This document shows, one piece after another, positions 1 to 64,000 of a stretch of DNA of 64,000 bases. This DNA is from Nitrospira sp. (lineage in GTDB: Bacteria; Nitrospirota; Nitrospiria; Nitrospirales; Nitrospiraceae). The stretch covers positions 124,001-188,000 of the forward strand of contig JARFXR010000003.1 of assembly GCA_029194535.1 (NCBI GenBank). The letters run 5' to 3'. The notes under the pieces were generated by a model. It ran no database searches, was not told the DNA's origin, and was given only the letters and a program-made list of their open reading frames with translations. Position 1 is the first letter of the stretch, and every line of letters begins with the position of its first letter. The position numbers were made by a program, and so were the translations under genes.

Positions 1-85
1 AGCCGGCAGAATGATCCCTATAGTACATTTTTGGCTCCACGACGGTCTCCGGAACCACCAGTTTGAACAAGAAGGGCGCGCCGTG

Positions 86-883
86 ATGACATCAGTTTCA
101 GCCCCGTTCACCTTGCAGCAGATCGGAACCGGTACCTCTCGGTTTCCCAGCGGAGTGGCCATTCCCACCAGCACCGATGCATCGGTCGACCCATACATCC
201 GCACCAGGACGACCAAGGATGTTCATGTCGAATGCATCCAGTTTTGGCCTCAGGAGAAGGGGCTCTACCCTGGGATTGTCTTGCTCCACGAATGGTGGGG
301 TTTGAACTCTCAAATCAAGGACCTGGGTGCCAGGCTTGCCTGCGAAGGATACGGCGTCATCATTCCGAACCTCTACGGCCGCCTGGGAGGGACAGTCACC
401 GCCAACGCAGACGTCGCCGATGCTCTTATGGGTAAATTGAATGATTCGTTGATCCTGCAGGACATCAACTCTTGTTGCGAATACCTGAACACGCGGGACT
501 ATATCAAGCGGAACATCCACGGCGTCGTGGGATTCGGCATGGGCGGAACCTTCGCGCTACGGTTCGCGTGCCAGAGAAAGCGACTCAGAGCGGCAGTGTC
601 CTACTACGGGAGGATCCCGCAGTCCGATTCGGCACTAAAAGATTTGTATTGTCCGGTCTTGTATCATCAGGGCGAGAGGGATGCGTGGGTGTCGCAACTG
701 GACGTCGAACGCCTCAGCGCCGCCGCCCGAGAGCATCGGAAACGCGTGGAGATCCGTACCTATCCCGGTGCCGCTCATGCCTTCAGCAATGAGACACGTC
801 CCGAGACGTATCACGCCGAAGCAACCGCTGATGCCTGGAATGCCACCGCCGCATTTCTCAAGACCTGTTTTCAAGGAACATAG
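86..883 (+). CDS. Dienelactone hydrolase family protein lacking the nucleophile
   Basis: Cytoplasmic alpha/beta-hydrolase of the dienelactone hydrolase family, 265 aa, close to the usual length. The family hallmark HEWWG is at residues 68-72, and Asp199 (GERDAW) and His231 (GAAHAF) fit two members of the catalytic triad. The nucleophile elbow, normally G-Y-C-x-G-G, reads GFGMGG, so the catalytic Cys is replaced by Gly151. It may therefore be a pseudoenzyme or use another chemistry; substrate unknown. The ATG at 86 was chosen because a purine-rich GAAGGG lies about 9 bases upstream; a GTG at 83 and a longer reading from 11 are possible. It stands alone at the window edge. Confidence 0.8.
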   Translation: MTSVSAPFTLQQIGTGTSRFPSGVAIPTSTDASVDPYIRTRTTKDVHVECIQFWPQEKGLYPGIVLLHEWWGLNSQIKDLGARLACEGYGVIIPNLYGRLGGTVTANADVADALMGKLNDSLILQDINSCCEYLNTRDYIKRNIHGVVGFGMGGTFALRFACQRKRLRAAVSYYGRIPQSDSALKDLYCPVLYHQGERDAWVSQLDVERLSAAAREHRKRVEIRTYPGAAHAFSNETRPETYHAEATADAWNATAAFLKTCFQGT

Positions 884-987
884 GACCGGTTCCGTTCCGC
901 TCTGTGACAGCCGGATTTCTCTTGGATCTGTCGTGTAACACATTGAGCCAGCCCTATTGCACCGGACGGCTGGTCGTCCGTGCGGTG

Positions 988-1905
988 ATGATTTTCATCT
1001 GCTCGGCCTTTGGTTTGCTCGGCGCGATCGGAAGCACCGGCGCGGGCGCGACCGACTCTCGGCCGTCCGGCTTTCCGGACTGGTCACGAATCATCGACAC
1101 GCATGGCGACAAGCTGGCGGCGGTGGATTCGGACCAGTCGGCGAAGGAGATCTTCGTCACGACCATCGGCGCCGCCCTTAGTCTGTCAGAGACCGCCGCC
1201 ACCATCGGCGCCAAAGCCCTCCCGGCCAAAATGTCCAAAGAATTGCTGGTCGGAGAAATCACTCAATCTGCGCAGCGACTCGTGGCCGCGCTGGCCGTCT
1301 GGCACCTAGCCGAGCACGTCACCAAGTCCATGCAGCAAGCCGGCGATTCGATTCCCGCTCTACCGGACCCGTCGTCTCAACGGGTCGAATGGTTGAAGGC
1401 CAACGGCCCGTTCCCGTCCTTGGCGCGGATGTGGTCGGCCGTCCCGAGCCCTGGCCAGAACCCATCACCGGCTGCCTCCCCGCTCTTCGATCGGACGGAG
1501 TTGGCATTGGCCGCAGGCCAGACCGCCTTGGAGGCCAGCCAGCAAGCCCTATCCGAATGGTGGCGGTTGAAATCCTGGAGGGAACGGGTCCGCACGCTCC
1601 GCGGCCAGACTCGCCTCTGCGGAACGTGGCAGTGGGTGATTCACAATCATCAGCAACATCACCAGGAGCAGAAGCACTCGCTCTTGTTTCCTCCGCCAGG
1701 AAAGGACGGAACAGGCATCGCCGGTCTTGCGGAAACGATCGTGCTCGGGGATACCGTCTATCTTCGGTGGGAAATCGACGGACGAATCCAGGAGGACAGC
1801 CTCCTGTTTACCAAAGAAGCCCAGCGTCTGGAGGGTACCTTCGTGAATTCCCAAGGGGGTTGGGGCTCGATCAGCGGGAAGCGGACCGCCGGCTGTTCAC
1901 CCTGA
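988..1905 (+). CDS. Hypothetical secreted protein
   Basis: Family not recognised. The 305-aa product starts with a hydrophobic segment of about 20 residues ending in an AGA-type site, consistent with Sec export. The middle (residues about 30-200) is alpha-helical and Ala-rich. The last 90 residues look beta-rich, starting at CGTWQW and ending in GGWGSISGKR, which resembles the small barrel at the end of the gene at 7537-8424. The ATG at 988 sits directly before the signal-like segment; the frame stays open upstream, so the start is uncertain. Confidence 0.6.
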   Translation: MIFICSAFGLLGAIGSTGAGATDSRPSGFPDWSRIIDTHGDKLAAVDSDQSAKEIFVTTIGAALSLSETAATIGAKALPAKMSKELLVGEITQSAQRLVAALAVWHLAEHVTKSMQQAGDSIPALPDPSSQRVEWLKANGPFPSLARMWSAVPSPGQNPSPAASPLFDRTELALAAGQTALEASQQALSEWWRLKSWRERVRTLRGQTRLCGTWQWVIHNHQQHHQEQKHSLLFPPPGKDGTGIAGLAETIVLGDTVYLRWEIDGRIQEDSLLFTKEAQRLEGTFVNSQGGWGSISGKRTAGCSP

Positions 1906-1916
1906 CCCTCGCCGAC

Positions 1917-2324
1917 CTACTCTCCTCCGGAGGGCCGCATGATCTCTTGCCACGCATGCCGGACCAGCAAGCTCCACCCGACGAGAAAAGCCGTCCCTCC
2001 CACGGGAGTCAGGGCTCCCAGCCAGCGGGTGCCGGTCAGCGCGATGCCGTACAAGCTCCCTGAGAACAATATGATCCCCGAGACGAAACACCAGCCCGCG
2101 GCGGAACAATATTTCGCATGCTCTCGCCGGCCGGCCCAGGCCACCACACAGAGTCCCAGCGCATGATACATCTGATAGCGAACCGCCGTTTCGAAGACGG
2201 CCAACATGGAAGCATCCAACATGCCTTTCAGCAAATGGGAGCCGAATGCGCCGGCTGCGACCGCGAGTCCGGCGGCAAGACTTCCGAGAAACAAGAACGG
2301 CGCCAGCCGAGCCCCTGAAATCAT
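1917..2324 (-). CDS. DUF423 family membrane protein
   Basis: Small integral membrane protein of the DUF423 (YgdD-like) family, 135 aa with about four transmembrane helices. The family pattern GAFGSHLLK at the end of helix 1 and the YQMYHALGL stretch in helix 2 are clear. Biochemical role unknown. Three ATG codons lie close together (ending at 2333, 2330 and 2324). The GAAGGGG sequence directly before the first sits about 9 bases before the third, so 2324 is preferred. It is convergent with the secreted-protein gene ending at 1905. Confidence 0.8.
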   Translation of the reverse strand: MISGARLAPFLFLGSLAAGLAVAAGAFGSHLLKGMLDASMLAVFETAVRYQMYHALGLCVVAWAGRREHAKYCSAAGWCFVSGIILFSGSLYGIALTGTRWLGALTPVGGTAFLVGWSLLVRHAWQEIMRPSGGE

Positions 2325-2387
2325 GGACATCATCCCCTTCTTCAGCTACAAAACACAGGATACCATCAGAGGACGGTACGTCCGAAC

Positions 2388-2930
2388 ATGCCGATCGAAT
2401 GCCCACGCTGCCTGCTGACCAATCCCGACACGAACTATACCTGCGAGTGTGGGTATGACCTCGTGCCCCAGATGCAGAGCCGCACGCGCACCCCAGGCGG
2501 AGGCGCCCGCGGCGGCTCGGACTACGGCATGTCCAAAGAGGGCTTTTTACTCGGCGTCTTCGTCGTATGGTTTCTGCTCATCTTCGGCGAGTGGAGCAGG
2601 ATCCGTCCCGAACTCAAGACGCGAAAGACCTTCAATCTGCTGACCGACAGCATGTTGCTCAGTCTGACCGACATGGCCGGAGCCCTGATCATCGGCGCGC
2701 TCGGGTGGATGGTCGTCTGGGTAATCTTGGCGTACGAAGGACGTCGCCTTCGTCCCTGTCCTAGACGCACGACGCTGGGCGTCACCGTGGTGGCTGCCGG
2801 TTTGCTCTATCTGACGCGCTGGATTGCACCGGACATCCACATGCAACATCTCGTTCAGGCCGTGGTGATCCTTGGCGTGGCGGTCTTCGCCTACTACGCC
2901 GGAACCCGCCATTGGCTCGGTAAATGGTAA
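2388..2930 (+). CDS. Zinc-ribbon membrane protein, hypothetical
   Basis: 180 aa. The N-terminus carries a zinc-ribbon-like pattern, CPRC at residues 5-8 and a CEC pair near residue 20. A Gly-rich linker and four predicted transmembrane helices (about residues 50-70, 90-115, 125-145 and 150-170) follow. Function unknown; such proteins are usually annotated only as zinc ribbon plus membrane domain. It faces the DUF423 gene with about 60 bases between the two starts, so both promoters must lie there. No clear ribosome site precedes the ATG. Confidence 0.65.
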   Translation: MPIECPRCLLTNPDTNYTCECGYDLVPQMQSRTRTPGGGARGGSDYGMSKEGFLLGVFVVWFLLIFGEWSRIRPELKTRKTFNLLTDSMLLSLTDMAGALIIGALGWMVVWVILAYEGRRLRPCPRRTTLGVTVVAAGLLYLTRWIAPDIHMQHLVQAVVILGVAVFAYYAGTRHWLGKW

Positions 2931-2958
2931 GCTCGCCAGCGCGCGGGCCGGGTTTCTC

Positions 2959-3789
2959 TTACAATTTTCTTCGCACGTCTTTCCAAGTCTTGGCTACTTT
3001 GGCCTTTCGCGGCGCCTCTCCCTTCGCCGGCTCCGGAACCAGCACCGCATCCAAACGCCGCTGCGCGAACACGTCGGCAAACTCCTTGGACCGTCCGACG
3101 CCGATCTTGATGGTCATCCAACCGGCCGAACGCAATTCATCCAATTTCGATCCAAACGCCTCGGCGGATGCCGATACCAGCACATAGCCGACGGGAAACC
3201 CGTGCTCGGCCAGCCACTGTCGCGTGCGATCACTGGCGGCGAGCTTCCGTCCGGCATCTCCCGGTTCGGCCGCGACATACACGACGTTGTAATAGAATTG
3301 GGCCACCTTTTGGAGCTCGTCCGCAGCGTCGGGGAGCGGCTCGCCGGAAGCGGGATCACGCAAGGCGGTGACTTCGACCGTCAAGATCGGCATCCGCCGT
3401 TCCCAGACTGCGACGGTTGCAGCGGCTGCGGCCGTCACTCCCGAACCTGAAGCTGTGCGAACGACCAGCTGCTGGACTCCTCTCCTGGTCGGCACAAACC
3501 GCAACGCGGCCATTCCGCGCTCGTCCGTGACGGCCGTCGCCAGAACCTTCGCGTCCTGCACGAGTTCAAGAGAGGTGCCCACGGCCGGCAGCTGCCTTCC
3601 TCGCCGCTCCACCGTCAATCCGGCGTCGATCACGGCAGACTGCCTTGGAGAGACCAGCGCGTCGTGCGCGAACAGGCTCGCGTTCGGGACAGCTCCGGCC
3701 AGACCGAACTCCGATGGAAGGATCGCGAGACACCACAGCATCACGACCTTTGGAAGAACCGCCGAAGGCCATACGCCACGCGCGACCAT
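2959..3789 (-). CDS. Secreted protein, Ig-like plus HAD-like C-terminal domain
   Basis: 276 aa with an N-terminal hydrophobic export signal (residues about 10-32). Residues about 50-125 resemble a bacterial Ig-like or transthyretin-like fold (alternating strands around GTSLELV and GMAALRF). Residues about 150-260 look like an alpha/beta domain with WLAEHGFPVGYVLV and a Lys-rich tail, reminiscent of the LNS2/HAD-like class; this part is tentative. No catalytic set can be assigned with confidence. It lies 14 bases after the bcp stop on the same strand and may be co-transcribed with it. Confidence 0.6.
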   Translation of the reverse strand: MVARGVWPSAVLPKVVMLWCLAILPSEFGLAGAVPNASLFAHDALVSPRQSAVIDAGLTVERRGRQLPAVGTSLELVQDAKVLATAVTDERGMAALRFVPTRRGVQQLVVRTASGSGVTAAAAATVAVWERRMPILTVEVTALRDPASGEPLPDAADELQKVAQFYYNVVYVAAEPGDAGRKLAASDRTRQWLAEHGFPVGYVLVSASAEAFGSKLDELRSAGWMTIKIGVGRSKEFADVFAQRRLDAVLVPEPAKGEAPRKAKVAKTWKDVRRKL

Positions 3790-3803
3790 GTTCAGGAAAT
3801 AGG

Positions 3804-4271
3804 TCAGGACTTGAGTGCCGTGAGGACTTCGTCAGCGTGACCGTCCACCTTGACTTTCCGGAAGACGGCTTTGAGCTGGCCGGCGGGATCGATCACGAAC
3901 GTGCTCCGCTCGATCCCCCAATACTTCCTGCCGTACATGTTCTTTTCCTTGTACACGCCGTAACTCTTCGAGATCGCCGCGTCTTCGTCGCTCAGCAACG
4001 GAAACGGCAGACCGTACTTTTTGATGAATTTCTGATGAGAATCCTGTCCGTCCATGCTCACACCGACAATCACTCCCCCGGCCCGGACGATCTGCGATTC
4101 GACATCGCGAAAATCGCACGACTCCTTGGTGCAACCGGGTGTATCGTCCTTCGGGTAGAAGTACAGCACGACTTGCTTCCCCTTAAAACTCTTCAGCGCG
4201 ACCGTCTTGCCGTGCTGGTCCGGCAGAGAAAACTCCGGCGCCTTGTCCCCGACTTCCAATGTGCTTCCCAT
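3804..4271 (-). CDS. bcp: Thioredoxin-dependent peroxiredoxin (Bcp type)
   Basis: Peroxiredoxin of the Bcp/PrxQ class, which reduces H2O2 and organic hydroperoxides using thioredoxin. At 155 aa it has the normal length. The active-site stretch DDTPGCTKESCDFRD holds the peroxidatic Cys and a second Cys five residues later, the arrangement of atypical two-Cys PrxQ enzymes. The thioredoxin-fold start GDKAPEFSLPDQHGK and the strand VVLYFYPKD are clear. A strong AAGGAGG lies 10 bases before the ATG. A thioredoxin gene that could supply electrons is at 20074-20421. Confidence 0.93.
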   Translation of the reverse strand: MGSTLEVGDKAPEFSLPDQHGKTVALKSFKGKQVVLYFYPKDDTPGCTKESCDFRDVESQIVRAGGVIVGVSMDGQDSHQKFIKKYGLPFPLLSDEDAAISKSYGVYKEKNMYGRKYWGIERSTFVIDPAGQLKAVFRKVKVDGHADEVLTALKS

Positions 4272-4314
4272 GATCCCGGCTCCTCCTTCAGAACGAAATG
4301 ATCACTCCCGGGCG

Positions 4315-4770
4315 TCAGCGCGGTCCGCCGCCGAACGTGGGACGGCTGGTGGTGGTCTGATGCTCTTTGGCTGCCTTCGGCGATTCGGGATTCCCGAACT
4401 GATGCAGCGCCGGCGAATCCCAGATCACTTTGTCGCCGGGAGCCAGGTTCGCCGCGTCCATAAAATGCTTTCTGGCCTGCTCAGAATCCCCCAACGCATA
4501 GAGCGTAATCGCGTAATTATAGTGGGCGGGACCGGACTGTGGTGCCGCCGTAATCGCCTGGGAGAAATACGCCTTCGCCTCTTCGAATTGTCTGCCCTGA
4601 TACGCCTGCGCACCCTGTTCGGTCAGCGTGACGGCCTGCGCCGTCGCCCCGGTCTCCAATGCCAGGGGGACCAATGGTTTTGGTTTGGATGTCGAGCAGG
4701 CGACCATGCCGACCAGGATCACCATGGCCAGGCAGATTATCAGACTGTTGGCTCTGTGTTTGGGTTCCAT
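4315..4770 (-). CDS. TPR-type lipoprotein
   Basis: 151-aa outer-envelope lipoprotein. The start at 4770 (MEPKHR) gives a hydrophobic segment followed by a lipobox-like GMVAC, so lipidation at Cys near residue 25 is likely. The mature part has two tetratricopeptide-like helical pairs (AYQGRQFEEAKAYFSQAI and HYNYAITLYALGDSEQARKHF), suggesting a scaffold role. It starts 8 bases after the stop of the DUF507 gene upstream, so it belongs to the minus-strand run 5782 to 2959. An upstream ATG at 4833 would bury the signal and is disfavoured. Confidence 0.75.
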   Translation of the reverse strand: MEPKHRANSLIICLAMVILVGMVACSTSKPKPLVPLALETGATAQAVTLTEQGAQAYQGRQFEEAKAYFSQAITAAPQSGPAHYNYAITLYALGDSEQARKHFMDAANLAPGDKVIWDSPALHQFGNPESPKAAKEHQTTTSRPTFGGGPR

Positions 4771-4777
4771 GTGCGGT

Positions 4778-5053
4778 CTATCCCTTCGCATATTTTTGTG
4801 TTTCTTCTTCGAAGGTCTTTCGGTAGAGCACATCCCACTCCGGACTCCCTTCCACGATACCCCTGGAATAGGACGTCAACTTGGCACGTATTTTCCTGTC
4901 GATGTCGCCTTCGGCTTCGAGCTCGGCAGCCAAGACCCGCTTGATCTGTTTCAGGACCCGTCCGTCGTCGACCGTCACGGCGACCAGGGAACTCTTCTTG
5001 ACGGCCTGCAGAATCACGTGCGAGAGATGGTTGACCTTGTCGTCGCTCAACAT
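4778..5053 (-). CDS. DUF507 family protein (copy 1)
   Basis: 91-aa helical protein of the DUF507 family, function unknown. It shares the family pattern with its neighbour at 5108-5389: an N-terminal LS-x-DK-V-x-HLSH helix, an acidic LAAELEAEGDIDRKIRAKL core and a C-terminal EWDVLYRKTFEEE stretch. The two genes are 54 bases apart and co-directional, so they look like an ancient tandem duplication that may form a heteromer (inference). It is followed at 8 bases by the TPR lipoprotein gene. Confidence 0.8.
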   Translation of the reverse strand: MLSDDKVNHLSHVILQAVKKSSLVAVTVDDGRVLKQIKRVLAAELEAEGDIDRKIRAKLTSYSRGIVEGSPEWDVLYRKTFEEETQKYAKG

Positions 5054-5107
5054 GCAGCGTCCGCCTTCATGATGCCGCCGACCGACAAGCGAGTCTCGGT
5101 CCTCCCG

Positions 5108-5389
5108 TCACAACACGATGCCTCGCTCCCGGACCAGCTTCTGTTTGAGCAGGGTGAACATCTTCTGGTAATCCACGCGACCTCGCTGGATCTCCTGTTC
5201 ATGGGCCTTCAGCATCTGCCGGACTTCGGCGTTCAATCGGTCCTCAACCGACAATTCATCGGTAATGACCGTTTCAAGCGACTCGGCAAACGATTTGCGA
5301 GGCGCCTGCAGCACGATATGACCCTCTGTTTCGAGCCGAACCGCCAACGACTCGGCCATGTGTCTGATCCGCTCCTTCGACAGACGCAT
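5108..5389 (-). CDS. DUF507 family protein (copy 2)
   Basis: 93-aa member of the DUF507 family and paralogue of the next gene downstream. Seen: the N-terminal MRLSKERIRHMAE helix, the acidic SVEDRLNAEVRQML core and a Tyr-Gln-Lys-rich third helix ending in KQKLVRERG. No enzymatic motif and no membrane segment are present. It begins 3 bases after the stop of the cyclophilin-like gene, so translation of the two is probably coupled. Function unknown. Confidence 0.8.
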   Translation of the reverse strand: MRLSKERIRHMAESLAVRLETEGHIVLQAPRKSFAESLETVITDELSVEDRLNAEVRQMLKAHEQEIQRGRVDYQKMFTLLKQKLVRERGIVL

Positions 5390-5392
5390 CGG

Positions 5393-5782
5393 TTAGAGCT
5401 GCTCCACTCTGATGGTCCGAGCCTCCTCCATGACACGCCGCAAGATCGTCGCGTCCCCAAGGATCCGGCCGATGACGTTGACGCGGTCCGCAGGGACAGG
5501 ATCCGATCCCATACTCATGGGGGTGCGCCCGAAGAACACCGCCAGGACCTGCCCCGCCCCCCAGAACGCGACATCACCCACCTTGAGCTGCGTCGTCGCG
5601 GTCTCGCGATGATCCTTCACGCCGTCGAGCTTGAAATAAAACTCCTCTCCCCAGACATTGACGGAGGCTTCAACCGGCAACGCCGCATAGACCTCCCGTG
5701 CCGTTCTGGTGGGTTTCAACTCCGCCTCGACCTGAACCGGTCCGACGGTGATGCGAATTTTCTTCGGTGGTTCAAGCGTCAT
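5393..5782 (-). CDS. Cyclophilin-like domain protein
   Basis: 129 aa, matching the small bacterial cyclophilin-like family typified by TM1367 (inferred from pattern). Seen: the N-terminal strand KKIRITVG, a mid-domain VNVWGEEFYFKL, the VGDVAFWGAGQVLAVFFG segment typical of this family, and DRVNVIGRI near the end. Prolyl isomerase activity is not known for this group. The internal ATG at 5782 is preferred over the one at 5863 because homologous cyclophilin-like proteins begin near this strand. It heads the minus-strand run with both DUF507 genes. Confidence 0.7.
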   Translation of the reverse strand: MTLEPPKKIRITVGPVQVEAELKPTRTAREVYAALPVEASVNVWGEEFYFKLDGVKDHRETATTQLKVGDVAFWGAGQVLAVFFGRTPMSMGSDPVPADRVNVIGRILGDATILRRVMEEARTIRVEQL

Positions 5783-5842
5783 TTCCGACCGGGCGACGTC
5801 AAGCGGTCCGCATGAAAACCCGCATCTATCGCGGACTCTAGC

Positions 5843-5872
5843 TTGTTTATCAGGTGAAATCAAGGCTACAAT
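5843..5872 (+). promoter_or_regulatory. Candidate sigma-70 promoter for the YprB-like gene
   Basis: A -35 TTGTTT (5843-5848) and a -10 TACAAT (5867-5872) are 18 bases apart. The -10 ends 8 bases before the ATG at 5881, so transcription would start on or next to the start codon, giving a leaderless mRNA. Confidence 0.4.
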
Positions 5873-5880
5873 CGCGCCGC

Positions 5881-6687
5881 ATGCTCACCTCGACATTCGT
5901 GCTCCTCAAAGGGGTCGGACCCGGCACCGAGCAGCGGTTCTGGCAGGACGGAATCGGCGATTGGTCCGAGTTCTTGAAGCGACCGGCCGTCTCCGGCATC
6001 TCTCCGGCAAGGAAAGCCTGGTATGATCGGGATCTCACCGAGGCTATGTCACACCTCGAAAGGGGACGGACGGACTTCTTCGCGACGGCCCTGAAACGCC
6101 ACGATCATTGGCGCCTGTTCGAGACGTTTCGGCACCGGACCCTCTATCTGGACATCGAAACCACCGGATTGCCCCACGCCTCCGGGCATGTGACCATCGT
6201 CGGACTCTATCGAAACGGCCGGATGAGCAGTCTCGTGCACGGCGACAGCCTGACGGAGGATCGTTTGCAAGAAGAACTGGCACAGACCGATCTATTGGTT
6301 ACATTCTTCGGCAGCGGTTTCGACATCCCCTATTTGCAAGCGACCTTTCCGAGACTGGACTTCCGAAAACCGCACTTCGATCTGTGCCCGGCTGCTAGGA
6401 GGCTGGGGTTACGGGGCGGCCTCAAGCACGTCGAACGCGAAGCGCAGATCCACCGTGACCACGATCTGGCCGGTCTGGACGGCTGGGATGCCGTTCGGCT
6501 ATGGGAACAATGGCGGGGCGGCAGCGAGTCGGCCTTGAGCCTACTGCTCAAGTACAACGCCGCCGACACGCAAAACCTGGAGCCGTTGGCCCACCTGATC
6601 TTCGAGGGTTTGGCGGCTCGCTACGGGCCGCGCTCGGTCACGGGCACCGGCGGGCGCGGTCCAAAGAACCGATCGGAGGATTCGTGA
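5881..6687 (+). CDS. YprB-like RNase H-fold exonuclease
   Basis: 268 aa, a ribonuclease-H-like nuclease of the YprB/RNase_H_2 type. Four acidic positions of a DEDD-type exonuclease are visible: DIETTGL near residue 97, FGSGFDIPYL near residue 145 and YNAADTQNL near residue 225. Residues 1-80 hold a helix-hairpin-like LLKGVGPGTEQRFW segment, typical of the N-terminus of this family. Its substrate is unknown. The stop overlaps the GTG start of the PP2C gene by four bases, so the two are translationally coupled. A possible leaderless promoter sits directly before the ATG. Confidence 0.8.
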   Translation: MLTSTFVLLKGVGPGTEQRFWQDGIGDWSEFLKRPAVSGISPARKAWYDRDLTEAMSHLERGRTDFFATALKRHDHWRLFETFRHRTLYLDIETTGLPHASGHVTIVGLYRNGRMSSLVHGDSLTEDRLQEELAQTDLLVTFFGSGFDIPYLQATFPRLDFRKPHFDLCPAARRLGLRGGLKHVEREAQIHRDHDLAGLDGWDAVRLWEQWRGGSESALSLLLKYNAADTQNLEPLAHLIFEGLAARYGPRSVTGTGGRGPKNRSEDS

Positions 6688-7472
6688 ATCGGCCGGAACA
6701 TTGGATCGGCGCGGGCCGGACAGAAATCGGACGAGTCCGTCCGACCAATCAAGATGCGTTCGCCGCCCTGAACGAACGAATGGTCTGGCTGGTCGCGGAT
6801 GGTATGGGCGGACACCCGGCCGGTGACTTGGCGGCCCACATGGCCGTCGCGTCCGTCGTGCAGGACGCCGAACGCTGTTTTCACCCCGCGTGTGGGATGA
6901 CGGACGACCCTTCCCGTCTGTTGAGCGAATGGCTGATCGCGGCCAACCGGAGTATTTACGAACACGCCCAAGCTCAGCCGGGGCTCACAGGCATGGGCAC
7001 CACGATCGTGGCGATGACGATCACGACCGCTCCGGCACCAGCGGCTCACATCGCCCATCTCGGCGACAGTCGTGCCTACCGTTACCGCGCCGGGACGCTG
7101 CGCCAGTTGACGCGTGACCATACGTTGATCGAGAACTATCTTCGCAGCGGACTGATCAACGAAGCGCAGAGCAAGACCCATCCGGAACGGCACGTCCTCA
7201 CAGAAGCCCTCGGCATCGAGCGACACGTCACGCCGACGACAACGACGGTGCGGATCGAGCCGGAGGATCGGTTCCTGCTTTGCACCGACGGTCTGACCAA
7301 AATGTTGGACGACCGCGAGATCGCCGCCTGCCTTTCCGATGCCGAGGCAGACCCTTCGCGGATCTGCGACGCGCTTATCGACCAGGCGCTCGACCGGGGA
7401 GGTCAGGACAACGTGACCGTCATCGTCTGCATCTCCATGAGGTCAGTCAGCCGTCGACCATCGAACCATTGA
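6684..7472 (+). CDS. PP2C-type Ser/Thr phosphatase
   Basis: 262-aa cytosolic metal-dependent protein phosphatase of the PP2C family, expected to reverse Ser/Thr kinase action. Motifs in order: RPTNQDAF near residue 18, VADGMGGHPAGD near 35, GMGTTIVAM near 107, HLGDSRAYR near 123, LCTDGLTKML near 193 and QDNVTVIV near the end. The metal-binding Asp residues are all present. The GTG start at 6684 overlaps the upstream stop (GTGA) and follows a GGAGGA at 6675-6680. No kinase gene is adjacent; the nearest is at 31575. Confidence 0.92.
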   Translation: MNRPEHWIGAGRTEIGRVRPTNQDAFAALNERMVWLVADGMGGHPAGDLAAHMAVASVVQDAERCFHPACGMTDDPSRLLSEWLIAANRSIYEHAQAQPGLTGMGTTIVAMTITTAPAPAAHIAHLGDSRAYRYRAGTLRQLTRDHTLIENYLRSGLINEAQSKTHPERHVLTEALGIERHVTPTTTTVRIEPEDRFLLCTDGLTKMLDDREIAACLSDAEADPSRICDALIDQALDRGGQDNVTVIVCISMRSVSRRPSNH

Positions 7473-7536
7473 CAACACCAGATCGGGCATGTAGCCTCGA
7501 TTCACGAGACGCGCAACGCTGAGAGGTGTGTCGGGC

Positions 7537-8424
7537 ATGAGGATGCGACAACTGATTCGTCGAACAGCATGGGCTCTAAGCGTCGGCGCGATCCTATTGA
7601 CCCCATCAGAACAACCGGCAGCCGCGGAGGACGACGGACCAGAGGCGGCAATTCGTGCCATGGTTCGCGCCAATGCCGACAAGGACATGGCCGCCCTATC
7701 GCGACTGATGGCCCACGACTCTGACATTATCAGCTACACAATCGGAGGGAGAAAATATGTCGGCTGGCCCGATATCGAGCGCGATATGCTCGAGGAGTTC
7801 GGCTCGGCCGCCAAACTTGAACTTCCGATCCGGGAATTGAAGGTTTGGACCAAGGGGGATCTCGCCTGGTACACGATGGAGTTGGATTACATCCGCACCG
7901 TCATGCAGGACAAGGGGCGCCAACGGGCCTTGCTGCCGTTGCGGGAAACCGGCGTATTGGAACGCCGCGACGGGCACTGGGTGCTCTTGTCCTGGCACGA
8001 ATCGTTCCGAAACTCCGGCGGCGCCGTTCAACTGGCCGACGAGGAATCGCGTGGCTCCTCCGTGCGACCTGTCGCAGTCTCGCAGGACGGGGAAGCGGAT
8101 CTGAGCGGTGAATGGGACATCCTTGAAGTCGAGGACAACAAGACGTACAAGGCCACACTGGACAAGGCCGGGAACGGACCGTACAGCCAACAAGGCGGAC
8201 GTTTCGTTACGACAAAATTCGAGGACCGAGCCTGGCACGGCACATGGCACCAAACGGGTAATGACCGTGAAGGGGGCTTTGAGGTCCTGCTGTCCGAGGA
8301 CGGTAGGCAAGCCAAAGGCGTCTGGTGGTATACGCGAGTGGGCGACAAGAAGAATATTCCTCCTCGGCAATGGGGGGGCACATATATATGGAAGAGGATC
8401 ACCACGGCCTCGCCGAGTCAGTGA
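7537..8424 (+). CDS. Secreted SnoaL/NTF2-like protein
   Basis: 295 aa with a signal peptide (basic MRMRQLIRR, hydrophobic core, PAAA cleavage region). Residues about 35-155 match the SnoaL/NTF2-like fold (AAIRAMVRANADKDMAALSRLM, GWPDIERDM, RRDGHWVLLSWHES); such domains are often a ligand pocket or a simple scaffold. Residues about 190-290 form a second beta-rich domain (LSGEWDILE to GGTYIWKR) resembling the tail of the gene at 988-1905. GAGAGG at 7521-7526 is 10 bases from the ATG at 7537 but only one base from the GTG at 7528, which decides the start. Confidence 0.75.
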   Translation: MRMRQLIRRTAWALSVGAILLTPSEQPAAAEDDGPEAAIRAMVRANADKDMAALSRLMAHDSDIISYTIGGRKYVGWPDIERDMLEEFGSAAKLELPIRELKVWTKGDLAWYTMELDYIRTVMQDKGRQRALLPLRETGVLERRDGHWVLLSWHESFRNSGGAVQLADEESRGSSVRPVAVSQDGEADLSGEWDILEVEDNKTYKATLDKAGNGPYSQQGGRFVTTKFEDRAWHGTWHQTGNDREGGFEVLLSEDGRQAKGVWWYTRVGDKKNIPPRQWGGTYIWKRITTASPSQ

Positions 8425-8519
8425 GCCTGCTACGATTTTAGCCGCAGGGTATCGATTCAGTCTCAACAAGAGCTCATGGGTTACGAGAGATTGCGGATAA
8501 TTCGGCCTTAGGAGGTACC

Positions 8520-9527
8520 ATGTTGCCAGCCTTCGTTGTGCTGTTCGTCAGCCTCTGCATGATACCGCCGGCCTCGGCATCCGGTGGACATGACGCGCAC
8601 GATCACCACGCCGTTCCCACGCTGGCCAATCAAGTCACGACGAAGGTCACGATCGAAGACGATCTGGTCAGGCTGACGTTCGGGCCGATCGACCTGCCGT
8701 CGGCCCATGACGGCGACTTGGCCGCTTCCATGCCCAAGCATGTCTTTCAACTACCGAAGGACATGTATATGGTCGGATTCAAGTCCGAAGTCTTCACCAA
8801 AGACGGCACCCCGTTGCCCCGCAACTATTTGCATCATATCCTGATGCTCAACAACGATAAACCGAGCGTGTCCTGTCCCGGTGAGCCGTTGTTCTTCGGC
8901 GGTGCCGGTCTCGAAATGACCGAGGCGAAGTTCCCCGACGGCTACGGGGTGAAACTGGCCAAAGGCCAGAATCTCATGTCGGTCGTCGCCTTCTATCACA
9001 AGGCCCCACCCACGCGGGACGTGATGGCCAGCTTTACGATGTACATGGCTCGTGAGGACGCTCCGATTCAGGAGATGGACGTGTATCAAGTCGGCGTGAA
9101 CGTGGTCTGTTACAGCAAGTTCGCCCAGCGCGGTCCCGATCAGACCGATGAAGGCATCGAGATCAAGCCGGGCGTCCAAGTCCATGCCGCCCCGCTGAAG
9201 TTTTCGATGGATGGTTGCGTTAAATTCGCCTATCCCCACGGACATGATGAATTGCTGTTGATCGCGTTGGAAAACAAGACTCGCATGGAGACCTTGTTAC
9301 GAACCGTTCCCGATGTCTCCATGGACGGCACCTTCCTGGAGTTTCCTCCGCACCAGGTCTACAAGAACGGCCAAGGGTTTCCGGTGACGAAAACGGACGA
9401 TTACGAGATGGTGATGGTCCATCATCATCCACTTCAGAAGAAAGAGGACCAGCACGGCATGGGCAACTATCTCCTGTACATGACTCCCGGTGCCTGTCCT
9501 GGCCCCAGCACGGCACAAGTCCGATAG
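8520..9527 (+). CDS. Secreted His-rich protein, possibly PHM/Nod19-like fold
   Basis: 335 aa with a clear signal peptide cut after PASAS. The mature N-terminus is His-rich (GGHDAHDHHAV). Further metal-ligand-like clusters are YLHHILML near residue 103 and MVMVHHHPLQ near residue 305. The order HHxxxL, later Cys, then VAFYHKAP recalls the two-domain fold of copper type II ascorbate-dependent monooxygenases and the plant Nod19 family; this is inference, and not all copper ligands can be assigned. The ribosome site TAGGAGG before the ATG is strong, so good expression is likely. Confidence 0.6.
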   Translation: MLPAFVVLFVSLCMIPPASASGGHDAHDHHAVPTLANQVTTKVTIEDDLVRLTFGPIDLPSAHDGDLAASMPKHVFQLPKDMYMVGFKSEVFTKDGTPLPRNYLHHILMLNNDKPSVSCPGEPLFFGGAGLEMTEAKFPDGYGVKLAKGQNLMSVVAFYHKAPPTRDVMASFTMYMAREDAPIQEMDVYQVGVNVVCYSKFAQRGPDQTDEGIEIKPGVQVHAAPLKFSMDGCVKFAYPHGHDELLLIALENKTRMETLLRTVPDVSMDGTFLEFPPHQVYKNGQGFPVTKTDDYEMVMVHHHPLQKKEDQHGMGNYLLYMTPGACPGPSTAQVR

Positions 9528-9859
9528 TCCCCCGCCAGCTCCCTACCCTGGGTGCCGGCTCAGGTGAGCGCCGGTTTACCTTTCAACTCCTTCGGCCTCT
9601 GTTCGGCACCTGTCCCTTTTTGTGCAACTTTCAGTTCTGTTCACCCGCCCCCTACCAAAGCGGGAGCGGATTCCGGCCTATCTGGACTGTGTTTCCATCG
9701 AGCCCGTATGATATTCACTTACCCACCGACGCTTGCGGTCGACGACGATCTCGGACATGACCGGCCCGGCCCGGTCTCAAAATAGCCGGCACGATCGAGC
9801 GTTCTGCCGACGCGGGTCGGAACGATCTGGACGACCACGGTACGCCAGGGAATTTTTCG
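9528..9859. other. Gene-free stretch before the signalling block
   Basis: 332 bases without a convincing gene. It holds one possible hairpin terminator (9554-9577) for the upstream gene. The rest presumably contains the promoter of the 9860 gene, but no convincing -35/-10 pair is visible. Confidence 0.6.
9554..9577 (+). terminator. Possible hairpin terminator
   Basis: GCCGGCTC, a short AGGT loop and GAGCGCCGG form a bulged stem followed by TTTACCTTT, 27 bases after the stop of the secreted His-rich protein. The T run is weak. Confidence 0.3.
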
Positions 9860-12800
9860 ATGGCGCAGCGCATGCCGGTTTCGATCCTGATCGTCAACAG
9901 CCATCCTCAAGAGATCAAGCTCATCACGGTCGGTTTGCGCGGCTTTTTTTCTAACTGCCGAGTCGACGTCGCCTATTCCGCGGAGGAGGCCAGAGTCCTC
10001 TCTCAGACATACGCGATGGAATGGACTTTGATCGTCGTCGATGACGGATGTCTTCTCGGAAATGATCAGGGATTGATCGAAGAGCTCAAGCAGCAGGCCG
10101 CCCAAGCCTCGGTGATCCTACAAAGCGCTCAACCCGATACCGCCATGGCCGCTCACGCGATGCAGGCGGGCGCGGACTTTCTCCTATCGAAGCAATCTCC
10201 CGCGTTTCTCGCCGAGATCCTCTTCTGCGCCAGACAAGCATTGGAAAAGCAGGATCTCAAGATCGCCGTGGCACGCACGGAGGCGCGCTATCAACACCTG
10301 CTCGCCGCAATACCGGACATTTTCTATGAACTGAACGCCGACGGACAATTCGTGGCGCTCGGCTCGAACGTGTCGTTGTTGCTCGGTTATGCGCCGGAAG
10401 AACTCGTCGGCACACCCTATACCACGGTCTTTTCTCCGAAAGACCATGCAGCGGCCGCCTTCCGCTTCAACGAGCGGCGCTCCGGCTCCCGAACCACCCA
10501 AGGTATCGAGCTACTGTTTAGGGGAAAGCCCTCCGCAGACCAGCGCGAGAAAGTCGTGTCGGCGGAGGTGCGCGCGCGCGGTCTGTACGATCCGCACCGG
10601 CGCTTTCTGGGCACCATCGGGATCATCCGCAACCTGACCTCCGATCGAGCCGGGAGACATGCGGTTCAGGGCTCGATATCAGGAACAACCGGCGGTGACA
10701 TGCCTCGGACGGTTATTCACCAGTTCATCTCGCTGTCCGAGGAGATCGTCCGACCATTGGAAGCACTGCGTCAGGAGGCCCAGATCCTCCTGGACACCGT
10801 ACGTTCCGCCAATCTGGAAGACAAGTTGGTTGGTCTTGTCGAACAATCGACTGCCGCCGGCACCCTGCGGAACCGGCTTGTCGAGCTTATGCACACGACG
10901 GCTGAGCAATCCGCAGTCGGACGTACTATCAACGACCTCATTGAAGATGCGTTGGCGTCCTTGGCCGTTCACAGCGCCTGGCCGCTCACCGTCACGACGG
11001 ACTATGCCTCCCAGTTGCCGTTGTTTTCAGGCGATCATGTGCAGACCGTCGAGTGTTTGCGTCAACTGCTGTCGGCCGTGCGAACCATGCTGGCCGCCAG
11101 CGGGCGGAGTCGCACGCTGGGTATTCGCACAGGCGTGGTCGGTCAAGCGGCAGAAGGAGCCGGTCCTGTGCTGTTCGCCCTACCCCCTCAGAGTGAAATC
11201 GAAATCGAATGTCTTGAGTCGGAAACCTCTCCCACGGAACAACCAGACAGAGCCGCTCAGCCGGATACACCGGATACGGTAGACTGGCCTGTTCTCTACG
11301 GTCTGGTTTCTTCACTGGGCGGCAGGTTGGACTTCTCTCTCCCCGCGACCGGGCCGCTTCGCGTCGTCATGCGTCTTCCCATAATCGCCGGAACACCGTC
11401 GGCCGAGGCCATCAAATCCGTTCCCATCACGCGCCGACGAGTCGAGGAGGACCGCCCATTGCCCCTCGCGCACCAGCGCGACGAAAAGGATCGCAGGGCC
11501 GCTCCGCGTGTCGTCGCCGCGCTGCCGGCCCGCGTGACCATCGGGTCGGCGGTCTGGCACGGCTCTCTCGTCAACTTGGGTCAGGGAGGCGCCTGTGTCA
11601 CTCTGGCCTCAGACTTCCCCTCTTTCGATCAGCAGGCTGTTCAAGTCGTGCTGCGGACCATGGTCGGTACGCTGGAACTGGCCGCCTCGGCCGTCCCGCG
11701 CCAGGCCATCGATACGGCGAGGACGCAAGGAACACCGCCCGTTCGCCTGATTCTGATCTTCGAAGCGCCCAGTGATACGGAATCCTCTATTCTGGCGTCG
11801 TTGATCGAGGCCGCCCGAGAACAGTCGCTGAGCTTTTCCGTCGATGTCCAACTGACATCGACCACGGGAGATCGCGTATCTTCGGTACCCTATGGCGACG
11901 ACCGACGGGAAACCGTACGGGTACCGTTGGTCCTTCCCGCTCGACTGGAAACGGAGCCGGCCGGGCAGGACCGTTTGATCGCCCGGGTGGTGGACATCAG
12001 CCGTCAAGGAGCGTACCTCGTCGTCAACGCCAGCCCCGACCGGCTTCAGGACTCTATGCTCCTCCACTTCGCTTCCGGAAAAATTTCGAGCCATTCGGGC
12101 CCTCACGAATCGGGTCCGCCGGACTTTTCCTTGCCGGTGAAGATCATCTGGTCGGCTCCGGATGTCGGCGCTTCGAGCGAGTTGCAACCGAGCCACGTCG
12201 CTCCAGCCATGCACGTCGGGGTCGGCTTCCTGCCGCTCACTCCCTATGCCGAGCGCGAATTGGCTCGCCTCGTTCGGCAACACCTTTCGGCGCCTCCCCT
12301 CACAAGAACTCGCGGCGAAACATCGATCGTCAGCATTCAACGGCAATGCCGAACTGCCCGAGGTCAGACCATCGTTATCGTCGACGATCATCTTGGACGG
12401 CCGATGGCGTCGGACGTTCCGGTGCTGATCATCGCACCAGGCTACGGTCAAACGTCGCGCGACTATGCCGGCCTGTCGTATTTTCTGCTGAGTCAGGGGC
12501 TGCGCGTGCTGCGTTACGACCATGCCAATCACCTCGGTCTGAGCGACGGGGAGCCGCAGAACACGACGCTACGAGGCATGCAAGCTGATCTCGTCAAAGT
12601 CGTCGAGTTCGTCCACCACACCTGGCCATCTGCCCGCGTCGCGGTCTTGGCCAGCGATCTGAGCGCTCGAGCGGCGTTGAAGATGACGGTTCAGACGCAT
12701 CCGCTCGACTTACTGATGCTCCTGAATCCCGTCGTCGACGTCGGAGTTGCCCTGATGGCCGTCCATGGACACGATTTGATCGCGGATTATCGCTATGGCC

Positions 12801-14020
12801 TGCGGCGCGGGACCACAAATCTCATGGGCCTCAACGTCAATATTGACCAATTCGTGGCCGACGCCATTGCAGGCCGCATGACGGACCTTGGCTCCACTCT
12901 TGAGGACATCCGCCTCCTGCATTCTCCGCTCGCGATCATCAGCGGTCCACGGAACGAAGAAAGCCCGCTTCCTCCCTCGGATCTTCCGCATGATTTCCTG
13001 AGCGCCCTCAGCAGCCAGACACGGATCATCAGCATTCCGTCCCCCATCGCCGCCCGGTTCCATGCCGATGAGACGGAGTCCGCGGCATTCCGACAGATCC
13101 TCGAGCACATCACGGTCGCGCTGTCATGGCACCCGGTCTCCACCGACCTCGGTCCCGCGACCTCGGAGGGGCTTGCGCGCCAGCTCCGCTTGGAGTTGGA
13201 ACAGACTCGCTTGCATCGCAACGTATCCCAGGTCAACCGCGACGCGCTGGGATTGGCCCATCTGCAACAACTGCCTCACCTCGCCAATGTTCATGAATAC
13301 CGGAAACTCCTGGATGATCTGCATGTCCTCCTCACCCCGCTGTCCCCGGAAACGATCGTCGTGGACGCGGGTCTCGGACAGAGCGACATGACTCGGACGA
13401 TACTGGTCAACCACTCCTATTGGACGAAGCAAATGATGCAGTCTCCGGAACAGGCCCCGCTCCTCATCGGATTGGGGCGCGATGCGGACCACGTACGGCA
13501 GGCGCGGCACCAGACAGTCCTACTGCAGCGAGAACTGGCCGGCGGAAAAGGCGGAGGGCTCACATCGATTCCTGCGATGAAATGCGCGTGGATGCGCACG
13601 GATTGGGCGCAGGCGCTGCCGTTCCGTTCGCAGTCGGTACACCGTATCGTCTGCAATCTCTCGTTGTCCTTTGTCAACTCGCCACATGCCGCACTTCGCG
13701 ACTGGATCAGGGTGCTCCATCCGCAAGGCCGTCTCGTCTTTACGACGTTTCATTTTGACACGGACCTTTCTACCCTCTACCGACGACACCTCCGGCTGGC
13801 GAACCAGGATGAGTTCGGCGCGCAGCCTCAAGGCGTCCTCCACTACCTTGCGCGTCTGCGCGAAGCCATACGTCATGGCATCCTCCATACCTTCGATCAC
13901 CACGCCCTGGCCTCTCTGCTGCGCCAGTGCGGGGCCCAGCCGTTTCGCATCAGTTCGATCTTCAATGGTCAAGCCCTAGTCGCCGTCGTAGGAAAACGGA
14001 TTTCCTCTAGCTCCTTCTAG
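9860..14020 (+). CDS. Receiver-PAS-pseudokinase-PilZ-PilZ-LuxD-like-BioC-like protein
   Basis: 1386 aa, seven modules in one frame. Residues 1-130: receiver-like, with the usual acidic pair replaced (VNSHPQE) but IVVDDG and a conserved Lys kept. About 140-260: PAS (AAIPDIFYELNADG). About 285-515: histidine-kinase-like but degenerate, with Glu294 where the phospho-His should be and no clear ATP boxes. About 545-650: PilZ with RxxxR but a weakened second motif (NLGQGG). About 682-810: PilZ with both RxxxR and DISRQG, the c-di-GMP pattern. About 830-1100: alpha/beta hydrolase closely resembling LuxD acyl-ACP thioesterase (RYDHANHLGLSDG), with Asp933 at the Ser nucleophile position. About 1140-1386: SAM methyltransferase resembling BioC (VDAGLGQSD, LPFRSQSV, RVLHPQGRLVFTTF). 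Product unknown; a c-di-GMP-gated acyl-chain enzyme is a hypothesis. No membrane segment seen. First gene of the signalling block. Confidence 0.85.
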   Translation: MAQRMPVSILIVNSHPQEIKLITVGLRGFFSNCRVDVAYSAEEARVLSQTYAMEWTLIVVDDGCLLGNDQGLIEELKQQAAQASVILQSAQPDTAMAAHAMQAGADFLLSKQSPAFLAEILFCARQALEKQDLKIAVARTEARYQHLLAAIPDIFYELNADGQFVALGSNVSLLLGYAPEELVGTPYTTVFSPKDHAAAAFRFNERRSGSRTTQGIELLFRGKPSADQREKVVSAEVRARGLYDPHRRFLGTIGIIRNLTSDRAGRHAVQGSISGTTGGDMPRTVIHQFISLSEEIVRPLEALRQEAQILLDTVRSANLEDKLVGLVEQSTAAGTLRNRLVELMHTTAEQSAVGRTINDLIEDALASLAVHSAWPLTVTTDYASQLPLFSGDHVQTVECLRQLLSAVRTMLAASGRSRTLGIRTGVVGQAAEGAGPVLFALPPQSEIEIECLESETSPTEQPDRAAQPDTPDTVDWPVLYGLVSSLGGRLDFSLPATGPLRVVMRLPIIAGTPSAEAIKSVPITRRRVEEDRPLPLAHQRDEKDRRAAPRVVAALPARVTIGSAVWHGSLVNLGQGGACVTLASDFPSFDQQAVQVVLRTMVGTLELAASAVPRQAIDTARTQGTPPVRLILIFEAPSDTESSILASLIEAAREQSLSFSVDVQLTSTTGDRVSSVPYGDDRRETVRVPLVLPARLETEPAGQDRLIARVVDISRQGAYLVVNASPDRLQDSMLLHFASGKISSHSGPHESGPPDFSLPVKIIWSAPDVGASSELQPSHVAPAMHVGVGFLPLTPYAERELARLVRQHLSAPPLTRTRGETSIVSIQRQCRTARGQTIVIVDDHLGRPMASDVPVLIIAPGYGQTSRDYAGLSYFLLSQGLRVLRYDHANHLGLSDGEPQNTTLRGMQADLVKVVEFVHHTWPSARVAVLASDLSARAALKMTVQTHPLDLLMLLNPVVDVGVALMAVHGHDLIADYRYGLRRGTTNLMGLNVNIDQFVADAIAGRMTDLGSTLEDIRLLHSPLAIISGPRNEESPLPPSDLPHDFLSALSSQTRIISIPSPIAARFHADETESAAFRQILEHITVALSWHPVSTDLGPATSEGLARQLRLELEQTRLHRNVSQVNRDALGLAHLQQLPHLANVHEYRKLLDDLHVLLTPLSPETIVVDAGLGQSDMTRTILVNHSYWTKQMMQSPEQAPLLIGLGRDADHVRQARHQTVLLQRELAGGKGGGLTSIPAMKCAWMRTDWAQALPFRSQSVHRIVCNLSLSFVNSPHAALRDWIRVLHPQGRLVFTTFHFDTDLSTLYRRHLRLANQDEFGAQPQGVLHYLARLREAIRHGILHTFDHHALASLLRQCGAQPFRISSIFNGQALVAVVGKRISSSSF

Positions 14021-14120
14021 CCCCTCAGTGTATACTCCGTACATCTTTGAACATGGACTAACCTGAGCGCGCAACAGAGTCGACCAGACATTGAATTAGG
14101 ACTTCTGCCTCCCGGGTGAC

Positions 14121-15398
14121 ATGTCGATACGACCTGCGAATCCCGCATCGGACAGTTTCCCGACCACTGAATTTCTCGATCAGCTGACACGATTTTCCAT
14201 CGACTTGGGCGCCATGACCGATTTGGGTCCCTTGAGCAGGCGCGCCATCCAAGAACTCTGTCGAGTGGGAGGCGCAACACAAGGGGCTCTTTATCTTCTC
14301 GACCGGGAGCATGAACATTACCGTCGAGCAGCTGCGACGGACTCATCGACGGCACTCAGGTTTCCCGAATCCATAGCCTTGGACCATCCGATCCCGCATC
14401 GACTGGCGTCGCCGCAAGCGGAGGTGGCCCCGCATCATTCTCCCACCTCCGGTGGATCATTCGCCCTCGAATCTTCCGACGAGCCAACGTTGGTGGCCAT
14501 GGGCATGGCGCTTGCGCTGCCACATATCAGCCGCGGACAGTTGATCGCGTTTTCCTTGTTGGACTCGGCACAGCCTCGCGGTCACGAGGCCTCGTCTGTC
14601 CGTGCGCTGTTGGCCGTCCTGACACAAACGGCGACGAATGCGGTTGATCGACTGATGCTCTATGAAGACCTGCACCGTTCCCACCTGCTCATGAAACGAA
14701 CGGACCGCCTCAAGTCATTGGAGACGATCGCCGGCGGATTCGCTCACGAGATCCGCAATCCCTTAACCTCCATCAAGACCTTCATCCAACTGGCTCCCGA
14801 GCGCAAGGACGACCCGGACTTCATACGGGACTTTAGCCGTATCGTGCTCGACGACGTGTACCGGATCGAACGACTCATCGACGAGATCCTCGACTACGCA
14901 CGATACATGGAACCCAAACTCACTGAAGAAGACATCAACGATATCGTGTCGTCCTGTCTCTACTTCATCGAGGTCAAGGCCGACACCAAAGGGATCAAGA
15001 TCGAAAAAGAGTTGGCGTCGAATCTGCCTCGTGTCATGCTGGATCGTCAACAAGTCAAGCAAGTCTTCTTGAATCTATTCTTGAACGCCCTGGACGCCAT
15101 GGGAACAGAGGGCGGCTTTCTGCGCGTCCGCACGAAACTCTTGAACAGACCCGGCGGAAGAGTTTGGGTGCAAGTGGAAACAGAGGATACCGGAGAAGGT
15201 ATTCCGGAAGGCAATCTCGAGCACATCTTCGATCCGTTTTTCACAACCAAGCACGAAAGCGGCGAACACGAAGGGACCGGGCTCGGATTGACGATCGTGC
15301 ACCAGATCATCCAGGAGCATCGTGGTGAGATCCAAGTCCGCAGTGTGCCGGGACAAGGAACGACGTTTCTCGTGAACCTGCCCGCCCTGTCGTCATAA
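14121..15398 (+). CDS. GAF-domain sensor histidine kinase
   Basis: 425-aa cytosolic histidine kinase. Residues about 20-185 form a GAF-like sensor (RRAIQELCRVGGATQGALYLLDRE), a linker follows, and the HisKA box FAHEIRNPLTSI has the phospho-accepting His209. The ATPase domain has the N box (NLFLNALDAM), G1 (DTGEGIP), F (FDPFFTTK) and G2 (GTGLGLTIV) boxes, all intact. There are no membrane helices, so it senses a cytosolic cue. It is followed by an NtrC-type regulator after about 27 bases and is its likely partner. The upstream giant protein has a dead kinase module, so this may be the active kinase of the block. Confidence 0.93.
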   Translation: MSIRPANPASDSFPTTEFLDQLTRFSIDLGAMTDLGPLSRRAIQELCRVGGATQGALYLLDREHEHYRRAAATDSSTALRFPESIALDHPIPHRLASPQAEVAPHHSPTSGGSFALESSDEPTLVAMGMALALPHISRGQLIAFSLLDSAQPRGHEASSVRALLAVLTQTATNAVDRLMLYEDLHRSHLLMKRTDRLKSLETIAGGFAHEIRNPLTSIKTFIQLAPERKDDPDFIRDFSRIVLDDVYRIERLIDEILDYARYMEPKLTEEDINDIVSSCLYFIEVKADTKGIKIEKELASNLPRVMLDRQQVKQVFLNLFLNALDAMGTEGGFLRVRTKLLNRPGGRVWVQVETEDTGEGIPEGNLEHIFDPFFTTKHESGEHEGTGLGLTIVHQIIQEHRGEIQVRSVPGQGTTFLVNLPALSS

Positions 15399-15425
15399 CC
15401 GGCTAGAGACGGAGTGATTGCCAGC

Positions 15426-16841
15426 GTGAAAAAGCGAGTCCTTTTGATCGACGACGAATCGCGGGTTCGCGCATCCTTGAAGGCCGTCCTCGAACCTACC
15501 TACGAAGTCATCCAGGCCGCCGACGCACAGGAAGGGCTCGACCTCTACCATAAGGAAGCGCCCCACCTGATTCTCCTGGACGTGATTCTTCCCGGTACGG
15601 ACGGGCTGTCGGTACTCCAGTCGCTGCGGTCGGAAGACTGTCCGGCCCCCATCATCATGCTGACCGGCACAAAATCGGTGAAGACGGCCGTGGATGCCAT
15701 GAAGTTGGGAGCGGCGGATTACCTGTCCAAACCGTTCGACGCGGAAGAACTCCGCATCGTGGTGGACCGCGCGCTCAATTCCAAGGAGCTCGAGCGAGAG
15801 GTCCGGACCCTCCGGGCGCAAGTCACGCAGCGATACGCGTTTCACAACCTCATCGGGAAAAGCCGTCCGATGCAGGAGATTTACACCAAGATCGAGCAGG
15901 TCGCCGACAGCCGAACGACGGTGCTCATCACCGGCGACAGCGGAACCGGAAAAGAATTGGTCGCCAAAGCGCTGCACTTCAACAGCGGGAGGCGAGATCG
16001 TCCGTTCGTCGCGCTGAACTGTGCCGCGCTCCCCGAAACCCTGATCGAGAGCGAATTGTTCGGTCATGAAAAGGGGTCCTTCACGGACGCCACAGCCAGA
16101 CGAGTCGGCCAATTCGAACTGGCCAACAGCGGCACGCTGTTTCTGGATGAAATCGGCGACCTGAGCGCCATGACTCAAGCCAAGTTGCTTCGCGTCCTTC
16201 AAGAGCGGGAATTTACCCGGATCGGCGGTGTCCAGGCCATCAAGGTGGACGTCAGAATCGTGGCAGCAACCAACAAGAACCTCGAGGAGCTCGTCAGGAA
16301 AGGACAGTTTCGAGAGGATCTCTACTACCGCATCAACGTCATCGCGCTCTATCTTCCTCCGTTGCGGGATCGAGGCGAAGACGTCCCGTTGCTTGCCAGA
16401 CATTTTCTGTCGAAGCGTATCGAAGAGGATAACCGACCGCACCAAGAGTTCTCTAAGGACGCCATCGACCTCCTGACACGGTATCCGTGGCCCGGCAACG
16501 TCAGGGAGATGGAGAACATCATCGAACAGGCCTTCATATGGTCAAAAGGATCCGATAACGTCACCCCGGAGCACCTCCCGACGATCGTTCGTAACGACAG
16601 CCGCTCCTCGTCGTTACGCGACGATACCCTGGCAGGTCGTCTGTCTCTTGAAAAGGCCGTGATGGAGTTCGAGCGTGAGATCATTCTGGATGCCTTGAAA
16701 AAGAACAACTACATCCAAACTCACGCGGCGAACCAACTGGGCATCAGCCGCCGCATGCTGAAATATCGAATGGACACGCTGGGAATCGGCAGGCCGGACA
16801 GCGACAGCAGCGGTGAAGCGGACCCTCCTGTGCAGGAATAA
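15426..16841 (+). CDS. NtrC-family sigma-54-type response regulator
   Basis: 471 aa. Receiver domain (residues 1-120, phospho-acceptor Asp52, LIDDE start), AAA+ domain (about 140-375, Walker A GDSGTGKE, Walker B LFLDEIGDL) and a Fis-type helix-turn-helix at the C-terminus (NYIQTHAANQLGISRRMLKYR). The loop that contacts sigma-54, canonically GAFTGA, reads GSFTDA at residues 217-222. Such Gly-to-Asp variants occur in some regulators, so sigma-54 dependence is likely but not certain. The GTG at 15426 is preferred: GGAG at 15411-15414 is 11 bases before it but overlaps the alternative GTG at 15414. Likely partner of the kinase just upstream. Confidence 0.9.
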   Translation: MKKRVLLIDDESRVRASLKAVLEPTYEVIQAADAQEGLDLYHKEAPHLILLDVILPGTDGLSVLQSLRSEDCPAPIIMLTGTKSVKTAVDAMKLGAADYLSKPFDAEELRIVVDRALNSKELEREVRTLRAQVTQRYAFHNLIGKSRPMQEIYTKIEQVADSRTTVLITGDSGTGKELVAKALHFNSGRRDRPFVALNCAALPETLIESELFGHEKGSFTDATARRVGQFELANSGTLFLDEIGDLSAMTQAKLLRVLQEREFTRIGGVQAIKVDVRIVAATNKNLEELVRKGQFREDLYYRINVIALYLPPLRDRGEDVPLLARHFLSKRIEEDNRPHQEFSKDAIDLLTRYPWPGNVREMENIIEQAFIWSKGSDNVTPEHLPTIVRNDSRSSSLRDDTLAGRLSLEKAVMEFEREIILDALKKNNYIQTHAANQLGISRRMLKYRMDTLGIGRPDSDSSGEADPPVQE

Positions 16842-17044
16842 CACATTCCTTTCATATAGTGAGTGGTTTTTGCAGCACTCGTGCGGAATTGCTCGTCTGA
16901 TCGACAGCGTATTGTTCGGATTGTGAACCCATATATAGCGTTTCGATTTCGCTCGACCCCATGTGCTCGGAGTTCTTCAAGTATGCGCCATAAATGGCTG
17001 AAAAGGAATGAGAATTGCTTAGTGACACTGCAAAACCCGCATAA

Positions 17045-18211
17045 ATGAGACAACCGATGCACGTTGCGCTTCCAGAGAATACCTCGCAGGCCAAGCCAAC
17101 GGTACTCGTCGTCGACGACGAAGCTGGACCACGGGATGCGCTCAAAGTCATTTTGCGGCCTTTCTTTAATATTCAAGCAGCCGGATCGGCCCGAGCCGCG
17201 ATCGACGTCCTCAACTCGCAGCGGATCGACCTCATCACTCTCGATCAGAAACTGCCCGATCGCCAAGGTCTCGACCTGCTCCAAGAGATCAAGCATGACC
17301 ACGCAGATATCGAAGTCATCATTATAACTGGCTACGGGAGCCTCAAAGCCGCCATGGATGGGATCCGTCACGGGGCGGCTGGCTACCTCCTGAAGCCCTT
17401 TAATGTGACGGAGTTGGTCACCTTGGTGAACCAGACGCTTCACAAGAAACGACGCCTGGACTATCTCCGCCGCTTCGTGCAGTACCCGGAAGCGATGTGG
17501 GAGTCCGAAGCGTCCTGTGCCGCGACCTGGAACGAGATCCGGGCCGGCTATGCTGCAATCTGCCCCCAGCCGGATGAGACCGCCTCGGACGAAGGCGCAG
17601 ACTTCAGATCGCTGCTTCCCATGCTCTCCGACCTCCTTGAAGCCAAGGAACGGGAGCTGCTCAACCATTGCAGCCGGGTCAGCTTCTACGCCACGCTCCT
17701 CGCCAACCGGATGGACCTGACCGAAGGGGAGCAAAAGTCCCTGGCTCTCGGGGCCTTTCTTCACGACATTGGAAGAATAGTCGCCGGTCCCTGTCATTTT
17801 GCCGACGATGCGATTCGAAGCCTCGGCGGGACACAGGATCACACACGCCACACAGAACTCGGCGTCAGAATGATCGCACCGCTGGGCTTACCGGCGGAAG
17901 TGGGGCAAATTATCGGGTACCATCATGAACGGTGGGACGGAACCGGGTACCCTCACGGCTTACAGGGTGAGGGCATTCCGCTTCTCGCACGGATCGTGTG
18001 TCTGGCGCAGGCCTTCGACCACCTGACTGTAGAGTTACCGGACCGGAGTTCTCTTTCTCTGTACGAGGCCTGTGATTTCATCACCGCTCACACCGGCGAC
18101 TATTTCGACCCGACCTTGACCGCCCTGTTCGTCAGAGTGGTGCAGGAATGCCAAGCCTCCCTTCCAGCAATGGCGATCGCCACCAATCCATCGAGACCAC
18201 CTCACGCCTGA
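17045..18211 (+). CDS. HD-GYP response regulator (RpfG-like)
   Basis: 388 aa: receiver (residues about 18-135, Asp67 in LITLDQKLP), linker, then an HD-GYP phosphodiesterase domain (about 190-360) expected to hydrolyse c-di-GMP. The metal-binding HD pair is His240-Asp241 (FLHDIGR), and HHERWDGTGYPHG contains the GYP triplet at 301-303; both are intact. It is the only c-di-GMP-turnover gene in the window, near a protein with two PilZ domains. Its last codons overlap the tail of recN on the other strand by about 10 bases. Confidence 0.92.
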   Translation: MRQPMHVALPENTSQAKPTVLVVDDEAGPRDALKVILRPFFNIQAAGSARAAIDVLNSQRIDLITLDQKLPDRQGLDLLQEIKHDHADIEVIIITGYGSLKAAMDGIRHGAAGYLLKPFNVTELVTLVNQTLHKKRRLDYLRRFVQYPEAMWESEASCAATWNEIRAGYAAICPQPDETASDEGADFRSLLPMLSDLLEAKERELLNHCSRVSFYATLLANRMDLTEGEQKSLALGAFLHDIGRIVAGPCHFADDAIRSLGGTQDHTRHTELGVRMIAPLGLPAEVGQIIGYHHERWDGTGYPHGLQGEGIPLLARIVCLAQAFDHLTVELPDRSSLSLYEACDFITAHTGDYFDPTLTALFVRVVQECQASLPAMAIATNPSRPPHA

Positions 18212-19908
18212 CGGCGTATTTCTCGGCGCTCGTTACCGGCCCCTGCAATCAATTCGGCCGCCGTTTCACGGATCTTGTTCGTCACGGTCGTCCCCGCGAG
18301 CATCCTGGCAATTTCGTCTTCGCGGCCTTGCCCGTCGAGCAAGGCTGCCCACGTCGAGGTCCGCCGGTTGTCCGTTCCCTTTGAGACCAGGAAATGGTGC
18401 TCCGCCTGGGAGGCGACCTGAGCCAGATGGGTGATGCAGAACACCTGATGATAGGATCCCAATTTTCGCAGTCTCATACCCATCGTCGCTGCCGCAGCCC
18501 CGCCCACGCCCGTGTCGATTTCGTCAAATACCAAGACCGGAACATGATCCCGTTCAGCCAGCACCGTTTTCAGTGCCAACATGATTCTGGAGAGCTCGCC
18601 GCCCGACGCGATGCGCGCAAGCGGCTTTGGAGGCTCCCCAGCGTTACTGGCCAGCAGGAATTCCACGCGATCAGCGCCGGCAGGGCCGAACTCTTGCCCT
18701 TCCCCCTCCTTGGAAACCAGCACCTCGAAGGCTGTCTGTTCCATCTTCAACACGGCCAGTTCAGCTCTGACCGACTCCGCCAGACGCCTGGACGCCTCTT
18801 TGCGCTTCTTGGAGAGCCGTTGAGCCAGTCCCTGGACTCGTTTGAAGGCTTCCTGAACGGCCGCAGCCCCTTCGGTTGTTCGGGAGTCCGATTCTTCGAT
18901 CGCACGAAGCTCCGCGCGAGCCCGATTGCCCGCGGCAAGAACGTCTTCGATCGTCCCACCGTATTTTCTCTTGAGGCGTTGGATCAGGTCCAGCCGGCTC
19001 TCCACCTCGTTCTGTCTTGTCGGGTCCGCGTCCATGCCATCCGCGTACAGTCGGAGCCGACCGGCCAACTCCTTGAGCTGAATCGTGGCACCCGTCACCG
19101 GTTCGAGACAATCCTCCATGGTCTGATCCGTATGCTTCAGCTCGGCAAGCAGCCGACCCATCCGCCCCAATCGCGTCAGAACACCCTGCTCATCCACTTG
19201 CAACTCGGCATAAGCCCCTTCCGCCAGTTCACGCAGGCGATGGGCATAAAGCAGCCGCTGCCGCTCCGCCTGGAGCTGTGCGTCCTCGTCCGGATTCAAG
19301 CCTGCGTGATCGACCTCCTGAAGCTGAAAACGGAGGAAGTCTGCGCGCTGCCCCCTGTCGGCCCCCGCACGCTGAATCGCCTCCAATTCGGCAAGTCGAG
19401 ATTTCCATTGCCGGTAACCGGCTTGGTACTCTTCACGCAGCCGTTCAAGAGATCCGAATGCGTCGACGGCCTCCATTTGCGCTGTTGCGGACAACAGAGA
19501 TTGTTGCTCATGTTGGCCGTGAATATCGACCAACGTGCCGCCGAGTTCCTCCAGCGTGCGTAAAGGGCAGAGGCTGCCGTTCAGGTAGATGCGGTGACGT
19601 CCCGTTCGAGATAGCACCCGCTTCAAGATCAGCTCGGATTCACCGGCTGTAACCGCGCCGGCTGTGCGGAGACGTTGCAGGACCGGATGCGCATCAGAAA
19701 GGTGGAATGCAGCCTCAAGTTGCGCCTCTTCCTCTCCTGAGCGAATCTGCTCGGAGGAACCACGGCCGCCGACAAGAAGGCTGATGGCATCGATCAGCAG
19801 AGACTTCCCGGCTCCGGTTTCACCTGTGAACACGGTAAAGCCTGCTTGGAATGAGAGGCGAAGCTCGTCAATGAGCGCAAAATTCTTGATGCGCAACTCG
19901 GCGAGCAT
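18202..19908 (-). CDS. recN: DNA repair protein RecN
   Basis: SMC-like ATPase in double-strand-break repair, 568 aa, of normal length. Walker A GETGAGKS is near residue 30, followed by the IRSGEEEA segment. A long coiled-coil middle lies at about residues 160-360. The C-terminal half has the ABC signature LSRIMLALK and Walker B VLVFDEIDTGVGG. RecN gathers broken ends for RecA-dependent repair in the cytosol. It is downstream of trxA on the minus strand with about 165 bases between. No LexA box was recognised upstream. Confidence 0.95.
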   Translation of the reverse strand: MLAELRIKNFALIDELRLSFQAGFTVFTGETGAGKSLLIDAISLLVGGRGSSEQIRSGEEEAQLEAAFHLSDAHPVLQRLRTAGAVTAGESELILKRVLSRTGRHRIYLNGSLCPLRTLEELGGTLVDIHGQHEQQSLLSATAQMEAVDAFGSLERLREEYQAGYRQWKSRLAELEAIQRAGADRGQRADFLRFQLQEVDHAGLNPDEDAQLQAERQRLLYAHRLRELAEGAYAELQVDEQGVLTRLGRMGRLLAELKHTDQTMEDCLEPVTGATIQLKELAGRLRLYADGMDADPTRQNEVESRLDLIQRLKRKYGGTIEDVLAAGNRARAELRAIEESDSRTTEGAAAVQEAFKRVQGLAQRLSKKRKEASRRLAESVRAELAVLKMEQTAFEVLVSKEGEGQEFGPAGADRVEFLLASNAGEPPKPLARIASGGELSRIMLALKTVLAERDHVPVLVFDEIDTGVGGAAAATMGMRLRKLGSYHQVFCITHLAQVASQAEHHFLVSKGTDNRRTSTWAALLDGQGREDEIARMLAGTTVTNKIRETAAELIAGAGNERREIRRQA

Positions 19909-20073
19909 GGTGGCGAGTGAGCAATCTCCCCTGAGCCGTCGACGTCCTCTGATGTGTGAGCCCGGATGGTGTCCTCAGAAAACGGCGGGCGATACGGCGA
20001 CCCACTGACCCACACGCGACGGCACGGACATCCAGACGCGAGGGGAGCCCGTTCGGAAAATCGTGTCCCGCCG

Positions 20074-20421
20074 TTACGCGGAGCCGGCGTGCTGTGCCAG
20101 CAGCGAATCGATCATTTCCTTGAATTGGCGCTTGGGCCTTGCACCGACCAACTTCTCCACGACCTGTCCGTTCTTAAAAAACAGGATCGTCGGAATGCTC
20201 ATGACTTGATAACGTCCCGCAACCTCTGGATTTTCATCGGTATTCAGCTTGCGAACCTTGATCTTTCCGGAATATTCCTTGGCGAGTTCGTCGACAATGG
20301 GTGCAACCATTTGACACGGCCCACACCACACGGCCCAGAAATCGACCATGACCAGTTCCGAAGCCTTGATGACATCGGCTTCCCACGTTGCATCTTCGAC
20401 TTTGAGCGCGTCACCTGCCAC
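20074..20421 (-). CDS. trxA: Thioredoxin
   Basis: 115-aa cytosolic disulfide reductase. The active-site WCGPC and the conserved MVDFWAVWCGPC and cis-Pro (SIPTILFFKNG) regions are intact. It starts with GTG, decided by a strong GAAGGAGGG six bases upstream. A good promoter lies at 20473-20500. It can serve the Bcp peroxiredoxin at 3804, ribonucleotide reductase and other partners. Confidence 0.95.
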   Translation of the reverse strand: MAGDALKVEDATWEADVIKASELVMVDFWAVWCGPCQMVAPIVDELAKEYSGKIKVRKLNTDENPEVAGRYQVMSIPTILFFKNGQVVEKLVGARPKRQFKEMIDSLLAQHAGSA

Positions 20422-20472
20422 GTCACACCCTCCTTCACATGGTTATAGACTCAGTTTTTCTCATCTGTTCAT

Positions 20473-20500
20473 CGTATACCAGCGATCTTCGACGAGTCAA
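20473..20500 (-). promoter_or_regulatory. Sigma-70 promoter of trxA
   Basis: On the minus strand a -35 TTGACT (20495-20500) and a -10 TATACG (20473-20478) are separated by 16 bases, about 50 bases before the trxA start. Confidence 0.55.
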
Positions 20501-20521
20501 TCGAGCCGTTCACCCGATAGT

Positions 20522-20664
20522 GTGTCAGTTTGCCATTAGAAACGCTGCCGCGTGTCGTTCCCGCAGAAGCGGGAATCCGGTCAAGGCCTGCTCCTCAGCA
20601 TGGAGTCTTGATCGAGCACCGGATGTCCGCCTTCGCCGGCATGACGCAACAGGAAACCGATCAA
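20522..20664 (+). repeat. MITE-like dispersed repeat, copy A
   Basis: 143-base element homologous over its length to 29475-29618 (minus orientation), roughly three quarters identical by eye. It begins GTGTCAGTTTGCC and ends GGAAACCGATCA, imperfect versions of the terminal inverted repeat seen cleanly in copy B. An internal REP-like hairpin (TTCCCGC, AGAA loop, GCGGGAA, 20558-20575) is conserved. It ends 8 bases before the stop codon of the gene at 20672. Confidence 0.7.
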
Positions 20665-20671
20665 CTCCCGT

Positions 20672-21226
20672 TCACCAGGACCACTCAGGCGGTATACCGA
20701 ACCACCATCCGTCCGGTTTGGACTTCCGCCAGGCGGTCTGTTGGGGCCAGAGACGAGCCACGGCCACGGAATCGAGCCTCGTCGCCAATTCGGCGGCGAT
20801 GTCGGCCTGCTGTCTTGCGCCTGATTGGATGAGTTCTTTGGCAATGCGCGACAACACGTCGGGAGAATCCACCAGGTCCTCCGGCTTCCCCGTCACCAGT
20901 CCCAGATAGAGGTGCTCCAACGGCACCCACTGATCCGTCCGTGCGAGAAATTCCACATAGGCGTCCAGCGCCTGATAGACGTACGTGAGGTACAAATACG
21001 CCTCCACGGAAGGACGTGCATCGACCTCGTGTCGACAAGCATCGATCGCGCGCCGAAAGTCTCCCGCGGCCAGATAGATCTTTGCCCGCTGAAGGTCGGT
21101 AAAATGCCCGTCCTGCCCGGCGCCTCGCGCGTCGATGGCTCCACTCCCGCAAAACAGCAACACGAGGCATACGAATGCGGCCAGCCGTCCGCCTCCCGAG
21201 CTTGAGAGAAGCCTCTGCCTCATCAT
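20672..21226 (-). CDS. Secreted TPR-like protein, hypothetical
   Basis: 184 aa. The N-terminus carries a hydrophobic export segment (residues about 14-35) ending near GAIDARGAGQ. The mature part is helical with a tetratricopeptide-like LQRAKIYLAAGDFRRAID motif and Arg/Trp-rich C-terminal residues. Function unknown. It is 29 bases after the lptD stop and probably shares its transcript, which suggests an envelope role. Two adjacent ATG codons (21226, 21223) follow an AAAGGA, and either could start the protein. A MITE-like repeat lies directly downstream. Confidence 0.65.
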   Translation of the reverse strand: MMRQRLLSSSGGGRLAAFVCLVLLFCGSGAIDARGAGQDGHFTDLQRAKIYLAAGDFRRAIDACRHEVDARPSVEAYLYLTYVYQALDAYVEFLARTDQWVPLEHLYLGLVTGKPEDLVDSPDVLSRIAKELIQSGARQQADIAAELATRLDSVAVARLWPQQTAWRKSKPDGWWFGIPPEWSW

Positions 21227-21254
21227 GTGTCCTTTCGACGAAGGCCGGACCTCA

Positions 21255-23705
21255 TCAACGCATTCCCGCACTGGTGTCCGGAACCACTGACTGGGGACGG
21301 CCAAAATGCCCTCCTGGAGCCGCCCACGGCAGCCCTTTTTCGCCGTAGAGCAGCGGGCTCAGAATGCTGCGAACGACTGTGGTGCCGAAGTTTTCCGTCC
21401 ATCCGATCCCGGTGAGGCTGAACATGAAATTATACTGGGCGCGATCGGGAAATTGCAGATAGTACAGCCCCAATGACCAGCACTTGCAAGGGTTCTGATA
21501 CAAACCAACCATGTCGTATTCGGGACTCTTTCCGGTAAGGATATCGTAATAGGCCTTCGCACCCAGAGTCCAACCCCACGGCGTACGGAATGCGCCCCCA
21601 GCCGTGACGAACTGGATTTCCTCGGTCGGAACAAAGACTTCATTGAACGAGATCGGGTTCCAGACGTCGCCTCGGCGCACAATATTTCCATTCTGCGCAT
21701 ACCGCTGTCCAACCTCGACATACCAGTTATTGGAATCCTGAACGCGGAAGTCCGTGTTGAATTGGCTGAAGGTGCCGCGGTAGGGATCCACGAACGCGTC
21801 GACCGTCACGTATTGGTTGATCACCGGCTTCTGCTGCGGCGCCGTGCCACCCTTGTCGAATGTGGACACGGCCAGTTGCGCAACTGTGTACTGGGGCAGA
21901 TTGTTTCCGATGATGGCATGCACCCAAAAATCCGACAACTTCTTCCCGTTGATCGAAACGGTGGCCGGCTGCAGCGGCTGCGTGACCGTACCCACCGGCG
22001 GCACGGCGCCGGGGGTGAAGTTCATCGCGCTGGTCTGCACGCCGTCGACGTGGTAGCTCTGCGCAAGCGTCAGATCGAGCCAATTGAAGCTCGTGTGTCC
22101 GTTCTGCTCCAGCACGCGGCTCCGAAGCATGTACGTCAATAGGTTCTTCTTCGGCAAATCGTCGACCTGGTCGATCTGCGCAATCTGTGATTGGTTCGTC
22201 TGTGGGACATACTCATACATCGCGCTGGGTTCGAGGGTGTGCAGCACGGCATGGCCGCCACCTGCCACGAATCGGCGGCTCAGCTTTGAGCCTGCGTCCA
22301 ACGCAGCCCAGAACGTCTGGCGGCTGATGTTGCTGGTACTGTCAATCCCCCGCGAATAATACACTTCCCGGAACTTGGCCTGCGGGCGGAAACCCACCAC
22401 ATGGCCCACGTCGATGATTTCGGTGGACAGTCCTGGCAGAAAGTCGATGCGGTTTTCCGTAAAGCCCTGTTCGCGATAAAAGTATACAAAACTCGTGTCC
22501 GTACTGAGCAGAAACGGCGATTTGAAGACAGTCGTATCAGGAAGGCTGTAGCCGATCTCTGGCAGCCGTTGAAACGTATCGCTACCTCCGGCTTGCAGCG
22601 GTTGAAGATATTGGCTCCAGAGATACATGTTCCCATAGGGCAACCGGTGCGTCCCCAACAAGTTGTTCTCGTTGCTCGGCAGCGCCCGCTGTGCGCCCGA
22701 ATTGCTCAACTGTTGGAGGTACTGCGGGTCGGTCACCAGGTTCGCCTGGACGCGAAGCAGCGTATTCGGCGTGAACTGTTGGGTGTGCGTCCCGGTGATC
22801 AATGCCCGGGATTCTTGAGCTGGCGTTCCCGATGCGGCGGCGCCGGAGACGTTGGGGAGCTGCGTCTGCTGAAGCGCGCTGACGAACCATTGTCCGCGTG
22901 AGAGGCGGTCCAAGACGTATCGATACTCGAAATCGCTCCCATACCCCAGCTTCGTAAAATAAAACGGAGAAACCGTGAGATCCTGGCTCGGATTGATCGC
23001 CCAAAAGAAGCTTTCCTGAAGATGCCAGCCGAAACGATTGTCGTAGCCGATCGTGGGGATGAGAAATCCGGTCTTTCTGGGCGACAGCGGATAGGTCATC
23101 GTCGGCAACGGAAGGACCCGTGCGTCAAGGACGCACAGCCATCCTCCTTTGAACGCCAGCGCGTCTCCGGCATTGAGATCGAGATCCTTGAACTGGAACC
23201 GCCAGGCCGGCGTCTCGTCCGGCTCCGCATCGCAATTCGTGAATCGACCCTCCTTCACCCGGTAGTGATCTTCCGAGAACCGCTGCATCAAGCGTCCGTC
23301 AATCTGGGTATTGGAGGCTTTCAGATAGAGTTGGCCGTGGGTCACGATGCCCGCTTCCGTATTGATGTTGAGTTCGAGTCGGTCCGCGGTGAGGTCGCCT
23401 CGGGGATCAAGCAAACGGACATGGCCGGTCGCGATCAGCACCCCAGGAAGGGCCTGAATCGTCATATGATCCGCCGCGAGGCGCAACGTCCCCTGACGGA
23501 CGAGGACCGACCCCTCGGCCTCGTATATCTCCTCCTCTTTCAGGTAGTCGATGCGGTCCGCCGTGAGGTCAAGCGGAGCGGAGCCCGACGACGGCAGTGC
23601 GGTACCGGTCGGTTCATCGGCTGCTATGGCGGCGCCGGGAAGGAACAGGAACAGCAGGATGGCGTACACCAGGCGCTTGCGTGCCCCAGCGAGAGTCTCC
23701 GCCAT
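21255..23705 (-). CDS. lptD: LPS assembly outer-membrane protein LptD
   Basis: 816-aa outer-membrane protein that inserts lipopolysaccharide into the outer leaflet with LptE. It has a signal peptide cut after AIA, an LptA-like jelly-roll (residues about 40-150: LTADRIDYLKEEEIYEAEG, GHVRLLDPRGD) and a large C-terminal beta-barrel rich in alternating aromatic strands. Cys in FTNCDAEPDE and the closely spaced pair NPCKCW near the end parallel the disulfides that activate LptD. Its presence argues for a Gram-negative cell with LPS. The start at 23705 is one base after the folC stop, so it is coupled to folC. Confidence 0.93.
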   Translation of the reverse strand: MAETLAGARKRLVYAILLFLFLPGAAIAADEPTGTALPSSGSAPLDLTADRIDYLKEEEIYEAEGSVLVRQGTLRLAADHMTIQALPGVLIATGHVRLLDPRGDLTADRLELNINTEAGIVTHGQLYLKASNTQIDGRLMQRFSEDHYRVKEGRFTNCDAEPDETPAWRFQFKDLDLNAGDALAFKGGWLCVLDARVLPLPTMTYPLSPRKTGFLIPTIGYDNRFGWHLQESFFWAINPSQDLTVSPFYFTKLGYGSDFEYRYVLDRLSRGQWFVSALQQTQLPNVSGAAASGTPAQESRALITGTHTQQFTPNTLLRVQANLVTDPQYLQQLSNSGAQRALPSNENNLLGTHRLPYGNMYLWSQYLQPLQAGGSDTFQRLPEIGYSLPDTTVFKSPFLLSTDTSFVYFYREQGFTENRIDFLPGLSTEIIDVGHVVGFRPQAKFREVYYSRGIDSTSNISRQTFWAALDAGSKLSRRFVAGGGHAVLHTLEPSAMYEYVPQTNQSQIAQIDQVDDLPKKNLLTYMLRSRVLEQNGHTSFNWLDLTLAQSYHVDGVQTSAMNFTPGAVPPVGTVTQPLQPATVSINGKKLSDFWVHAIIGNNLPQYTVAQLAVSTFDKGGTAPQQKPVINQYVTVDAFVDPYRGTFSQFNTDFRVQDSNNWYVEVGQRYAQNGNIVRRGDVWNPISFNEVFVPTEEIQFVTAGGAFRTPWGWTLGAKAYYDILTGKSPEYDMVGLYQNPCKCWSLGLYYLQFPDRAQYNFMFSLTGIGWTENFGTTVVRSILSPLLYGEKGLPWAAPGGHFGRPQSVVPDTSAGMR

Positions 23706-23706
23706 T

Positions 23707-24996
23707 TCAACCCCGAAGAGGCGACAGCCCACAGCCACGCCATGATGCCTTCACCTCTCCGATCAGCATGAGGGATCCCGTGACGCAGATTACATCCTGG
23801 GGAGCGGCCAACTGCCTCGCCAATGCCAGGGCTTCGCCCGCATCGGCCGTCACCGATGAGGGTATGGTGATCGTCCCCGCCAGTTCGTCCCGCATTTCCT
23901 CGGCCGCCGCGGACCGGGCGATCGACGCGCGCGTCAGCACCACATGATCCGCGACGCTGTTCAACGACGCCATGAATCCCCTGTGATCCTTGTCGCGCAT
24001 CATTCCCAGCACCACAATGACCCGGGATCCCGGACGGGTCTCCTTCACGGATCGCAGATACGTCGCCAGGGCTGCCGATCCTGCCGGATTGTGAGCGCCG
24101 TCAAGCAGGACGTCGGGGCGGGCTTCCAGTGTTTCGAGCCTCCCTTCCCACTGAACGCCGCCCACTCCCTCGCGAATCGCCCGTTCGCATACCTGAAACC
24201 CGCTCACGGCTTCGGTGAGTGCAATTGCGCAGGCGGCGTTGTCCACCTGGTGTGCGCCCGGAAGTGCGCAGCGTAACCCCAGGTATCGACCTCGTTGACT
24301 CTCATAGGTAAACCGGTCGGGGGTGCCGTCGATGCGGAATTCCCGATCCAAGGCCGATACGGGGGATCTTCTCTCATGGGCGATAGGCTCAATGGTCCGC
24401 ATGGCATCTTCCGTCATCCGACCGAGAACAAGCGGAACCTTCTCTTTGACGATCCCCGCCTTTTCGAATGCAATCGCGGACACTGTCGTCCCAAGATATT
24501 CCTGGTGATCGAGCGCCACGGTCGTGATGGCACAGGCATCGGGCTGCACGATGTTGGTCGCATCGAACCGGCCGCCGAGCCCCACTTCGAGGACAGCGAC
24601 ATCTACCCGCGCCTCGGCAAAATACTGAAAGGCCAACGCCGTGGTGCTTTCAAAAAATGTCGGCTGGAGATCCGCGCCCCCCGCGTCCCGCACCTCAGCG
24701 ATGACCCGACCCACCGCCTCCTCCGGAATCATGACTCCGTCCACGCGAATACGCTCTCGGAATTCCACCAGATGCGGAGAGGTGTACAGGCCCACGCGAT
24801 AGCCCGCAGCCCGCATAATCCCGGCGGCCATGGCCGCCGTCGATCCCTTGCCGTTGGTCCCCCCGATGTGAAGCGACCGATACCGCCGCTGAGGATTCCC
24901 CAGGCGCTGCGCGAGCGCAACCATCGTCTCCAGCCCCAATTTAATGCCGTGCTTCTGAAGACCGAGAAGGTAGGCGACCGCAGCGGAATAGGTCAT
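23707..24996 (-). CDS. folC: Folylpolyglutamate/dihydrofolate synthase
   Basis: 429 aa, ATP-dependent ligase that makes dihydrofolate from dihydropteroate and extends folates with glutamate. Seen: P-loop HIGGTNGKGST near residue 44, YTSPHLVEFRERI near 74, VGLGGRFDATN and the C-terminal DGAHNPAG motif. Normal length, cytosolic. It follows accD after 27 bases, the common accD-folC pairing, and is directly followed by lptD. Confidence 0.95.
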   Translation of the reverse strand: MTYSAAVAYLLGLQKHGIKLGLETMVALAQRLGNPQRRYRSLHIGGTNGKGSTAAMAAGIMRAAGYRVGLYTSPHLVEFRERIRVDGVMIPEEAVGRVIAEVRDAGGADLQPTFFESTTALAFQYFAEARVDVAVLEVGLGGRFDATNIVQPDACAITTVALDHQEYLGTTVSAIAFEKAGIVKEKVPLVLGRMTEDAMRTIEPIAHERRSPVSALDREFRIDGTPDRFTYESQRGRYLGLRCALPGAHQVDNAACAIALTEAVSGFQVCERAIREGVGGVQWEGRLETLEARPDVLLDGAHNPAGSAALATYLRSVKETRPGSRVIVVLGMMRDKDHRGFMASLNSVADHVVLTRASIARSAAAEEMRDELAGTITIPSSVTADAGEALALARQLAAPQDVICVTGSLMLIGEVKASWRGCGLSPLRG

Positions 24997-25023
24997 GATG
25001 CGCGCCGAGGAGAAGGAACTCGC

Positions 25024-25860
25024 CTAGAAATGCGCGACGAGGGTGCTTAACGTTTCTTTCAGATGTTTCCGCTCGACGATCATGTCGATCATGCCATGCT
25101 CCAGCAGGAATTCCGCACGCTGAAATTGGTCGGGCAATTGCTGCTTGATGGTCTGCTCGATGACGCGCGGCCCCGCAAACCCAATCAACGCCTTGGGCTC
25201 GGCCAGAATGACGTCCCCCAACATCGCCACGCTGGCGGTGACACCGCCGAAGGTCGGATCAGCCAACAGGCAAATGAACGGCAACTTGGCTTCGCCCAGC
25301 TTGGCGACGGCCGCGGAGGTCTTGGCCATTTGCATGAGCGACAGAATGCCTTCCTGCATGCGGGCGCCGCCCGACGTCGTAACCAAAATGACCGGGAGTC
25401 TGGCTTCCAAGGCGCGATCGATGGCCCGGCAGATCTTCTCGCCGACCACCGAGCCCATACTGCCGCCCATAAAGCCGAAATCAAACATGCACAACGCGAC
25501 ACGCCGGCCGTTCATGGTGCCCTCGCCGATCACCATCGCGTCTTTTCGACCGGTCTTTTCCTGCTGCGCTTTGACACGGTCCTTATACGACTTGGTATCC
25601 TCGAAGCTCAGCGGATCCTGTGGAGCCAGATCGGCATCCCATTCCTTGAAGGTCCCGAAATCGATGAGCAGCGTGATGCGTTCCGTGACGGAAATGGGAA
25701 AATGATAATCGCATTTCGGACAGACCTTGTTGTTGCGGTCAACCTCTTTGCGATAGACGATTTCCCGACAATGATTGCACTTGAGCCACATCCCTTCGGC
25801 AATCTTCGATCGCTTGGGACTGTCCGTTTCGGATGGCTTTTGCTTCTTAAACCACGCCAT
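25024..25860 (-). CDS. accD: Acetyl-CoA carboxylase carboxyltransferase subunit beta
   Basis: 278-aa subunit that with AccA transfers CO2 from carboxybiotin to acetyl-CoA, the first step of fatty acid synthesis. The four-Cys zinc ribbon (CNHC and CPKC, residues about 27-50) and the acetyl-CoA-binding stretches [25 protein letters not shown] and [11 protein letters not shown] are intact. The start at 25860 (MAWFKKQ) follows TAGGAGA by 9-10 bases; the open frame to 26031 is upstream sequence. It heads the accD-folC-lptD run. Confidence 0.96.
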
Positions 25861-26068
25861 TCGCGCTTGTCTCCTACGGGGCCGGATCGAGTCGAATCCT
25901 CGCGGCCTTCGCCGGCCACCGTGCCGGCCGATGGGAGCGGAGAATACCATAGCCGGCCAGATGACGCACGTAGTTTCCCCCTCAGTGACGCGCCACAACG
26001 GCAACGGAAGCGGCTCAGCCGAACGACGCAACGGAATAGGTCAGGCCGCGAACGTGCCGACGTTCCGG

Positions 26069-26776
26069 CTACAGCGGACGTTCGCCCATGGCGATGCGGA
26101 AGAGCATGGAAAGACCCAATCCGATGCTGCCGAGACCGGCGAGGCCTTGCACCGCGAGGAGAGCCTGTCGTCCGAGCGATAAGGACCAGACCACCGGAAG
26201 ACTCAACAACAATCCGATCAGCATCATGCCGATGATCGAACCCAAGCCGAACACCGCGATGTAGGCGAGCCCTTCCAGAACCGTGCGCGACGCGGCCACC
26301 ACGACGAGCACGAGTGCGGCGGAGCCGGCAAGCCCGTGCGCCATGCCGATACACAACGGTTTGAGGGAATCACTCCACCAATGCGCGTGCCCATGGCCGG
26401 AGGTCGCCGCATGGCTGTGCAGATGCTCGTGTCGATGCCCTCCATGATCATGGCCGTGGGAATGCCACCGCTCTCGGAGAACGCGGACGGCCAGAGTGCC
26501 GCCGAGTGCTATCAGCATGAGACCGACCGCGAACTCAGCCGCGTTCGCAACCGACTCCGGAATGCTGACCTGCAACGCCAGTGCGACCGCTCCCACAAAG
26601 AGCAGCACCAGCGTATGCCCGAGCCCCCAACTGAATCCGATGACACCGGATGCTCGCCACGAAGGTCTGGTCGCGAGCACGGTCGACACCGCAGCAATGT
26701 GGTCGGCATCGAGGGCATGCCGCAACCCCAGAACAAAACCAAGACCGAGAATCGTGAGATAAGAAGGATCCGTCAT
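26069..26776 (-). CDS. NiCoT/UreH-like nickel-cobalt transporter
   Basis: 235-aa membrane permease with about six helices. The NiCoT signature RHALDADHIAAV (HX4DH) is near residue 17 and a second GFSWGLGHT motif follows. A long His-rich cytosolic loop (HSHGHDHGGHRHEH and GHGHAHW, residues about 115-145) would hold metal. It may take up Ni2+ or Co2+; Co2+ would fit the B12-dependent reductase at 37027 (inference). It lies about 200 bases after moaA on the same strand, with a double palindrome in the gap. Confidence 0.8.
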   Translation of the reverse strand: MTDPSYLTILGLGFVLGLRHALDADHIAAVSTVLATRPSWRASGVIGFSWGLGHTLVLLFVGAVALALQVSIPESVANAAEFAVGLMLIALGGTLAVRVLRERWHSHGHDHGGHRHEHLHSHAATSGHGHAHWWSDSLKPLCIGMAHGLAGSAALVLVVVAASRTVLEGLAYIAVFGLGSIIGMMLIGLLLSLPVVWSLSLGRQALLAVQGLAGLGSIGLGLSMLFRIAMGERPL

Positions 26777-26951
26777 GATGCCCCGAAAACGGTAAGGGGC
26801 AGGTGGGTATCGGAAACCGGCCGGACCCGCGGCCCCGTCCACCCAAGAGTGACGATAACACGCGGGCACAGGGTAGAAATCGGCCGTACTGTGAGCTCAG
26901 AAGCAGCCGGGGTCGGCCGCCGAACCGTGGAGCGACGAGCTGACGGAGGGA

Positions 26952-26975
26952 ACGACCGGTCGTACGGTCGACCGT
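26952..26975. repeat. Two tandem perfect 12-base palindromes
   Basis: ACGACCGGTCGT (26952-26963) is directly followed by ACGGTCGACCGT (26964-26975). Each equals its own reverse complement. They sit 2 bases after the moaA stop and about 175 bases before the transporter start, so they could be an operator or part of a GC-rich transcript end. Confidence 0.7.
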
Positions 26976-26977
26976 GC

Positions 26978-28045
26978 TCAGCCTCCGCGGGCATGCATCT
27001 CCAAATGAGGATCCGCGCGCAACTGGTCGATCCCGATCAAACCGCCTTCGCGCAAACCAGCACGTTCAAGCGCCTTTCGTTCTTCCGCGCCCCGGTCCTT
27101 TCTCGACTCCCAGCCGGCCCGTATGAGTGCGCGCATATCGTCCCCCGAGAGACCGTCGCGCAGAGGCTTGCGCAGATCGGTCCCCGTGGTGCCGTACAGA
27201 CAGCGATACCACATGCCGTCCGCCGTCAATCTGCTGCGGTCACAGGACGAGCAAAACGGGGTTGTCGTCGAAGGAATGACGCCGAAGGTCACGCCATCCG
27301 GAAGACGGAACCGCTGGGCCGGGGCGGAACCGCGCTCCGCAATCGGTGTAATGATGCCGTAGTGTTTCCCGAGCGCGTCCAGGATCGCATCTCGTGACAA
27401 CACCTTGGCGGGCTCCCACTCGTTCGCCCCGCCTACGTCCATATATTCGATGAATCGCACTTCGGCCTGGTAATGTCGACCGAATTCGATGAGGGAGACC
27501 AGCTCGTCGTCGTTAAAGCCGCGGATGACGACGGTGTCGAGCTTGAGCCCCACGAAGCCGGCCGGTCCGACGGACTCGATCCCTTCCAACACCCGGGCAT
27601 GTTCGTCGCGACGAGTCAACTGACGGAACCGTTCCGGCCGCAGGGTGTCCAGGCTGATCGTGATGCGGTGCAGTCCCGCTTCATACAACGACTGAATCTG
27701 ATCCGCCAGGAGAATGCCGTTGGTCGTCAACGCGATCTCGCCGACCCGGTGATTCTGCAGCAGCAGCCGGATCAACCGCGGCAGGTCGCGCCGGAGCAGA
27801 GGCTCTCCTCCGGTCAACCGGACCTTGTTCACACCCACGTCGGTGAACAGCTCCGTCAGCACGGCCATCTCCTCGAACGAGAGTAGGTTCTGCCGAGGGA
27901 GCCACACGTACTCTTCTTCCGGCATACAGTAGGCGCAGCGGAGATTGCAGCGATCGGTGACCGACAATCGCAAGCTGCGCAACGGCCGGCCGAACGTATC
28001 GGCCACCGCCGGATGGAGATCTGTGTGCATCCCTCCCGTTTCCAT
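26978..28045 (-). CDS. moaA: GTP 3',8-cyclase MoaA
   Basis: 355-aa radical-SAM enzyme opening molybdenum cofactor synthesis from GTP. The N-terminal 4Fe-4S ligands CNLRCAYC lie near residue 34, the SAM-binding TGGEPL near 78, and the second cluster is CSSCDRSRLTADGMWYRC near 265-282. The family's usual C-terminal GG is present as the last residues, ARGG. The ATG at 28045 is supported by TAGGA 8 bases upstream; an internal ATG at 28030 follows GGGAGGG with no spacer and is less likely. It is part of a moaC-moaDE-moaA run. Confidence 0.95.
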   Translation of the reverse strand: METGGMHTDLHPAVADTFGRPLRSLRLSVTDRCNLRCAYCMPEEEYVWLPRQNLLSFEEMAVLTELFTDVGVNKVRLTGGEPLLRRDLPRLIRLLLQNHRVGEIALTTNGILLADQIQSLYEAGLHRITISLDTLRPERFRQLTRRDEHARVLEGIESVGPAGFVGLKLDTVVIRGFNDDELVSLIEFGRHYQAEVRFIEYMDVGGANEWEPAKVLSRDAILDALGKHYGIITPIAERGSAPAQRFRLPDGVTFGVIPSTTTPFCSSCDRSRLTADGMWYRCLYGTTGTDLRKPLRDGLSGDDMRALIRAGWESRKDRGAEERKALERAGLREGGLIGIDQLRADPHLEMHARGG

Positions 28046-28165
28046 CGCAGACGTCCTACCGTCTCCCATCATGTAATCAAAGCGGAACGGGCAAGGCCGA
28101 GACTGCAACCGCCGAGACACAAAGCCGACCGAGCGCGCAACCGGGCGCAATCGGCGCGAGCTTTG

Positions 28166-28864
28166 TCATGGATGTTCTTCCACCCACACTTCCCCGCTCG
28201 GAGTATGTTCCAGCTTCCAAATCGGCGTGATCTGCTTGAGCTCGTCGATCGCCCACTTGCAGGCGCGGAACGCATCAGCTCGATGCTCCGCCCCCGCGAT
28301 GATCAGGACGATGTTCTCTCCGATCGTGATCTCTCCGTAGCGATGGACGATCAGCAGCTCGCAAATGTCGAAGTCGGCCAGGGCGCGGTCACGAATCTCC
28401 CGCAATTTCTTCTGCGCCATGCCTTCGTAATGCTCGAACGTGATGCCATCGACATCGCGCCCCTTCGAGCGATCCCGGGCCGTGCCGAGGAATACGGCGA
28501 TGCCCCCGATACGCTTCGAGCGGCTCCGAACGCGGTTGATCTCTGCGTCGATGGAGAAATCGTCGCGCTGGACACGGACGAACTGGGTCTCATCCAAATG
28601 CGGTTCCGTCGCCCCTCCCCCGGCAAACGGCGGGAGCAGGGCGACCTCGTCACCATCGCCTATCGCCGTGTGCTCGTGAACGATCTCCTGATTCACGGAC
28701 ACGAGAATCCTTTTCTTCCGGATCAATTCCCCGATCATCGGATAGGCCCGATCGACCAGCTCGATCAAATCCTTCACACACCGTCCGCTGGGCAACTCCA
28801 GCGATAAGGAAGACTGATTGCCTGCCAGGGATTTCGTCATGCCGAACAGCTTGACCGTGATCAT
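28166..28864 (-). CDS. MoaD-MoaE fusion, molybdopterin synthase
   Basis: 232 aa joining both subunits of molybdopterin synthase, which adds the dithiolene sulfurs to precursor Z. Residues 1-83 are MoaD (ubiquitin-like, ending LLPPFAGG with Gly82-Gly83). Residues about 95-232 are MoaE (VFLGTARD, FEHYEGMAQKKL, RADAFRACKWAIDELK, PIWKLE). MoaD needs a free C-terminal Gly for thiocarboxylation, so cleavage after the Gly pair is expected, as known for MoaX fusions in mycobacteria. The ATG overlaps the moaC stop by four bases (ATGA), so the genes are coupled. Confidence 0.92.
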   Translation of the reverse strand: MITVKLFGMTKSLAGNQSSLSLELPSGRCVKDLIELVDRAYPMIGELIRKKRILVSVNQEIVHEHTAIGDGDEVALLPPFAGGGATEPHLDETQFVRVQRDDFSIDAEINRVRSRSKRIGGIAVFLGTARDRSKGRDVDGITFEHYEGMAQKKLREIRDRALADFDICELLIVHRYGEITIGENIVLIIAGAEHRADAFRACKWAIDELKQITPIWKLEHTPSGEVWVEEHP

Positions 28865-29382
28865 GTCCCCTCTGTCCCGTCCGAAGTCTTTCTCTCGCGC
28901 TTGTATGTTCCGGACTTGCCGCCTGATTTCGAGAGCAAACAAATCTCACTGAAACTCATGTCTCTGTCGATCGCTTTGCACATGTCATAGATCGTCAGGG
29001 CCGCCACGGATGCCGCCGTCATCGCTTCCATTTCCACCCCGGTTTGGCCGGTAGTCCTGGCCGTCGCGGTGACGGTGATGGAGCATCGGCCGTCACGATC
29101 GGGTTGAGAGTGTTCCGCAAAGCATATGTCCACACTGGAAAGGAGAATCGGATGGCACATCGGAATGAGGTCTGGAGTCCTCTTGGCTCCCATGACCCCG
29201 GCCACCTGGGCGACCGCTAAGACATCGCCCTTTGCGATCTTCCCTCGCTGAATTTTTTCAAGGGTTTCGGGCTGCAGGAAGACTTTGGCTTGAGCCGTGG
29301 CAAGACGCTCGGTTTGAGCTTTGGCGCTCACGTCGACCATCCGCGCGCGGCCTGCTTCGTTGAAATGTGTTAACTCAGCCAT
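28861..29382 (-). CDS. moaC: Cyclic pyranopterin monophosphate synthase MoaC
   Basis: 173 aa, second step of molybdenum cofactor synthesis, converting the MoaA product to precursor Z. Seen: MVDVSAKAQTER near the start, IPMCHPILLS, TGVEMEAMTAASVAALTIYDMCKA and the C-terminal KSGGKSG motif, all intact. GAGGA directly precedes the ATG. A strong sigma-70 promoter lies at 29425-29454, so moaC probably leads the moa transcript. Molybdopterin enzymes would be the users; none is in the window. Confidence 0.96.
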   Translation of the reverse strand: MAELTHFNEAGRARMVDVSAKAQTERLATAQAKVFLQPETLEKIQRGKIAKGDVLAVAQVAGVMGAKRTPDLIPMCHPILLSSVDICFAEHSQPDRDGRCSITVTATARTTGQTGVEMEAMTAASVAALTIYDMCKAIDRDMSFSEICLLSKSGGKSGTYKRERKTSDGTEGT

Positions 29383-29424
29383 TTTCCTCGCGGAATCAGC
29401 CGGTTACGACTGCGCCAGTCGGTT

Positions 29425-29454
29425 ATTATAGGAGCCGGCCCAAAACGGAGTCAA
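29425..29454 (-). promoter_or_regulatory. Sigma-70 promoter of the moa operon
   Basis: On the minus strand a -35 TTGACT (29449-29454) and a perfect -10 TATAAT (29425-29430) are 18 bases apart, about 43 bases before the moaC start. It is the best promoter match in the window; a MITE-like repeat begins 20 bases upstream of it. Confidence 0.7.
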
Positions 29455-29474
29455 GAGACGCACTCCGGAGGTAA

Positions 29475-29618
29475 TGGGTCAGTTTCCTCTTGCGTCAAGC
29501 TCGCGAAGGCGGGCATCCACCCCTCGATCAAGGCTAACTGCTGAAGAGAAGGTCTTGACTGGATTCCCGCTTCCGCGGGGATGACAGACTTCAGTGCGTC
29601 TGGATGGCAAACTGACCC
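29475..29618 (-). repeat. MITE-like dispersed repeat, copy B
   Basis: 144-base element homologous to copy A at 20522-20664 but in opposite orientation. Its ends form a clean terminal inverted repeat: GGGTCAGTTT at 29476-29485 and AAACTGACCC near 29609-29618. An internal REP-like hairpin (CCCGC, loop, GCGGG) is conserved. It carries no gene. Confidence 0.75.
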
Positions 29619-29684
29619 ACTGTCACTCCGGGCCCTGCCACATGGGAAGCCCTGCGTAAGAATATCCGTATTCTCGCTCTTCGG

Positions 29685-29714
29685 TTGACACCCAGAAATC
29701 CAATCCCGGACAAT
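29685..29714 (+). promoter_or_regulatory. Candidate promoter, possibly leaderless, of folB fusion
   Basis: A perfect -35 TTGACA (29685-29690) and a -10 GACAAT (29709-29714) are 18 bases apart. The -10 overlaps the first ATG (29713) and ends 7 bases before the ATG at 29722, favouring the latter as a leaderless start. Confidence 0.45.
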
Positions 29715-29721
29715 GCCCCCC

Positions 29722-30675
29722 ATGGTCGGCAAGATCGTCATTGAACGGTTGGAATTCCAAGGACGGTGCGGTGTGACGAGTGAGGAGCGCGATCGGCCCC
29801 AACCGTTGGCCGTGGACCTGGAGCTGGATTGCGACACAACATCAGCGGCCGCTTCGGAGGATCTGGCCGACACGATAGACTATGCCAAGGTCCTGGAGCG
29901 GGTCGAAACTATTGGTGCAACAGGGGATTGCGCACTGCTCGAAAGTTTGGCCGAGCGGCTTCTGGCCATGTTGTTTACGGAATTCCCCATTGAACGAGCC
30001 AGACTCTGGCTGAGAAAACTGGCTCCGCCGGTCGCGCAAACTACCGCATCAGTCGGCCTGAGAATCGATCGGGTACGGCCTGCCTACCCTGTCGCCTCAC
30101 AGATCTTGACCCCCTCACGCTTTCTGCTGCAGCACATTCATCGTTTACCGAAAGGCCGCGTGCTGGATGTGGCGTGCGGAACAGGCCGCCACGCTCTCTA
30201 TTTGGCGAATCTGGGATTCGAGGTTGAGGCGCTCGACCGGGATGCCGACGCCCTCTTCCATCTGGCATCGACCGCGAAGCAACAAAGTCTGACGAACCTC
30301 ATCGTAAAAACCGTCGATCTGGAACGTGCGACCGACGATCGGCCGGAATTCGCCCCGAACCGGTATGACGTGATCGTCGTCTGTTTCTATCTGCATCGGC
30401 CCCTCTTTCCCTGGTTCGTCGACGCGCTCAAGCCGAACGGGGTCCTGCTCTATGAAACCTTCACGATCGACAACTACCGGCGCCATCGTCACCCGCGCCG
30501 TTGGGAATTTTGCCTCGCGCACAATGAACTGCTGCGTCTGACTTCCGCCCTTCAGGTGCTTTCGTACGACGAAGGAGAACATGTGACGAATTCCGGCATC
30601 GACACGGCTTTCACTGCGCAATTGCTTGCGCGGAAGACGCCCTTCCTCTATTCGGACGGTGGATCGGCGTCATGA
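29722..30675 (+). CDS. FolB-methyltransferase fusion
   Basis: 317 aa. Residues 1-115 are dihydroneopterin aldolase (FolB), the folate-pathway enzyme that splits dihydroneopterin: GVTSEERDRPQP holds the catalytic Glu, ADTIDYAKV the Tyr and LRKLAPP the Lys. Residues about 125-317 are a SAM-dependent methyltransferase of the TehB-like class (VLDVACGTGRHALYLA, LDRDADAL, VVCFYLHRPLFPW). The fusion is unusual; what it methylates is unknown. The ATG at 29722 is chosen because the promoter-like -10 overlaps the ATG at 29713; FolB homologues also begin at this point. Its stop overlaps the PHP gene start (ATGA). folC is at 23707. Confidence 0.85.
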   Translation: MVGKIVIERLEFQGRCGVTSEERDRPQPLAVDLELDCDTTSAAASEDLADTIDYAKVLERVETIGATGDCALLESLAERLLAMLFTEFPIERARLWLRKLAPPVAQTTASVGLRIDRVRPAYPVASQILTPSRFLLQHIHRLPKGRVLDVACGTGRHALYLANLGFEVEALDRDADALFHLASTAKQQSLTNLIVKTVDLERATDDRPEFAPNRYDVIVVCFYLHRPLFPWFVDALKPNGVLLYETFTIDNYRRHRHPRRWEFCLAHNELLRLTSALQVLSYDEGEHVTNSGIDTAFTAQLLARKTPFLYSDGGSAS

Positions 30676-31517
30676 GTCGCATCGATCTGCACCTGCACAC
30701 CACTCATTCGGACGGAAGTCTCCGGCCTTCCGAGGTCCTCGCACGGGCGAAGGCCGCATCCGTCACAGCCCTGGCCATTACGGATCACGACATCACATCC
30801 GGGCTCCCCGAGGCCATTGCGAGCGGTGAGACACTCGGCATCGAGGTCGTCCCGGGAGTTGAGATCAGTTCATTCGATGGCAGAAGTGAATTGCACATCC
30901 TGGGCTACTTTGTCGATTGGCAAGACCCGATCTTCAACGACCGGTTGGCGTCGTTGCGCGCCAGCCGCCACCGCCGCAATCCTCTTATTGTGGAACGCCT
31001 CCGGACCGCAGGGCTGGAGATAACCTACGAAGAGGTTCAAGCACTGGCCGGAACGGATGCCGTCGGCAGGCCGCACATCGCTCAACTGCTCATGAAAAAA
31101 CGCTATGTGACCTCGGCCAAGGAGGCGTTCGACCGGTATCTGGCGGAAGGCCGCCCGGCCTATGTGGCCAGAGAACTCCCGTCCCCCTCGGAGGCGATCG
31201 GCTGGATCCGAGAAGCCAAGGGTCTGGCGGTCCTGGCTCATCCTACCTGGGTCAAAGCAGTCGGTTCCGAACTCGCCGTCTGCATTGCAGAGCTAAAAGA
31301 TCAAGGTCTGGCCGGTATTGAGGTCCATTACAGCACCCATACGAAATCGCAAACCGCTGCCTACCTGAACCTCAGCCGCCAATTCAATCTCCTTGTCACC
31401 GGAGGGAGCGATTTTCACGGCGTCACCAAGCCAGACATCGAAGTCGGAGCGGGACGGGGCGATTTGCACATCAAGCCGAACCTTCTGACGGCAATGAAAG
31501 AAGCGGCAATTCGTTGA
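30672..31517 (+). CDS. PHP-domain phosphoesterase (TrpH/YciV-like)
   Basis: 281-aa cytosolic metal-dependent phosphoesterase of the PHP family. Metal ligands are visible as DLHLHTTHSDGS at residue 5, ITDHDITSG near 37, PGVEISS near 63, LAHPTW near 195 and GGSDFHG near 251. The family includes the enzyme that hydrolyses 3',5'-nucleotides such as pAp and trims small RNAs, so that role is probable. It is translationally coupled to the FolB fusion by an ATGA overlap. The kinase promoter overlaps its stop codon. Confidence 0.88.
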   Translation: MSRIDLHLHTTHSDGSLRPSEVLARAKAASVTALAITDHDITSGLPEAIASGETLGIEVVPGVEISSFDGRSELHILGYFVDWQDPIFNDRLASLRASRHRRNPLIVERLRTAGLEITYEEVQALAGTDAVGRPHIAQLLMKKRYVTSAKEAFDRYLAEGRPAYVARELPSPSEAIGWIREAKGLAVLAHPTWVKAVGSELAVCIAELKDQGLAGIEVHYSTHTKSQTAAYLNLSRQFNLLVTGGSDFHGVTKPDIEVGAGRGDLHIKPNLLTAMKEAAIR

Positions 31518-31541
31518 CTCTCCAACCCGTTTCGCTACACT
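31514..31541 (+). promoter_or_regulatory. Sigma-70 promoter of the kinase cassette
   Basis: A -35 TTGACT (31514-31519) overlaps the stop codon of the PHP gene, and a -10 TACACT (31536-31541) lies 16 bases further on. The kinase ATG is 33 bases downstream. Confidence 0.5.
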
Positions 31542-31574
31542 GAACCCGGTTCAACATCACCGAGACCCTACCCG

Positions 31575-32975
31575 ATGTCGATGGCCTGGAACTGGCTGGT
31601 TCCGCACATTGTCGGTATGCTGGTGGCGCTCCTTGCAGGACCGATTCTCGGCAACCTGGCGGCCATTCAGAGTCTTTCCGTACCGCCTTTGTCTCTCAGT
31701 GGCGGTGCGGCCGTTCGCCTGGGCGCGGATGTGGTCGCGCTGGCGCTGCTCCTGTCCCTCGCCTTGAACGCCTATCGGGAGATCCCGGACAACGGCCGGG
31801 GATTCGGCTTTCTCAAGCATTTGATCATCCCGCTTGCAGTCTTGACCACCGTCATTTACGGAGACAAGGCGTTTCGCGGGGTCGGATTGCCCTTGGTGGA
31901 ACGCATCGGTTCGGTTCGCTATCTCTGGGCTTACACCTTCGGAATGATCGCCTCCGGTCTGTGGCTCACCGTGATGTGGCTGAGGCATCTCAACTCATTG
32001 CGGGAAACGTTCTGTCCTGTCAGGAACATCAAGCGTTCCGGCCTGCGCGCCGCGTCTAATGACGCATCGGGCGAGACGGACATCGACCGCGTGCAAGACG
32101 ACGCCCCGCAGGGCGGTCCGACCGTCGTGGTTCAGATGGGAACCCCTCCCCCCATGCTCGGTCGATACAAAGTCCTGAAAGAGTTGGGACGAGGCGCCAT
32201 GGGCGTCGTCTATCTCGGCAAGGATCCGACCATCCAGCGATTCGTGGCGATCAAGACCATGCGCCTGGACCAGATCGACGACAGCACGAAATTGCAGGAG
32301 GTCAAAGCGCGTTTTTTTCGCGAGGCGGAATCGGCCGGACGACTCTCCCACCCCAACATTGTCACAATCTACGACGCCGGCGAGCAGGATGAGCTCGGAT
32401 ACATCGCGATGGAAGTCTTGGAAGGCAGCTCTCTCAAGCCATGGTCGCGACCGCCGAACTTGCTCTCGGTCGCGGACGTCGTGCATGCCCTGACCACCGT
32501 GGCGGAAGCCTTGGACCATGCACATCAGCAGGGAGTGGTCCATCGGGACGTCAAACCGGCCAACATCATGCTGACCAAAGATCGGATCGTGAAAGTCATG
32601 GACTTCGGCATCGCCAAGATGGCCTCGAGCAGCAGGACCCAGACCGATCTCGTGCTAGGTACCCCGACCTATATGTCGCCCGAGCAGATCGCGGGCAAGA
32701 AGGTGGACGGACGGTCCGATATCTTTTCGCTCGGAGTGGTCCTCTTCGAGCTGCTGACCGGCCGCCCGCCGTTCACCGCAGACAACCTCTCGGCGCTGCT
32801 CTTTGCCATCGCCCACCAGCCTCACCCGCCATTGAGCGAGCTGCGAAGGGATCTGCCTCCGATGTTCCAGGAAGTGCTCGACCGCGCACTGCAGAAGGAT
32901 CTCCCGCAGCGATATCGCCGCGCTGGGGAGTTCGCGTGGGATCTCCGAGCCTGCCTCCAGAGCCTTGCGGCCTGA
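31575..32975 (+). CDS. Membrane Ser/Thr protein kinase
   Basis: 466 aa. Four predicted transmembrane helices occupy residues about 10-137, an unusual N-terminal placement since bacterial kinases of this type commonly have a C-terminal anchor. The kinase domain spans about 195-460: Gly loop LGRGAMGVVY, ATP-binding Lys227 (VAIKTM), catalytic Asp325 (HRDVKPAN), metal-binding Asp343 (DFGIAKM) and GTPTYMSPEQ. All catalytic residues are present. Domain order implies a cytosolic kinase tethered to the inner membrane that senses through its helices. A PP2C phosphatase and an FHA protein follow directly. Confidence 0.92.
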   Translation: MSMAWNWLVPHIVGMLVALLAGPILGNLAAIQSLSVPPLSLSGGAAVRLGADVVALALLLSLALNAYREIPDNGRGFGFLKHLIIPLAVLTTVIYGDKAFRGVGLPLVERIGSVRYLWAYTFGMIASGLWLTVMWLRHLNSLRETFCPVRNIKRSGLRAASNDASGETDIDRVQDDAPQGGPTVVVQMGTPPPMLGRYKVLKELGRGAMGVVYLGKDPTIQRFVAIKTMRLDQIDDSTKLQEVKARFFREAESAGRLSHPNIVTIYDAGEQDELGYIAMEVLEGSSLKPWSRPPNLLSVADVVHALTTVAEALDHAHQQGVVHRDVKPANIMLTKDRIVKVMDFGIAKMASSSRTQTDLVLGTPTYMSPEQIAGKKVDGRSDIFSLGVVLFELLTGRPPFTADNLSALLFAIAHQPHPPLSELRRDLPPMFQEVLDRALQKDLPQRYRRAGEFAWDLRACLQSLAA

Positions 32976-32986
32976 GCGGGGAACCC

Positions 32987-33808
32987 ATGTCCATCCGGAC
33001 CGTCCATAGTGTCAGATCAGATGTGGGACTGAAGCGGACGCACAACGAAGACCGTTTCCTGGCCGACCCTGCGCTCGGGGTCTACGCCGTCTGTGACGGG
33101 ATGGGCGGCGGCAACGCGGGAGAGGTGGCCAGCACGCTGGCCATCGAGACCATTCGTACTCGTTTCCGAACCATTCGACAGGATGACGACCGCGTTTCGC
33201 TTGTTCCAGACGCCAATCTTTCCCCGAATACCTATCGACTGGCTGAGGCGATCCGCGCCGCAAACGAAACGATCCATGAAGCCTCGTGGACCAACCCAGC
33301 CTATGCCGGCATGGGCACCACCATTGTGGCCGCCGGCCTGTCGGAAGGCCTCCTCTCGATCGCCCATGTCGGAGACAGCCGGCTCTATCTCATCCGCAAC
33401 GGCAGAATCGACGCCTTGACGGCGGATCACTCCTGGGTCGCCGAACAGGTCAGGCGAGGTCTGATGACGGAGGACGAAGCCGAATGCTCCTCCAAGCGCA
33501 ATATCGTCACCAGAGCGTTAGGCGTGGGGCGAGTGGTCGACATCGATCTCGGAGAGATTCCGGTCCGACACGGCGACCGGTTCCTTCTCTGCTCCGACGG
33601 ACTGACCCGGGGAGTTCGTCCGCCGGACATCCTTCGCACCGTCGAAATGGCGTCGGACATGGAAGACTCCACCGATCGGCTCCTCACCATGGCCAATGCG
33701 GCAGGAGGCGACGACAACACGACCGTGCTTCTGCTCAGCCTGTTCGACGAAGTATCGAGCCCGTTTTGGCGGCGCTTGACGCAACGATGGTTTCCCATGG
33801 CTTCCTAA
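32987..33808 (+). CDS. PP2C-type Ser/Thr phosphatase (kinase partner)
   Basis: 273-aa metal-dependent phosphatase, 11 bases after the kinase stop and so likely to dephosphorylate the kinase or its targets. Motifs: THNEDRFL near residue 18, CDGMGGGNAGE near 36, GMGTTIVAAG near 105, HVGDSRLYL near 122, LCSDGLTRGV near 199 and GDDNTTVLLL near 243. All metal-binding Asp residues are present. The ATG at 32987 follows a GGGGA; the reading frame is open further upstream but overlaps the kinase. Confidence 0.93.
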   Translation: MSIRTVHSVRSDVGLKRTHNEDRFLADPALGVYAVCDGMGGGNAGEVASTLAIETIRTRFRTIRQDDDRVSLVPDANLSPNTYRLAEAIRAANETIHEASWTNPAYAGMGTTIVAAGLSEGLLSIAHVGDSRLYLIRNGRIDALTADHSWVAEQVRRGLMTEDEAECSSKRNIVTRALGVGRVVDIDLGEIPVRHGDRFLLCSDGLTRGVRPPDILRTVEMASDMEDSTDRLLTMANAAGGDDNTTVLLLSLFDEVSSPFWRRLTQRWFPMAS

Positions 33809-33829
33809 TCCGGCGCGAGGAGACTTCCC

Positions 33830-34534
33830 ATGCCCGACACGGCGGCCGCACAGGCCAAACTGCTGGTGAAATTGCAGGGACAAGGGTCGCGCACGATCCA
33901 GATCGTGAACGAGCTGTTCACCATCGGCCGGAAAGCCGGGAACGACCTGTCGATCGACGATCACACCGTGTCAGGCCATCATGCCCGGATCGTCAAAGTC
34001 CAGGCCGTCTACTTTCTCGAGGATCTCAAGAGTACAAACGGGTCTTCGGTCAACGGCATGCGCGTGGACCGACATCAGTTGCGGGACTCGGACGTCATCA
34101 CGATCGGCCAGCATCGGATCATTTTTCAGGAGCCGGCGGCTCCGACCGCAGCGGCATCGCCACCGTCTCCCGTCGTGGATGAAACCATGGTCATCAGCGC
34201 CGGAGAGTCGCGCGCCACGACCGCATCTCCCTCCCCGAAAGTCATCGTGACCCACGGCAGCACGGACCAGCCGGAATATCTCCTGATCAAGCCCGTGAGC
34301 TCGATCGGTTCCCAGCCGGGCGCGGCCATCCGACTGACCGGCTGGTTCGCGCCGAAATCAGCCGCTCAAATTATCCACCGGGGAGGGGCCTATTTTGTGA
34401 GCCTGGCACAAGGGGGGAAGGCACTGCTGGTCAACGGACGCGGCGTGACGGGGCAGCAACAGCTCAAGAACGGCGATCACATCCAGGTCGCGGGCGTCAG
34501 TCTGACGTTCTATTGGCTTGGCCCAACCAGATAG
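33830..34534 (+). CDS. Double FHA-domain protein
   Basis: 234-aa cytosolic phosphothreonine-binding protein. The first FHA domain (residues about 15-105) has intact ligand motifs: TIGRKAGNDLSI, SGHHARI and STNGSSVNG. An Ala/Pro-rich linker follows (105-150). Residues about 150-230 look like a second, degenerate FHA (SSIGSQPGAAIRL, LLVNGRGV) lacking the Ser/His pair. It is the likely effector of the kinase-phosphatase pair upstream, 21 bases away. Kinase-PP2C-FHA triads occur beside type VI secretion loci, but no such genes are seen here. Confidence 0.9.
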   Translation: MPDTAAAQAKLLVKLQGQGSRTIQIVNELFTIGRKAGNDLSIDDHTVSGHHARIVKVQAVYFLEDLKSTNGSSVNGMRVDRHQLRDSDVITIGQHRIIFQEPAAPTAAASPPSPVVDETMVISAGESRATTASPSPKVIVTHGSTDQPEYLLIKPVSSIGSQPGAAIRLTGWFAPKSAAQIIHRGGAYFVSLAQGGKALLVNGRGVTGQQQLKNGDHIQVAGVSLTFYWLGPTR

Positions 34535-34546
34535 CTGCGATCGCAC

Positions 34547-35176
34547 TTACGGCTGGCGGAACAACAACACGCCTTTGGGCAGCGTTTGGTAGCAGCGGTC
34601 GGACACGTCCTGCGCGTGATCCTGTAAACACTGCATCACTCGGCCGTCCCCGGGTCTCATCGTCGCACACAATCGCCTCACATCGTCTCGACAGGCAGAC
34701 AGGGTACGGCTCCGATCCTCTTTCCATTTCACAAGCCGCTCGCGGACCATCACTTGGCAAGGCGGCAGCAGGTCTTTCATGCGCCGCTCGAGGCATCTGA
34801 ATGCTCCTACCCCTTCCATCCCATCGGGACACACCTGCGCGAACTCCGCATCACATTTCAATCGCGTAATCTGCGCCGTGCGGGCATCGCCGATTGGGAG
34901 ACTGCTTCGGGCCTCGCCGGACGGATCGGAAGGGCTCTGCTCGGCCGGTTGTGCGGCGGGCGGGATGGGAGCGACGACACCGGGAATGGACAGGTCCAGG
35001 CTCGGCTCGGCGGGAACCACCGGAGCCGCGGAGGCGGCCCGTGCTTGATGCAACGCGTCTCCGGCCAATTCCTCCTGCGTCGGAAGACTCGTGGCCACGG
35101 CAAGCCAAACCGAGGTCAGTCCAACTGCGGTGATCGCCCCGGCCGCTATCCGACTCCACGCATCCTGTCGCGCCAC
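34547..35176 (-). CDS. Secreted cysteine-rich-repeat protein
   Basis: 209 aa. An uncleaved or cleaved hydrophobic segment (residues about 10-30) is followed by a Pro/Ala-rich linker to about 105. The C-terminal 100 residues carry two copies of the GLG1/FGFR-type Cys-rich repeat: CDAEFAQVCPDGMEG...CLERR and CRDDVRRLCATMRPGDGRVMQCL. These repeats are usually periplasmic and their job in bacteria is unknown. It is convergent with the FHA gene, only 12 bases separating the stops. Confidence 0.75.
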   Translation of the reverse strand: MARQDAWSRIAAGAITAVGLTSVWLAVATSLPTQEELAGDALHQARAASAAPVVPAEPSLDLSIPGVVAPIPPAAQPAEQSPSDPSGEARSSLPIGDARTAQITRLKCDAEFAQVCPDGMEGVGAFRCLERRMKDLLPPCQVMVRERLVKWKEDRSRTLSACRDDVRRLCATMRPGDGRVMQCLQDHAQDVSDRCYQTLPKGVLLFRQP

Positions 35177-35369
35177 GATTCTCCCCTGCCCTGTTATGGG
35201 CCAGCATAAGACAGAGGTTCTGAAAAATCGATGAAATGTCGGGATTCCGCTCGAGTCGAATCGGCTTCTACGGGTGTGGAGGGAATCGCGGTCTCGGTAA
35301 GACGATGAACCTCGCCTATCGGAGCAGCAGGGACCGGAACGGATCGTCAGGAGTCGTGATGCAAGTCGG

Positions 35370-36386
35370 CTAGTTTTCCGGGGCCTCTACGATATGGTTC
35401 TCGAATCGCGTACAACCTTCGGCGAGAAGCCGATTGGTGAGCATTTCGCCGGGCCATTCGATGGGAAGATCGGCCGTGAATACCCACACGTCCGGCGAGG
35501 TCCAGACCGGCCCGTGTTCATCCGGGAGTTCCGGATCGAACAAATCCGTCCAGACCGGCATATAGACGCCATTGCCGCACTGCGTATGGAGATGGACGAT
35601 CGTCCGTGCCCGGACCAAGGGATCGAGATCGCGCCAGACGGCGGCCGTTTCGTCCGCCAGTCGGTGGAGCCGCACGGCATTCTGAGCGTCGAACATCGCG
35701 TAGGCGGCATAGACGGGGGCTTCGATCGAATCCGGCGCATGCGCAAGCTCGGGACACTGTTCCACCAAACCTTCCAACAGAGCCCGCCGATGAGGATCCT
35801 CGAGAGAATCTGGCAGCCCCGCGTCTGGGACTCCGATCAGTTCGAACAGCAGAAACGCCGTGTTCTCGACCGGTGGATACAACCGGGCGGCAAACGAATG
35901 GACGCGCTGGGAATCGGCCACGGTGCTGAGATGTTCATTAAGGGACTGCAGGCTTAGCGGTTCCAAAGTCGCATCCGTGAGCAACCGAGCTTCGACGCGC
36001 ACGACAGTTCCGGACGGAAGCCGCAGATGACGGTGCAACAGATCAGCCGTCGCCACGGGGTCGATCTTCAGCTTCAAGGGATGGGTGAGATTCGCCTGCA
36101 GCGGCAGTTCCAAGGCGGCCATCACGGCATAGGACAACTTTTCATCCGCTGGGCCGTCCATCAGAATGGCACAAGAGGCCTCGGCGACCAGGTCGAAGAG
36201 CCATTCCGCCATGTCTTCGTCGAGCGCCGCCAGTACCGTCAACAGGTCATGCTCGCGTCCCTGCTCGAGAAAGGCTTGCAAGGTGTCGATGGCCGCATCG
36301 GTATCCCCGTGATCGTGGCGGCGGGCGTTGATCAAGTGAATGAGATCTCTGGTCAACGGATCGGGTCGGGACCAACCGAGCATCAT
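35370..36386 (-). CDS. Hypothetical cytosolic protein
   Basis: 338 aa, no recognised family. The sequence is acidic, Leu-rich and helical, with no signal peptide or membrane segment. A short repeated pattern of DLI/LTVLAALDEDMAEWLF resembles magnesium-transporter-like intracellular or HEAT-type helical repeats, but the match is weak. The start at 36386 follows GAGG by 5 bases; a second ATG lies at 36383. It stands between the Cys-rich-repeat protein and the yjbQ-like gene. Confidence 0.55.
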   Translation of the reverse strand: MMLGWSRPDPLTRDLIHLINARRHDHGDTDAAIDTLQAFLEQGREHDLLTVLAALDEDMAEWLFDLVAEASCAILMDGPADEKLSYAVMAALELPLQANLTHPLKLKIDPVATADLLHRHLRLPSGTVVRVEARLLTDATLEPLSLQSLNEHLSTVADSQRVHSFAARLYPPVENTAFLLFELIGVPDAGLPDSLEDPHRRALLEGLVEQCPELAHAPDSIEAPVYAAYAMFDAQNAVRLHRLADETAAVWRDLDPLVRARTIVHLHTQCGNGVYMPVWTDLFDPELPDEHGPVWTSPDVWVFTADLPIEWPGEMLTNRLLAEGCTRFENHIVEAPEN

Positions 36387-36503
36387 AGCTTCCTCGGGAT
36401 GTGGGGACTCACTCACAGTGAACCATGTTGCCAAACTTTTGCCCGGGGAGCAAGCGTCGGAGCGGTTCGGCATCGCTCCCCGTACGGCCGCGACCAAGCT
36501 CCG

Positions 36504-36917
36504 CTACTCGCCGATAACTTTCACAAGGACCCGCTTGCGCCGCCGCCCGTCGAACTCCCCGTAGAAGATCTGTTCCCATGGCCCGAAATCAAGCCGGCCG
36601 CCGGTGATCGCCACCACGACCTCCCGTCCCATCAGCTGACGTTTGATATGGGCGTCCGCATTGTCTTCACCGGTTTCATTGTGGCGATAGGAGGCGCCGT
36701 GGGGAGCCAAGTCCTCAAGGAATCGATCATAGTCCTGCAGAAGCCCCGCCTCGTCGTCGTTGATGTACACGCTTGCGGTAATGTGCATGGCATTGACGAG
36801 CACCAATCCTTCGGTGACGCCGCTCTTCCGCACGACCGCTTCCACTTGCCGAGTGATGTTGATGTACTCCCGACGCGTCTTGGTTTCGAACCAGAGCTCT
36901 TCACGATAGGACTTCAT
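36504..36917 (-). CDS. YjbQ/UPF0047 family protein
   Basis: 137 aa of the conserved UPF0047 (YjbQ) family, whose members have a beta-barrel with a His-rich metal site; weak thiamine-phosphate synthase activity has been reported for the family. Seen: [15 protein letters not shown] near residue 43, [22 protein letters not shown] near 76-98 and [13 protein letters not shown] near 112. All are intact and the length is normal. Exact role in this cell unknown. It is divergent from nrdJ with about 110 bases between starts. Confidence 0.88.
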
Positions 36918-37026
36918 GCCGTACTCCCCATCCTAGCCCGATATTGTCGTCAAACGAACGGGACGGATGCAAGACCGGGCACAATCGGCGAACTGCGGGC
37001 TCAAAAACGATATAATGGTGATCAGA

Positions 37027-38787
37027 ATGTCCGATACATCTTCGGCAGCCTTTCCGAGTCATGAGGGATCGCTCTCGCGCGGGGCCCGCCTGGTCCTGCG
37101 TCAGCGATACCTCGCGCGGGACCGTAAAGGACGAGTCGTCGAAACTCCCGCTCATATGTTCAGGCGCATCGCCGCGGACGTGGCTCTGGCAGAACGACGC
37201 TATCCGGCCGGGGATCGCCTTCCTCGGTCTGCATCGCGTTTCTCCCATTTGATGGCGAGCCTCGACTTCCTTCCCAATTCACCGACGTTAATGAACGCCG
37301 GCCGGTCTCTTCAACAACTCTCCGCCTGTTTCGTCCTGCCGGTGGAGGACTCACTGTCTGCCATTCTCGAGAGCGTGCGTGACCAGGCGCTGATCCATCA
37401 ATCCGGCGGAGGAACCGGATTCTCCTTCAGTCGACTCCGTCCGCACGACGACCTCGTGGCCTCTACCAGCGGCGTCGCATCCGGTCCTATCTCCTTCATG
37501 CGCATCTTCAACCTCACCACCGACGTCATCAAACAGGGAGGGATGAGACGCGGCGCGAACATGGGGGTGCTTCGAGTCGATCACCCCGATATCCTCGATT
37601 TCATCGAGTTGAAGAACAATCCGAGGGAAATGACCAATTTCAATCTATCGGTCGGTCTGACAGACGCCTTCATGGAAACTCGGCGCCGTAACGGACGCTA
37701 CGCCCTGTTGAATCCCAGAACCGGTCGGCCCGTCCGACGGCTCCCCGCACGTCTGGTGTTCGACCGCCTGGTGGCCGCGGCTTGGACCGCCGGCGAGCCG
37801 GGCGTCCTGTATTTGGACACCATCAACCGAGCGAACCCGGTCGCTCACCTGGGCGAGATCGAAGCGACGAATCCTTGTGGTGAACAGCCCCTGCTGCCCT
37901 ACGAATCTTGCACGCTGGGATCCATCAACGTGGCGCGGTACCTCTTGCGGAGAAATGGCCGAGCGGAGATCGACTATGCTCGCCTGGCCGAAACCATCCC
38001 GCTCGCCGTCCGCTTCCTGGATAACGTCCTCGATCGCAACCGCTATCCTCTGCCCGACATCGAAGCGGCCACGCTGCGGACCAGAAAAATCGGTCTCGGG
38101 ATTATGGGCTTCGCCGATCTGCTGATCGCATTGGAGATTCCATATGACACGGAAGAGGCGCTGCGCACCGCTTCGCGATTGATGGCCTTCGTCCAATCTC
38201 ATGCGCATGAAGCCTCTCGACGACTCGCCGACGAGCGAGGGCCGTTTCCCGCCTACCCGGGCAGCGGTCTCGCTCAGCGGCGCGATCCGCGACGTCACGC
38301 CACCGTCACCACGATCGCCCCCACCGGGACCATCAGCATCATCGCGGGATGTTCTCCCGGCATCGAGCCTCTCTACGCCGTCCGAACTGTCCGGACCATC
38401 ATGGACGGGACTCGCCTTATCACGCTTCATCCGGCTTTCCGCAGGATGGCACGAGCGGCCGGTCTGGATATGGACCGCTTGGTGCCGCGACTGAGCGAGG
38501 AACCTTCGATCCGGCATTACTCCACGATTCCGTCACATCTTCGTCGTCTGTTCGTCACAGCCCACGACATCGACCCGGCTCATCACGTCAGAATGCAAGC
38601 CATTTTCCAGCACTACAGCGACAGCGGGGTATCCAAGACCATCAATCTGCCGGCCACCGCCACCCAAGCTCAGGTCGCCGATGCCTTCCTGCTCGCCTAT
38701 CGATTGGGATGCAAGGGCCTCACCGTCTTTCGAACCGGCAGTCGCGCGGAACAAGTCCTATCCTGTGCGGTGAGTCAGACCTGCTGA
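37027..38787 (+). CDS. nrdJ: Adenosylcobalamin-dependent ribonucleotide reductase
   Basis: 586-aa class II reductase making deoxyribonucleotides with B12, needing no oxygen. Seen: SACFVLPVEDSL, the SGGGTGFSFSRLRP loop, the radical-site NPCGEQPLLPYESC and the C-terminal LAYRLGCKGLTVFRTGSR typical of class II enzymes. The chain ends CAVSQTC, a plausible redox Cys pair. It lacks an ATP-cone and is shorter than the 700-plus-residue NrdJ forms. ATG 37027 is chosen because TATAAT (37011-37016) overlaps the alternative ATG at 37015; transcription would then start near the ATG. Confidence 0.92.
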   Translation: MSDTSSAAFPSHEGSLSRGARLVLRQRYLARDRKGRVVETPAHMFRRIAADVALAERRYPAGDRLPRSASRFSHLMASLDFLPNSPTLMNAGRSLQQLSACFVLPVEDSLSAILESVRDQALIHQSGGGTGFSFSRLRPHDDLVASTSGVASGPISFMRIFNLTTDVIKQGGMRRGANMGVLRVDHPDILDFIELKNNPREMTNFNLSVGLTDAFMETRRRNGRYALLNPRTGRPVRRLPARLVFDRLVAAAWTAGEPGVLYLDTINRANPVAHLGEIEATNPCGEQPLLPYESCTLGSINVARYLLRRNGRAEIDYARLAETIPLAVRFLDNVLDRNRYPLPDIEAATLRTRKIGLGIMGFADLLIALEIPYDTEEALRTASRLMAFVQSHAHEASRRLADERGPFPAYPGSGLAQRRDPRRHATVTTIAPTGTISIIAGCSPGIEPLYAVRTVRTIMDGTRLITLHPAFRRMARAAGLDMDRLVPRLSEEPSIRHYSTIPSHLRRLFVTAHDIDPAHHVRMQAIFQHYSDSGVSKTINLPATATQAQVADAFLLAYRLGCKGLTVFRTGSRAEQVLSCAVSQTC

Positions 38788-38819
38788 GAACGGGTCCGCC
38801 GTGGAAATCACTGCATAAA

Positions 38820-38848
38820 TTGACAGGGTTTGAGGTTGGTGATAAGTA
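38820..38848 (+). promoter_or_regulatory. Possible promoter for the SH3 protein
   Basis: A perfect -35 TTGACA (38820-38825) stands 52 bases before the 38900 ORF end of the leader; the -10 around TAAGTA (38843-38848, spacing 17) is poor. Confidence 0.3.
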
Positions 38849-38899
38849 TTTCCCTCGCGTGAGGGGACCGAATTCGATTGTCCTGCCTGGAGGTGTTGG

Positions 38900-39592
38900 A
38901 TGGCCGCCCGTCAACCGGAACCGGATCTGGAGTTCACGGAAGAAGAGCTGGATCAAACCGCCGCCACCAAATCGACGGCTTCGATCAAACCGCCCAAGAA
39001 GAGCGGAGGGGGTCGGCCGCTCCTGTGGATGTTGCTCCTTCTCTTGATCGGGGGAATTGGCTACATCGCTATGGAACCGGAGCAATTGACCGAGTGGCTC
39101 GCCCCGCTGCTTGGCGACAGCGTTCCCAAGCAGAATGTGCCTCCTATTGCGGCTTCTCCACGCCCCCAACAAGAAGACCTTCCCGGTGGGCTCCCGACAC
39201 CCGCACCGACGGCGCCCACTGAGACGGCTCCGGCTTCTCCCGATGACCAGGCATCCATGCCGCCTACCTCTGCCACTTCGCCTCCGGCCGCACCTCACGC
39301 TGTTCCACCGATGGACGCACCTGCCTCAATCACACCGGGACGGATGCCTTCATCCCCGCTGTTCGCGGAGGGACAGCGAGTCACCGTCATGGGTAATCCG
39401 ACCGCCCCGGGAGAAATGGTCGTGCTGACTCTGGATCCGGCTGGTGCGAAACCCGGTCCGTCGATTCGTCCTGGATCCACTCTCAGCATCCTTGACGGAG
39501 ATCTCCAACCGAGCGGCTGGGTCTATTCCGTTCGCTCGGACGACGGGGTGAAAGGTTGGGTCTCGGAGAAGCGGCTCCGTATGAAATTCTAG
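38900..39592 (+). CDS. Membrane-anchored SH3-type protein
   Basis: 230 aa. An N-terminal cytosolic part (residues 1-40, Lys-rich near the membrane) is followed by one transmembrane helix (LLWMLLLLLIGGIGYIAM, about 41-58). A long Pro/Ala/Ser/Thr-rich stretch (about 70-155) works as a spacer across the periplasm. The C-terminus (about 160-230) has a bacterial SH3-like fold, FAEGQRVTVMGN and GWVYSVRSDDGVKGWVSEKRL, suggesting binding to cell wall or a protein ligand. Partner unknown. It is alone between nrdJ and the HAD gene. Confidence 0.75.
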   Translation: MAARQPEPDLEFTEEELDQTAATKSTASIKPPKKSGGGRPLLWMLLLLLIGGIGYIAMEPEQLTEWLAPLLGDSVPKQNVPPIAASPRPQQEDLPGGLPTPAPTAPTETAPASPDDQASMPPTSATSPPAAPHAVPPMDAPASITPGRMPSSPLFAEGQRVTVMGNPTAPGEMVVLTLDPAGAKPGPSIRPGSTLSILDGDLQPSGWVYSVRSDDGVKGWVSEKRLRMKF

Positions 39593-39615
39593 CCCTCCTC
39601 GCGTGATTGAGCCGA

Positions 39616-39630
39616 CCCTCCCCCGGAGGG
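39616..39630 (+). terminator. Possible hairpin terminator
   Basis: CCCTCC, CCC loop, GGAGGG form a perfect six-pair stem 24 bases after the SH3 gene stop. The following bases are only mildly T-rich. Confidence 0.3.
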
Positions 39631-39658
39631 CACGACCTTCTTTCCGACCGCTCTATGC

Positions 39659-39664
39659 TATAAT
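39659..39664 (+). promoter_or_regulatory. -10 element for the HAD gene
   Basis: A perfect TATAAT lies 44 bases before the HAD start at 39709. A -35 at the right distance is poor, so the site could be extended -10 or chance. Confidence 0.35.
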
Positions 39665-39708
39665 CCTCCCCGCGTCAACCTCGCTCTTCCGGCAGTACGG
39701 CCTTGTTC

Positions 39709-40401
39709 ATGAATCAGCTTCGTGCCCTCATTTTCGATTTCGACGGTGTGATCGCCGATACCGAACTCCTGCACTTTTCCGGCTTGCAGAAGACGCTCCA
39801 GGAGATCGGTATCAACCTGACCGAATCCGATTATTTCACCAATTACTTGGGCTATGACGACCGCGGGTGTTTCCTCGCAGCCCTGATGGCCCACGGCAGA
39901 CCGATCGACCCGGCGACGCTCGGACAGTTGATGGAGCGAAAGGCCACGGCCTATCTGGAATCCGTAAAGGACCACCCCGTCATGTTTGCCGGGGTGGCCG
40001 AACTCGTCCGGGAAGCCGCGGCACGCCATCCATTGGCGATCGCCTCCGGCGCACTTCGTCACGAGATCGAATACATCCTGGAGCAGGCCGGACTCCGGAA
40101 GGAGTTCAGCCACATCACCAGTGCGGAGGATGTGACCAGAGGCAAACCAGATCCGCAACCGTTTCTGCTGACCCTGGAGGCTCTGCGTCGATTGCACGAT
40201 CCCACGTTGACCGCTGGCTCCTGTCTCGTGATCGAAGATTCCCTGCCGGGGATCCGAGGCGCCAAGGCTGCAGGCATGAAGGTACTGGCCGTCGCGAACA
40301 CCCACACGCTCCAAGATTTGCACGAAGCCGATGCCACGGCTCCGAATTTGGAACAGATGGGCCTGTCGGAAATCCACTCCCGTGTGTGGCCTTCACGATA
40401 A
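39709..40401 (+). CDS. HAD-family phosphatase, beta-phosphoglucomutase-like
   Basis: 230-aa cytosolic HAD hydrolase of the beta-phosphoglucomutase/phosphatase type. Seen in order: nucleophile motif DFDGVIADTE, the helical cap (residues about 17-90), motif II SGALRHEI, the Lys motif GKPDPQPF and motif IV EDSLPGIRGAKAAGM. The acidic loops are intact. The substrate cannot be read. The ATG at 39709 is chosen over a TTG at 39703. It is 13 bases upstream of the BtuF-like gene. Confidence 0.88.
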   Translation: MNQLRALIFDFDGVIADTELLHFSGLQKTLQEIGINLTESDYFTNYLGYDDRGCFLAALMAHGRPIDPATLGQLMERKATAYLESVKDHPVMFAGVAELVREAAARHPLAIASGALRHEIEYILEQAGLRKEFSHITSAEDVTRGKPDPQPFLLTLEALRRLHDPTLTAGSCLVIEDSLPGIRGAKAAGMKVLAVANTHTLQDLHEADATAPNLEQMGLSEIHSRVWPSR

Positions 40402-40414
40402 GGACGGCCACAGA

Positions 40415-41350
40415 ATGAGAATCTGCTCGCTGGTCCCCGGAGCAACAGAAGTCGTCGCCGCACTCGGCCAGGCGAGCCGGCTTGTCGGCATCAGCCACGA
40501 GTGCGACTTCCCCCTCTCCGTACGTCACGCCGCCGTGCTGGTGGAGCCTTGCATCGAGACCGCCTCTGCCTGCAGCGCGACCATCGACCGCGAGGTCAGG
40601 ACATTGGTCTCGACCGGCCGGCCGCTCTACCGCCTGAACGAGCGCGCATTCGTCGCCTCCGAGCCTGACGTGGTCCTGACCCAAGACCTGTGTCATGTGT
40701 GCGCGGTCACGCCCGATCAGCTGACGCGGGCGGTTGATTCCCTGCCCGCCCCCCCGACCTGGGTGACGCTCAACCCAACCACGTTCGAAGACGTCATCTT
40801 CGACGTCGAACGGATTGGTCTGGCCATCGACCGGGCGTCGGAAGGCAAGCAGCTCGCCGCGTCGCTCCGCACACGCCTCGCGCTGGTTCGGAGCGGCCAC
40901 GGAATCCGAAAACCGCGAGTCGCCTGTCTGGAGTGGTTGTCTCCGCTGTATGTGGGAGGTCATTGGGTTCCGGAAATGGTCGACCTGGCCGGAGGCCTCG
41001 ACGCGCTCGGCCAGGTCCATCACCCGTCCCGGCCGGTGACGTGGGAACAGGTTGAGTCCGCGAAACCCGACATCGTGATCCTGATGCCCTGCGGTTTTTC
41101 CGTCGAGCGGGCATGGAGCGAACTCGCCGCGTTACGGCAAACAGACCGGCAATGGTCTTCCGCGCTCGCCTCCTGGCCGCTGACCTTCGTCGTGGATGCC
41201 GCGTCCTATTTCAGCCGACCAGGCCCCCGGCTGGTGGACGGAGTCGAATTGCTTGCGGCCCTTTTCTCAAACAGGTCCGTCGCGAAACTCGACGACGCGA
41301 TGGTTCGAGTCGTACCATGCTCCGTTCCGGGTACCACCTCATCCCTATGA
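40415..41350 (+). CDS. BtuF-like cobalamin-binding domain protein
   Basis: 311 aa with the periplasmic-binding fold of BtuF/TroA-type proteins. Seen: the N-terminal MRICSLVPGATEVVAALG, the LVGISHECDFP segment usual in this cobalamin-binding subgroup, and a C-terminal lobe with GGLDALGQVHHPSRPVTWEQV. No signal peptide is visible, so it would be cytosolic unless the start is wrong; that is odd for an uptake protein. Its stop overlaps the hpnD start (ATGA). The B12 link fits the NrdJ enzyme nearby, but the link to squalene genes is unexplained. Confidence 0.75.
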   Translation: MRICSLVPGATEVVAALGQASRLVGISHECDFPLSVRHAAVLVEPCIETASACSATIDREVRTLVSTGRPLYRLNERAFVASEPDVVLTQDLCHVCAVTPDQLTRAVDSLPAPPTWVTLNPTTFEDVIFDVERIGLAIDRASEGKQLAASLRTRLALVRSGHGIRKPRVACLEWLSPLYVGGHWVPEMVDLAGGLDALGQVHHPSRPVTWEQVESAKPDIVILMPCGFSVERAWSELAALRQTDRQWSSALASWPLTFVVDAASYFSRPGPRLVDGVELLAALFSNRSVAKLDDAMVRVVPCSVPGTTSSL

Positions 41351-42213
41351 CGATGACGGCCAAAGAAGCTCAGGCGTTCTGTACGGAGCTGACCAAGAGC
41401 AGCGGGAGCAACTTCTACTACTCCTTTCTCTTTCTTCCTAAGGCCCGGCGCAACGCGATGTATACGATTTACGCCTTCTGCAAAGGGGTCGACAGCGCGG
41501 TCGACGAACCTCCGCCCGGCAGCGATCCCAAGGAGGAACTGCGGCGCTGGCGGACCGAACTCGACGCCGCCTATGAGGGGACACCGACCTGGCCGCTGAT
41601 GATCAGCCTGGCGCATCATGTCGAGCAGCTGTCGATTCCCAAGGCGTACTTCGAAGAACTCATGAAGGGCGTGGAGATGGATCTGAGCACGACACGCTAC
41701 GCCACCTTCGACGAGCTCTCGCTCTATTGTTATCGGGTCGCGTCGGTGGTCGGCCTGATATGCTTGCACGTATTCGGACCGACCTCGGCGCATGCTCAGG
41801 ACTATGCAGTCGATCTCGGTATGGCCTTTCAGCTCACGAACATCTTGCGTGATTTGGGCACGGACGCCGAGCTGGGCCGTATCTACCTGCCACAGGAGGA
41901 TCTAGCCCGTTTCGGCCAAACAGAAGCCGATATCCTGGGGCGCAAGCCCACCGCGGAACTCTGCGATCTCGTGGACTTTGAAGCAGCCCGCGCACGCAGC
42001 TATTACGCAAAGGCGCAAGCCTCACTGGACGGCTTACCGTCCTCGGATCGCCGCGCGTTGACTGTCGCGGAAATCATGCGCGCCATTTATTCAGAAATTC
42101 TCCGACGCATCGAACAAGGGGACCAGGTCATCTTCGGTCCTCGTGTCAGACTCACCACCTCGGAGCGCCTGCGATTGGCGGCCGGCGTCTGGCTTCGCAG
42201 CCGCTTCTCGTGA
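41347..42213 (+). CDS. hpnD: Presqualene diphosphate synthase HpnD
   Basis: 288 aa, joins two farnesyl diphosphates to presqualene diphosphate in hopanoid-type squalene synthesis. The substrate-binding Asp motifs CKGVDSAVDE (about residue 42) and NILRDLGTD (about 165) are intact, and SNFYYSFLFLPKARR is the family start. The ATG at 41347 overlaps the BtuF-like stop, so translation is coupled; earlier ATG codons at 41317 and 41113 are in the overlap and disfavoured. HpnC, the usual neighbour, is not adjacent. It is followed with a GTGA overlap by hpnE. Confidence 0.93.
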   Translation: MTMTAKEAQAFCTELTKSSGSNFYYSFLFLPKARRNAMYTIYAFCKGVDSAVDEPPPGSDPKEELRRWRTELDAAYEGTPTWPLMISLAHHVEQLSIPKAYFEELMKGVEMDLSTTRYATFDELSLYCYRVASVVGLICLHVFGPTSAHAQDYAVDLGMAFQLTNILRDLGTDAELGRIYLPQEDLARFGQTEADILGRKPTAELCDLVDFEAARARSYYAKAQASLDGLPSSDRRALTVAEIMRAIYSEILRRIEQGDQVIFGPRVRLTTSERLRLAAGVWLRSRFS

Positions 42214-43526
42214 CCGGTGCCGGCCATCAGACCGTCCTCGTCCTCGGCGGCGGACCGGCCGGACTCGCTGCAGCCTACTATCTGGCGGAACAGGGTCTTC
42301 GAGTCGTGTTGCTTGACCAGGCCTCGAGCCTGGGAGGCGGGTTCGTCGACGAACGGCAGCCGCCGCCGGCCCTCCTCGGATGCCACCACGCCACCTGGCG
42401 GCTGTTGGCGGCCTTGGGGTCGACCCCGCGTTCGCCGGAGTTTCAGCAAGCCGGCCTCGAGTTCCGCCTCCCCGGAGGCCGCATCGTCCGGTATCCGCAC
42501 AGCCGGTTTCCCACTCCGTTGCACAGCTTGTTCACCATCGGACGCTTTGCCGGACTCTCGTGGTCTGCCCGGTGGCGCCTGCTCTCGTGGCTTGAGGAAC
42601 TCTGGGAAGGGTCGTCCGAACTGGGAGCGGATCTCGAACATCGTACTGCGCAGGAATGGCTGACGTCGCTCGGTCACGAGGTCTCTCTTCAACAAGCCAT
42701 TTGGAATCCGCTTGCTCAATGGCTCACGGGGAGCGATCTGCGGATGCTGTCCGCCGATGCACTGACCGGTGCCCTGACGCCGGTTTTTCTGCGGCGATCA
42801 TCGGACAGTCGAATCATGATTCCGCTCCGATCGCCCAACGGCTTTTTCATCGAACCGGTCGTCGACCGCCTGCGCCGAGGGGAAGCAACCTTGCGCCTGG
42901 AGACGCAGGCCTCGCAACTGCTCTATCATCAGGAACGTGTGACGGGGATTCGGCTCGTGGACGGCACAGTATTGGAAGCCGACTGGTACGTGTCAGCCAT
43001 CTCCTACCGTCGTCTCACCGCCCTCTTGCCCGAACGCTGGCTGACACGCTTCTCCTACTTCCAACAGCTCAGCGAACTGACCCCCATTTCCCGCGGTGTC
43101 GTCCGCCTCGCGGCTCGAACGGTCATCAACACTCCAAGGTTCATGTTGCTGAGCGAAGGACCGTTCCAACGGGTTCAGGCTCAGTCCACGGAGGACCGGC
43201 ATACCCGCTTCACGCTGGTCAGGAGCCATGACGGAAACCGGCATTCGGCCACCGGAGAACAGGCCGCGGATCTTCTCCGAGCTACTGGACTGCTTGATCC
43301 GTCCACCGTCGTCCCGACGATCGTGAGCGATGAGGTCGGCGATTCGGCGTTGTCGCTGACGCCAGGAACCAAAGTGCGCCGCCCCATCCAAACCAGTCCC
43401 ATCGCCAACCTACTGATCGCGGGAGCTTGGACCGACACAGGCTGGCCGGCGAATCTTGAGAGCGCGATCGTCAGCGGAGAGCGTTGTGCTGCAATCATTT
43501 CGGGCAAGGGACTCCCGGCTTATTGA
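42210..43526 (+). CDS. hpnE: Squalene-type FAD-dependent desaturase/oxidoreductase HpnE
   Basis: 438-aa flavoprotein of the HpnE/phytoene-desaturase class, expected to complete squalene formation in the three-protein bacterial route. The FAD dinucleotide-binding motif VLVLGGGPAGLAAAYYLA is near residue 9, with a C-terminal FAD-contact NLLIAGAWTDTGWPANLESAI. The GTG start at 42210 overlaps the HpnD stop, which decides the start. No membrane helix is obvious beyond the hydrophobic substrate lobe. Confidence 0.9.
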   Translation: MTGAGHQTVLVLGGGPAGLAAAYYLAEQGLRVVLLDQASSLGGGFVDERQPPPALLGCHHATWRLLAALGSTPRSPEFQQAGLEFRLPGGRIVRYPHSRFPTPLHSLFTIGRFAGLSWSARWRLLSWLEELWEGSSELGADLEHRTAQEWLTSLGHEVSLQQAIWNPLAQWLTGSDLRMLSADALTGALTPVFLRRSSDSRIMIPLRSPNGFFIEPVVDRLRRGEATLRLETQASQLLYHQERVTGIRLVDGTVLEADWYVSAISYRRLTALLPERWLTRFSYFQQLSELTPISRGVVRLAARTVINTPRFMLLSEGPFQRVQAQSTEDRHTRFTLVRSHDGNRHSATGEQAADLLRATGLLDPSTVVPTIVSDEVGDSALSLTPGTKVRRPIQTSPIANLLIAGAWTDTGWPANLESAIVSGERCAAIISGKGLPAY

Positions 43527-43551
43527 CAATCTGCGTGCCGCCTCCTAGTAT
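43523..43551 (+). promoter_or_regulatory. Sigma-70 promoter of the type-4 UDG
   Basis: A perfect -35 TTGACA (43523-43528) overlaps the hpnE stop, and a -10 TAGTAT (43546-43551) follows at 17 bases. The ATG is 30 bases downstream. Confidence 0.6.
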
Positions 43552-43581
43552 GCCTTCGCGCTTCTTCTCCGGCTGAGAAAC

Positions 43582-44226
43582 ATGACTCTCCCAGAGCTCG
43601 CCAAATCCCTGCACAACTGCCAGCAATGCAAGCTTGCAAAGCTCGGCCGCACACAAGTGGTCTTCGGCGTCGGAAATCCGCACGCCAGCATCATGTTCGT
43701 CGGTGAAGCGCCGGGATTCAACGAGGATCAAAAAGGGGAACCCTTTGTCGGCGCGGCGGGAAAACTCTTGAACGACCTCCTCCAATCAGCCAATCTGTCC
43801 CGCGATCAAATCTACATCGCCAATGTCATCAAGTGTCGTCCTCCGAACAACCGCGACCCGGAACCGGACGAAGTCGAAACCTGCAAGCCGTTTCTCATGC
43901 AACAGATTCAAATGATCCGTCCGAAGCTGGTCTGCACGCTCGGAAACTGGGCGACACAGACGCTGCTGGAGCGGAAGGTCGGCATCACGAAGGTCAAGGC
44001 CCAGGCCTTCTACATGAAGGACTTCGTCATCTTCCCGTTGCTCCACCCGGCCGCCGCGCTGCATCAGGGCAATCTGCTCGACACCCTGAAAGAAGACTTC
44101 AAGAAGCTCAAGGAGTTTCTCGACCGACACACGCACGCAGCTCCACCCGAATCCCCTCAACCAACCGCCTCGACGCTCAACATCGAACCGACGCAGCCGG
44201 CGCAGATGGATCTGTTCGGTACTTAA
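43582..44226 (+). CDS. Type-4 uracil-DNA glycosylase
   Basis: 214-aa base-excision enzyme that removes uracil from DNA. The 4Fe-4S ligands fit CQQCKL near residue 14 and two further Cys (VIKCRPP and VETCKPF). GEAPGFNEDQKG (about 42) and HPAAALHQ (about 155) are the family's active-site motifs. A Pro/Thr-rich tail ends in QMDLFGT. Cytosolic. Its own promoter overlaps the preceding gene. Confidence 0.94.
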   Translation: MTLPELAKSLHNCQQCKLAKLGRTQVVFGVGNPHASIMFVGEAPGFNEDQKGEPFVGAAGKLLNDLLQSANLSRDQIYIANVIKCRPPNNRDPEPDEVETCKPFLMQQIQMIRPKLVCTLGNWATQTLLERKVGITKVKAQAFYMKDFVIFPLLHPAAALHQGNLLDTLKEDFKKLKEFLDRHTHAAPPESPQPTASTLNIEPTQPAQMDLFGT

Positions 44227-44281
44227 TTCCTCATTCCTCTCTCCCTGTTCGCCAATTATCAGTCACATCCAAGTTGGTCGC

Positions 44282-44310
44282 TTGTAAATCCAGAGACTCG
44301 CCGCTATTCT
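44282..44310 (+). promoter_or_regulatory. Possible promoter of the broken antitoxin gene
   Basis: A -35 TTGTAA (44282-44287) and a -10 TATTCT (44305-44310) are 17 bases apart, 46 bases before the ATG at 44357. Confidence 0.3.
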
Positions 44311-44356
44311 TATAAACAGAGGCTCGCGAACCGATATCCTTCAAGGCGAGGTCATC

Positions 44357-44431
44357 ATGTCTTCCGCAAAAGAACAGATCGTCAAAATCCTTCAAGACCA
44401 GCCGGACGACAGCTCATACCACGAGATCGGG
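44357..44431 (+). pseudogene. Truncated antitoxin-like N-terminus
   Basis: The first 24 codons (SSAKEQIVKILQDQPDDSSY) look like the start of a small antitoxin-type protein of the RelB-like class that usually continues into a Glu-rich EILRELAF helix. After HEI the coding pattern is lost: the frame runs on to 44947 but reads like noncoding sequence. The break coincides with GGGTCAGGTCTT at 44429, so an insertion or rearrangement probably cut the gene. No toxin gene is beside it. The family call is from pattern memory only. Confidence 0.45.
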
Positions 44432-44756
44432 TCAGGTCTTGCAATCGAACAAACAGTCCTACCGAGCTTGCTGATCACCTTCCTCAAAGTCGTCCGCGGT
44501 GCTGACCCGTGCATCGGGGCTGGGTTTCTTGCCGTCGTGAAATCCCGCACCCAGTGCGTTCGTTCAGGACTGCCGTCGTCCTTCACCTGTTGGGCTGGGA
44601 CCCGACAAGCCGAAACGAGCGACCGTTGCTCTTCGATAGCAACGGTCGAGACTGTACTGTTCGAGGCTTGGCGAGTTTACAGGATTGAGCGAGCGAGGCT
44701 TAGACGGGTGGCCCGGCAGGTGTCTTCGACGACGCGCAGTCCTGATCGGACGTGCT
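44432..44756. other. Gene-free remnant of an insertion
   Basis: 325 bases with no convincing gene on either strand, between the broken antitoxin start and the gene ending at 44757. It begins GTCAGGTCTTGCAATC, preceded by GG, which recalls the end of a widespread transposon-like repeat (tentative). No transposase coding was seen. Confidence 0.4.
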
Positions 44757-45224
44757 TTATGTTTTGGCCGATTTTCCTTCCGGCGCTGCCGCAGAAGTGG
44801 ATTCAGCCGCCTGTTCTTCACCCTCCCCATCTGATGGCTTCTCCTCCTCCGGCACGTCGAACCACTGAACCAGCATCTCGTCCCACCACGCCTCATCGAC
44901 ATCAGGGCCCGGATCGTTGCCGAGAAACGAGACATCGTCTTTGGTGACGGCAGAATCAACGAGGTGCGGTTGAAACTTGGCCCGATCGATCACTTCCTTC
45001 GTGGCAAAGCCGCCGATGACCCAGGAATCCGGGTCGGCACGACGGGACTTGTAGGCTTTGAGGCTCACTTTCAAATACATGAAAATCTGCTGCTGCGTCG
45101 GCTCGCTCACGCCCGACTGCGGCAGGCTCAAAGTTTTTTCGATCTTCTTTCGCCATTGCCGGTCGTCGTAGCGTGACGTGACCAGCTGCAACATTTTCTT
45201 CCCGAGGTCGGCATCGAGCGGCAT
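44757..45224 (-). CDS. Hypothetical acidic protein
   Basis: 155 aa, no family recognised. The N-terminal two thirds are helical and Lys/Asp-rich (DDRQWRKKIEKTL, FMYLKVSLKAYKSR); the C-terminal 35 residues are low-complexity Glu/Ala/Ser. There is no signal peptide or membrane segment. It is 11 bases downstream of the first PEBP gene and may be the last gene of the tldD-tldE-PEBP run. Confidence 0.55.
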   Translation of the reverse strand: MPLDADLGKKMLQLVTSRYDDRQWRKKIEKTLSLPQSGVSEPTQQQIFMYLKVSLKAYKSRRADPDSWVIGGFATKEVIDRAKFQPHLVDSAVTKDDVSFLGNDPGPDVDEAWWDEMLVQWFDVPEEEKPSDGEGEEQAAESTSAAAPEGKSAKT

Positions 45225-45235
45225 GGTAGTGCGTC

Positions 45236-45799
45236 CTATTCTTTCTTGCGGCCGTACATCCCTGTAAATGAGGCCTTTGCGAGTGTGTTCTGGTTCAGAA
45301 AATACCCCACCATCGCGCCGGAAGCCTCAGGCTTCAGCGGCAACTGATCCACTTTCAACGCAAACACCGTAAAGATGTAGCGATGGGGTTTGTCACCCGG
45401 TGGCGGACAAGGCCCGCCATAGCCGGGCTGCCCGAAATCCGTCACGCTCTGAACGCTGCCCTGCGGCGCCGCGCTGCCGTCGGATTTCCCAGCACCGGCA
45501 GCCAATGACGTCGCGCTCGGAGAAATATTGAAGATCAGCCAATGCCACCAGCCGCTGCCGGTCGGCGCATCGGGATCGTAGACCGTCACGGCAAAACTCT
45601 TCGTGTCCTTCGGCGCATTCAACCAGCGCAACTCCGGTGAGACGTTTCCGCCGGTGCAGCCGAAGCCGTTGAATACGTGCTCGTTACCGATCGTCATCTT
45701 GTTCTTGACCGTCGGGCTATCGAGCCGAAAGTCTGCTGCGCTGCTGACGCCGGGCAGCACGGTCAGCGTGAGAAGCATCAGGCTCCATGCATATCGCAT
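45236..45799 (-). CDS. Secreted PEBP (YbhB/YbcL) protein
   Basis: 187-aa exported phosphatidylethanolamine-binding-type protein. Signal peptide with cut near SSA|ADF. The fold motifs SPELRWLNAPKDTKSFAVTVYDPDAP and GGPCPPPGDKPHRYIF are intact, including the ligand-site DPDAP and the GxHRYxF turn. The family binds phospholipid head groups or acts as a protease inhibitor in some lineages; the role in bacteria is unclear. It is a tandem paralogue of the next gene. ATG 45799 is chosen because the signal begins there. Confidence 0.9.
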   Translation of the reverse strand: MRYAWSLMLLTLTVLPGVSSAADFRLDSPTVKNKMTIGNEHVFNGFGCTGGNVSPELRWLNAPKDTKSFAVTVYDPDAPTGSGWWHWLIFNISPSATSLAAGAGKSDGSAAPQGSVQSVTDFGQPGYGGPCPPPGDKPHRYIFTVFALKVDQLPLKPEASGAMVGYFLNQNTLAKASFTGMYGRKKE

Positions 45800-45820
45800 C
45801 CGTTCCTCTTCTTCCAATCT

Positions 45821-46387
45821 TCATCGACCCTTTTGATAGGTGCCCATCAACTGCGCCTCGGCGATGATGTGGCCTTTCATCGCCTCTTCCAGCTTGGCCT
45901 TGGTCGGTTGCTTCAAGTCCGGAAGCACGGTATCAAGCGCGTAGAGTTTATGGAAATAGCGGTGACGGCCGATCGGGGGACAGGGTCCGCCGTAACCGGT
46001 CCGCTTCCAGTCGTTCACTCCTTCTTTCGTCCCTCCGGGCAACGTCTTGGTACCTTCTGAAAGACCGCCGTTTGCTGCCGGCAGATCGTAGAGAACCCAG
46101 TGCACCCAGGTCCTCTGCGGCGCAGCCGGATCCGGAGCGTCCGGATCGTCCACGATGAGGGTGAGGCTCTTGGCGCCAGCCGGTACGTCGGTCCAAGCCA
46201 GTGGCGGCGAGATGTCGTTCCCTTCACATGTGTAGACGGTCGGAATTGAACCCTGGTGGTTGAATGCCGTCGAGGTCAGACGCATGGTTCCCTCCGCGCT
46301 TGCGACGGCGTTCCCGGGTGCAATGGCGAGTCCAAGCACTGCGGCGAATGTGCCAATCCGAACTCCTTCTCTTTTCTTCGCTGTCAC
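45821..46387 (-). CDS. Secreted PEBP (YbhB/YbcL) protein, second copy
   Basis: 188 aa, paralogue of the adjacent 45236-45799 gene and of the same family. It has a signal peptide (residues about 8-30, ending ASAEG), then SPPLAWTDVPAGAKSLTLIVDDPDAPDP and GPCPPIGRHRYFHKLYALD. Ligand-site residues DPDAP and HRYF are conserved. It lies 33 bases after the tldE stop on the same strand. The two copies have diverged substantially, so the duplication is old. Confidence 0.9.
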   Translation of the reverse strand: MTAKKREGVRIGTFAAVLGLAIAPGNAVASAEGTMRLTSTAFNHQGSIPTVYTCEGNDISPPLAWTDVPAGAKSLTLIVDDPDAPDPAAPQRTWVHWVLYDLPAANGGLSEGTKTLPGGTKEGVNDWKRTGYGGPCPPIGRHRYFHKLYALDTVLPDLKQPTKAKLEEAMKGHIIAEAQLMGTYQKGR

Positions 46388-46419
46388 TCAGCCCTCAGCA
46401 CTCACCGCTCAGCACGATG

Positions 46420-47787
46420 TCAGCTGCCCGCGACCATCATCTCGGCAATCTTCAGCGTCGGACTGGCGATCCGGCCACGAAAACTCAGATCGTTCCCGAC
46501 GATCTCAATATCCCGGAACATCTGCTTTAGATTGCCCGCGATGGTGATTTCCTCGACAGGATACGCGAGTTCACCGTTCTCGATCCAGAAACCGCTCGCG
46601 CCGCGGGAATAGTCGCCCGTGACCATATTGATACCGAAGCCGATCAATTCCGTGACATAGAGGCCGTCCTTGACCGTTCCAATAATCTCGCCGGCACTCC
46701 GGCTCCCTGGAGCCAAATAGAAGTTCGTAGGGCCGACGGACGGACTCTCTCCCACGCTGCGGGACGCGTTGCCCGTTGACGGCAATCCGAGCTTTCTACC
46801 GGAATAAGCATCAAGCAGGTAGCTGGTGAGACGGCCCTTCTCGACGACTGTGTTCTTCCTCGTGGCCAATCCCTCGCCGTCGAACGGTCTCGAACCGAGC
46901 CCCTCGACCATGCGTCCATCGTCATAGACCGTCACGTACTCGGGCGCCAACGGCTTGCCAAGTTGCCCGATCAGAAACGACGCCCCTTTGTAGAGGCTGT
47001 AACCCGACACGGCACCGCAGAGATTTCCCAGAAGACTGGCGGCCATCTCCTGATCGAAGACGACCGGCATCCGCCTGGTACCCACCTTCTTAGCTCCCAG
47101 CCGCCGAACGGCCCGCTTCGCCGCTTCCGCTCCGATCGCCTCCGGAGACTCCAACTTGCAAAATTTTCGCTGTACCCCGTACCAGGCGTCCCGCTGCATC
47201 CCGCCGGTAAGGGGATCGACCGCAATGGGAGATACGGAGAGTGAGAAGCTCGAGCTACGATATTCCCCGATAAAACCATGACTGTTCGCTAGAACGATTC
47301 GACCGGACGATGAGTCGAAGTCGGCGCCCTCGGAATTGGTGATCCGGTTGTCGGCCCCCAGCGCCGCCGATTCAGCCCGCCTGGCCAGTTCAATCTGCCG
47401 ATCGGTATCGAGCCTGGTCGCATCATAGAGATCGAGATCCGGTTGCTCCTCCGCCATCTCTTCGGCAGCGGGCAAGCCTGAGACCTGATCTACCACCACC
47501 GCCCGAGCCAGCGTACAGGTTTGCTCGACCAACTGATGAAGGGAAGCGGTCGAAAAGTCCGAGGTCGACACACTGGCCGAGCGCTTGCCCATGAACACGC
47601 GAAGTCCCAGACGTTTCTCTCTGGCCTTGGTCAGCCGGTCTACCGCGGCGAGCCGAACCTGCACCGACAGGTTTTCCCCGTCGACGATAACGATGTCGGC
47701 CTCCGTGGCTCCGCTGCGTTTCGCCATGGCCAACACGTCCGAGGCGAGTTGTCGATAACCGTCAGTGGGAGTAATGGCGCCGTTCAT
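46420..47787 (-). CDS. tldE: TldE/PmbA metalloprotease subunit
   Basis: 455-aa subunit of the TldD/TldE protease, which degrades unfolded peptides and matures some RiPPs such as microcin B17. TldE itself lacks the metal site; consistent with this no HExxxH is seen. Conserved: the N-terminal ARRAESAALGADNR region, RSSSFSLSVSPIAVD and the C-terminal GVTGDYSRGASGFWIENGE-like stretch. It begins 3 bases after the tldD stop, so the two are coupled. No RiPP precursor is visible nearby. Confidence 0.93.
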   Translation of the reverse strand: MNGAITPTDGYRQLASDVLAMAKRSGATEADIVIVDGENLSVQVRLAAVDRLTKAREKRLGLRVFMGKRSASVSTSDFSTASLHQLVEQTCTLARAVVVDQVSGLPAAEEMAEEQPDLDLYDATRLDTDRQIELARRAESAALGADNRITNSEGADFDSSSGRIVLANSHGFIGEYRSSSFSLSVSPIAVDPLTGGMQRDAWYGVQRKFCKLESPEAIGAEAAKRAVRRLGAKKVGTRRMPVVFDQEMAASLLGNLCGAVSGYSLYKGASFLIGQLGKPLAPEYVTVYDDGRMVEGLGSRPFDGEGLATRKNTVVEKGRLTSYLLDAYSGRKLGLPSTGNASRSVGESPSVGPTNFYLAPGSRSAGEIIGTVKDGLYVTELIGFGINMVTGDYSRGASGFWIENGELAYPVEEITIAGNLKQMFRDIEIVGNDLSFRGRIASPTLKIAEMMVAGS

Positions 47788-47790
47788 CCG

Positions 47791-49224
47791 CTATTCCGAT
47801 TGGGTTCCGCCGACGGTGATCTCGTCGATTCTGATGGTGGGAAGTCCGACGCCGACGGGAACGGACTGTCCTTCTTTTCCACAGGTTCCGATGCCTTCGT
47901 CCAGTTTCAAGTCGTGACCCACCATCGAGACCTTCGTCAGAATCTCCGGCCCGCTGCCGATCAGGGTCGCCCCTTTGACGGGTCTGGTCACTTTGCCGTC
48001 CTCAATCAAGTACGCCTCGCTGGCGGAAAACACGAACTTGCCGTTCGTGATATCGACCTGTCCTCCCCCGAACGACACCGCATAGAGCCCCTTGTTGACC
48101 GACCTGATGATGTCGTCCGGCTCGGATTGACCGGCCAACATGAAGGTATTGGTCATGCGGGGTAAGACGACGCTTTGATAGCTTTCTCGACGACCGTTGC
48201 CGGTCAGAGGAATCCCCATCAATCGCGCATTGAGTTTGTCGGTGATATAGCCGCGAAGGATACCCTGTTCGATCAACATGGTTCGCCCGGTCGGCGTGCC
48301 TTCGTCGTCCATGTTGAGGGAACCTCGACGGCCCGGGAGCGTGCCGTCATCCACGATCGTGCAGACATCGGATGCGACCCGCTTGCCCAGGAGGTTGGAG
48401 AACGCCGAGGTCTTCTTCCGATTGAAGTCCGCCTCCAACCCATGTCCGATGGCCTCATGCAGGAGGATGCCGGGCCAGCCTCCACCCAACACCACCGGCA
48501 TCACACCTGCCGGAGCCTCCACGGCCGAAAGGTTCAAAATCGCAGTCCGTGCCGCTTCCCTGGCGTAGACCAGATGGCGTTCGCCTTCCCGGTAGAAATC
48601 AAACCCGATGCGCCCTCCGCCCCCGAAGGATCCGACCTGACGGTTGCCGTTCTCTTCCGCGATGCAGGTCACTTGGAGCCGTGATAAGGGCTGCACGTCT
48701 CCGATGATCATCCCCTCGGACGTCGCCACCATGACGATTTTGAATTCGGTATTGAACGAGGCCATGACGTTCTTGATACGGGGGTCATACTTGCGGGCTT
48801 CGGCGTCGATTTGGTTCAACAGTGCAACCCGGTCCGCCGTCGCGACTTCCAGCGCCAGTTGGGGTACCGGGTAGAGATCGTGGCGCGGCCTGGCGTGCAC
48901 CGGAACCGGCAGGGTCTCGGTCCCGCCGGGGCTCATCGCAATATAGCGGGCGGTGTCGGCCGCCAACTCCAGATCCTGTTTTTGCAGCTCGTCCGAATAG
49001 GCGAACCCGGTCTTTTCGCCGGCAGTGGCCCGTACCCCGACTCCTTGTGAGATACTCTTCGTGGCCCGCTTGACCAGGGACTCCTCCATCGATACGGATT
49101 CGGTGATGGACGATTCGAAGTAGAGATCGGCATAGTCGACGGCGCGGACCTTCACACGGGCAAGAGCCGAGCAGATCTCGCGCTCGGTGAGGCCGAAGGA
49201 GTCGAGAGGAATCAGTTGTGCCAT
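47791..49224 (-). CDS. tldD: TldD metalloprotease
   Basis: 477-aa catalytic subunit of TldD/TldE. The zinc motif HEAIGHGLEADF (HExxxH, near residue 258) is present, with downstream Cys/Asp-rich DDGTLPGRRGSLNMDDEGTP and C-terminal KVSMVGHDLKLDEGIGTCGKEGQ. The start at 49224 (MAQLIPL) was chosen; the frame is open upstream to 49314 but lacks homology-like sequence. The uppS promoter lies in the divergent gap. Confidence 0.93.
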   Translation of the reverse strand: MAQLIPLDSFGLTEREICSALARVKVRAVDYADLYFESSITESVSMEESLVKRATKSISQGVGVRATAGEKTGFAYSDELQKQDLELAADTARYIAMSPGGTETLPVPVHARPRHDLYPVPQLALEVATADRVALLNQIDAEARKYDPRIKNVMASFNTEFKIVMVATSEGMIIGDVQPLSRLQVTCIAEENGNRQVGSFGGGGRIGFDFYREGERHLVYAREAARTAILNLSAVEAPAGVMPVVLGGGWPGILLHEAIGHGLEADFNRKKTSAFSNLLGKRVASDVCTIVDDGTLPGRRGSLNMDDEGTPTGRTMLIEQGILRGYITDKLNARLMGIPLTGNGRRESYQSVVLPRMTNTFMLAGQSEPDDIIRSVNKGLYAVSFGGGQVDITNGKFVFSASEAYLIEDGKVTRPVKGATLIGSGPEILTKVSMVGHDLKLDEGIGTCGKEGQSVPVGVGLPTIRIDEITVGGTQSE

Positions 49225-49349
49225 CAGGAAACTCTCTGTTGTGCGGTGGCCGTCATGAGAAGAATTCGGAGTATAGCCGATACATTTGAACAGGTGCAAC
49301 GCGAACTCATCCAACCCATGGCTTTTGCAAGGAATTTAGGAAATACTGT

Positions 49350-49378
49350 TTGACTTTCCCAAGTCGTCTCAGTAGACT
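49350..49378 (+). promoter_or_regulatory. Sigma-70 promoter of the uppS cluster
   Basis: A -35 TTGACT (49350-49355) and a -10 TAGACT (49373-49378) are exactly 17 bases apart. The uppS ATG is 55 bases downstream. Confidence 0.55.
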
Positions 49379-49433
49379 TTCCCTACCTCCCACACCTACT
49401 TTCAATGAAAGGGTCCTCCGAAAACAAGATCCT

Positions 49434-50219
49434 ATGAATACCGGATTATCCGCTGGTATCGACCAACTTTCAGACGCAGACCTGGCTGCCAAACTCGATC
49501 CCGACCTCCTTCCCAAGCACCTGGCGATCATCATGGATGGAAACGGTCGCTGGGCCGAAGCGCGGAACCTGCCCCGCATCGCTGGCCACCGGGAAGGAAT
49601 CAAATCCGTCCGGGAAATGATCACGAGCTGCCTCGAATTGGGCATCCAGGCGTTGACGATTTTCGCTTTCTCCCAGGAGAACTGGAACCGGCCGACTCAG
49701 GAAATCAACGCGTTGATGGGACTGTTGGAATACTACCTGTCCACCGAACGCAACAAGCTGATCGAGCAGGGCGTGCGGTTCCGGACGATCGGACGGGCAG
49801 AATTGCTTCCGGCCTCCGCGCTTCAATGGGTGCGCGCGGCGGAGCACGAAACCGCCCGTCTCAACAAGCTGCACCTGACGGTAGCCCTGAGTTACGGCGG
49901 CAGAGCCGAAATGGTGGATGCCGTGCGCCAGATTGCCCGGGAAGTTCGGGATGGAAAAATTCAACCGGAAGAGGTCGACGAATCGCTCGTGCATCAGTTC
50001 CTATACACCCATGATTTGCCCGACCCGGACCTGTTGATCCGCACCAGTGGGGAAGCGCGCATCAGCAATTTTCTATTGTGGCAGCTGGCCTATACCGAAC
50101 TCTACTTCACGCCCACGCTCTGGCCCGACTTCAGACGGCGTGAATTGCTGCTGGCCTTGCTCGAATTTCAGCGCCGGGAGCGCCGTTTCGGCCGCGTCTT
50201 CAACAGCCTCACATCCTAA
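49434..50219 (+). CDS. uppS: Undecaprenyl diphosphate synthase
   Basis: 261 aa, cis-prenyltransferase making the lipid carrier for cell wall and LPS. The pyrophosphate-binding IIMDGNGRWAE near residue 36 holds the key Asp, and SQENWNRP, FRTIG and DLLIRTSGEARISNFLLWQ are intact. Cytosolic, membrane-associated. ATG 49434 was chosen because the longer frame from 49350 overlaps the promoter. It leads the uppS-cdsA-dxr-rseP-proS cluster. Confidence 0.95.
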   Translation: MNTGLSAGIDQLSDADLAAKLDPDLLPKHLAIIMDGNGRWAEARNLPRIAGHREGIKSVREMITSCLELGIQALTIFAFSQENWNRPTQEINALMGLLEYYLSTERNKLIEQGVRFRTIGRAELLPASALQWVRAAEHETARLNKLHLTVALSYGGRAEMVDAVRQIAREVRDGKIQPEEVDESLVHQFLYTHDLPDPDLLIRTSGEARISNFLLWQLAYTELYFTPTLWPDFRRRELLLALLEFQRRERRFGRVFNSLTS

Positions 50220-50280
50220 GGCGGATCGTTCGACGACACACCGTCACCGAGCATCCTGTCCGACCCTGGTGGATACGAAT

Positions 50281-51150
50281 ATGGTGGAGTGCCGCATTAC
50301 GAGTCACGATCCGCCGATGCCGACGGTGGCGCGCCGATTCGACGCCCGCCGCGTCTATACGGTGCTGGTGCTGGCGCCGCTGCTTTATGCCGCGATCCGC
50401 TACTTCCCTCCCCTCGCGTTCACGGGACTCGTCTTCACGGTGGGTTCGATCGCCTTGCTGGAATTCTACCGGCTCGGCCTCATGCCCCCGGGTGAACGAC
50501 CATATGTCGGAATCGGCCTCCTCGGATTCGCCGCCCTGCTCCTCGCGCCCCATCACGGTGAATTCCTGGTCCCGACTCTGCTCGCCGTGGTGATCGGAAC
50601 ACTGTCGATCCCCCTCGTCCTGCGACTTCCTCTGGATCACGTCTTGAGGAACAGCGCTGCGACTCTCTTGGGTATCTTGTATCTTGGCATGACGCTCAGC
50701 TTCGTGATCCGAACCAGATTGCTGGACCATGGCGAATGGCTCGTGTTTTTTCTCCTGCTCGTGACATGGGCCGGCGACACGGGAGCCTATTACGCGGGAA
50801 CCATCTGGGGGCAGCATCGGCTGGCGCCACGAATCAGCCCAAAGAAGTCCGTCGAAGGTTTGGTGGGCGGGTTGCTCGCAGCCGTGACGGCCGCCTATCT
50901 GGCGCGCTGGTGGTTTTTGCCCATGCTGTCGATGATCGATTGCGCCGTACTCGCTCTGCTGCTGACCGCGGCGGGACTCGGGGGCGATCTGGCGGAATCG
51001 GCGATGAAGCGAAGCGTCGGCGCTAAGGATTCAGGCGGCGTTCTACCCGGTCATGGAGGCATGCTTGATCGCCTCGACAGTCTCTTGTTCACGGCCCCGA
51101 CGTTCTTCTACTATGTGACGGTGATGACCCGCTCTGAGACTTTGGCGTGA
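50281..51150 (+). CDS. cdsA: Phosphatidate cytidylyltransferase
   Basis: 289-aa inner-membrane enzyme making CDP-diacylglycerol for phospholipids. About eight helices are predicted. The family signature SVGAKDSGGVLPGHGGMLDRLDS is complete near the C-terminus, with SPKKSVEGLVGG before it. The ATG at 50281 is used; a second at 50317 is possible, and neither has a strong ribosome site. It starts 61 bases after uppS in the cluster order common to many bacteria. Confidence 0.92.
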   Translation: MVECRITSHDPPMPTVARRFDARRVYTVLVLAPLLYAAIRYFPPLAFTGLVFTVGSIALLEFYRLGLMPPGERPYVGIGLLGFAALLLAPHHGEFLVPTLLAVVIGTLSIPLVLRLPLDHVLRNSAATLLGILYLGMTLSFVIRTRLLDHGEWLVFFLLLVTWAGDTGAYYAGTIWGQHRLAPRISPKKSVEGLVGGLLAAVTAAYLARWWFLPMLSMIDCAVLALLLTAAGLGGDLAESAMKRSVGAKDSGGVLPGHGGMLDRLDSLLFTAPTFFYYVTVMTRSETLA

Positions 51151-51160
51151 AGGAGCCATC

Positions 51161-52321
51161 ATGAAGACTATCGTGATCCTGGGATCCACCGGCTCAATCG
51201 GGACGAACACCCTCGATATCGTGAACCGATTTCCCGATCAGTTTCGGATCGCCGGTTTGACGGCGGGAAACAACGATGACATGTTGGACGACCAGATCCG
51301 CCGGTACAAACCGCGTGTCGTTGCTCTGGCCAACGAAGCGGCCGCAGCCCGGCTCCGCCGCCGCTGCGTCGATGTCTCCGTTGAAATTCTGTCCGGACAG
51401 GACGGCCTGACCCAGGTCGCAGCTCTCCCGGAGGCGGAGTTGGTCGTATCGGCCATCGTCGGCGGAGCCGGACTTGTCCCCACCTTGGCCGCCATTCGCA
51501 GCGGCAAGCACATCGCGTTGGCCAACAAGGAGCCGATGGTAATGGCCGGACAGTTGATGCAGGAGGAAGCCCGTCGTCATGAGGTCAAGATTTTTCCGGT
51601 CGACAGCGAACACAGCGCCATCTTCCAGTCGTTGGAAGGCCACCGGATCGAGGATGTCCGGCGCCTGATCCTGACCGCATCCGGTGGGGCGCTCTGGACG
51701 CTTACCAAGGAGCAATTGCAGGAGGTCACCCCTGAACAAGCGCTCCAACATCCCAACTGGAAAATGGGCGCCAAGATCACCATCGATTCTGCCACCCTGA
51801 TGAACAAAGGTCTGGAAGTGGTCGAAGCCCGATGGCTGTTCGACATCTCGGAATCCCGCATCGACGTGCTGGTTCACCGGGAAAGCATCATCCACTCTCT
51901 GGTAGAATACGAGGATCGGTCGATGATCGCCCAACTCGGATTACCGGACATGCGGACCCCGATCTCCTATGCCATGCGCTACCCTGAACGTCTAGCACTT
52001 GATCTTCCATCGCTCGATCTCACGGAGGTGGGCAAGTTGTCGTTCTGCAAACCCGACCACGATCGTTTTCCCTGCCTCCGACTGGGCTACGAATCGCTGC
52101 GCATCGGCGGCACGATGCCGGCTGCGATGAATGCCGCCAACGAAATCGCGGTGGAAGCATTCTTGAACGGCGGCATCAGGTTCCCGGCGATCGCGGACAT
52201 CATCAGACAGACCATGGATGCCCATCAGCGCCGCGAGGTCGATACGATCGAGGCCGCGCTGGAGGCTGACCGATGGGCCAGAGAAAAGGCCGAATCGCTC
52301 GCTGGATCATTGGCTCGATAA
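51161..52321 (+). CDS. dxr: 1-deoxy-D-xylulose 5-phosphate reductoisomerase
   Basis: 386 aa, the first committed enzyme of the MEP isoprenoid pathway, feeding UppS and HpnD. NADPH motif ILGSTGSIGTNTLDIV at residue 4; metal/substrate motifs VDSEHSAIFQSL near 147, LTASGGALW near 168, DSATLMNKGLE near 205 and the MNAANEIAVEAFL region are all intact. Normal length. It starts 10 bases after cdsA. Confidence 0.96.
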   Translation: MKTIVILGSTGSIGTNTLDIVNRFPDQFRIAGLTAGNNDDMLDDQIRRYKPRVVALANEAAAARLRRRCVDVSVEILSGQDGLTQVAALPEAELVVSAIVGGAGLVPTLAAIRSGKHIALANKEPMVMAGQLMQEEARRHEVKIFPVDSEHSAIFQSLEGHRIEDVRRLILTASGGALWTLTKEQLQEVTPEQALQHPNWKMGAKITIDSATLMNKGLEVVEARWLFDISESRIDVLVHRESIIHSLVEYEDRSMIAQLGLPDMRTPISYAMRYPERLALDLPSLDLTEVGKLSFCKPDHDRFPCLRLGYESLRIGGTMPAAMNAANEIAVEAFLNGGIRFPAIADIIRQTMDAHQRREVDTIEAALEADRWAREKAESLAGSLAR

Positions 52322-52343
52322 CAATCCGAAATGGAGTAACCCT

Positions 52344-53738
52344 GTGTTTATGGCGTTGACTTGGGCTCCCGACAGCGTCTGGCTCCTGCTCCAGAAGGCT
52401 TGGTGGTTTCTCGTCGTCCTGGGGGTCCTGGTGGCCTTTCATGAACTCGGCCATTTTCTGGCCGCCCGCTGGGTCGGGGTCAAAGTGCTCAAGTTTTCGC
52501 TCGGATTCGGCCCGAAGATCTTCGGCCGGCAGATGGGTGAGACCGAATACCTCGTGTCGGCGATTCCGCTCGGCGGCTACGTCAAGCTCTTCGGGGAGGA
52601 TGAGGCCGAAGCCATCACGCCGGAGGACCGGCGAAGGTCCTTTGCACATCAAGGCTTGTGGGGGAAGGTGCTGATCGTGGCGGCGGGACCGGGCTTCAAC
52701 TTTATCCTCGCCTATCTGATCTTTGCAGGCTGGTTGGCCACGGGCTCCCCGCTGTTTGTACCGACCTTTAAGGACTTGAGTGCCGACGTCGAAGCCATGG
52801 TCCCGGGATCACCGGCCGCCCAGGCGGGAATGCAGATCGGGGACCGGATCACCAAGGTCAATGGACGGGACATCTCCACTCGAACGGAGCTTTTTGACGC
52901 CGTCGCAAAGGGCAACGGACAAGCGCTCTCCCTTGAGATTTTGCGCGACGGGCAGGCCAAAACGATCAGCGTCGCTCCCACCAAGGCCCCACCCCAATCC
53001 TCGCAGACCGAAGAAGCAGTCTATTCGCTGGGCATTGAAGAGACGCCCGCGTTGGTGACCTCCGTCATGCACGGTTCCCCGGCCGCGCAGGCCGGGCTTC
53101 AGGCAGGTGATCGGGTGGTGAGCATCGACGGCCGACCGATCTACACCTGGTCTCAGATGACCGGGATGGTGAAGGATCACCCCAACCAATCGCTCCAGCT
53201 GGAGGTTCTGCGGGACAGCCGACGCATGCCGCTGACCGTGACGCCTTCGGCCGAGCAGACGACGGTGAACGGCCGGCAGGTGGAAGTCGGAAAGATCGGC
53301 ATCTCCGGTCCGGGCCGTTCCGTCATGCGATCGAGCAACCCTCTGCTCTCCCTCTACGACGGCCTTCTGGCAACGTGGGGCTGGACGGAGCTAACCGCGG
53401 TCGGACTGTACAAGATGGTCATCGGGGACATTTCGAGCAAGAACATCGGCGGGCCGCTGACCATCGCCAACATTTCCGGCGAAGCCGCTTCGCAAGGTGT
53501 CTCGAGCGTCATCTTCCTCATCGCGATCCTCAGCATCAATCTGGGCGTGCTCAATCTCCTTCCCATCCCCATCTTGGACGGGGGACACTTGCTTTTCTTC
53601 CTCATAGAAGGCATTCTCCGGAAGCCGCTCGGCGAGCGCCAGCGCGAAGTGGCTCAACAAGTCGGGCTGGTGCTGCTCGTCGGCGTGATGATTTTTGCCT
53701 TCTGGAACGACCTCGAACGAATCTTCTTCTCCCACTGA
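52344..53738 (+). CDS. rseP: Site-2 protease RseP
   Basis: 464-aa membrane zinc protease that cleaves anti-sigma factors and signal-peptide remnants. The zinc motif AFHELGHFLAARW is in helix 1; two PDZ domains (about residues 140-200 and 215-290) sit in the periplasmic loop; NLLPIPILDGGHL completes the active site in a late helix. The GTG at 52344 is preferred over the ATG at 52350: GGAG at 52333-52336 is 7 bases before the GTG. It starts 22 bases after dxr; the ECF42 sigma factor in the window has no recognised anti-sigma partner. Confidence 0.94.
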   Translation: MFMALTWAPDSVWLLLQKAWWFLVVLGVLVAFHELGHFLAARWVGVKVLKFSLGFGPKIFGRQMGETEYLVSAIPLGGYVKLFGEDEAEAITPEDRRRSFAHQGLWGKVLIVAAGPGFNFILAYLIFAGWLATGSPLFVPTFKDLSADVEAMVPGSPAAQAGMQIGDRITKVNGRDISTRTELFDAVAKGNGQALSLEILRDGQAKTISVAPTKAPPQSSQTEEAVYSLGIEETPALVTSVMHGSPAAQAGLQAGDRVVSIDGRPIYTWSQMTGMVKDHPNQSLQLEVLRDSRRMPLTVTPSAEQTTVNGRQVEVGKIGISGPGRSVMRSSNPLLSLYDGLLATWGWTELTAVGLYKMVIGDISSKNIGGPLTIANISGEAASQGVSSVIFLIAILSINLGVLNLLPIPILDGGHLLFFLIEGILRKPLGERQREVAQQVGLVLLVGVMIFAFWNDLERIFFSH

Positions 53739-53744
53739 CGACTC

Positions 53745-55448
53745 ATGCGGACATCCCAATTCCTCCTCCCTACCCTACGGGAAGACCCGGGCGAAGCTGA
53801 AACTGTCAGTCATCGGCTGATGCTCCGCTCGGGGCTCATCCGGAAGGTCGCTGCGGGCATCTATACGTATCTGCCTCTCGGACTGCGCATCATCCGCAAA
53901 GTCGAAGAGATCATCCGCCAAGAAATGAACCGCGCGGGCGCCCAGGAGCTGCTGATGCCCGTGGCCTCGCCTGCGGAGCTGTGGCGGGAGACCGGACGTT
54001 GGGACTACTACGGCAAAGAGTTGCTGCGGTTCAAGGACCGGCACGAGCGGGATTTCTGCCTGGCCCCGACGCACGAGGAGGTCATCACCGACCTGTTCAG
54101 ACGGGAAGTGCGATCCTATCGCCAACTGCCGTTGAACTTCTATCAGATCCAAACCAAGTTCCGGGACGAAATCCGTCCGCGGTTCGGTCTGATGCGAGGC
54201 CGGGAATTCATCATGAAGGACGCCTATAGCTTCGACGCCGACGAGGCCGGGGCGCGCACGAGCTATCAGAAAATGTACGACGCCTATTACCGCATCTTCA
54301 CGCGATGCGGACTGACCTTCCGAGCCGTGGAGGCGGACACCGGCTTGATCGGCGGCACATCCTCTCACGAGTTCATGGTCCTGGCCGACACCGGAGAGGA
54401 AACTGTCGTCTACACCGAAACAGGCACCTATGCGGCCAACGTGGAACGCGCCGAGCTCTTGCCGCCAGAAGACGACAGCATCGAGGAGCGCCGACCGTTG
54501 CGGCCCGTGCACACGCCGAATTGCCGGACCGTCGAAGAAGTGACGAAATTCCTGAAGATCGACCCGACTCGTTTGGTCAAAACTCTGCTGTACACGACGG
54601 GGGACCAGACGGTCGCCGTGCTGGTCCGAGGGGATCACGAGGCCAACGAGATCAAGATACGGCGGGTCCTGGGTGTGACCGAAGTTGAACTGGCCGGCCA
54701 AGCCGTGGTCGAAACACTCACCGGCGCCCCGGTCGGATTCGCGGGCCCCGTCGGACTCAAAGGCCTGCGGGTGATCGCCGATCACGCCGTCAAGACCGCC
54801 CGAAACGCAGTCGTGGGCGGGAACCAGGCGGACACGCATTACGTGGACGTGAATTGGGACCGAGATTTCCAGGTCGAACAGTTCGCCGATTTGAGGAACG
54901 CCAGAGCCGGCGATCCATCACCGCGCAAGGACGGCGTCCTCAAGACCACCAAAGGCATCGAAGTGGGACACGTGTTCATGCTGGGGACCAAGTACAGCCA
55001 GTCGATGAAGGCCTCGTTCCTGGACCCGAATGGAAAGGAATGTCTTGCCGTCATGGGCTGCTACGGGATCGGGGTCGGTCGAACGGCGGCGGCGGCGGTC
55101 GAGCAAAACCATGACGACAAGGGCATCATCTGGCCTTTCCCCATTGCGCCGTTCCACGTGCATCTTCTGCCCTTGGGCGAATCTTCCGCCGTGAAAGACG
55201 CCGCCTCTCGGCTCTATTCGGAGCTGGAGGCGTCCGGATTTGAAGTCCTCTTGGACGATCGCGACGAGCGCGCCGGAGTGAAATTCAATGACGCCGATCT
55301 GATCGGCGCTCCCTATCAACTCATCGTGGGTGAGAAGGGATTGGCGAGCGGCACCGTGGAAATGAAGACCCGACGAACCGGCGAAAAACTCAAGCTGGCT
55401 CCGATCGATGTGTCCGGCACGTTGATGGATCTCTCCCGCGCGTTTTGA
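53745..55448 (+). CDS. proS: Prolyl-tRNA synthetase (bacterial type)
   Basis: 567-aa class II synthetase charging tRNA-Pro. Normal length for the bacterial type, with an editing insertion domain between motif 2 (FRDEIRPRFGLMRGREFIMKDAYSF) and motif 3 (GCYGIGVGRTAAAAVEQ). The C-terminal anticodon-binding domain is present (DDRDERAGVKFNDADLIG). The ATG is 7 bases after rseP. A normal housekeeping gene closing the cluster. Confidence 0.96.
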   Translation: MRTSQFLLPTLREDPGEAETVSHRLMLRSGLIRKVAAGIYTYLPLGLRIIRKVEEIIRQEMNRAGAQELLMPVASPAELWRETGRWDYYGKELLRFKDRHERDFCLAPTHEEVITDLFRREVRSYRQLPLNFYQIQTKFRDEIRPRFGLMRGREFIMKDAYSFDADEAGARTSYQKMYDAYYRIFTRCGLTFRAVEADTGLIGGTSSHEFMVLADTGEETVVYTETGTYAANVERAELLPPEDDSIEERRPLRPVHTPNCRTVEEVTKFLKIDPTRLVKTLLYTTGDQTVAVLVRGDHEANEIKIRRVLGVTEVELAGQAVVETLTGAPVGFAGPVGLKGLRVIADHAVKTARNAVVGGNQADTHYVDVNWDRDFQVEQFADLRNARAGDPSPRKDGVLKTTKGIEVGHVFMLGTKYSQSMKASFLDPNGKECLAVMGCYGIGVGRTAAAAVEQNHDDKGIIWPFPIAPFHVHLLPLGESSAVKDAASRLYSELEASGFEVLLDDRDERAGVKFNDADLIGAPYQLIVGEKGLASGTVEMKTRRTGEKLKLAPIDVSGTLMDLSRAF

Positions 55449-55524
55449 ATTCCGAACGCTTGACGACACCGTCGCGCCGGCACGTACCCGATGTCCGTTT
55501 CTCCATCATAAAACGACCTTTTCC

Positions 55525-55552
55525 TTGCCTTCCACCTCCGTTCCGATAGACT
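55525..55552 (+). promoter_or_regulatory. Possible promoter of the GAF-PilB gene
   Basis: A -35 TTGCCT (55525-55530) and a -10 TAGACT (55547-55552) are 16 bases apart, about 90 bases before the start at 55642. Confidence 0.4.
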
Positions 55553-55641
55553 GACTCGTGACCCTGCCGAAGTGCTTGCATAACTCCCGCGCAATCCTCG
55601 ATCCGTGGAGTCAATTCTAACGCCAGGTGGAGCGAGTCGGA

Positions 55642-57963
55642 ATGCAGTCGAAATCGATGCCTCAGAATCTTCAGGAGCTGCAGCAAAAAGTCGAGTTCGC
55701 AGAACACGTCAAACGGATCACCTCACAGATTCACGCCGCCAGCAATCTGGACCAAATTCTGCTCGATTTCCACAAAGACATCCTGAGTCTCTTCGATGCG
55801 GAAGATCTGACGCTCTTCGCTTTTGATTCAGAGAAGAAGGAAATCTTCTCCAAGGTCCCGCATATCGATACGGTCGAGGAAGTCCGCATTCCCATCACCG
55901 AACAAAGCCTGGCAGGATTCTGCGCGAAATATCTGCGACCCGTGAATATCGCCGACGCCTACAACGTCGCGGAACTTCAAGGCATTCATCCGTCCCTACT
56001 CCATGACACGGCCTACGACAAGCGCACGGGCTTCAGGACGAAACAGGTACTGACCTATCCGATCGTCGCCGACAACAAGTACCTCATGGGAGTACTGCAG
56101 CTACTCAACAAGAAAAGCGGCAGCCGCTTCACCAGGAAGGACGAAGAGTCGGTCGCCGAAATCGCCAAAGCGTTGGGCATCGCGTTCTTCAATTTGCGCA
56201 AGGTGGCGACGAAGAAAACTCCGACCAAGTTCGACCTCCTCGTCACAAACAACCGCATCACGCAGAACGAATTGGATCAGGCCATCGCCGAGTCTCGCAA
56301 AGGGCTCTCCGACTTGGAGGGCATCCTGATCGAAAAATACAAGGTTCCCAAGCCGGACATCGGCAAGTCGCTGGCCCAGTTCCATAAGTGTCCCTATATC
56401 GAATACAGCGAACGTACGATCGTGGACGCCGAATTGCTCAAGAATCTCAACGTCGACTATCTCAAAAAGAACCACTGGATGCCGCTGAAGCGCGATCGGA
56501 CCGCCATCGAAATCCTGACGGACGATCCAGGCGATCTGGACCGCGTGGCGGACATCAAACGGACGTTTCCCGGACTCAATATCCGTTTTGCCGTCAGTCT
56601 TCGCCGCGATATCTCGCAGTTCTTGACCAGCGCGACCGGCGGAGCCGATGTCGGCGGCCGGAAACTGGACGAAAACGTCTCGGACATCCTCGGTGAACTC
56701 GTCACCGAAGCGCAAACCGAAGCGATGGAGGAATCCTCCGCCACCGGAGGACTCGATGAGAACGACAGCGCCATCGTCCGTCTCGCCAACCAGATTATCG
56801 CGGATGCCTACAGGCAGAATGCCTCCGATATTCACATCGAGCCCTACGGCGAGAAGCGGGAAACCCTCGTCCGGTTCAGAGTCGATGGGGAATGCTTCGA
56901 GTACATGAAGATTCCACAGAGCTACCGGCGCGCGATCGTCTCACGCCTGAAAATCATGGCGAGCATGGACATCGCCGAACGGAGAAAACCTCAGGACGGC
57001 AAGATCAAGTTCAACCTGGGCGGAAGCAAGGAAATTGAATTGCGCGTGGCGACAATTCCGACAGCCGGTTACAACGAGGACGTGGTCATGCGTATCCTCG
57101 CAGCCAGCGAACCGTTGCCGCTCGACAAGATGGGCTTTTCCGACCGGAATCTGAAGGCCATCAAGGATATCGCGGAGAAGCCCTATGGGATAATTCTGTG
57201 CGTCGGACCGACCGGTTCGGGCAAGACGACGACTCTCCACTCGGTGCTCGGCTACATCAACACGCCCGATATCAAGATCTGGACGGCGGAGGACCCGGTC
57301 GAAATCACTCAGTACGGGCTGCGCCAAGTTCAGGTCCAGCCGAAGATCGATTTTACCTTCGCCAAGGCCATGCGGGCGTTTCTCCGCGCGGACCCGGACG
57401 TGATCATGGTGGGAGAAATGCGAGATAAGGAGACGGCCGAGATCGGGATTGAAGCCTCGCTGACCGGCCACCTCGTCATGAGCACCTTGCACACTAACAG
57501 CGCTGTGGAAACGGTCACCCGTCTCCTCGACATGGGATGCGACTCCTTCAGTTTCGCCGACGCGATGCTGGGAGTGCTCGCTCAACGGCTGGCCCGTCGG
57601 GTGTGCAAGGACTGCAAGGAGCAGTATGTGGGCACCAAGGAGGAATACGACGAGATTCGCCTTGGTTATGGACCGGAGCTATGGGACAAGCTCGGCATCC
57701 CGCAGGACAATACGTTCCGCCTTACCAAAGGGAAGGGCTGCGAGAACTGCAACCGTTCGGGCTTCAAGGGACGCGTCGCCCTGCATGAGCTGCTGCTGGG
57801 GACCGACCGCATGAAGCGACTGATTCAAACCAAGTCCAAGACCGAGGAGATGGTCAAAGCCGCCATCGAAGACGGCATGAGCACGCTCCTGCAAGACGGC
57901 ATTCAGAAATGCCTGCTCGGCCACACCACGTTCAAGGAAGTCAAGGCGGTCGCGATCAAGTAG
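55642..57963 (+). CDS. GAF-PilB/GspE-type secretion ATPase
   Basis: 773 aa. Residues about 15-180 form a GAF sensor domain (ITSQIHAASNLDQILLDF, YPIVADNKYLMGVLQLLNKK), unusual for this class. Residues about 190-360 resemble the GspE N-terminal domain. The ATPase (about 370-770) has Walker A GPTGSGKTTTL, Asp box ASDIHIEP, Walker B RADPDVIMVGEMRD, His box GHLVMSTLHTN and a four-Cys zinc site (CKDCKEQ and CENCNRSG). It should power type IV pilus or type II secretion assembly. No pilin genes are adjacent, but two PilZ proteins follow. ATG 55642 is used; GTG 55627 is possible. Confidence 0.9.
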   Translation: MQSKSMPQNLQELQQKVEFAEHVKRITSQIHAASNLDQILLDFHKDILSLFDAEDLTLFAFDSEKKEIFSKVPHIDTVEEVRIPITEQSLAGFCAKYLRPVNIADAYNVAELQGIHPSLLHDTAYDKRTGFRTKQVLTYPIVADNKYLMGVLQLLNKKSGSRFTRKDEESVAEIAKALGIAFFNLRKVATKKTPTKFDLLVTNNRITQNELDQAIAESRKGLSDLEGILIEKYKVPKPDIGKSLAQFHKCPYIEYSERTIVDAELLKNLNVDYLKKNHWMPLKRDRTAIEILTDDPGDLDRVADIKRTFPGLNIRFAVSLRRDISQFLTSATGGADVGGRKLDENVSDILGELVTEAQTEAMEESSATGGLDENDSAIVRLANQIIADAYRQNASDIHIEPYGEKRETLVRFRVDGECFEYMKIPQSYRRAIVSRLKIMASMDIAERRKPQDGKIKFNLGGSKEIELRVATIPTAGYNEDVVMRILAASEPLPLDKMGFSDRNLKAIKDIAEKPYGIILCVGPTGSGKTTTLHSVLGYINTPDIKIWTAEDPVEITQYGLRQVQVQPKIDFTFAKAMRAFLRADPDVIMVGEMRDKETAEIGIEASLTGHLVMSTLHTNSAVETVTRLLDMGCDSFSFADAMLGVLAQRLARRVCKDCKEQYVGTKEEYDEIRLGYGPELWDKLGIPQDNTFRLTKGKGCENCNRSGFKGRVALHELLLGTDRMKRLIQTKSKTEEMVKAAIEDGMSTLLQDGIQKCLLGHTTFKEVKAVAIK

Positions 57964-58098
57964 TTCGTCTCATGACCTCCCTCCGCTGACCTCCGCCCGA
58001 CAGACCGGTTACGATCCCATGCCCGGCACGACCCTTTGTCCGCGCCGAGCCCCGGTGACACAAACCGATTCAATCTCCTCTGTAGACGGAGCGATCAC

Positions 58099-58461
58099 TC
58101 AGATTCGGGCGAGGTATTTGCGCAGGCGGGTTTCAGCACCCTGTGGAATCATGCCGAACTCGAGGCCGAATACATGCTCCTGATGCCACCTGACGGTGGC
58201 GTCCAGGCTCATCGTCGTGGGATGATTGGGCAGCCTGAGGGATATCGCCAGTTCATCTCCCTCCTTCACGGAAACCGGGCTCATGACCCTGGCGCCCCTG
58301 ACCGAGAGGTCGAACACGACCCCGTGACCGCCCCGGTCTCCGAACCGCCACCGCGCCAAGCCCGTCCGGGAAAAGGAGCAGGCAAACGGCACAGGAACTC
58401 GCAATCGCGGTGTCTGACGCAGTTCCTTGACGGGATGAGTCGGCTCGGCCTGGTTTATCAT
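58099..58461 (-). CDS. Single-domain PilZ protein
   Basis: 120-aa c-di-GMP-binding-type PilZ protein. Both ligand motifs are intact: RQTPR (RxxxR) near residue 16 and DLSVRG (DxSxxG) near 52. No other domain. It faces the GAF-PilB gene and pairs with a second PilZ gene, so it may tune pilus function (inference). The ATG at 58461 is preferred over the GTG at 58470 because GGAG lies about 11 bases upstream. Confidence 0.88.
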   Translation of the reverse strand: MINQAEPTHPVKELRQTPRLRVPVPFACSFSRTGLARWRFGDRGGHGVVFDLSVRGARVMSPVSVKEGDELAISLRLPNHPTTMSLDATVRWHQEHVFGLEFGMIPQGAETRLRKYLARI

Positions 58462-58482
58462 ACAGTCCACGGCTCCGCCCCG

Positions 58483-58881
58483 TTACACCGGGACGGCTCT
58501 GGAGGCGATCGCCACGTACTTTTTCAGCCGGCCGTAACATGATGCCGACAGCCTGGTAAACGCCAACCCGACAAACTGATCTTTGGTCCAGCGGACGGTT
58601 GCCAGGGAGATGTCGGCGGAGCGGATCTGTTTGGGCAAGCGGAGGCTGATCGCCACTTCGTCGCCCGGCCTCATGACCGCGCGCGTGCTGACCCGCGCCC
58701 CTCTCAACGACAGATCGTAGACCACTCCAGGATTCACCGTCGGCCTCCGCAACCAATGACGCGGCTTCAGCGATGACAGCGCGCAGGCGAACGGCGTCGT
58801 GATTCTCACCCGTGGATGACGCCGGAACCGGTTGATCCCGGACAGTCGAAATTCGTCTCGCTCATCCCTCTGATCGCTCAT
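58483..58881 (-). CDS. Single-domain PilZ protein, second copy
   Basis: 132 aa, paralogue of the adjacent PilZ gene. RRHPR (RxxxR) near residue 23 and DLSLRG (DxSxxG) near 61 are intact, so c-di-GMP binding is expected. The strand RVRITTPFACAL parallels its neighbour's RVPVPFACSF. It starts 21 bases upstream of the other copy on the same strand. The internal ATG at 58881 is chosen since the longer frame to 59013 adds no domain. Confidence 0.87.
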   Translation of the reverse strand: MSDQRDERDEFRLSGINRFRRHPRVRITTPFACALSSLKPRHWLRRPTVNPGVVYDLSLRGARVSTRAVMRPGDEVAISLRLPKQIRSADISLATVRWTKDQFVGLAFTRLSASCYGRLKKYVAIASRAVPV

Positions 58882-59208
58882 AGGCTCCACTCTACACAAG
58901 GCAGGGCGCTTCAAAAAATGAATTCGGGAAACCGGCAGGACGCCCCTCCTTCCACACGCTTGATTTTCAACCCGACACTCAGACACAGTAGCGCCCGTTA
59001 TGGCGACGCTCATAGGAAATACGCGGCGGCGCGATATTTCAGGCTATCCTCCCGAAGGAGCCAAAGAGGGCGAGCTCGGAGGCGCAATCAGCGTCCGGAT
59101 CCCGATCAGGTAATCGTTGTTCGCTGCGTCCGATGTCGGTCCTGTCGTGCAGTCCGCTGAACCGACCGCCCATGTGTGACGAGCGGGCATCTTGAAAGGA
59201 GCGCATCA
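58882..59208. other. Gene-free intergenic stretch
   Basis: 327 bases upstream of both the PilZ pair (minus) and the small Cys-rich gene (plus). It must hold both promoters, but no clear -35/-10 pair, repeat or RNA gene is seen. AAAGGAG just before 59209 is the ribosome site of the plus-strand gene. Confidence 0.5.
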
Positions 59209-59559
59209 ATGAAGAGATGGCCCACCTTCCTACGTGTCAGTATCTCCCTAGCCGGATGGCTGTGGTGTTCGGTACTGGCCGCTCCCACCTTGTCGGCGGA
59301 CGAAGGGCCGGCGGCAAATTCCGCCGTGCTTATGCGGCCGGCTTCCGATCACGGTCTGTCCACACCTCAATGCAAGGAGAGTCCGCTCGTTGTGGCCGAA
59401 GGCTCCAATTCTTGCGAGATCGTTTCCTGCGGGAGAGGACTCAAGGACACATGCAAGATCACCTGCCCTGCCGACAAGACTCCCAAGTGCAGCTGTGACT
59501 GCCTCAAGAGTTTTGGACCGATGTGCACGGAGTACAAGGCGAACTGTATCTGCGAGTAG
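59209..59559 (+). CDS. Small secreted cysteine-rich protein
   Basis: 116 aa, family not recognised. A signal peptide (about residues 1-30, ending LSADE) is followed by a mature chain of about 85 residues with eleven Cys. They are dense toward the C-terminus: KCSCDC and NCICE motifs. Such spacing suggests a disulfide-bonded or metal-binding extracellular protein; the odd count would leave one Cys free or paired between chains. AAAGGAG 8 bases upstream supports the start. It stands alone between the PilZ genes and a lipoprotein. Confidence 0.65.
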   Translation: MKRWPTFLRVSISLAGWLWCSVLAAPTLSADEGPAANSAVLMRPASDHGLSTPQCKESPLVVAEGSNSCEIVSCGRGLKDTCKITCPADKTPKCSCDCLKSFGPMCTEYKANCICE

Positions 59560-59583
59560 TCGAGACGGTACGGGGAGCATGCA

Positions 59584-60483
59584 CTATTGAGGGGCTGTCG
59601 TCGCCGGGCCAGTTGAGTCCCGTGGAAGAGGACGGCTGCACCCGACCCGCTCCGCACCGACGACGACGTCGTCCATCCACATCCGCTGGGTGACCGGAAC
59701 CGTGCCTGAGAAGGTCAGTTGAAAGGCATTGATCCGGACATCCGATGAATCCCGCCACCTGATGCCGGAGACCCGGCCCTTGAGCACACCGTCGATCCAC
59801 ATAGTTTGGTAACCGTCGCGCCTGCCAGGACTGTTGGCCTGTACTTCAAACTCGATACAATACCAACGGCCTGGGCGCAAGACCTCCCGGGGATCGTCCT
59901 GATAAGAGAAATTCCCCCAGAATTGTCCGTCCTTGGCCCGACGCATCTCCGGATGGTAGCTGTAGAAGATGATCTCGCCCGGATCCGGTTGATGATACCA
60001 GTTCAATGTGGCCAGTCCGGCGTAGAAATAGTCCTGTCCCGTCGGGCGTATCCCCGCCTTGCCGAAACCGGACCACCGGTCGTCCACCCGATTCGCGTAG
60101 AACGCGATCAGCTTTGTGCAGGTTCCGCCGCAGCGCCAGCCTGGTTGTAACCTCACGTAGATCCGGGCGAACACATGATCGTAACCCGGCATGAACCACC
60201 GGGTCATCCACCCTCCGTCGGCGCCGGCCGGATAGACCACCTCCAACGACTGTCGGCCGCTTACCACATCCGAATCGGCGGCAGTCACCTTGTGTCGTGA
60301 GGGATCGACTCCGTCCTGCCACAGGCTCAGCGTACCGGATTCAAATCCGTCACAGAAAATGATCGCCTGATCGCTTGCGCAAAGCGTTTCAGGCACTCTC
60401 ATCGCCTCCACCTGAACGGGCTGGACCGGCGAACAGCTGACACAGAGCACGAACAGGGCGGGTATTGCCAAGATTCGTTTCAT
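59584..60483 (-). CDS. Lipoprotein with polysaccharide-lyase-like jelly roll
   Basis: 299 aa. The start at 60483 gives a short signal ending in the lipobox-like LCVSC, so it should be a lipoprotein. The mature part is beta-rich with FCDGFESGTLSLW near the start and MWMDDVVVG near the end, the pattern of jelly-roll domains in polysaccharide lyases and related carbohydrate-binding proteins. No catalytic residues could be assigned. Substrate unknown; a cell-surface glycan role is inference. It is convergent with the Cys-rich gene. Confidence 0.7.
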   Translation of the reverse strand: MKRILAIPALFVLCVSCSPVQPVQVEAMRVPETLCASDQAIIFCDGFESGTLSLWQDGVDPSRHKVTAADSDVVSGRQSLEVVYPAGADGGWMTRWFMPGYDHVFARIYVRLQPGWRCGGTCTKLIAFYANRVDDRWSGFGKAGIRPTGQDYFYAGLATLNWYHQPDPGEIIFYSYHPEMRRAKDGQFWGNFSYQDDPREVLRPGRWYCIEFEVQANSPGRRDGYQTMWIDGVLKGRVSGIRWRDSSDVRINAFQLTFSGTVPVTQRMWMDDVVVGAERVGCSRPLPRDSTGPATTAPQ

Positions 60484-60682
60484 AAGCCTCCCCGGCCAGC
60501 GTCCGATTCGTCGCATCGGCTCCTCGTCCACCCGGCGATCCGAGCTGACTTTACTTCAATTCCCCCCTGTCCGGCCAGCCGGACAAGCGGGAGCATCCCT
60601 TCTCCACATGATTCCCATGGTTTCTCATGAGGCGATGGTTTATCTTTTGTTGAAGGACCTCTGAACGTAGAACACCCAAGGG

Positions 60683-61951
60683 ATGTCCAGTGCGCCGATG
60701 AACCACGATGCAGAAACCAGCGCGAGATCCCGAGTCGAGGAGATCTACCGATCGGACTTCCGGCAGGTCCTGGCGACCTTGATTCGCCTCCTCAACGATT
60801 TCGATCTTGCTGAGGAGGGACTCCACGAGGCCTTCGCCGCCGCCATGGAACAATGGCCCCGAAACGGAGTGCCGGACAACGCTCGGGCATGGCTGGTCTC
60901 GACTGCCCGTTTCAAAGCGATCGACGCCATACGGCGGCGCGCCCGCTTCGATGCCTCGTTGGTCGAACTGACCAAGGAATTGGAGTCACGCACCGGCGAT
61001 CCGGAGGAGTGGGACGACGAACAGATCGACGATGACCGGTTGCGCCTGATTTTCACCTGTTGCCATCCTGCCCTCTCGCCCGAGGCGCAGGTCGCCATGA
61101 CGCTTCGCGAAGTCTGCGGCTTGACGACCGAAGAGATTGCCCACGCGTTTTTGACGAAGCCGGCGACCATCGCGCAGCGCATCGTCCGGGCCAAGGCAAA
61201 GATCAGGGACGCACGCATCCCCTACGTCGTGCCGACCGAACATGAATTGCCCGATCGACTGGACGCGGTTCTCCGAGTGCTCTATCTCGTCTTCAATGAA
61301 GGATATTCTGCCTCCTCCGGCGGGGTGGTGACCCGCCACGACCTCTCGGGAGAAGCCGTGCGGCTCGCTCGGCTGCTGGTCGCGCTGCTGCCACAACCGG
61401 AAGCAATGGGGCTCCTGGGACTCATGCTGCTGCAGGACTCGCGGCGGGCCGCGCGGACCTCGACGACCGGCGAGTTGATTCTTCTGGAGGACCAAGATCG
61501 ATCGTTGTGGAATCGCGAACAGATTACGGAGGGACTCTCGCTCGTACAACGGGCGTTCTCCCATGGGGAGATCGGCCTCTATACCATCCAGGCGGCAATT
61601 GCGGCGATTCATGCGCAGGCGTCGAGCGCCGCCGCCACTGACTGGGACCGGATCGTCCGGCTCTACACGCTCTTGTCACAGGCTGAACCCTCACCGGTCA
61701 TCGCCCTCAACCATGCCGTTGCCGTCGCGATGCGTGACGGTCCCTCAGTCGGGCTTAAACTCATTGATGCGATCCTCGAGAATGGAGATCTGGCCACGTA
61801 CCATTTAGCGCACGCGGCGCGAGCAGACTTGTGCCGGCGTCTGGGACAAACGCAAGAGGCTCGCGCGTCATACCAGCGCGCCCTGAACCTCACTCAGCAG
61901 GAGCCGGAGCGACGGTTTCTCGAGCGACGGCTGACTGAACTGCAGGACTGA
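60683..61951 (+). CDS. ECF42-type sigma factor with TPR C-terminal domain
   Basis: 422 aa, longer than a standard ECF sigma. Region 2 (DFRQVLATLIRLLNDFDLAEEGL) and region 4 (EVCGLTTEEIAHAFLTKPATIAQRI) lie in residues 1-175. The C-terminal half (about 190-420) has the VFNEGYSASSG hallmark and helical TPR-like repeats that define the ECF42 group. Known ECF42 genes usually sit beside DGPF/YCII-type genes; none is adjacent here. No anti-sigma gene is visible. The TPR tail probably controls activity. Confidence 0.9.
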   Translation: MSSAPMNHDAETSARSRVEEIYRSDFRQVLATLIRLLNDFDLAEEGLHEAFAAAMEQWPRNGVPDNARAWLVSTARFKAIDAIRRRARFDASLVELTKELESRTGDPEEWDDEQIDDDRLRLIFTCCHPALSPEAQVAMTLREVCGLTTEEIAHAFLTKPATIAQRIVRAKAKIRDARIPYVVPTEHELPDRLDAVLRVLYLVFNEGYSASSGGVVTRHDLSGEAVRLARLLVALLPQPEAMGLLGLMLLQDSRRAARTSTTGELILLEDQDRSLWNREQITEGLSLVQRAFSHGEIGLYTIQAAIAAIHAQASSAAATDWDRIVRLYTLLSQAEPSPVIALNHAVAVAMRDGPSVGLKLIDAILENGDLATYHLAHAARADLCRRLGQTQEARASYQRALNLTQQEPERRFLERRLTELQD

Positions 61952-62047
61952 ACCCTCTCCCGAGCGAGATCGAAGAGCCTACGGCGTTCCGCAGTTTCGT
62001 CACGAGCCTTCATGAATGATGCGGGCTAATCGAGCGGACGTCCGCCG

Positions 62048-63271
62048 TCAGGATTCTGGAGCACAGACCTGGTCGGCCGTCTGGAGCGAATAAGTATTCA
62101 GGATCCCGTAGTGATCGGAGGCCGGAAATCCCTTGTCGTCCGTCTCCAGACCGAAGAGGGTTTGCCGCAGGCAGTAGCGGGGAAAGATGGTATCCACGAA
62201 AATGTAATCGATCCGGCGGGGCCGGACCATCTCCGCTCGATAGGCGGCGATGATCTGCTCCTGCACGGCCGAGTCTTCAGCGGCGATGGCGCTCATCAGC
62301 AGCGGCGGGATGGGCGCCTCCGCATCCTGGCGTATCCAGGCGTTCCTGGTCGGATCGGCTGTAAACAGTTCGTTGATCTGCAGTCCCAACAATGCCGTGT
62401 CTTTGAACCTCAAGAGTTCCAGTTCCCGGTACTCGGGAAAATCCCGCTCGAAATTCAAGTCTCCGGCGATGACGATCCCCTCGTATCCCTGTTGCCGCTT
62501 GAACCTGTTCAGCGTGCGAATCAAGACGTTCAGCTCGCTGATCCTCCGCAAACGCGTCTGATCGACCGCCCATTTGAACGACGGATACTCGCGAAACCGT
62601 CCGTCCCGGTGGAGCGCGGACAGCAGCTCCATGAACTGCCCGCCGGTTTCGAATCCGGAATGCAGATGGGTGCTGGCCAGCAAGTAGCGCCCTTTGCTGC
62701 CGGGCAAGCCGATCTCGGCAATGAGGCCGTATCGCAGCTCCCCCAGTTGAAAGCCCGAATTGCTCCGGCAGTTACCCACATCGCCGCTGAGTTGGAGTCC
62801 CACGATTTTCTTCAGCTCCAACTCTTCCTTGGCGAGGATGGCTAGTCCGTTATTGAGATCCGGGAACAGCGCCCTGTCGCCCGAGAACCGGACGCCGCAC
62901 GCATCAACCTGATACACCACCCGATAATGAAGCCCCAGAGCCTCCAAGGCCTCCACGTAGTACTGGGCCCTGTCGGGCAGCGGATTGACCTCCTGCAAGA
63001 ACACCACGTCCGGTCGCTCCAATTCGAGCTGCTTGATGAACAGCTGGAACCTTCGTCTGTTTTGTTCAGGGGTTTCACCGAGCGCGACGCTGACCCGGCC
63101 CGTCGCCAACCCATGCAGGGCGTTGAAGGTCAGGAACCTCAGCGTGGCGGGAGGAGACGCGGAGGCCAGAGGGGACTCGGCCCTCTCTCCGAAGAACGTC
63201 GGTGCGGACGAGCAGGCGGTCGTCCATACGCCGAACCAGAAGACGAGTAGCCATCGCCGACAGGGATTCAC
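62048..63271 (-). CDS. Endonuclease/exonuclease/phosphatase-family lipoprotein
   Basis: 407 aa. N-terminal signal with lipobox-like TTAC, so exported and probably lipid-anchored, unusual for this fold. The EEP fold (residues about 40-400) has FLQEVNPLP near residue 92, IAGDLNFERD near 265 and the C-terminal SDHYGILN His, which form the catalytic set of DNase I-like phosphodiesterases. Substrate unknown: nucleic acid or a phospholipid/inositol phosphate. It starts with GTG, overlapping the SYLF stop (GTGA), so the two are coupled. Confidence 0.85.
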   Translation of the reverse strand: MNPCRRWLLVFWFGVWTTACSSAPTFFGERAESPLASASPPATLRFLTFNALHGLATGRVSVALGETPEQNRRRFQLFIKQLELERPDVVFLQEVNPLPDRAQYYVEALEALGLHYRVVYQVDACGVRFSGDRALFPDLNNGLAILAKEELELKKIVGLQLSGDVGNCRSNSGFQLGELRYGLIAEIGLPGSKGRYLLASTHLHSGFETGGQFMELLSALHRDGRFREYPSFKWAVDQTRLRRISELNVLIRTLNRFKRQQGYEGIVIAGDLNFERDFPEYRELELLRFKDTALLGLQINELFTADPTRNAWIRQDAEAPIPPLLMSAIAAEDSAVQEQIIAAYRAEMVRPRRIDYIFVDTIFPRYCLRQTLFGLETDDKGFPASDHYGILNTYSLQTADQVCAPES

Positions 63272-63981
63272 GGATCTTCCATCTGCGCGCTCGTCACGGC
63301 CGCGCGCAGTCGGGCCGAATACCAGTGCCGAACCGACGACGCGTTCAAGAGGATCTCCGAGGCGTTCATCGGTCGACCGAAATACAACTCATTCCAGCCG
63401 TCGTCCGGAGAGAGGATCAATCCGCGCAGCGAGATGCCTCCGTACGCACCTTCGGATCTGGCGTAGGCGACCACGTCGGCAGTCAAGGTCGGCGTTACCC
63501 CGCCTGTCAGCCCCCTCCCCACCGGTCCGACAGTCAGGTTGAGATCCCCGCCGAGCATGAATTTCGAACCGATCATGGAGTCGATCCCCTTCTTGGTCAT
63601 GATGAGGGCGACAACCTGGGATCGCTTCAGACCGATCTGCAGCCCGAAACTTCCCGCCGTCACCGTGTAGAACGCCGGATCGCTCCATTCGCCCGTGCGC
63701 TCATCGTGGAGCAGCAACACCCCGGAGCCGAGCGCAGCACCGACAAAATAGCCTGCCTGCAAAACACGAGGAAGGATCAGCACCCCCCTCGCATCCTTCA
63801 AATTCTTGCGCAGCCATGCCAGGTCCGGATTGCCGGAGAACTGGGCAAACGTCAGGCGGGCGTTATCGACGACTTCTTCCAGATCGGTCAAATCCGCTCC
63901 CCGCGCCGTGACTGGAAACAGAAGAGATCCCCATCCCGTGAGCAGGCACAGTCCCATCCAGAGCGCGAAGACCACGCGCAC
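63268..63981 (-). CDS. SYLF (Ysc84-like) lipid-binding protein
   Basis: 237 aa. Signal peptide of about 28 residues, then a SYLF domain over most of the mature chain: GVLILPRVLQAGYFVGAALGSGVLL, DPAFYTVTAGSFGLQIG and the C-terminal AYARSEGAYGGISLRG pattern are the family hallmarks. SYLF proteins bind phosphoinositides or other lipids. The start is a GTG at 63981, 19 bases from the window end, so a longer form cannot be ruled out. Coupled to the EEP lipoprotein gene downstream. Confidence 0.88.
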   Translation of the reverse strand: MRVVFALWMGLCLLTGWGSLLFPVTARGADLTDLEEVVDNARLTFAQFSGNPDLAWLRKNLKDARGVLILPRVLQAGYFVGAALGSGVLLLHDERTGEWSDPAFYTVTAGSFGLQIGLKRSQVVALIMTKKGIDSMIGSKFMLGGDLNLTVGPVGRGLTGGVTPTLTADVVAYARSEGAYGGISLRGLILSPDDGWNELYFGRPMNASEILLNASSVRHWYSARLRAAVTSAQMEDP

Positions 63982-64000
63982 CGGTTGCCTGAACCGATTG

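Follow-up and report, generated by a model that had tools for sequence, protein, structure and literature searches.

Nitrospira are major nitrite oxidisers, and to our knowledge their signalling is poorly known. The locus described here raises the question whether a single protein, which joins two-component and PilZ modules to a LuxD-like hydrolase and a methyltransferase, makes or modifies an acyl product, as proposed in a first-pass annotation, or serves regulation instead. Its gene was found in the window, i.e., the whole stretch of 64,000 nucleotides of Nitrospira DNA that was analysed, where all features given below lie on the + strand. It starts with ATG, runs from 9860 to 14020 and encodes 1386 aa without internal stops in the order REC, PAS, degenerate kinase, PilZ, PilZ, pseudo-hydrolase and degenerate methyltransferase; the Pfam matches and the continuous frame bear out the annotated domain order and one-frame fusion. 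The same architecture was sought in other genomes, and the full-length fusion was present in about 49 of the 148 relatives searched, at identities of 28-77%, at the same chromosomal locus and with no internal stops, so the frame interruption in related strains that would have spoken against the fusion was not encountered. The frame is neither a chance nor a sequencing fusion. There was no second copy in the window genome, a scan of named genomes with the window protein for family members beyond Nitrospira gave Nitrospira sp. CR1.3 only, and literature searches (LuxD with PilZ; Nitrospira with LuxD) found no papers. The domain names LuxD, BioC and histidine kinase denote folds here and should not be read as activities.

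The receiver-like domain (aa 9-113; 9884..10198) matched Pfam REC weakly, below the cut-off, and has N-S at the acidic pair, while a candidate phospho-acceptor Asp and the Lys are there. It is followed by a Pfam PAS domain (aa 143-257; 10286..10630) and by a degenerate histidine-kinase-like region (about aa 283-515; 10706..11404), which was recognised by alignment with relatives still showing the H-box. Pfam gave no HisKA or HATPase match at aa 283-515, the H-box reads LSEEIVRPL as compared to HExxxPL (His to Glu), and the N-box was not recognisable; a few relatives retain the H-box His. Judged by these motifs, the REC and kinase modules of the fusion look degenerate. PilZ 1 (about aa 543-665; 11486..11854) has RxxxR, with NxGxxG as compared to [DN]xSxxG. 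PilZ 2 (aa 681-806; 11900..12277) gave the best Pfam match of the two PilZ stretches, and its motifs RETVR (RxxxR) and DISRQG (DxSxxG) are canonical and unbroken in 50 of the 55 relatives that have lost the hydrolase triad described below. PilZ 2 is the predicted c-di-GMP site, which keeps the c-di-GMP link put forward earlier.

The LuxD-like alpha/beta-hydrolase domain (aa 830-1090; 12347..13129) is clearly related to LuxD, as had been recognised, since Pfam PF02273 (Acyl_transf_2/LuxD) matched aa 855-1026 with E 3e-14 and 53 bits, above the gathering cut-off of 20.3. LuxD was also the best hydrolase match in NCBIfam (E 2e-14, 53.6 bits), far under the equivalog cut-off of 420, and the domain matched the LuxD structure 1tht with E 5e-9 and, in a profile search, E 4.5e-14. 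A profile of 19 relatives with an intact triad aligned to 1tht over 280 residues (E 2e-35) and placed its Ser, Asp and His on the triad columns of LuxD, and the profile-profile alignment of triad-lost against intact forms covered 550 columns. Read through these alignments, the Ser-Asp-His columns of LuxD are occupied in the window protein by Asp933 (codon 12656..12658), Asn1032 (12953..12955) and Ala1065 (13052..13054). The motifs RYD..NH-GLS-G and ASDLSAR noted earlier are both present, but the D of ASDLSAR stands at the nucleophilic Ser position of LuxD, and the domain is predicted to be non-catalytic.

The C-terminal part consists of a linker and a class-I methyltransferase domain (aa 1110-1386; 13187..14017), whose fold family is indicated by Methyltransf_11 at aa 1250-1294 (E 1e-6). 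Motif I is DAGLGQS in the window and DAGCGNG in intact relatives, and the ribose-binding acid at the end of strand 2 is Gly1206 instead of the Asp of intact relatives, so the window domain lacks both the GxGxG motif I and the strand-2 acid of class-I SAM methyltransferases. Calling it BioC-like was over-specific: the domain shares the class-I fold with the malonyl-ACP methyltransferase BioC, but the BioC model matched weakly (E 2e-4, 21.3 bits, cut-off 184.95), no better than several class-I models (UbiE, ArsM-type). That the window protein is a pseudoenzyme is well supported by these substitutions, and because the triad, SAM motif and ribose-binding acid are all altered, the proposed role of this protein in making or modifying an acyl product is unsupported. 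For relatives with both sites intact and an adjoining 7TM receptor kinase, such a role is plausible.

Directly downstream, 14121..15398 encodes a GAF-HisKA-HATPase histidine kinase of 425 aa, which has neither TM segments nor HisKA_7TM; HisKA_7TM was not found anywhere in the window genome. The orthologues of this kinase beside intact-triad relatives carry HisKA_7TM. The next genes encode an NtrC/AtoC-type sigma54-dependent response regulator (15414..16841) and a REC-HD-GYP protein (17045..18211; HHERWDGTGYP), which is a predicted c-di-GMP phosphodiesterase and scored 180 bits against the NosR-family PDE model (cut-off 400). The earlier suggestion of two-component control is supported by the kinase and the sigma54 regulator, both conserved downstream, although the REC and kinase modules of the fusion itself look degenerate.

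Our main new finding is that the state of the hydrolase triad correlates with the 7TM state of the adjoining kinase. The S-D-H triad is intact in 49 of 108 relatives, and the gene that directly follows an intact-triad relative codes for a histidine kinase with a 7TM sensor at its N-terminus in 44 of 44 cases (one of them fused), whereas triad-lost relatives adjoin a short kinase without 7TM in 52 of 53, the window included. At the locus of the window fusion, L042, L045 and L071 have the intact triad and the 7TM, both of which are missing from the window and from most relatives. Genomes of genus g18 hold both pair types at two loci, and triad and kinase agree in the expected way at either one. 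L050 breaks the pattern, with an N-D-H triad and yet a 7TM kinase 2.1 kb off. Since four outgroups from three other families retain S-D-H, with 7TM in all three adjacent kinases scanned, the pair of intact triad and 7TM is ancestral. The raw-count Fisher test (P 5e-27) is descriptive only and not a phylogenetic test, because the relatives are not independent. On the tree, one change of state suffices for triad loss, and the correlation may therefore rest on a single event; independent contrasts of triad loss against 7TM loss came down to a single contrast and so had no power.

Comparison of domains, motifs and gene order across the relatives shows that the fusion originated from a Nitrospirota LuxD-like hydrolase-methyltransferase module directly upstream of a 7TM-receptor kinase, and that by the same markers the hydrolase triad and the kinase 7TM receptor are gone in the Nitrospira lineage, with the SAM site gone in the branch of the window. 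We lean, with moderate confidence, towards the explanation that the gene encodes a regulatory pseudoenzyme, a former acyl-signal synthase which now acts as a c-di-GMP-binding adaptor for the adjacent GAF kinase. The ancestral pair would have produced and sensed a signal of the fatty-acyl or fatty-acyl-methyl-ester type, with outputs through the NtrC and/or REC-HD-GYP regulators. The window fusion would no longer form a product and would work as an intracellular sensor and adaptor, binding c-di-GMP through PilZ 2, and the pocket of the dead hydrolase may also take up an acyl ligand or acyl-carrier. The fusion may tune the cytosolic GAF histidine kinase encoded beside it and thereby the NtrC-type sigma54 regulator, and the neighbouring REC-HD-GYP protein may adjust c-di-GMP in the same circuit. 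More tentatively, and with rather less confidence, we propose an acyl-signal system of the Nitrospirota's own, composed of a bifunctional LuxD-like hydrolase/methyltransferase, 7TM kinase and c-di-GMP effectors, with a synthase unrelated to Rpf, Phc and LuxI; synthase and receptor would have been disarmed together in Nitrospira, leaving a pseudoenzyme gated by c-di-GMP, with the former receptor kinase as the direct target of its signal. The intact relatives offer a testable candidate pair of fatty-acyl-type signal and receptor in Nitrospirota, and the window branch, if the proposal is true, is a natural case of a synthase turned into a pseudoenzyme regulator while its receptor was dismantled simultaneously.

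The ancestral module may, alternatively, have been no signalling pair: its enzyme could have modified membrane lipid or cell-wall material, with the 7TM kinase sensing the envelope state. Many substrates are possible for LuxD-like hydrolases and class-I methyltransferases, and family f3 has an adjacent kinase without an adjacent response regulator, as this explanation would allow. We regard it as possible but somewhat unlikely, as the intact pairs are tightly one-to-one with gene overlap, a single protein of 1641 aa in L070 comprises both synthase-like part and 7TM kinase, triad and 7TM were lost together, and the Rpf and Phc systems follow the same logic as such a signalling pair.

A different hydrolase instead of a dead one, with Asp933 as the true nucleophile, is unlikely. 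Asp nucleophiles are used by haloalkane dehalogenases and epoxide hydrolases, Asp occupies this column in 51 of 52 short-kinase relatives at identities down to about 28%, and L044 has a complete Asp-nucleophile triad (Asp-Asp-His); this near-invariance could reflect altered chemistry, so residue loss alone is not proof of inactivity. But in the window clade the acid column varies freely (N, P, S, T, K, A) and so does the His column (A, G, S, D, V), and the triad-lost class has no alternative invariant His after the lid region, and therefore no base to resolve a covalent ester on Asp933. We consider it very unlikely that the window protein is an active enzyme, controlled by c-di-GMP and a two-component system, that frees an acyl group from acyl-ACP and then methylates it to make or modify an acyl signal or lipid: the clear LuxD homology, the intact-site relatives beside receptor kinases, which lend the family a plausible role in acyl signalling, and a ketoacyl synthase gene directly upstream in two outgroups favour it, but every catalytic position discussed above is altered and the 7TM receptor is gone from the adjoining kinase. 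That the C-terminal half is a decaying remnant without function that travels with the PilZ and REC parts is most improbable, since for all the degradation of the REC acidic pair, H-box, triad and SAM motif, the pseudo-hydrolase is the slowest-evolving domain of the fusion (91% identity and dN/dS 0.084 against the nearest relative L006, with 0.143 for the methyltransferase) and is under strong purifying selection, the triad-lost class shows at least 98% conservation at more than 30 C-terminal positions, and about 49 genomes keep the full length without a stop.

As compared to the Vibrio myristoyl-ACP thioesterase LuxD, the window domain shares the fold family, RYD..HxGxSxG, the nucleophile elbow and the D-W after the acid, but it has Asp at the nucleophile position, lacks the acid and His, and is joined in one protein with sensory domains and a methyltransferase, outside a lux operon; no lux genes were found among the scanned neighbours. 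RpfF is a crotonase and the Rpf system has no methyltransferase, whereas the enzyme of the present family is a LuxD-type hydrolase with a methyltransferase. As in RpfF-RpfC-RpfG (DSF), an acyl-processing enzyme, a multi-TM kinase and REC-HD-GYP are co-located in outgroups and some relatives; the window locus has the REC-HD-GYP phosphodiesterase but no membrane receptor kinase, which is found next to intact-triad relatives, and its enzyme is predicted to be dead. RpfC represses RpfF via a REC domain (PMC5391125), and in the present protein the enzyme itself carries a fused REC domain. In quorum sensing by 3-OH fatty-acid methyl esters, the methyltransferase synthase PhcB is encoded with the sensor kinase PhcS (PMC11960443); the present methyltransferase, compared with PhcB by description only, is likewise encoded with a sensor kinase, but it is fused to the hydrolase and PilZ domains and is degraded in the window copy. 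The hormone receptor GID1 is a former alpha/beta-hydrolase that has lost its active-site His (PMC3531792) and gives a precedent for an alpha/beta-hydrolase without its full catalytic set serving as a sensor, although it is a stand-alone plant protein that retains Ser and Asp, and its kinship to the window domain is at the level of the fold superfamily only.

Matches of the 7TM kinases and NtrC to the PrsK/PrsR models brought up the XrtA/PEP-CTERM system, which was rejected, as every match was below cut-off. A sigma54 promoter scan gave matches at chance level and none near the operon, Rfam and tRNA scans of the 64-kb window gave no matches, and AlphaFold2, with the window protein and L035 as its only input, returned a model with a mean pLDDT of 39, too low to be informative. 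The syntenic upstream neighbour of the fusion (8520..9527) encodes a conserved secreted protein of no known family.

The fusion gene (9860-14020, + strand) encodes 1386 amino acids in a single uninterrupted frame, as the first-pass annotation had claimed, and the REC, PAS, two PilZ, LuxD-type hydrolase and class-I methyltransferase domains that it had recognized were all found by Pfam and NCBIfam; its "BioC-like" label for the methyltransferase is over-specific, as BioC had no specific support (21 bits versus 185). The interval between PAS and PilZ1 aligns with relatives having an H-box, like VAHELSSPL at locus L038 and LSHDLHAPL at locus L028, and this position reads LSEEIVRPL in the window. 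The homology and architecture of the fusion are near certain. Full-length forms (about 1380-1430 aa, 28-77% identity) occur in about 49 of 148 relatives, and a check for frame interruption revealed a stop codon in none of them. Shorter relatives are without the REC-PAS or kinase parts and retain the PilZ and/or hydrolase-methyltransferase domains, and distant families of the phylum have the hydrolase-methyltransferase core as a separate protein of about 550 aa (L166, L169). The locus order is family-wide: RNaseH_2, PP2C, SnoaL, secreted protein, fusion, histidine kinase, NtrC-type regulator, REC-HD and RecN-like. A REC-PAS-PilZ-methyltransferase relative without any hydrolase (L066:6700-8913) lies at a related locus, and the gene of a distant PilZ-hydrolase-methyltransferase protein (L171:6914-10051) overlaps that of a hybrid histidine kinase lacking 7TM.

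A profile built from 19 relatives (A2) matched LuxD (1tht) over about 280 residues with an E of 2e-35, and the LuxD Ser, Asp and His align with the invariant columns S104, D203 and H233. The clade of the window aligned to A2 over 550 columns (hhalign probability 100) and still matches LuxD (E 4.5e-14). The three triad columns are Asp933, Asn1032 and Ala1065 in the window fusion, and judging from these residues canonical hydrolase chemistry has very likely been lost. Asp933 is fixed in 51 of the 52 relatives with a short kinase, whereas the other two columns vary freely. This pattern points to selection on Asp933 and speaks against a conserved triad with an Asp nucleophile. In the methyltransferase, DAGLGQS stands in place of the motif DAGCGNG, and Gly1206 in place of the acid that ends strand 2, so that its activity is probably lost as well. 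This acid is often kept in other triad-lost branches, and the methyltransferase loss therefore affects only a portion of the clade, the window being in that portion.

The downstream kinase of the window (14121-15398, +) has 425 aa and a GAF-HisKA-HATPase composition with no transmembrane part. Next to intact-triad relatives, its counterparts have one or two HisKA_7TM sensor domains, as Pfam showed for L042, L045, L046, L048, L053 and L058. Two tandem HisKA_7TM domains precede GAF-HisKA-HATPase in the kinases L042:3543-6470, L045:10608-13535 and L046:1410-4421, which are about 1000 aa long. Among 108 non-identical relatives, a 7TM kinase stood beside all 44 intact forms whose kinase was in view and a kinase without 7TM beside 52 of 53 non-intact forms, the sole exception being L050 (N-D-H with a 7TM kinase). 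Orthologous loci show exactly this difference: L042, L045 and L071 have the upstream secreted gene, NtrC and REC-HD in common with the window, but their triad is intact and their kinase has 7TM. Genus g18 has both kinds: at the syntenic locus the form is triad-lost and its kinase short, and at a second locus the form is intact and its kinase has 7TM. The intact g18 copy (L047:3220-4707) lies near a Pup-ligase gene, hence off the syntenic locus of the family. No HisKA_7TM and no second fusion copy were found in the window genome; some triad-lost genomes have additional HisKA_7TM proteins elsewhere.

The outgroups L166, L167, L168 and L169, which represent three further families of the phylum, have S-D-H, and all three outgroup neighbour kinases scanned have 7TM; with these as the root, the intact state comes out as ancestral, with the lost forms nested inside it. 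A single triad loss suffices on this tree, on which the relevant forks are weakly supported. The tree offers just one independent contrast and so gives no phylogenetic P value for the correlation of triad and 7TM. Forms with N-D-H or D-D-H stand between S-D-H and D-x-x, which suggests that the first residue to be lost was the nucleophile.

The intact family, in which an acyl hydrolase/methyltransferase is encoded with a receptor kinase, is best interpreted, by analogy, as a putative signal synthase plus receptor. In L070:6383-11305, PilZ-PilZ-hydrolase-methyltransferase and a 7TM histidine kinase share one 1641-aa frame, giving a protein whose predicted domains unite a synthase-like part and the receptor. 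In RpfF-RpfC-RpfG, the membrane kinase is switched on by a fatty acid and in turn drives an HD-GYP phosphodiesterase, and the REC domain of RpfC restrains the synthase RpfF (PMC5391125); in PhcB-PhcS, the signal is made by a methyltransferase (PMC11960443). The intact family would follow the logic of both systems. A ketoacyl synthase gene is directly upstream of the separate hydrolase-methyltransferase in two other families of the phylum (L166, 853-2088, with a REC-HD-GYP protein downstream; L169, 8930-10177), although it may be an ordinary fab gene. That the ancestor made an acyl signal is a tentative proposal, a little short of an even chance.

A comparison with L006, the nearest relative, shows that no domain of the window fusion is better conserved than the hydrolase (91% identity, dN/dS 0.084), so the apparently dead domain is needed; the methyltransferase has 82% and 0.143, and the kinase-like region and PilZ domains evolve faster. 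Since the enzyme and receptor are apparently gone while the fold remains under selection and PilZ2 is intact, the window fusion is most likely a c-di-GMP-binding pseudoenzyme, which would act on the adjacent kinase and the NtrC-type regulator (15414-16841, +). Binding of c-di-GMP by PilZ2 is predicted with good confidence, and a functional link between the fusion and the adjacent kinase is probable. GID1, a sensor derived from an alpha/beta-hydrolase through lost catalysis (PMC3531792), offers a precedent for such a turn of the fold. The REC-HD protein of the window (17045-18211, +) has a canonical HHExxDGxGYP; the strict GYP pattern was not found in the REC-HD proteins of many syntenic relatives, so phosphodiesterase activity may differ between relatives. 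The secreted protein (8520-9527) has no Pfam match and is conserved more strongly than the fusion, with 68-94% identity over all syntenic loci; it contains the His motifs NYLHHILM and VMVHHHP and possibly binds metal.
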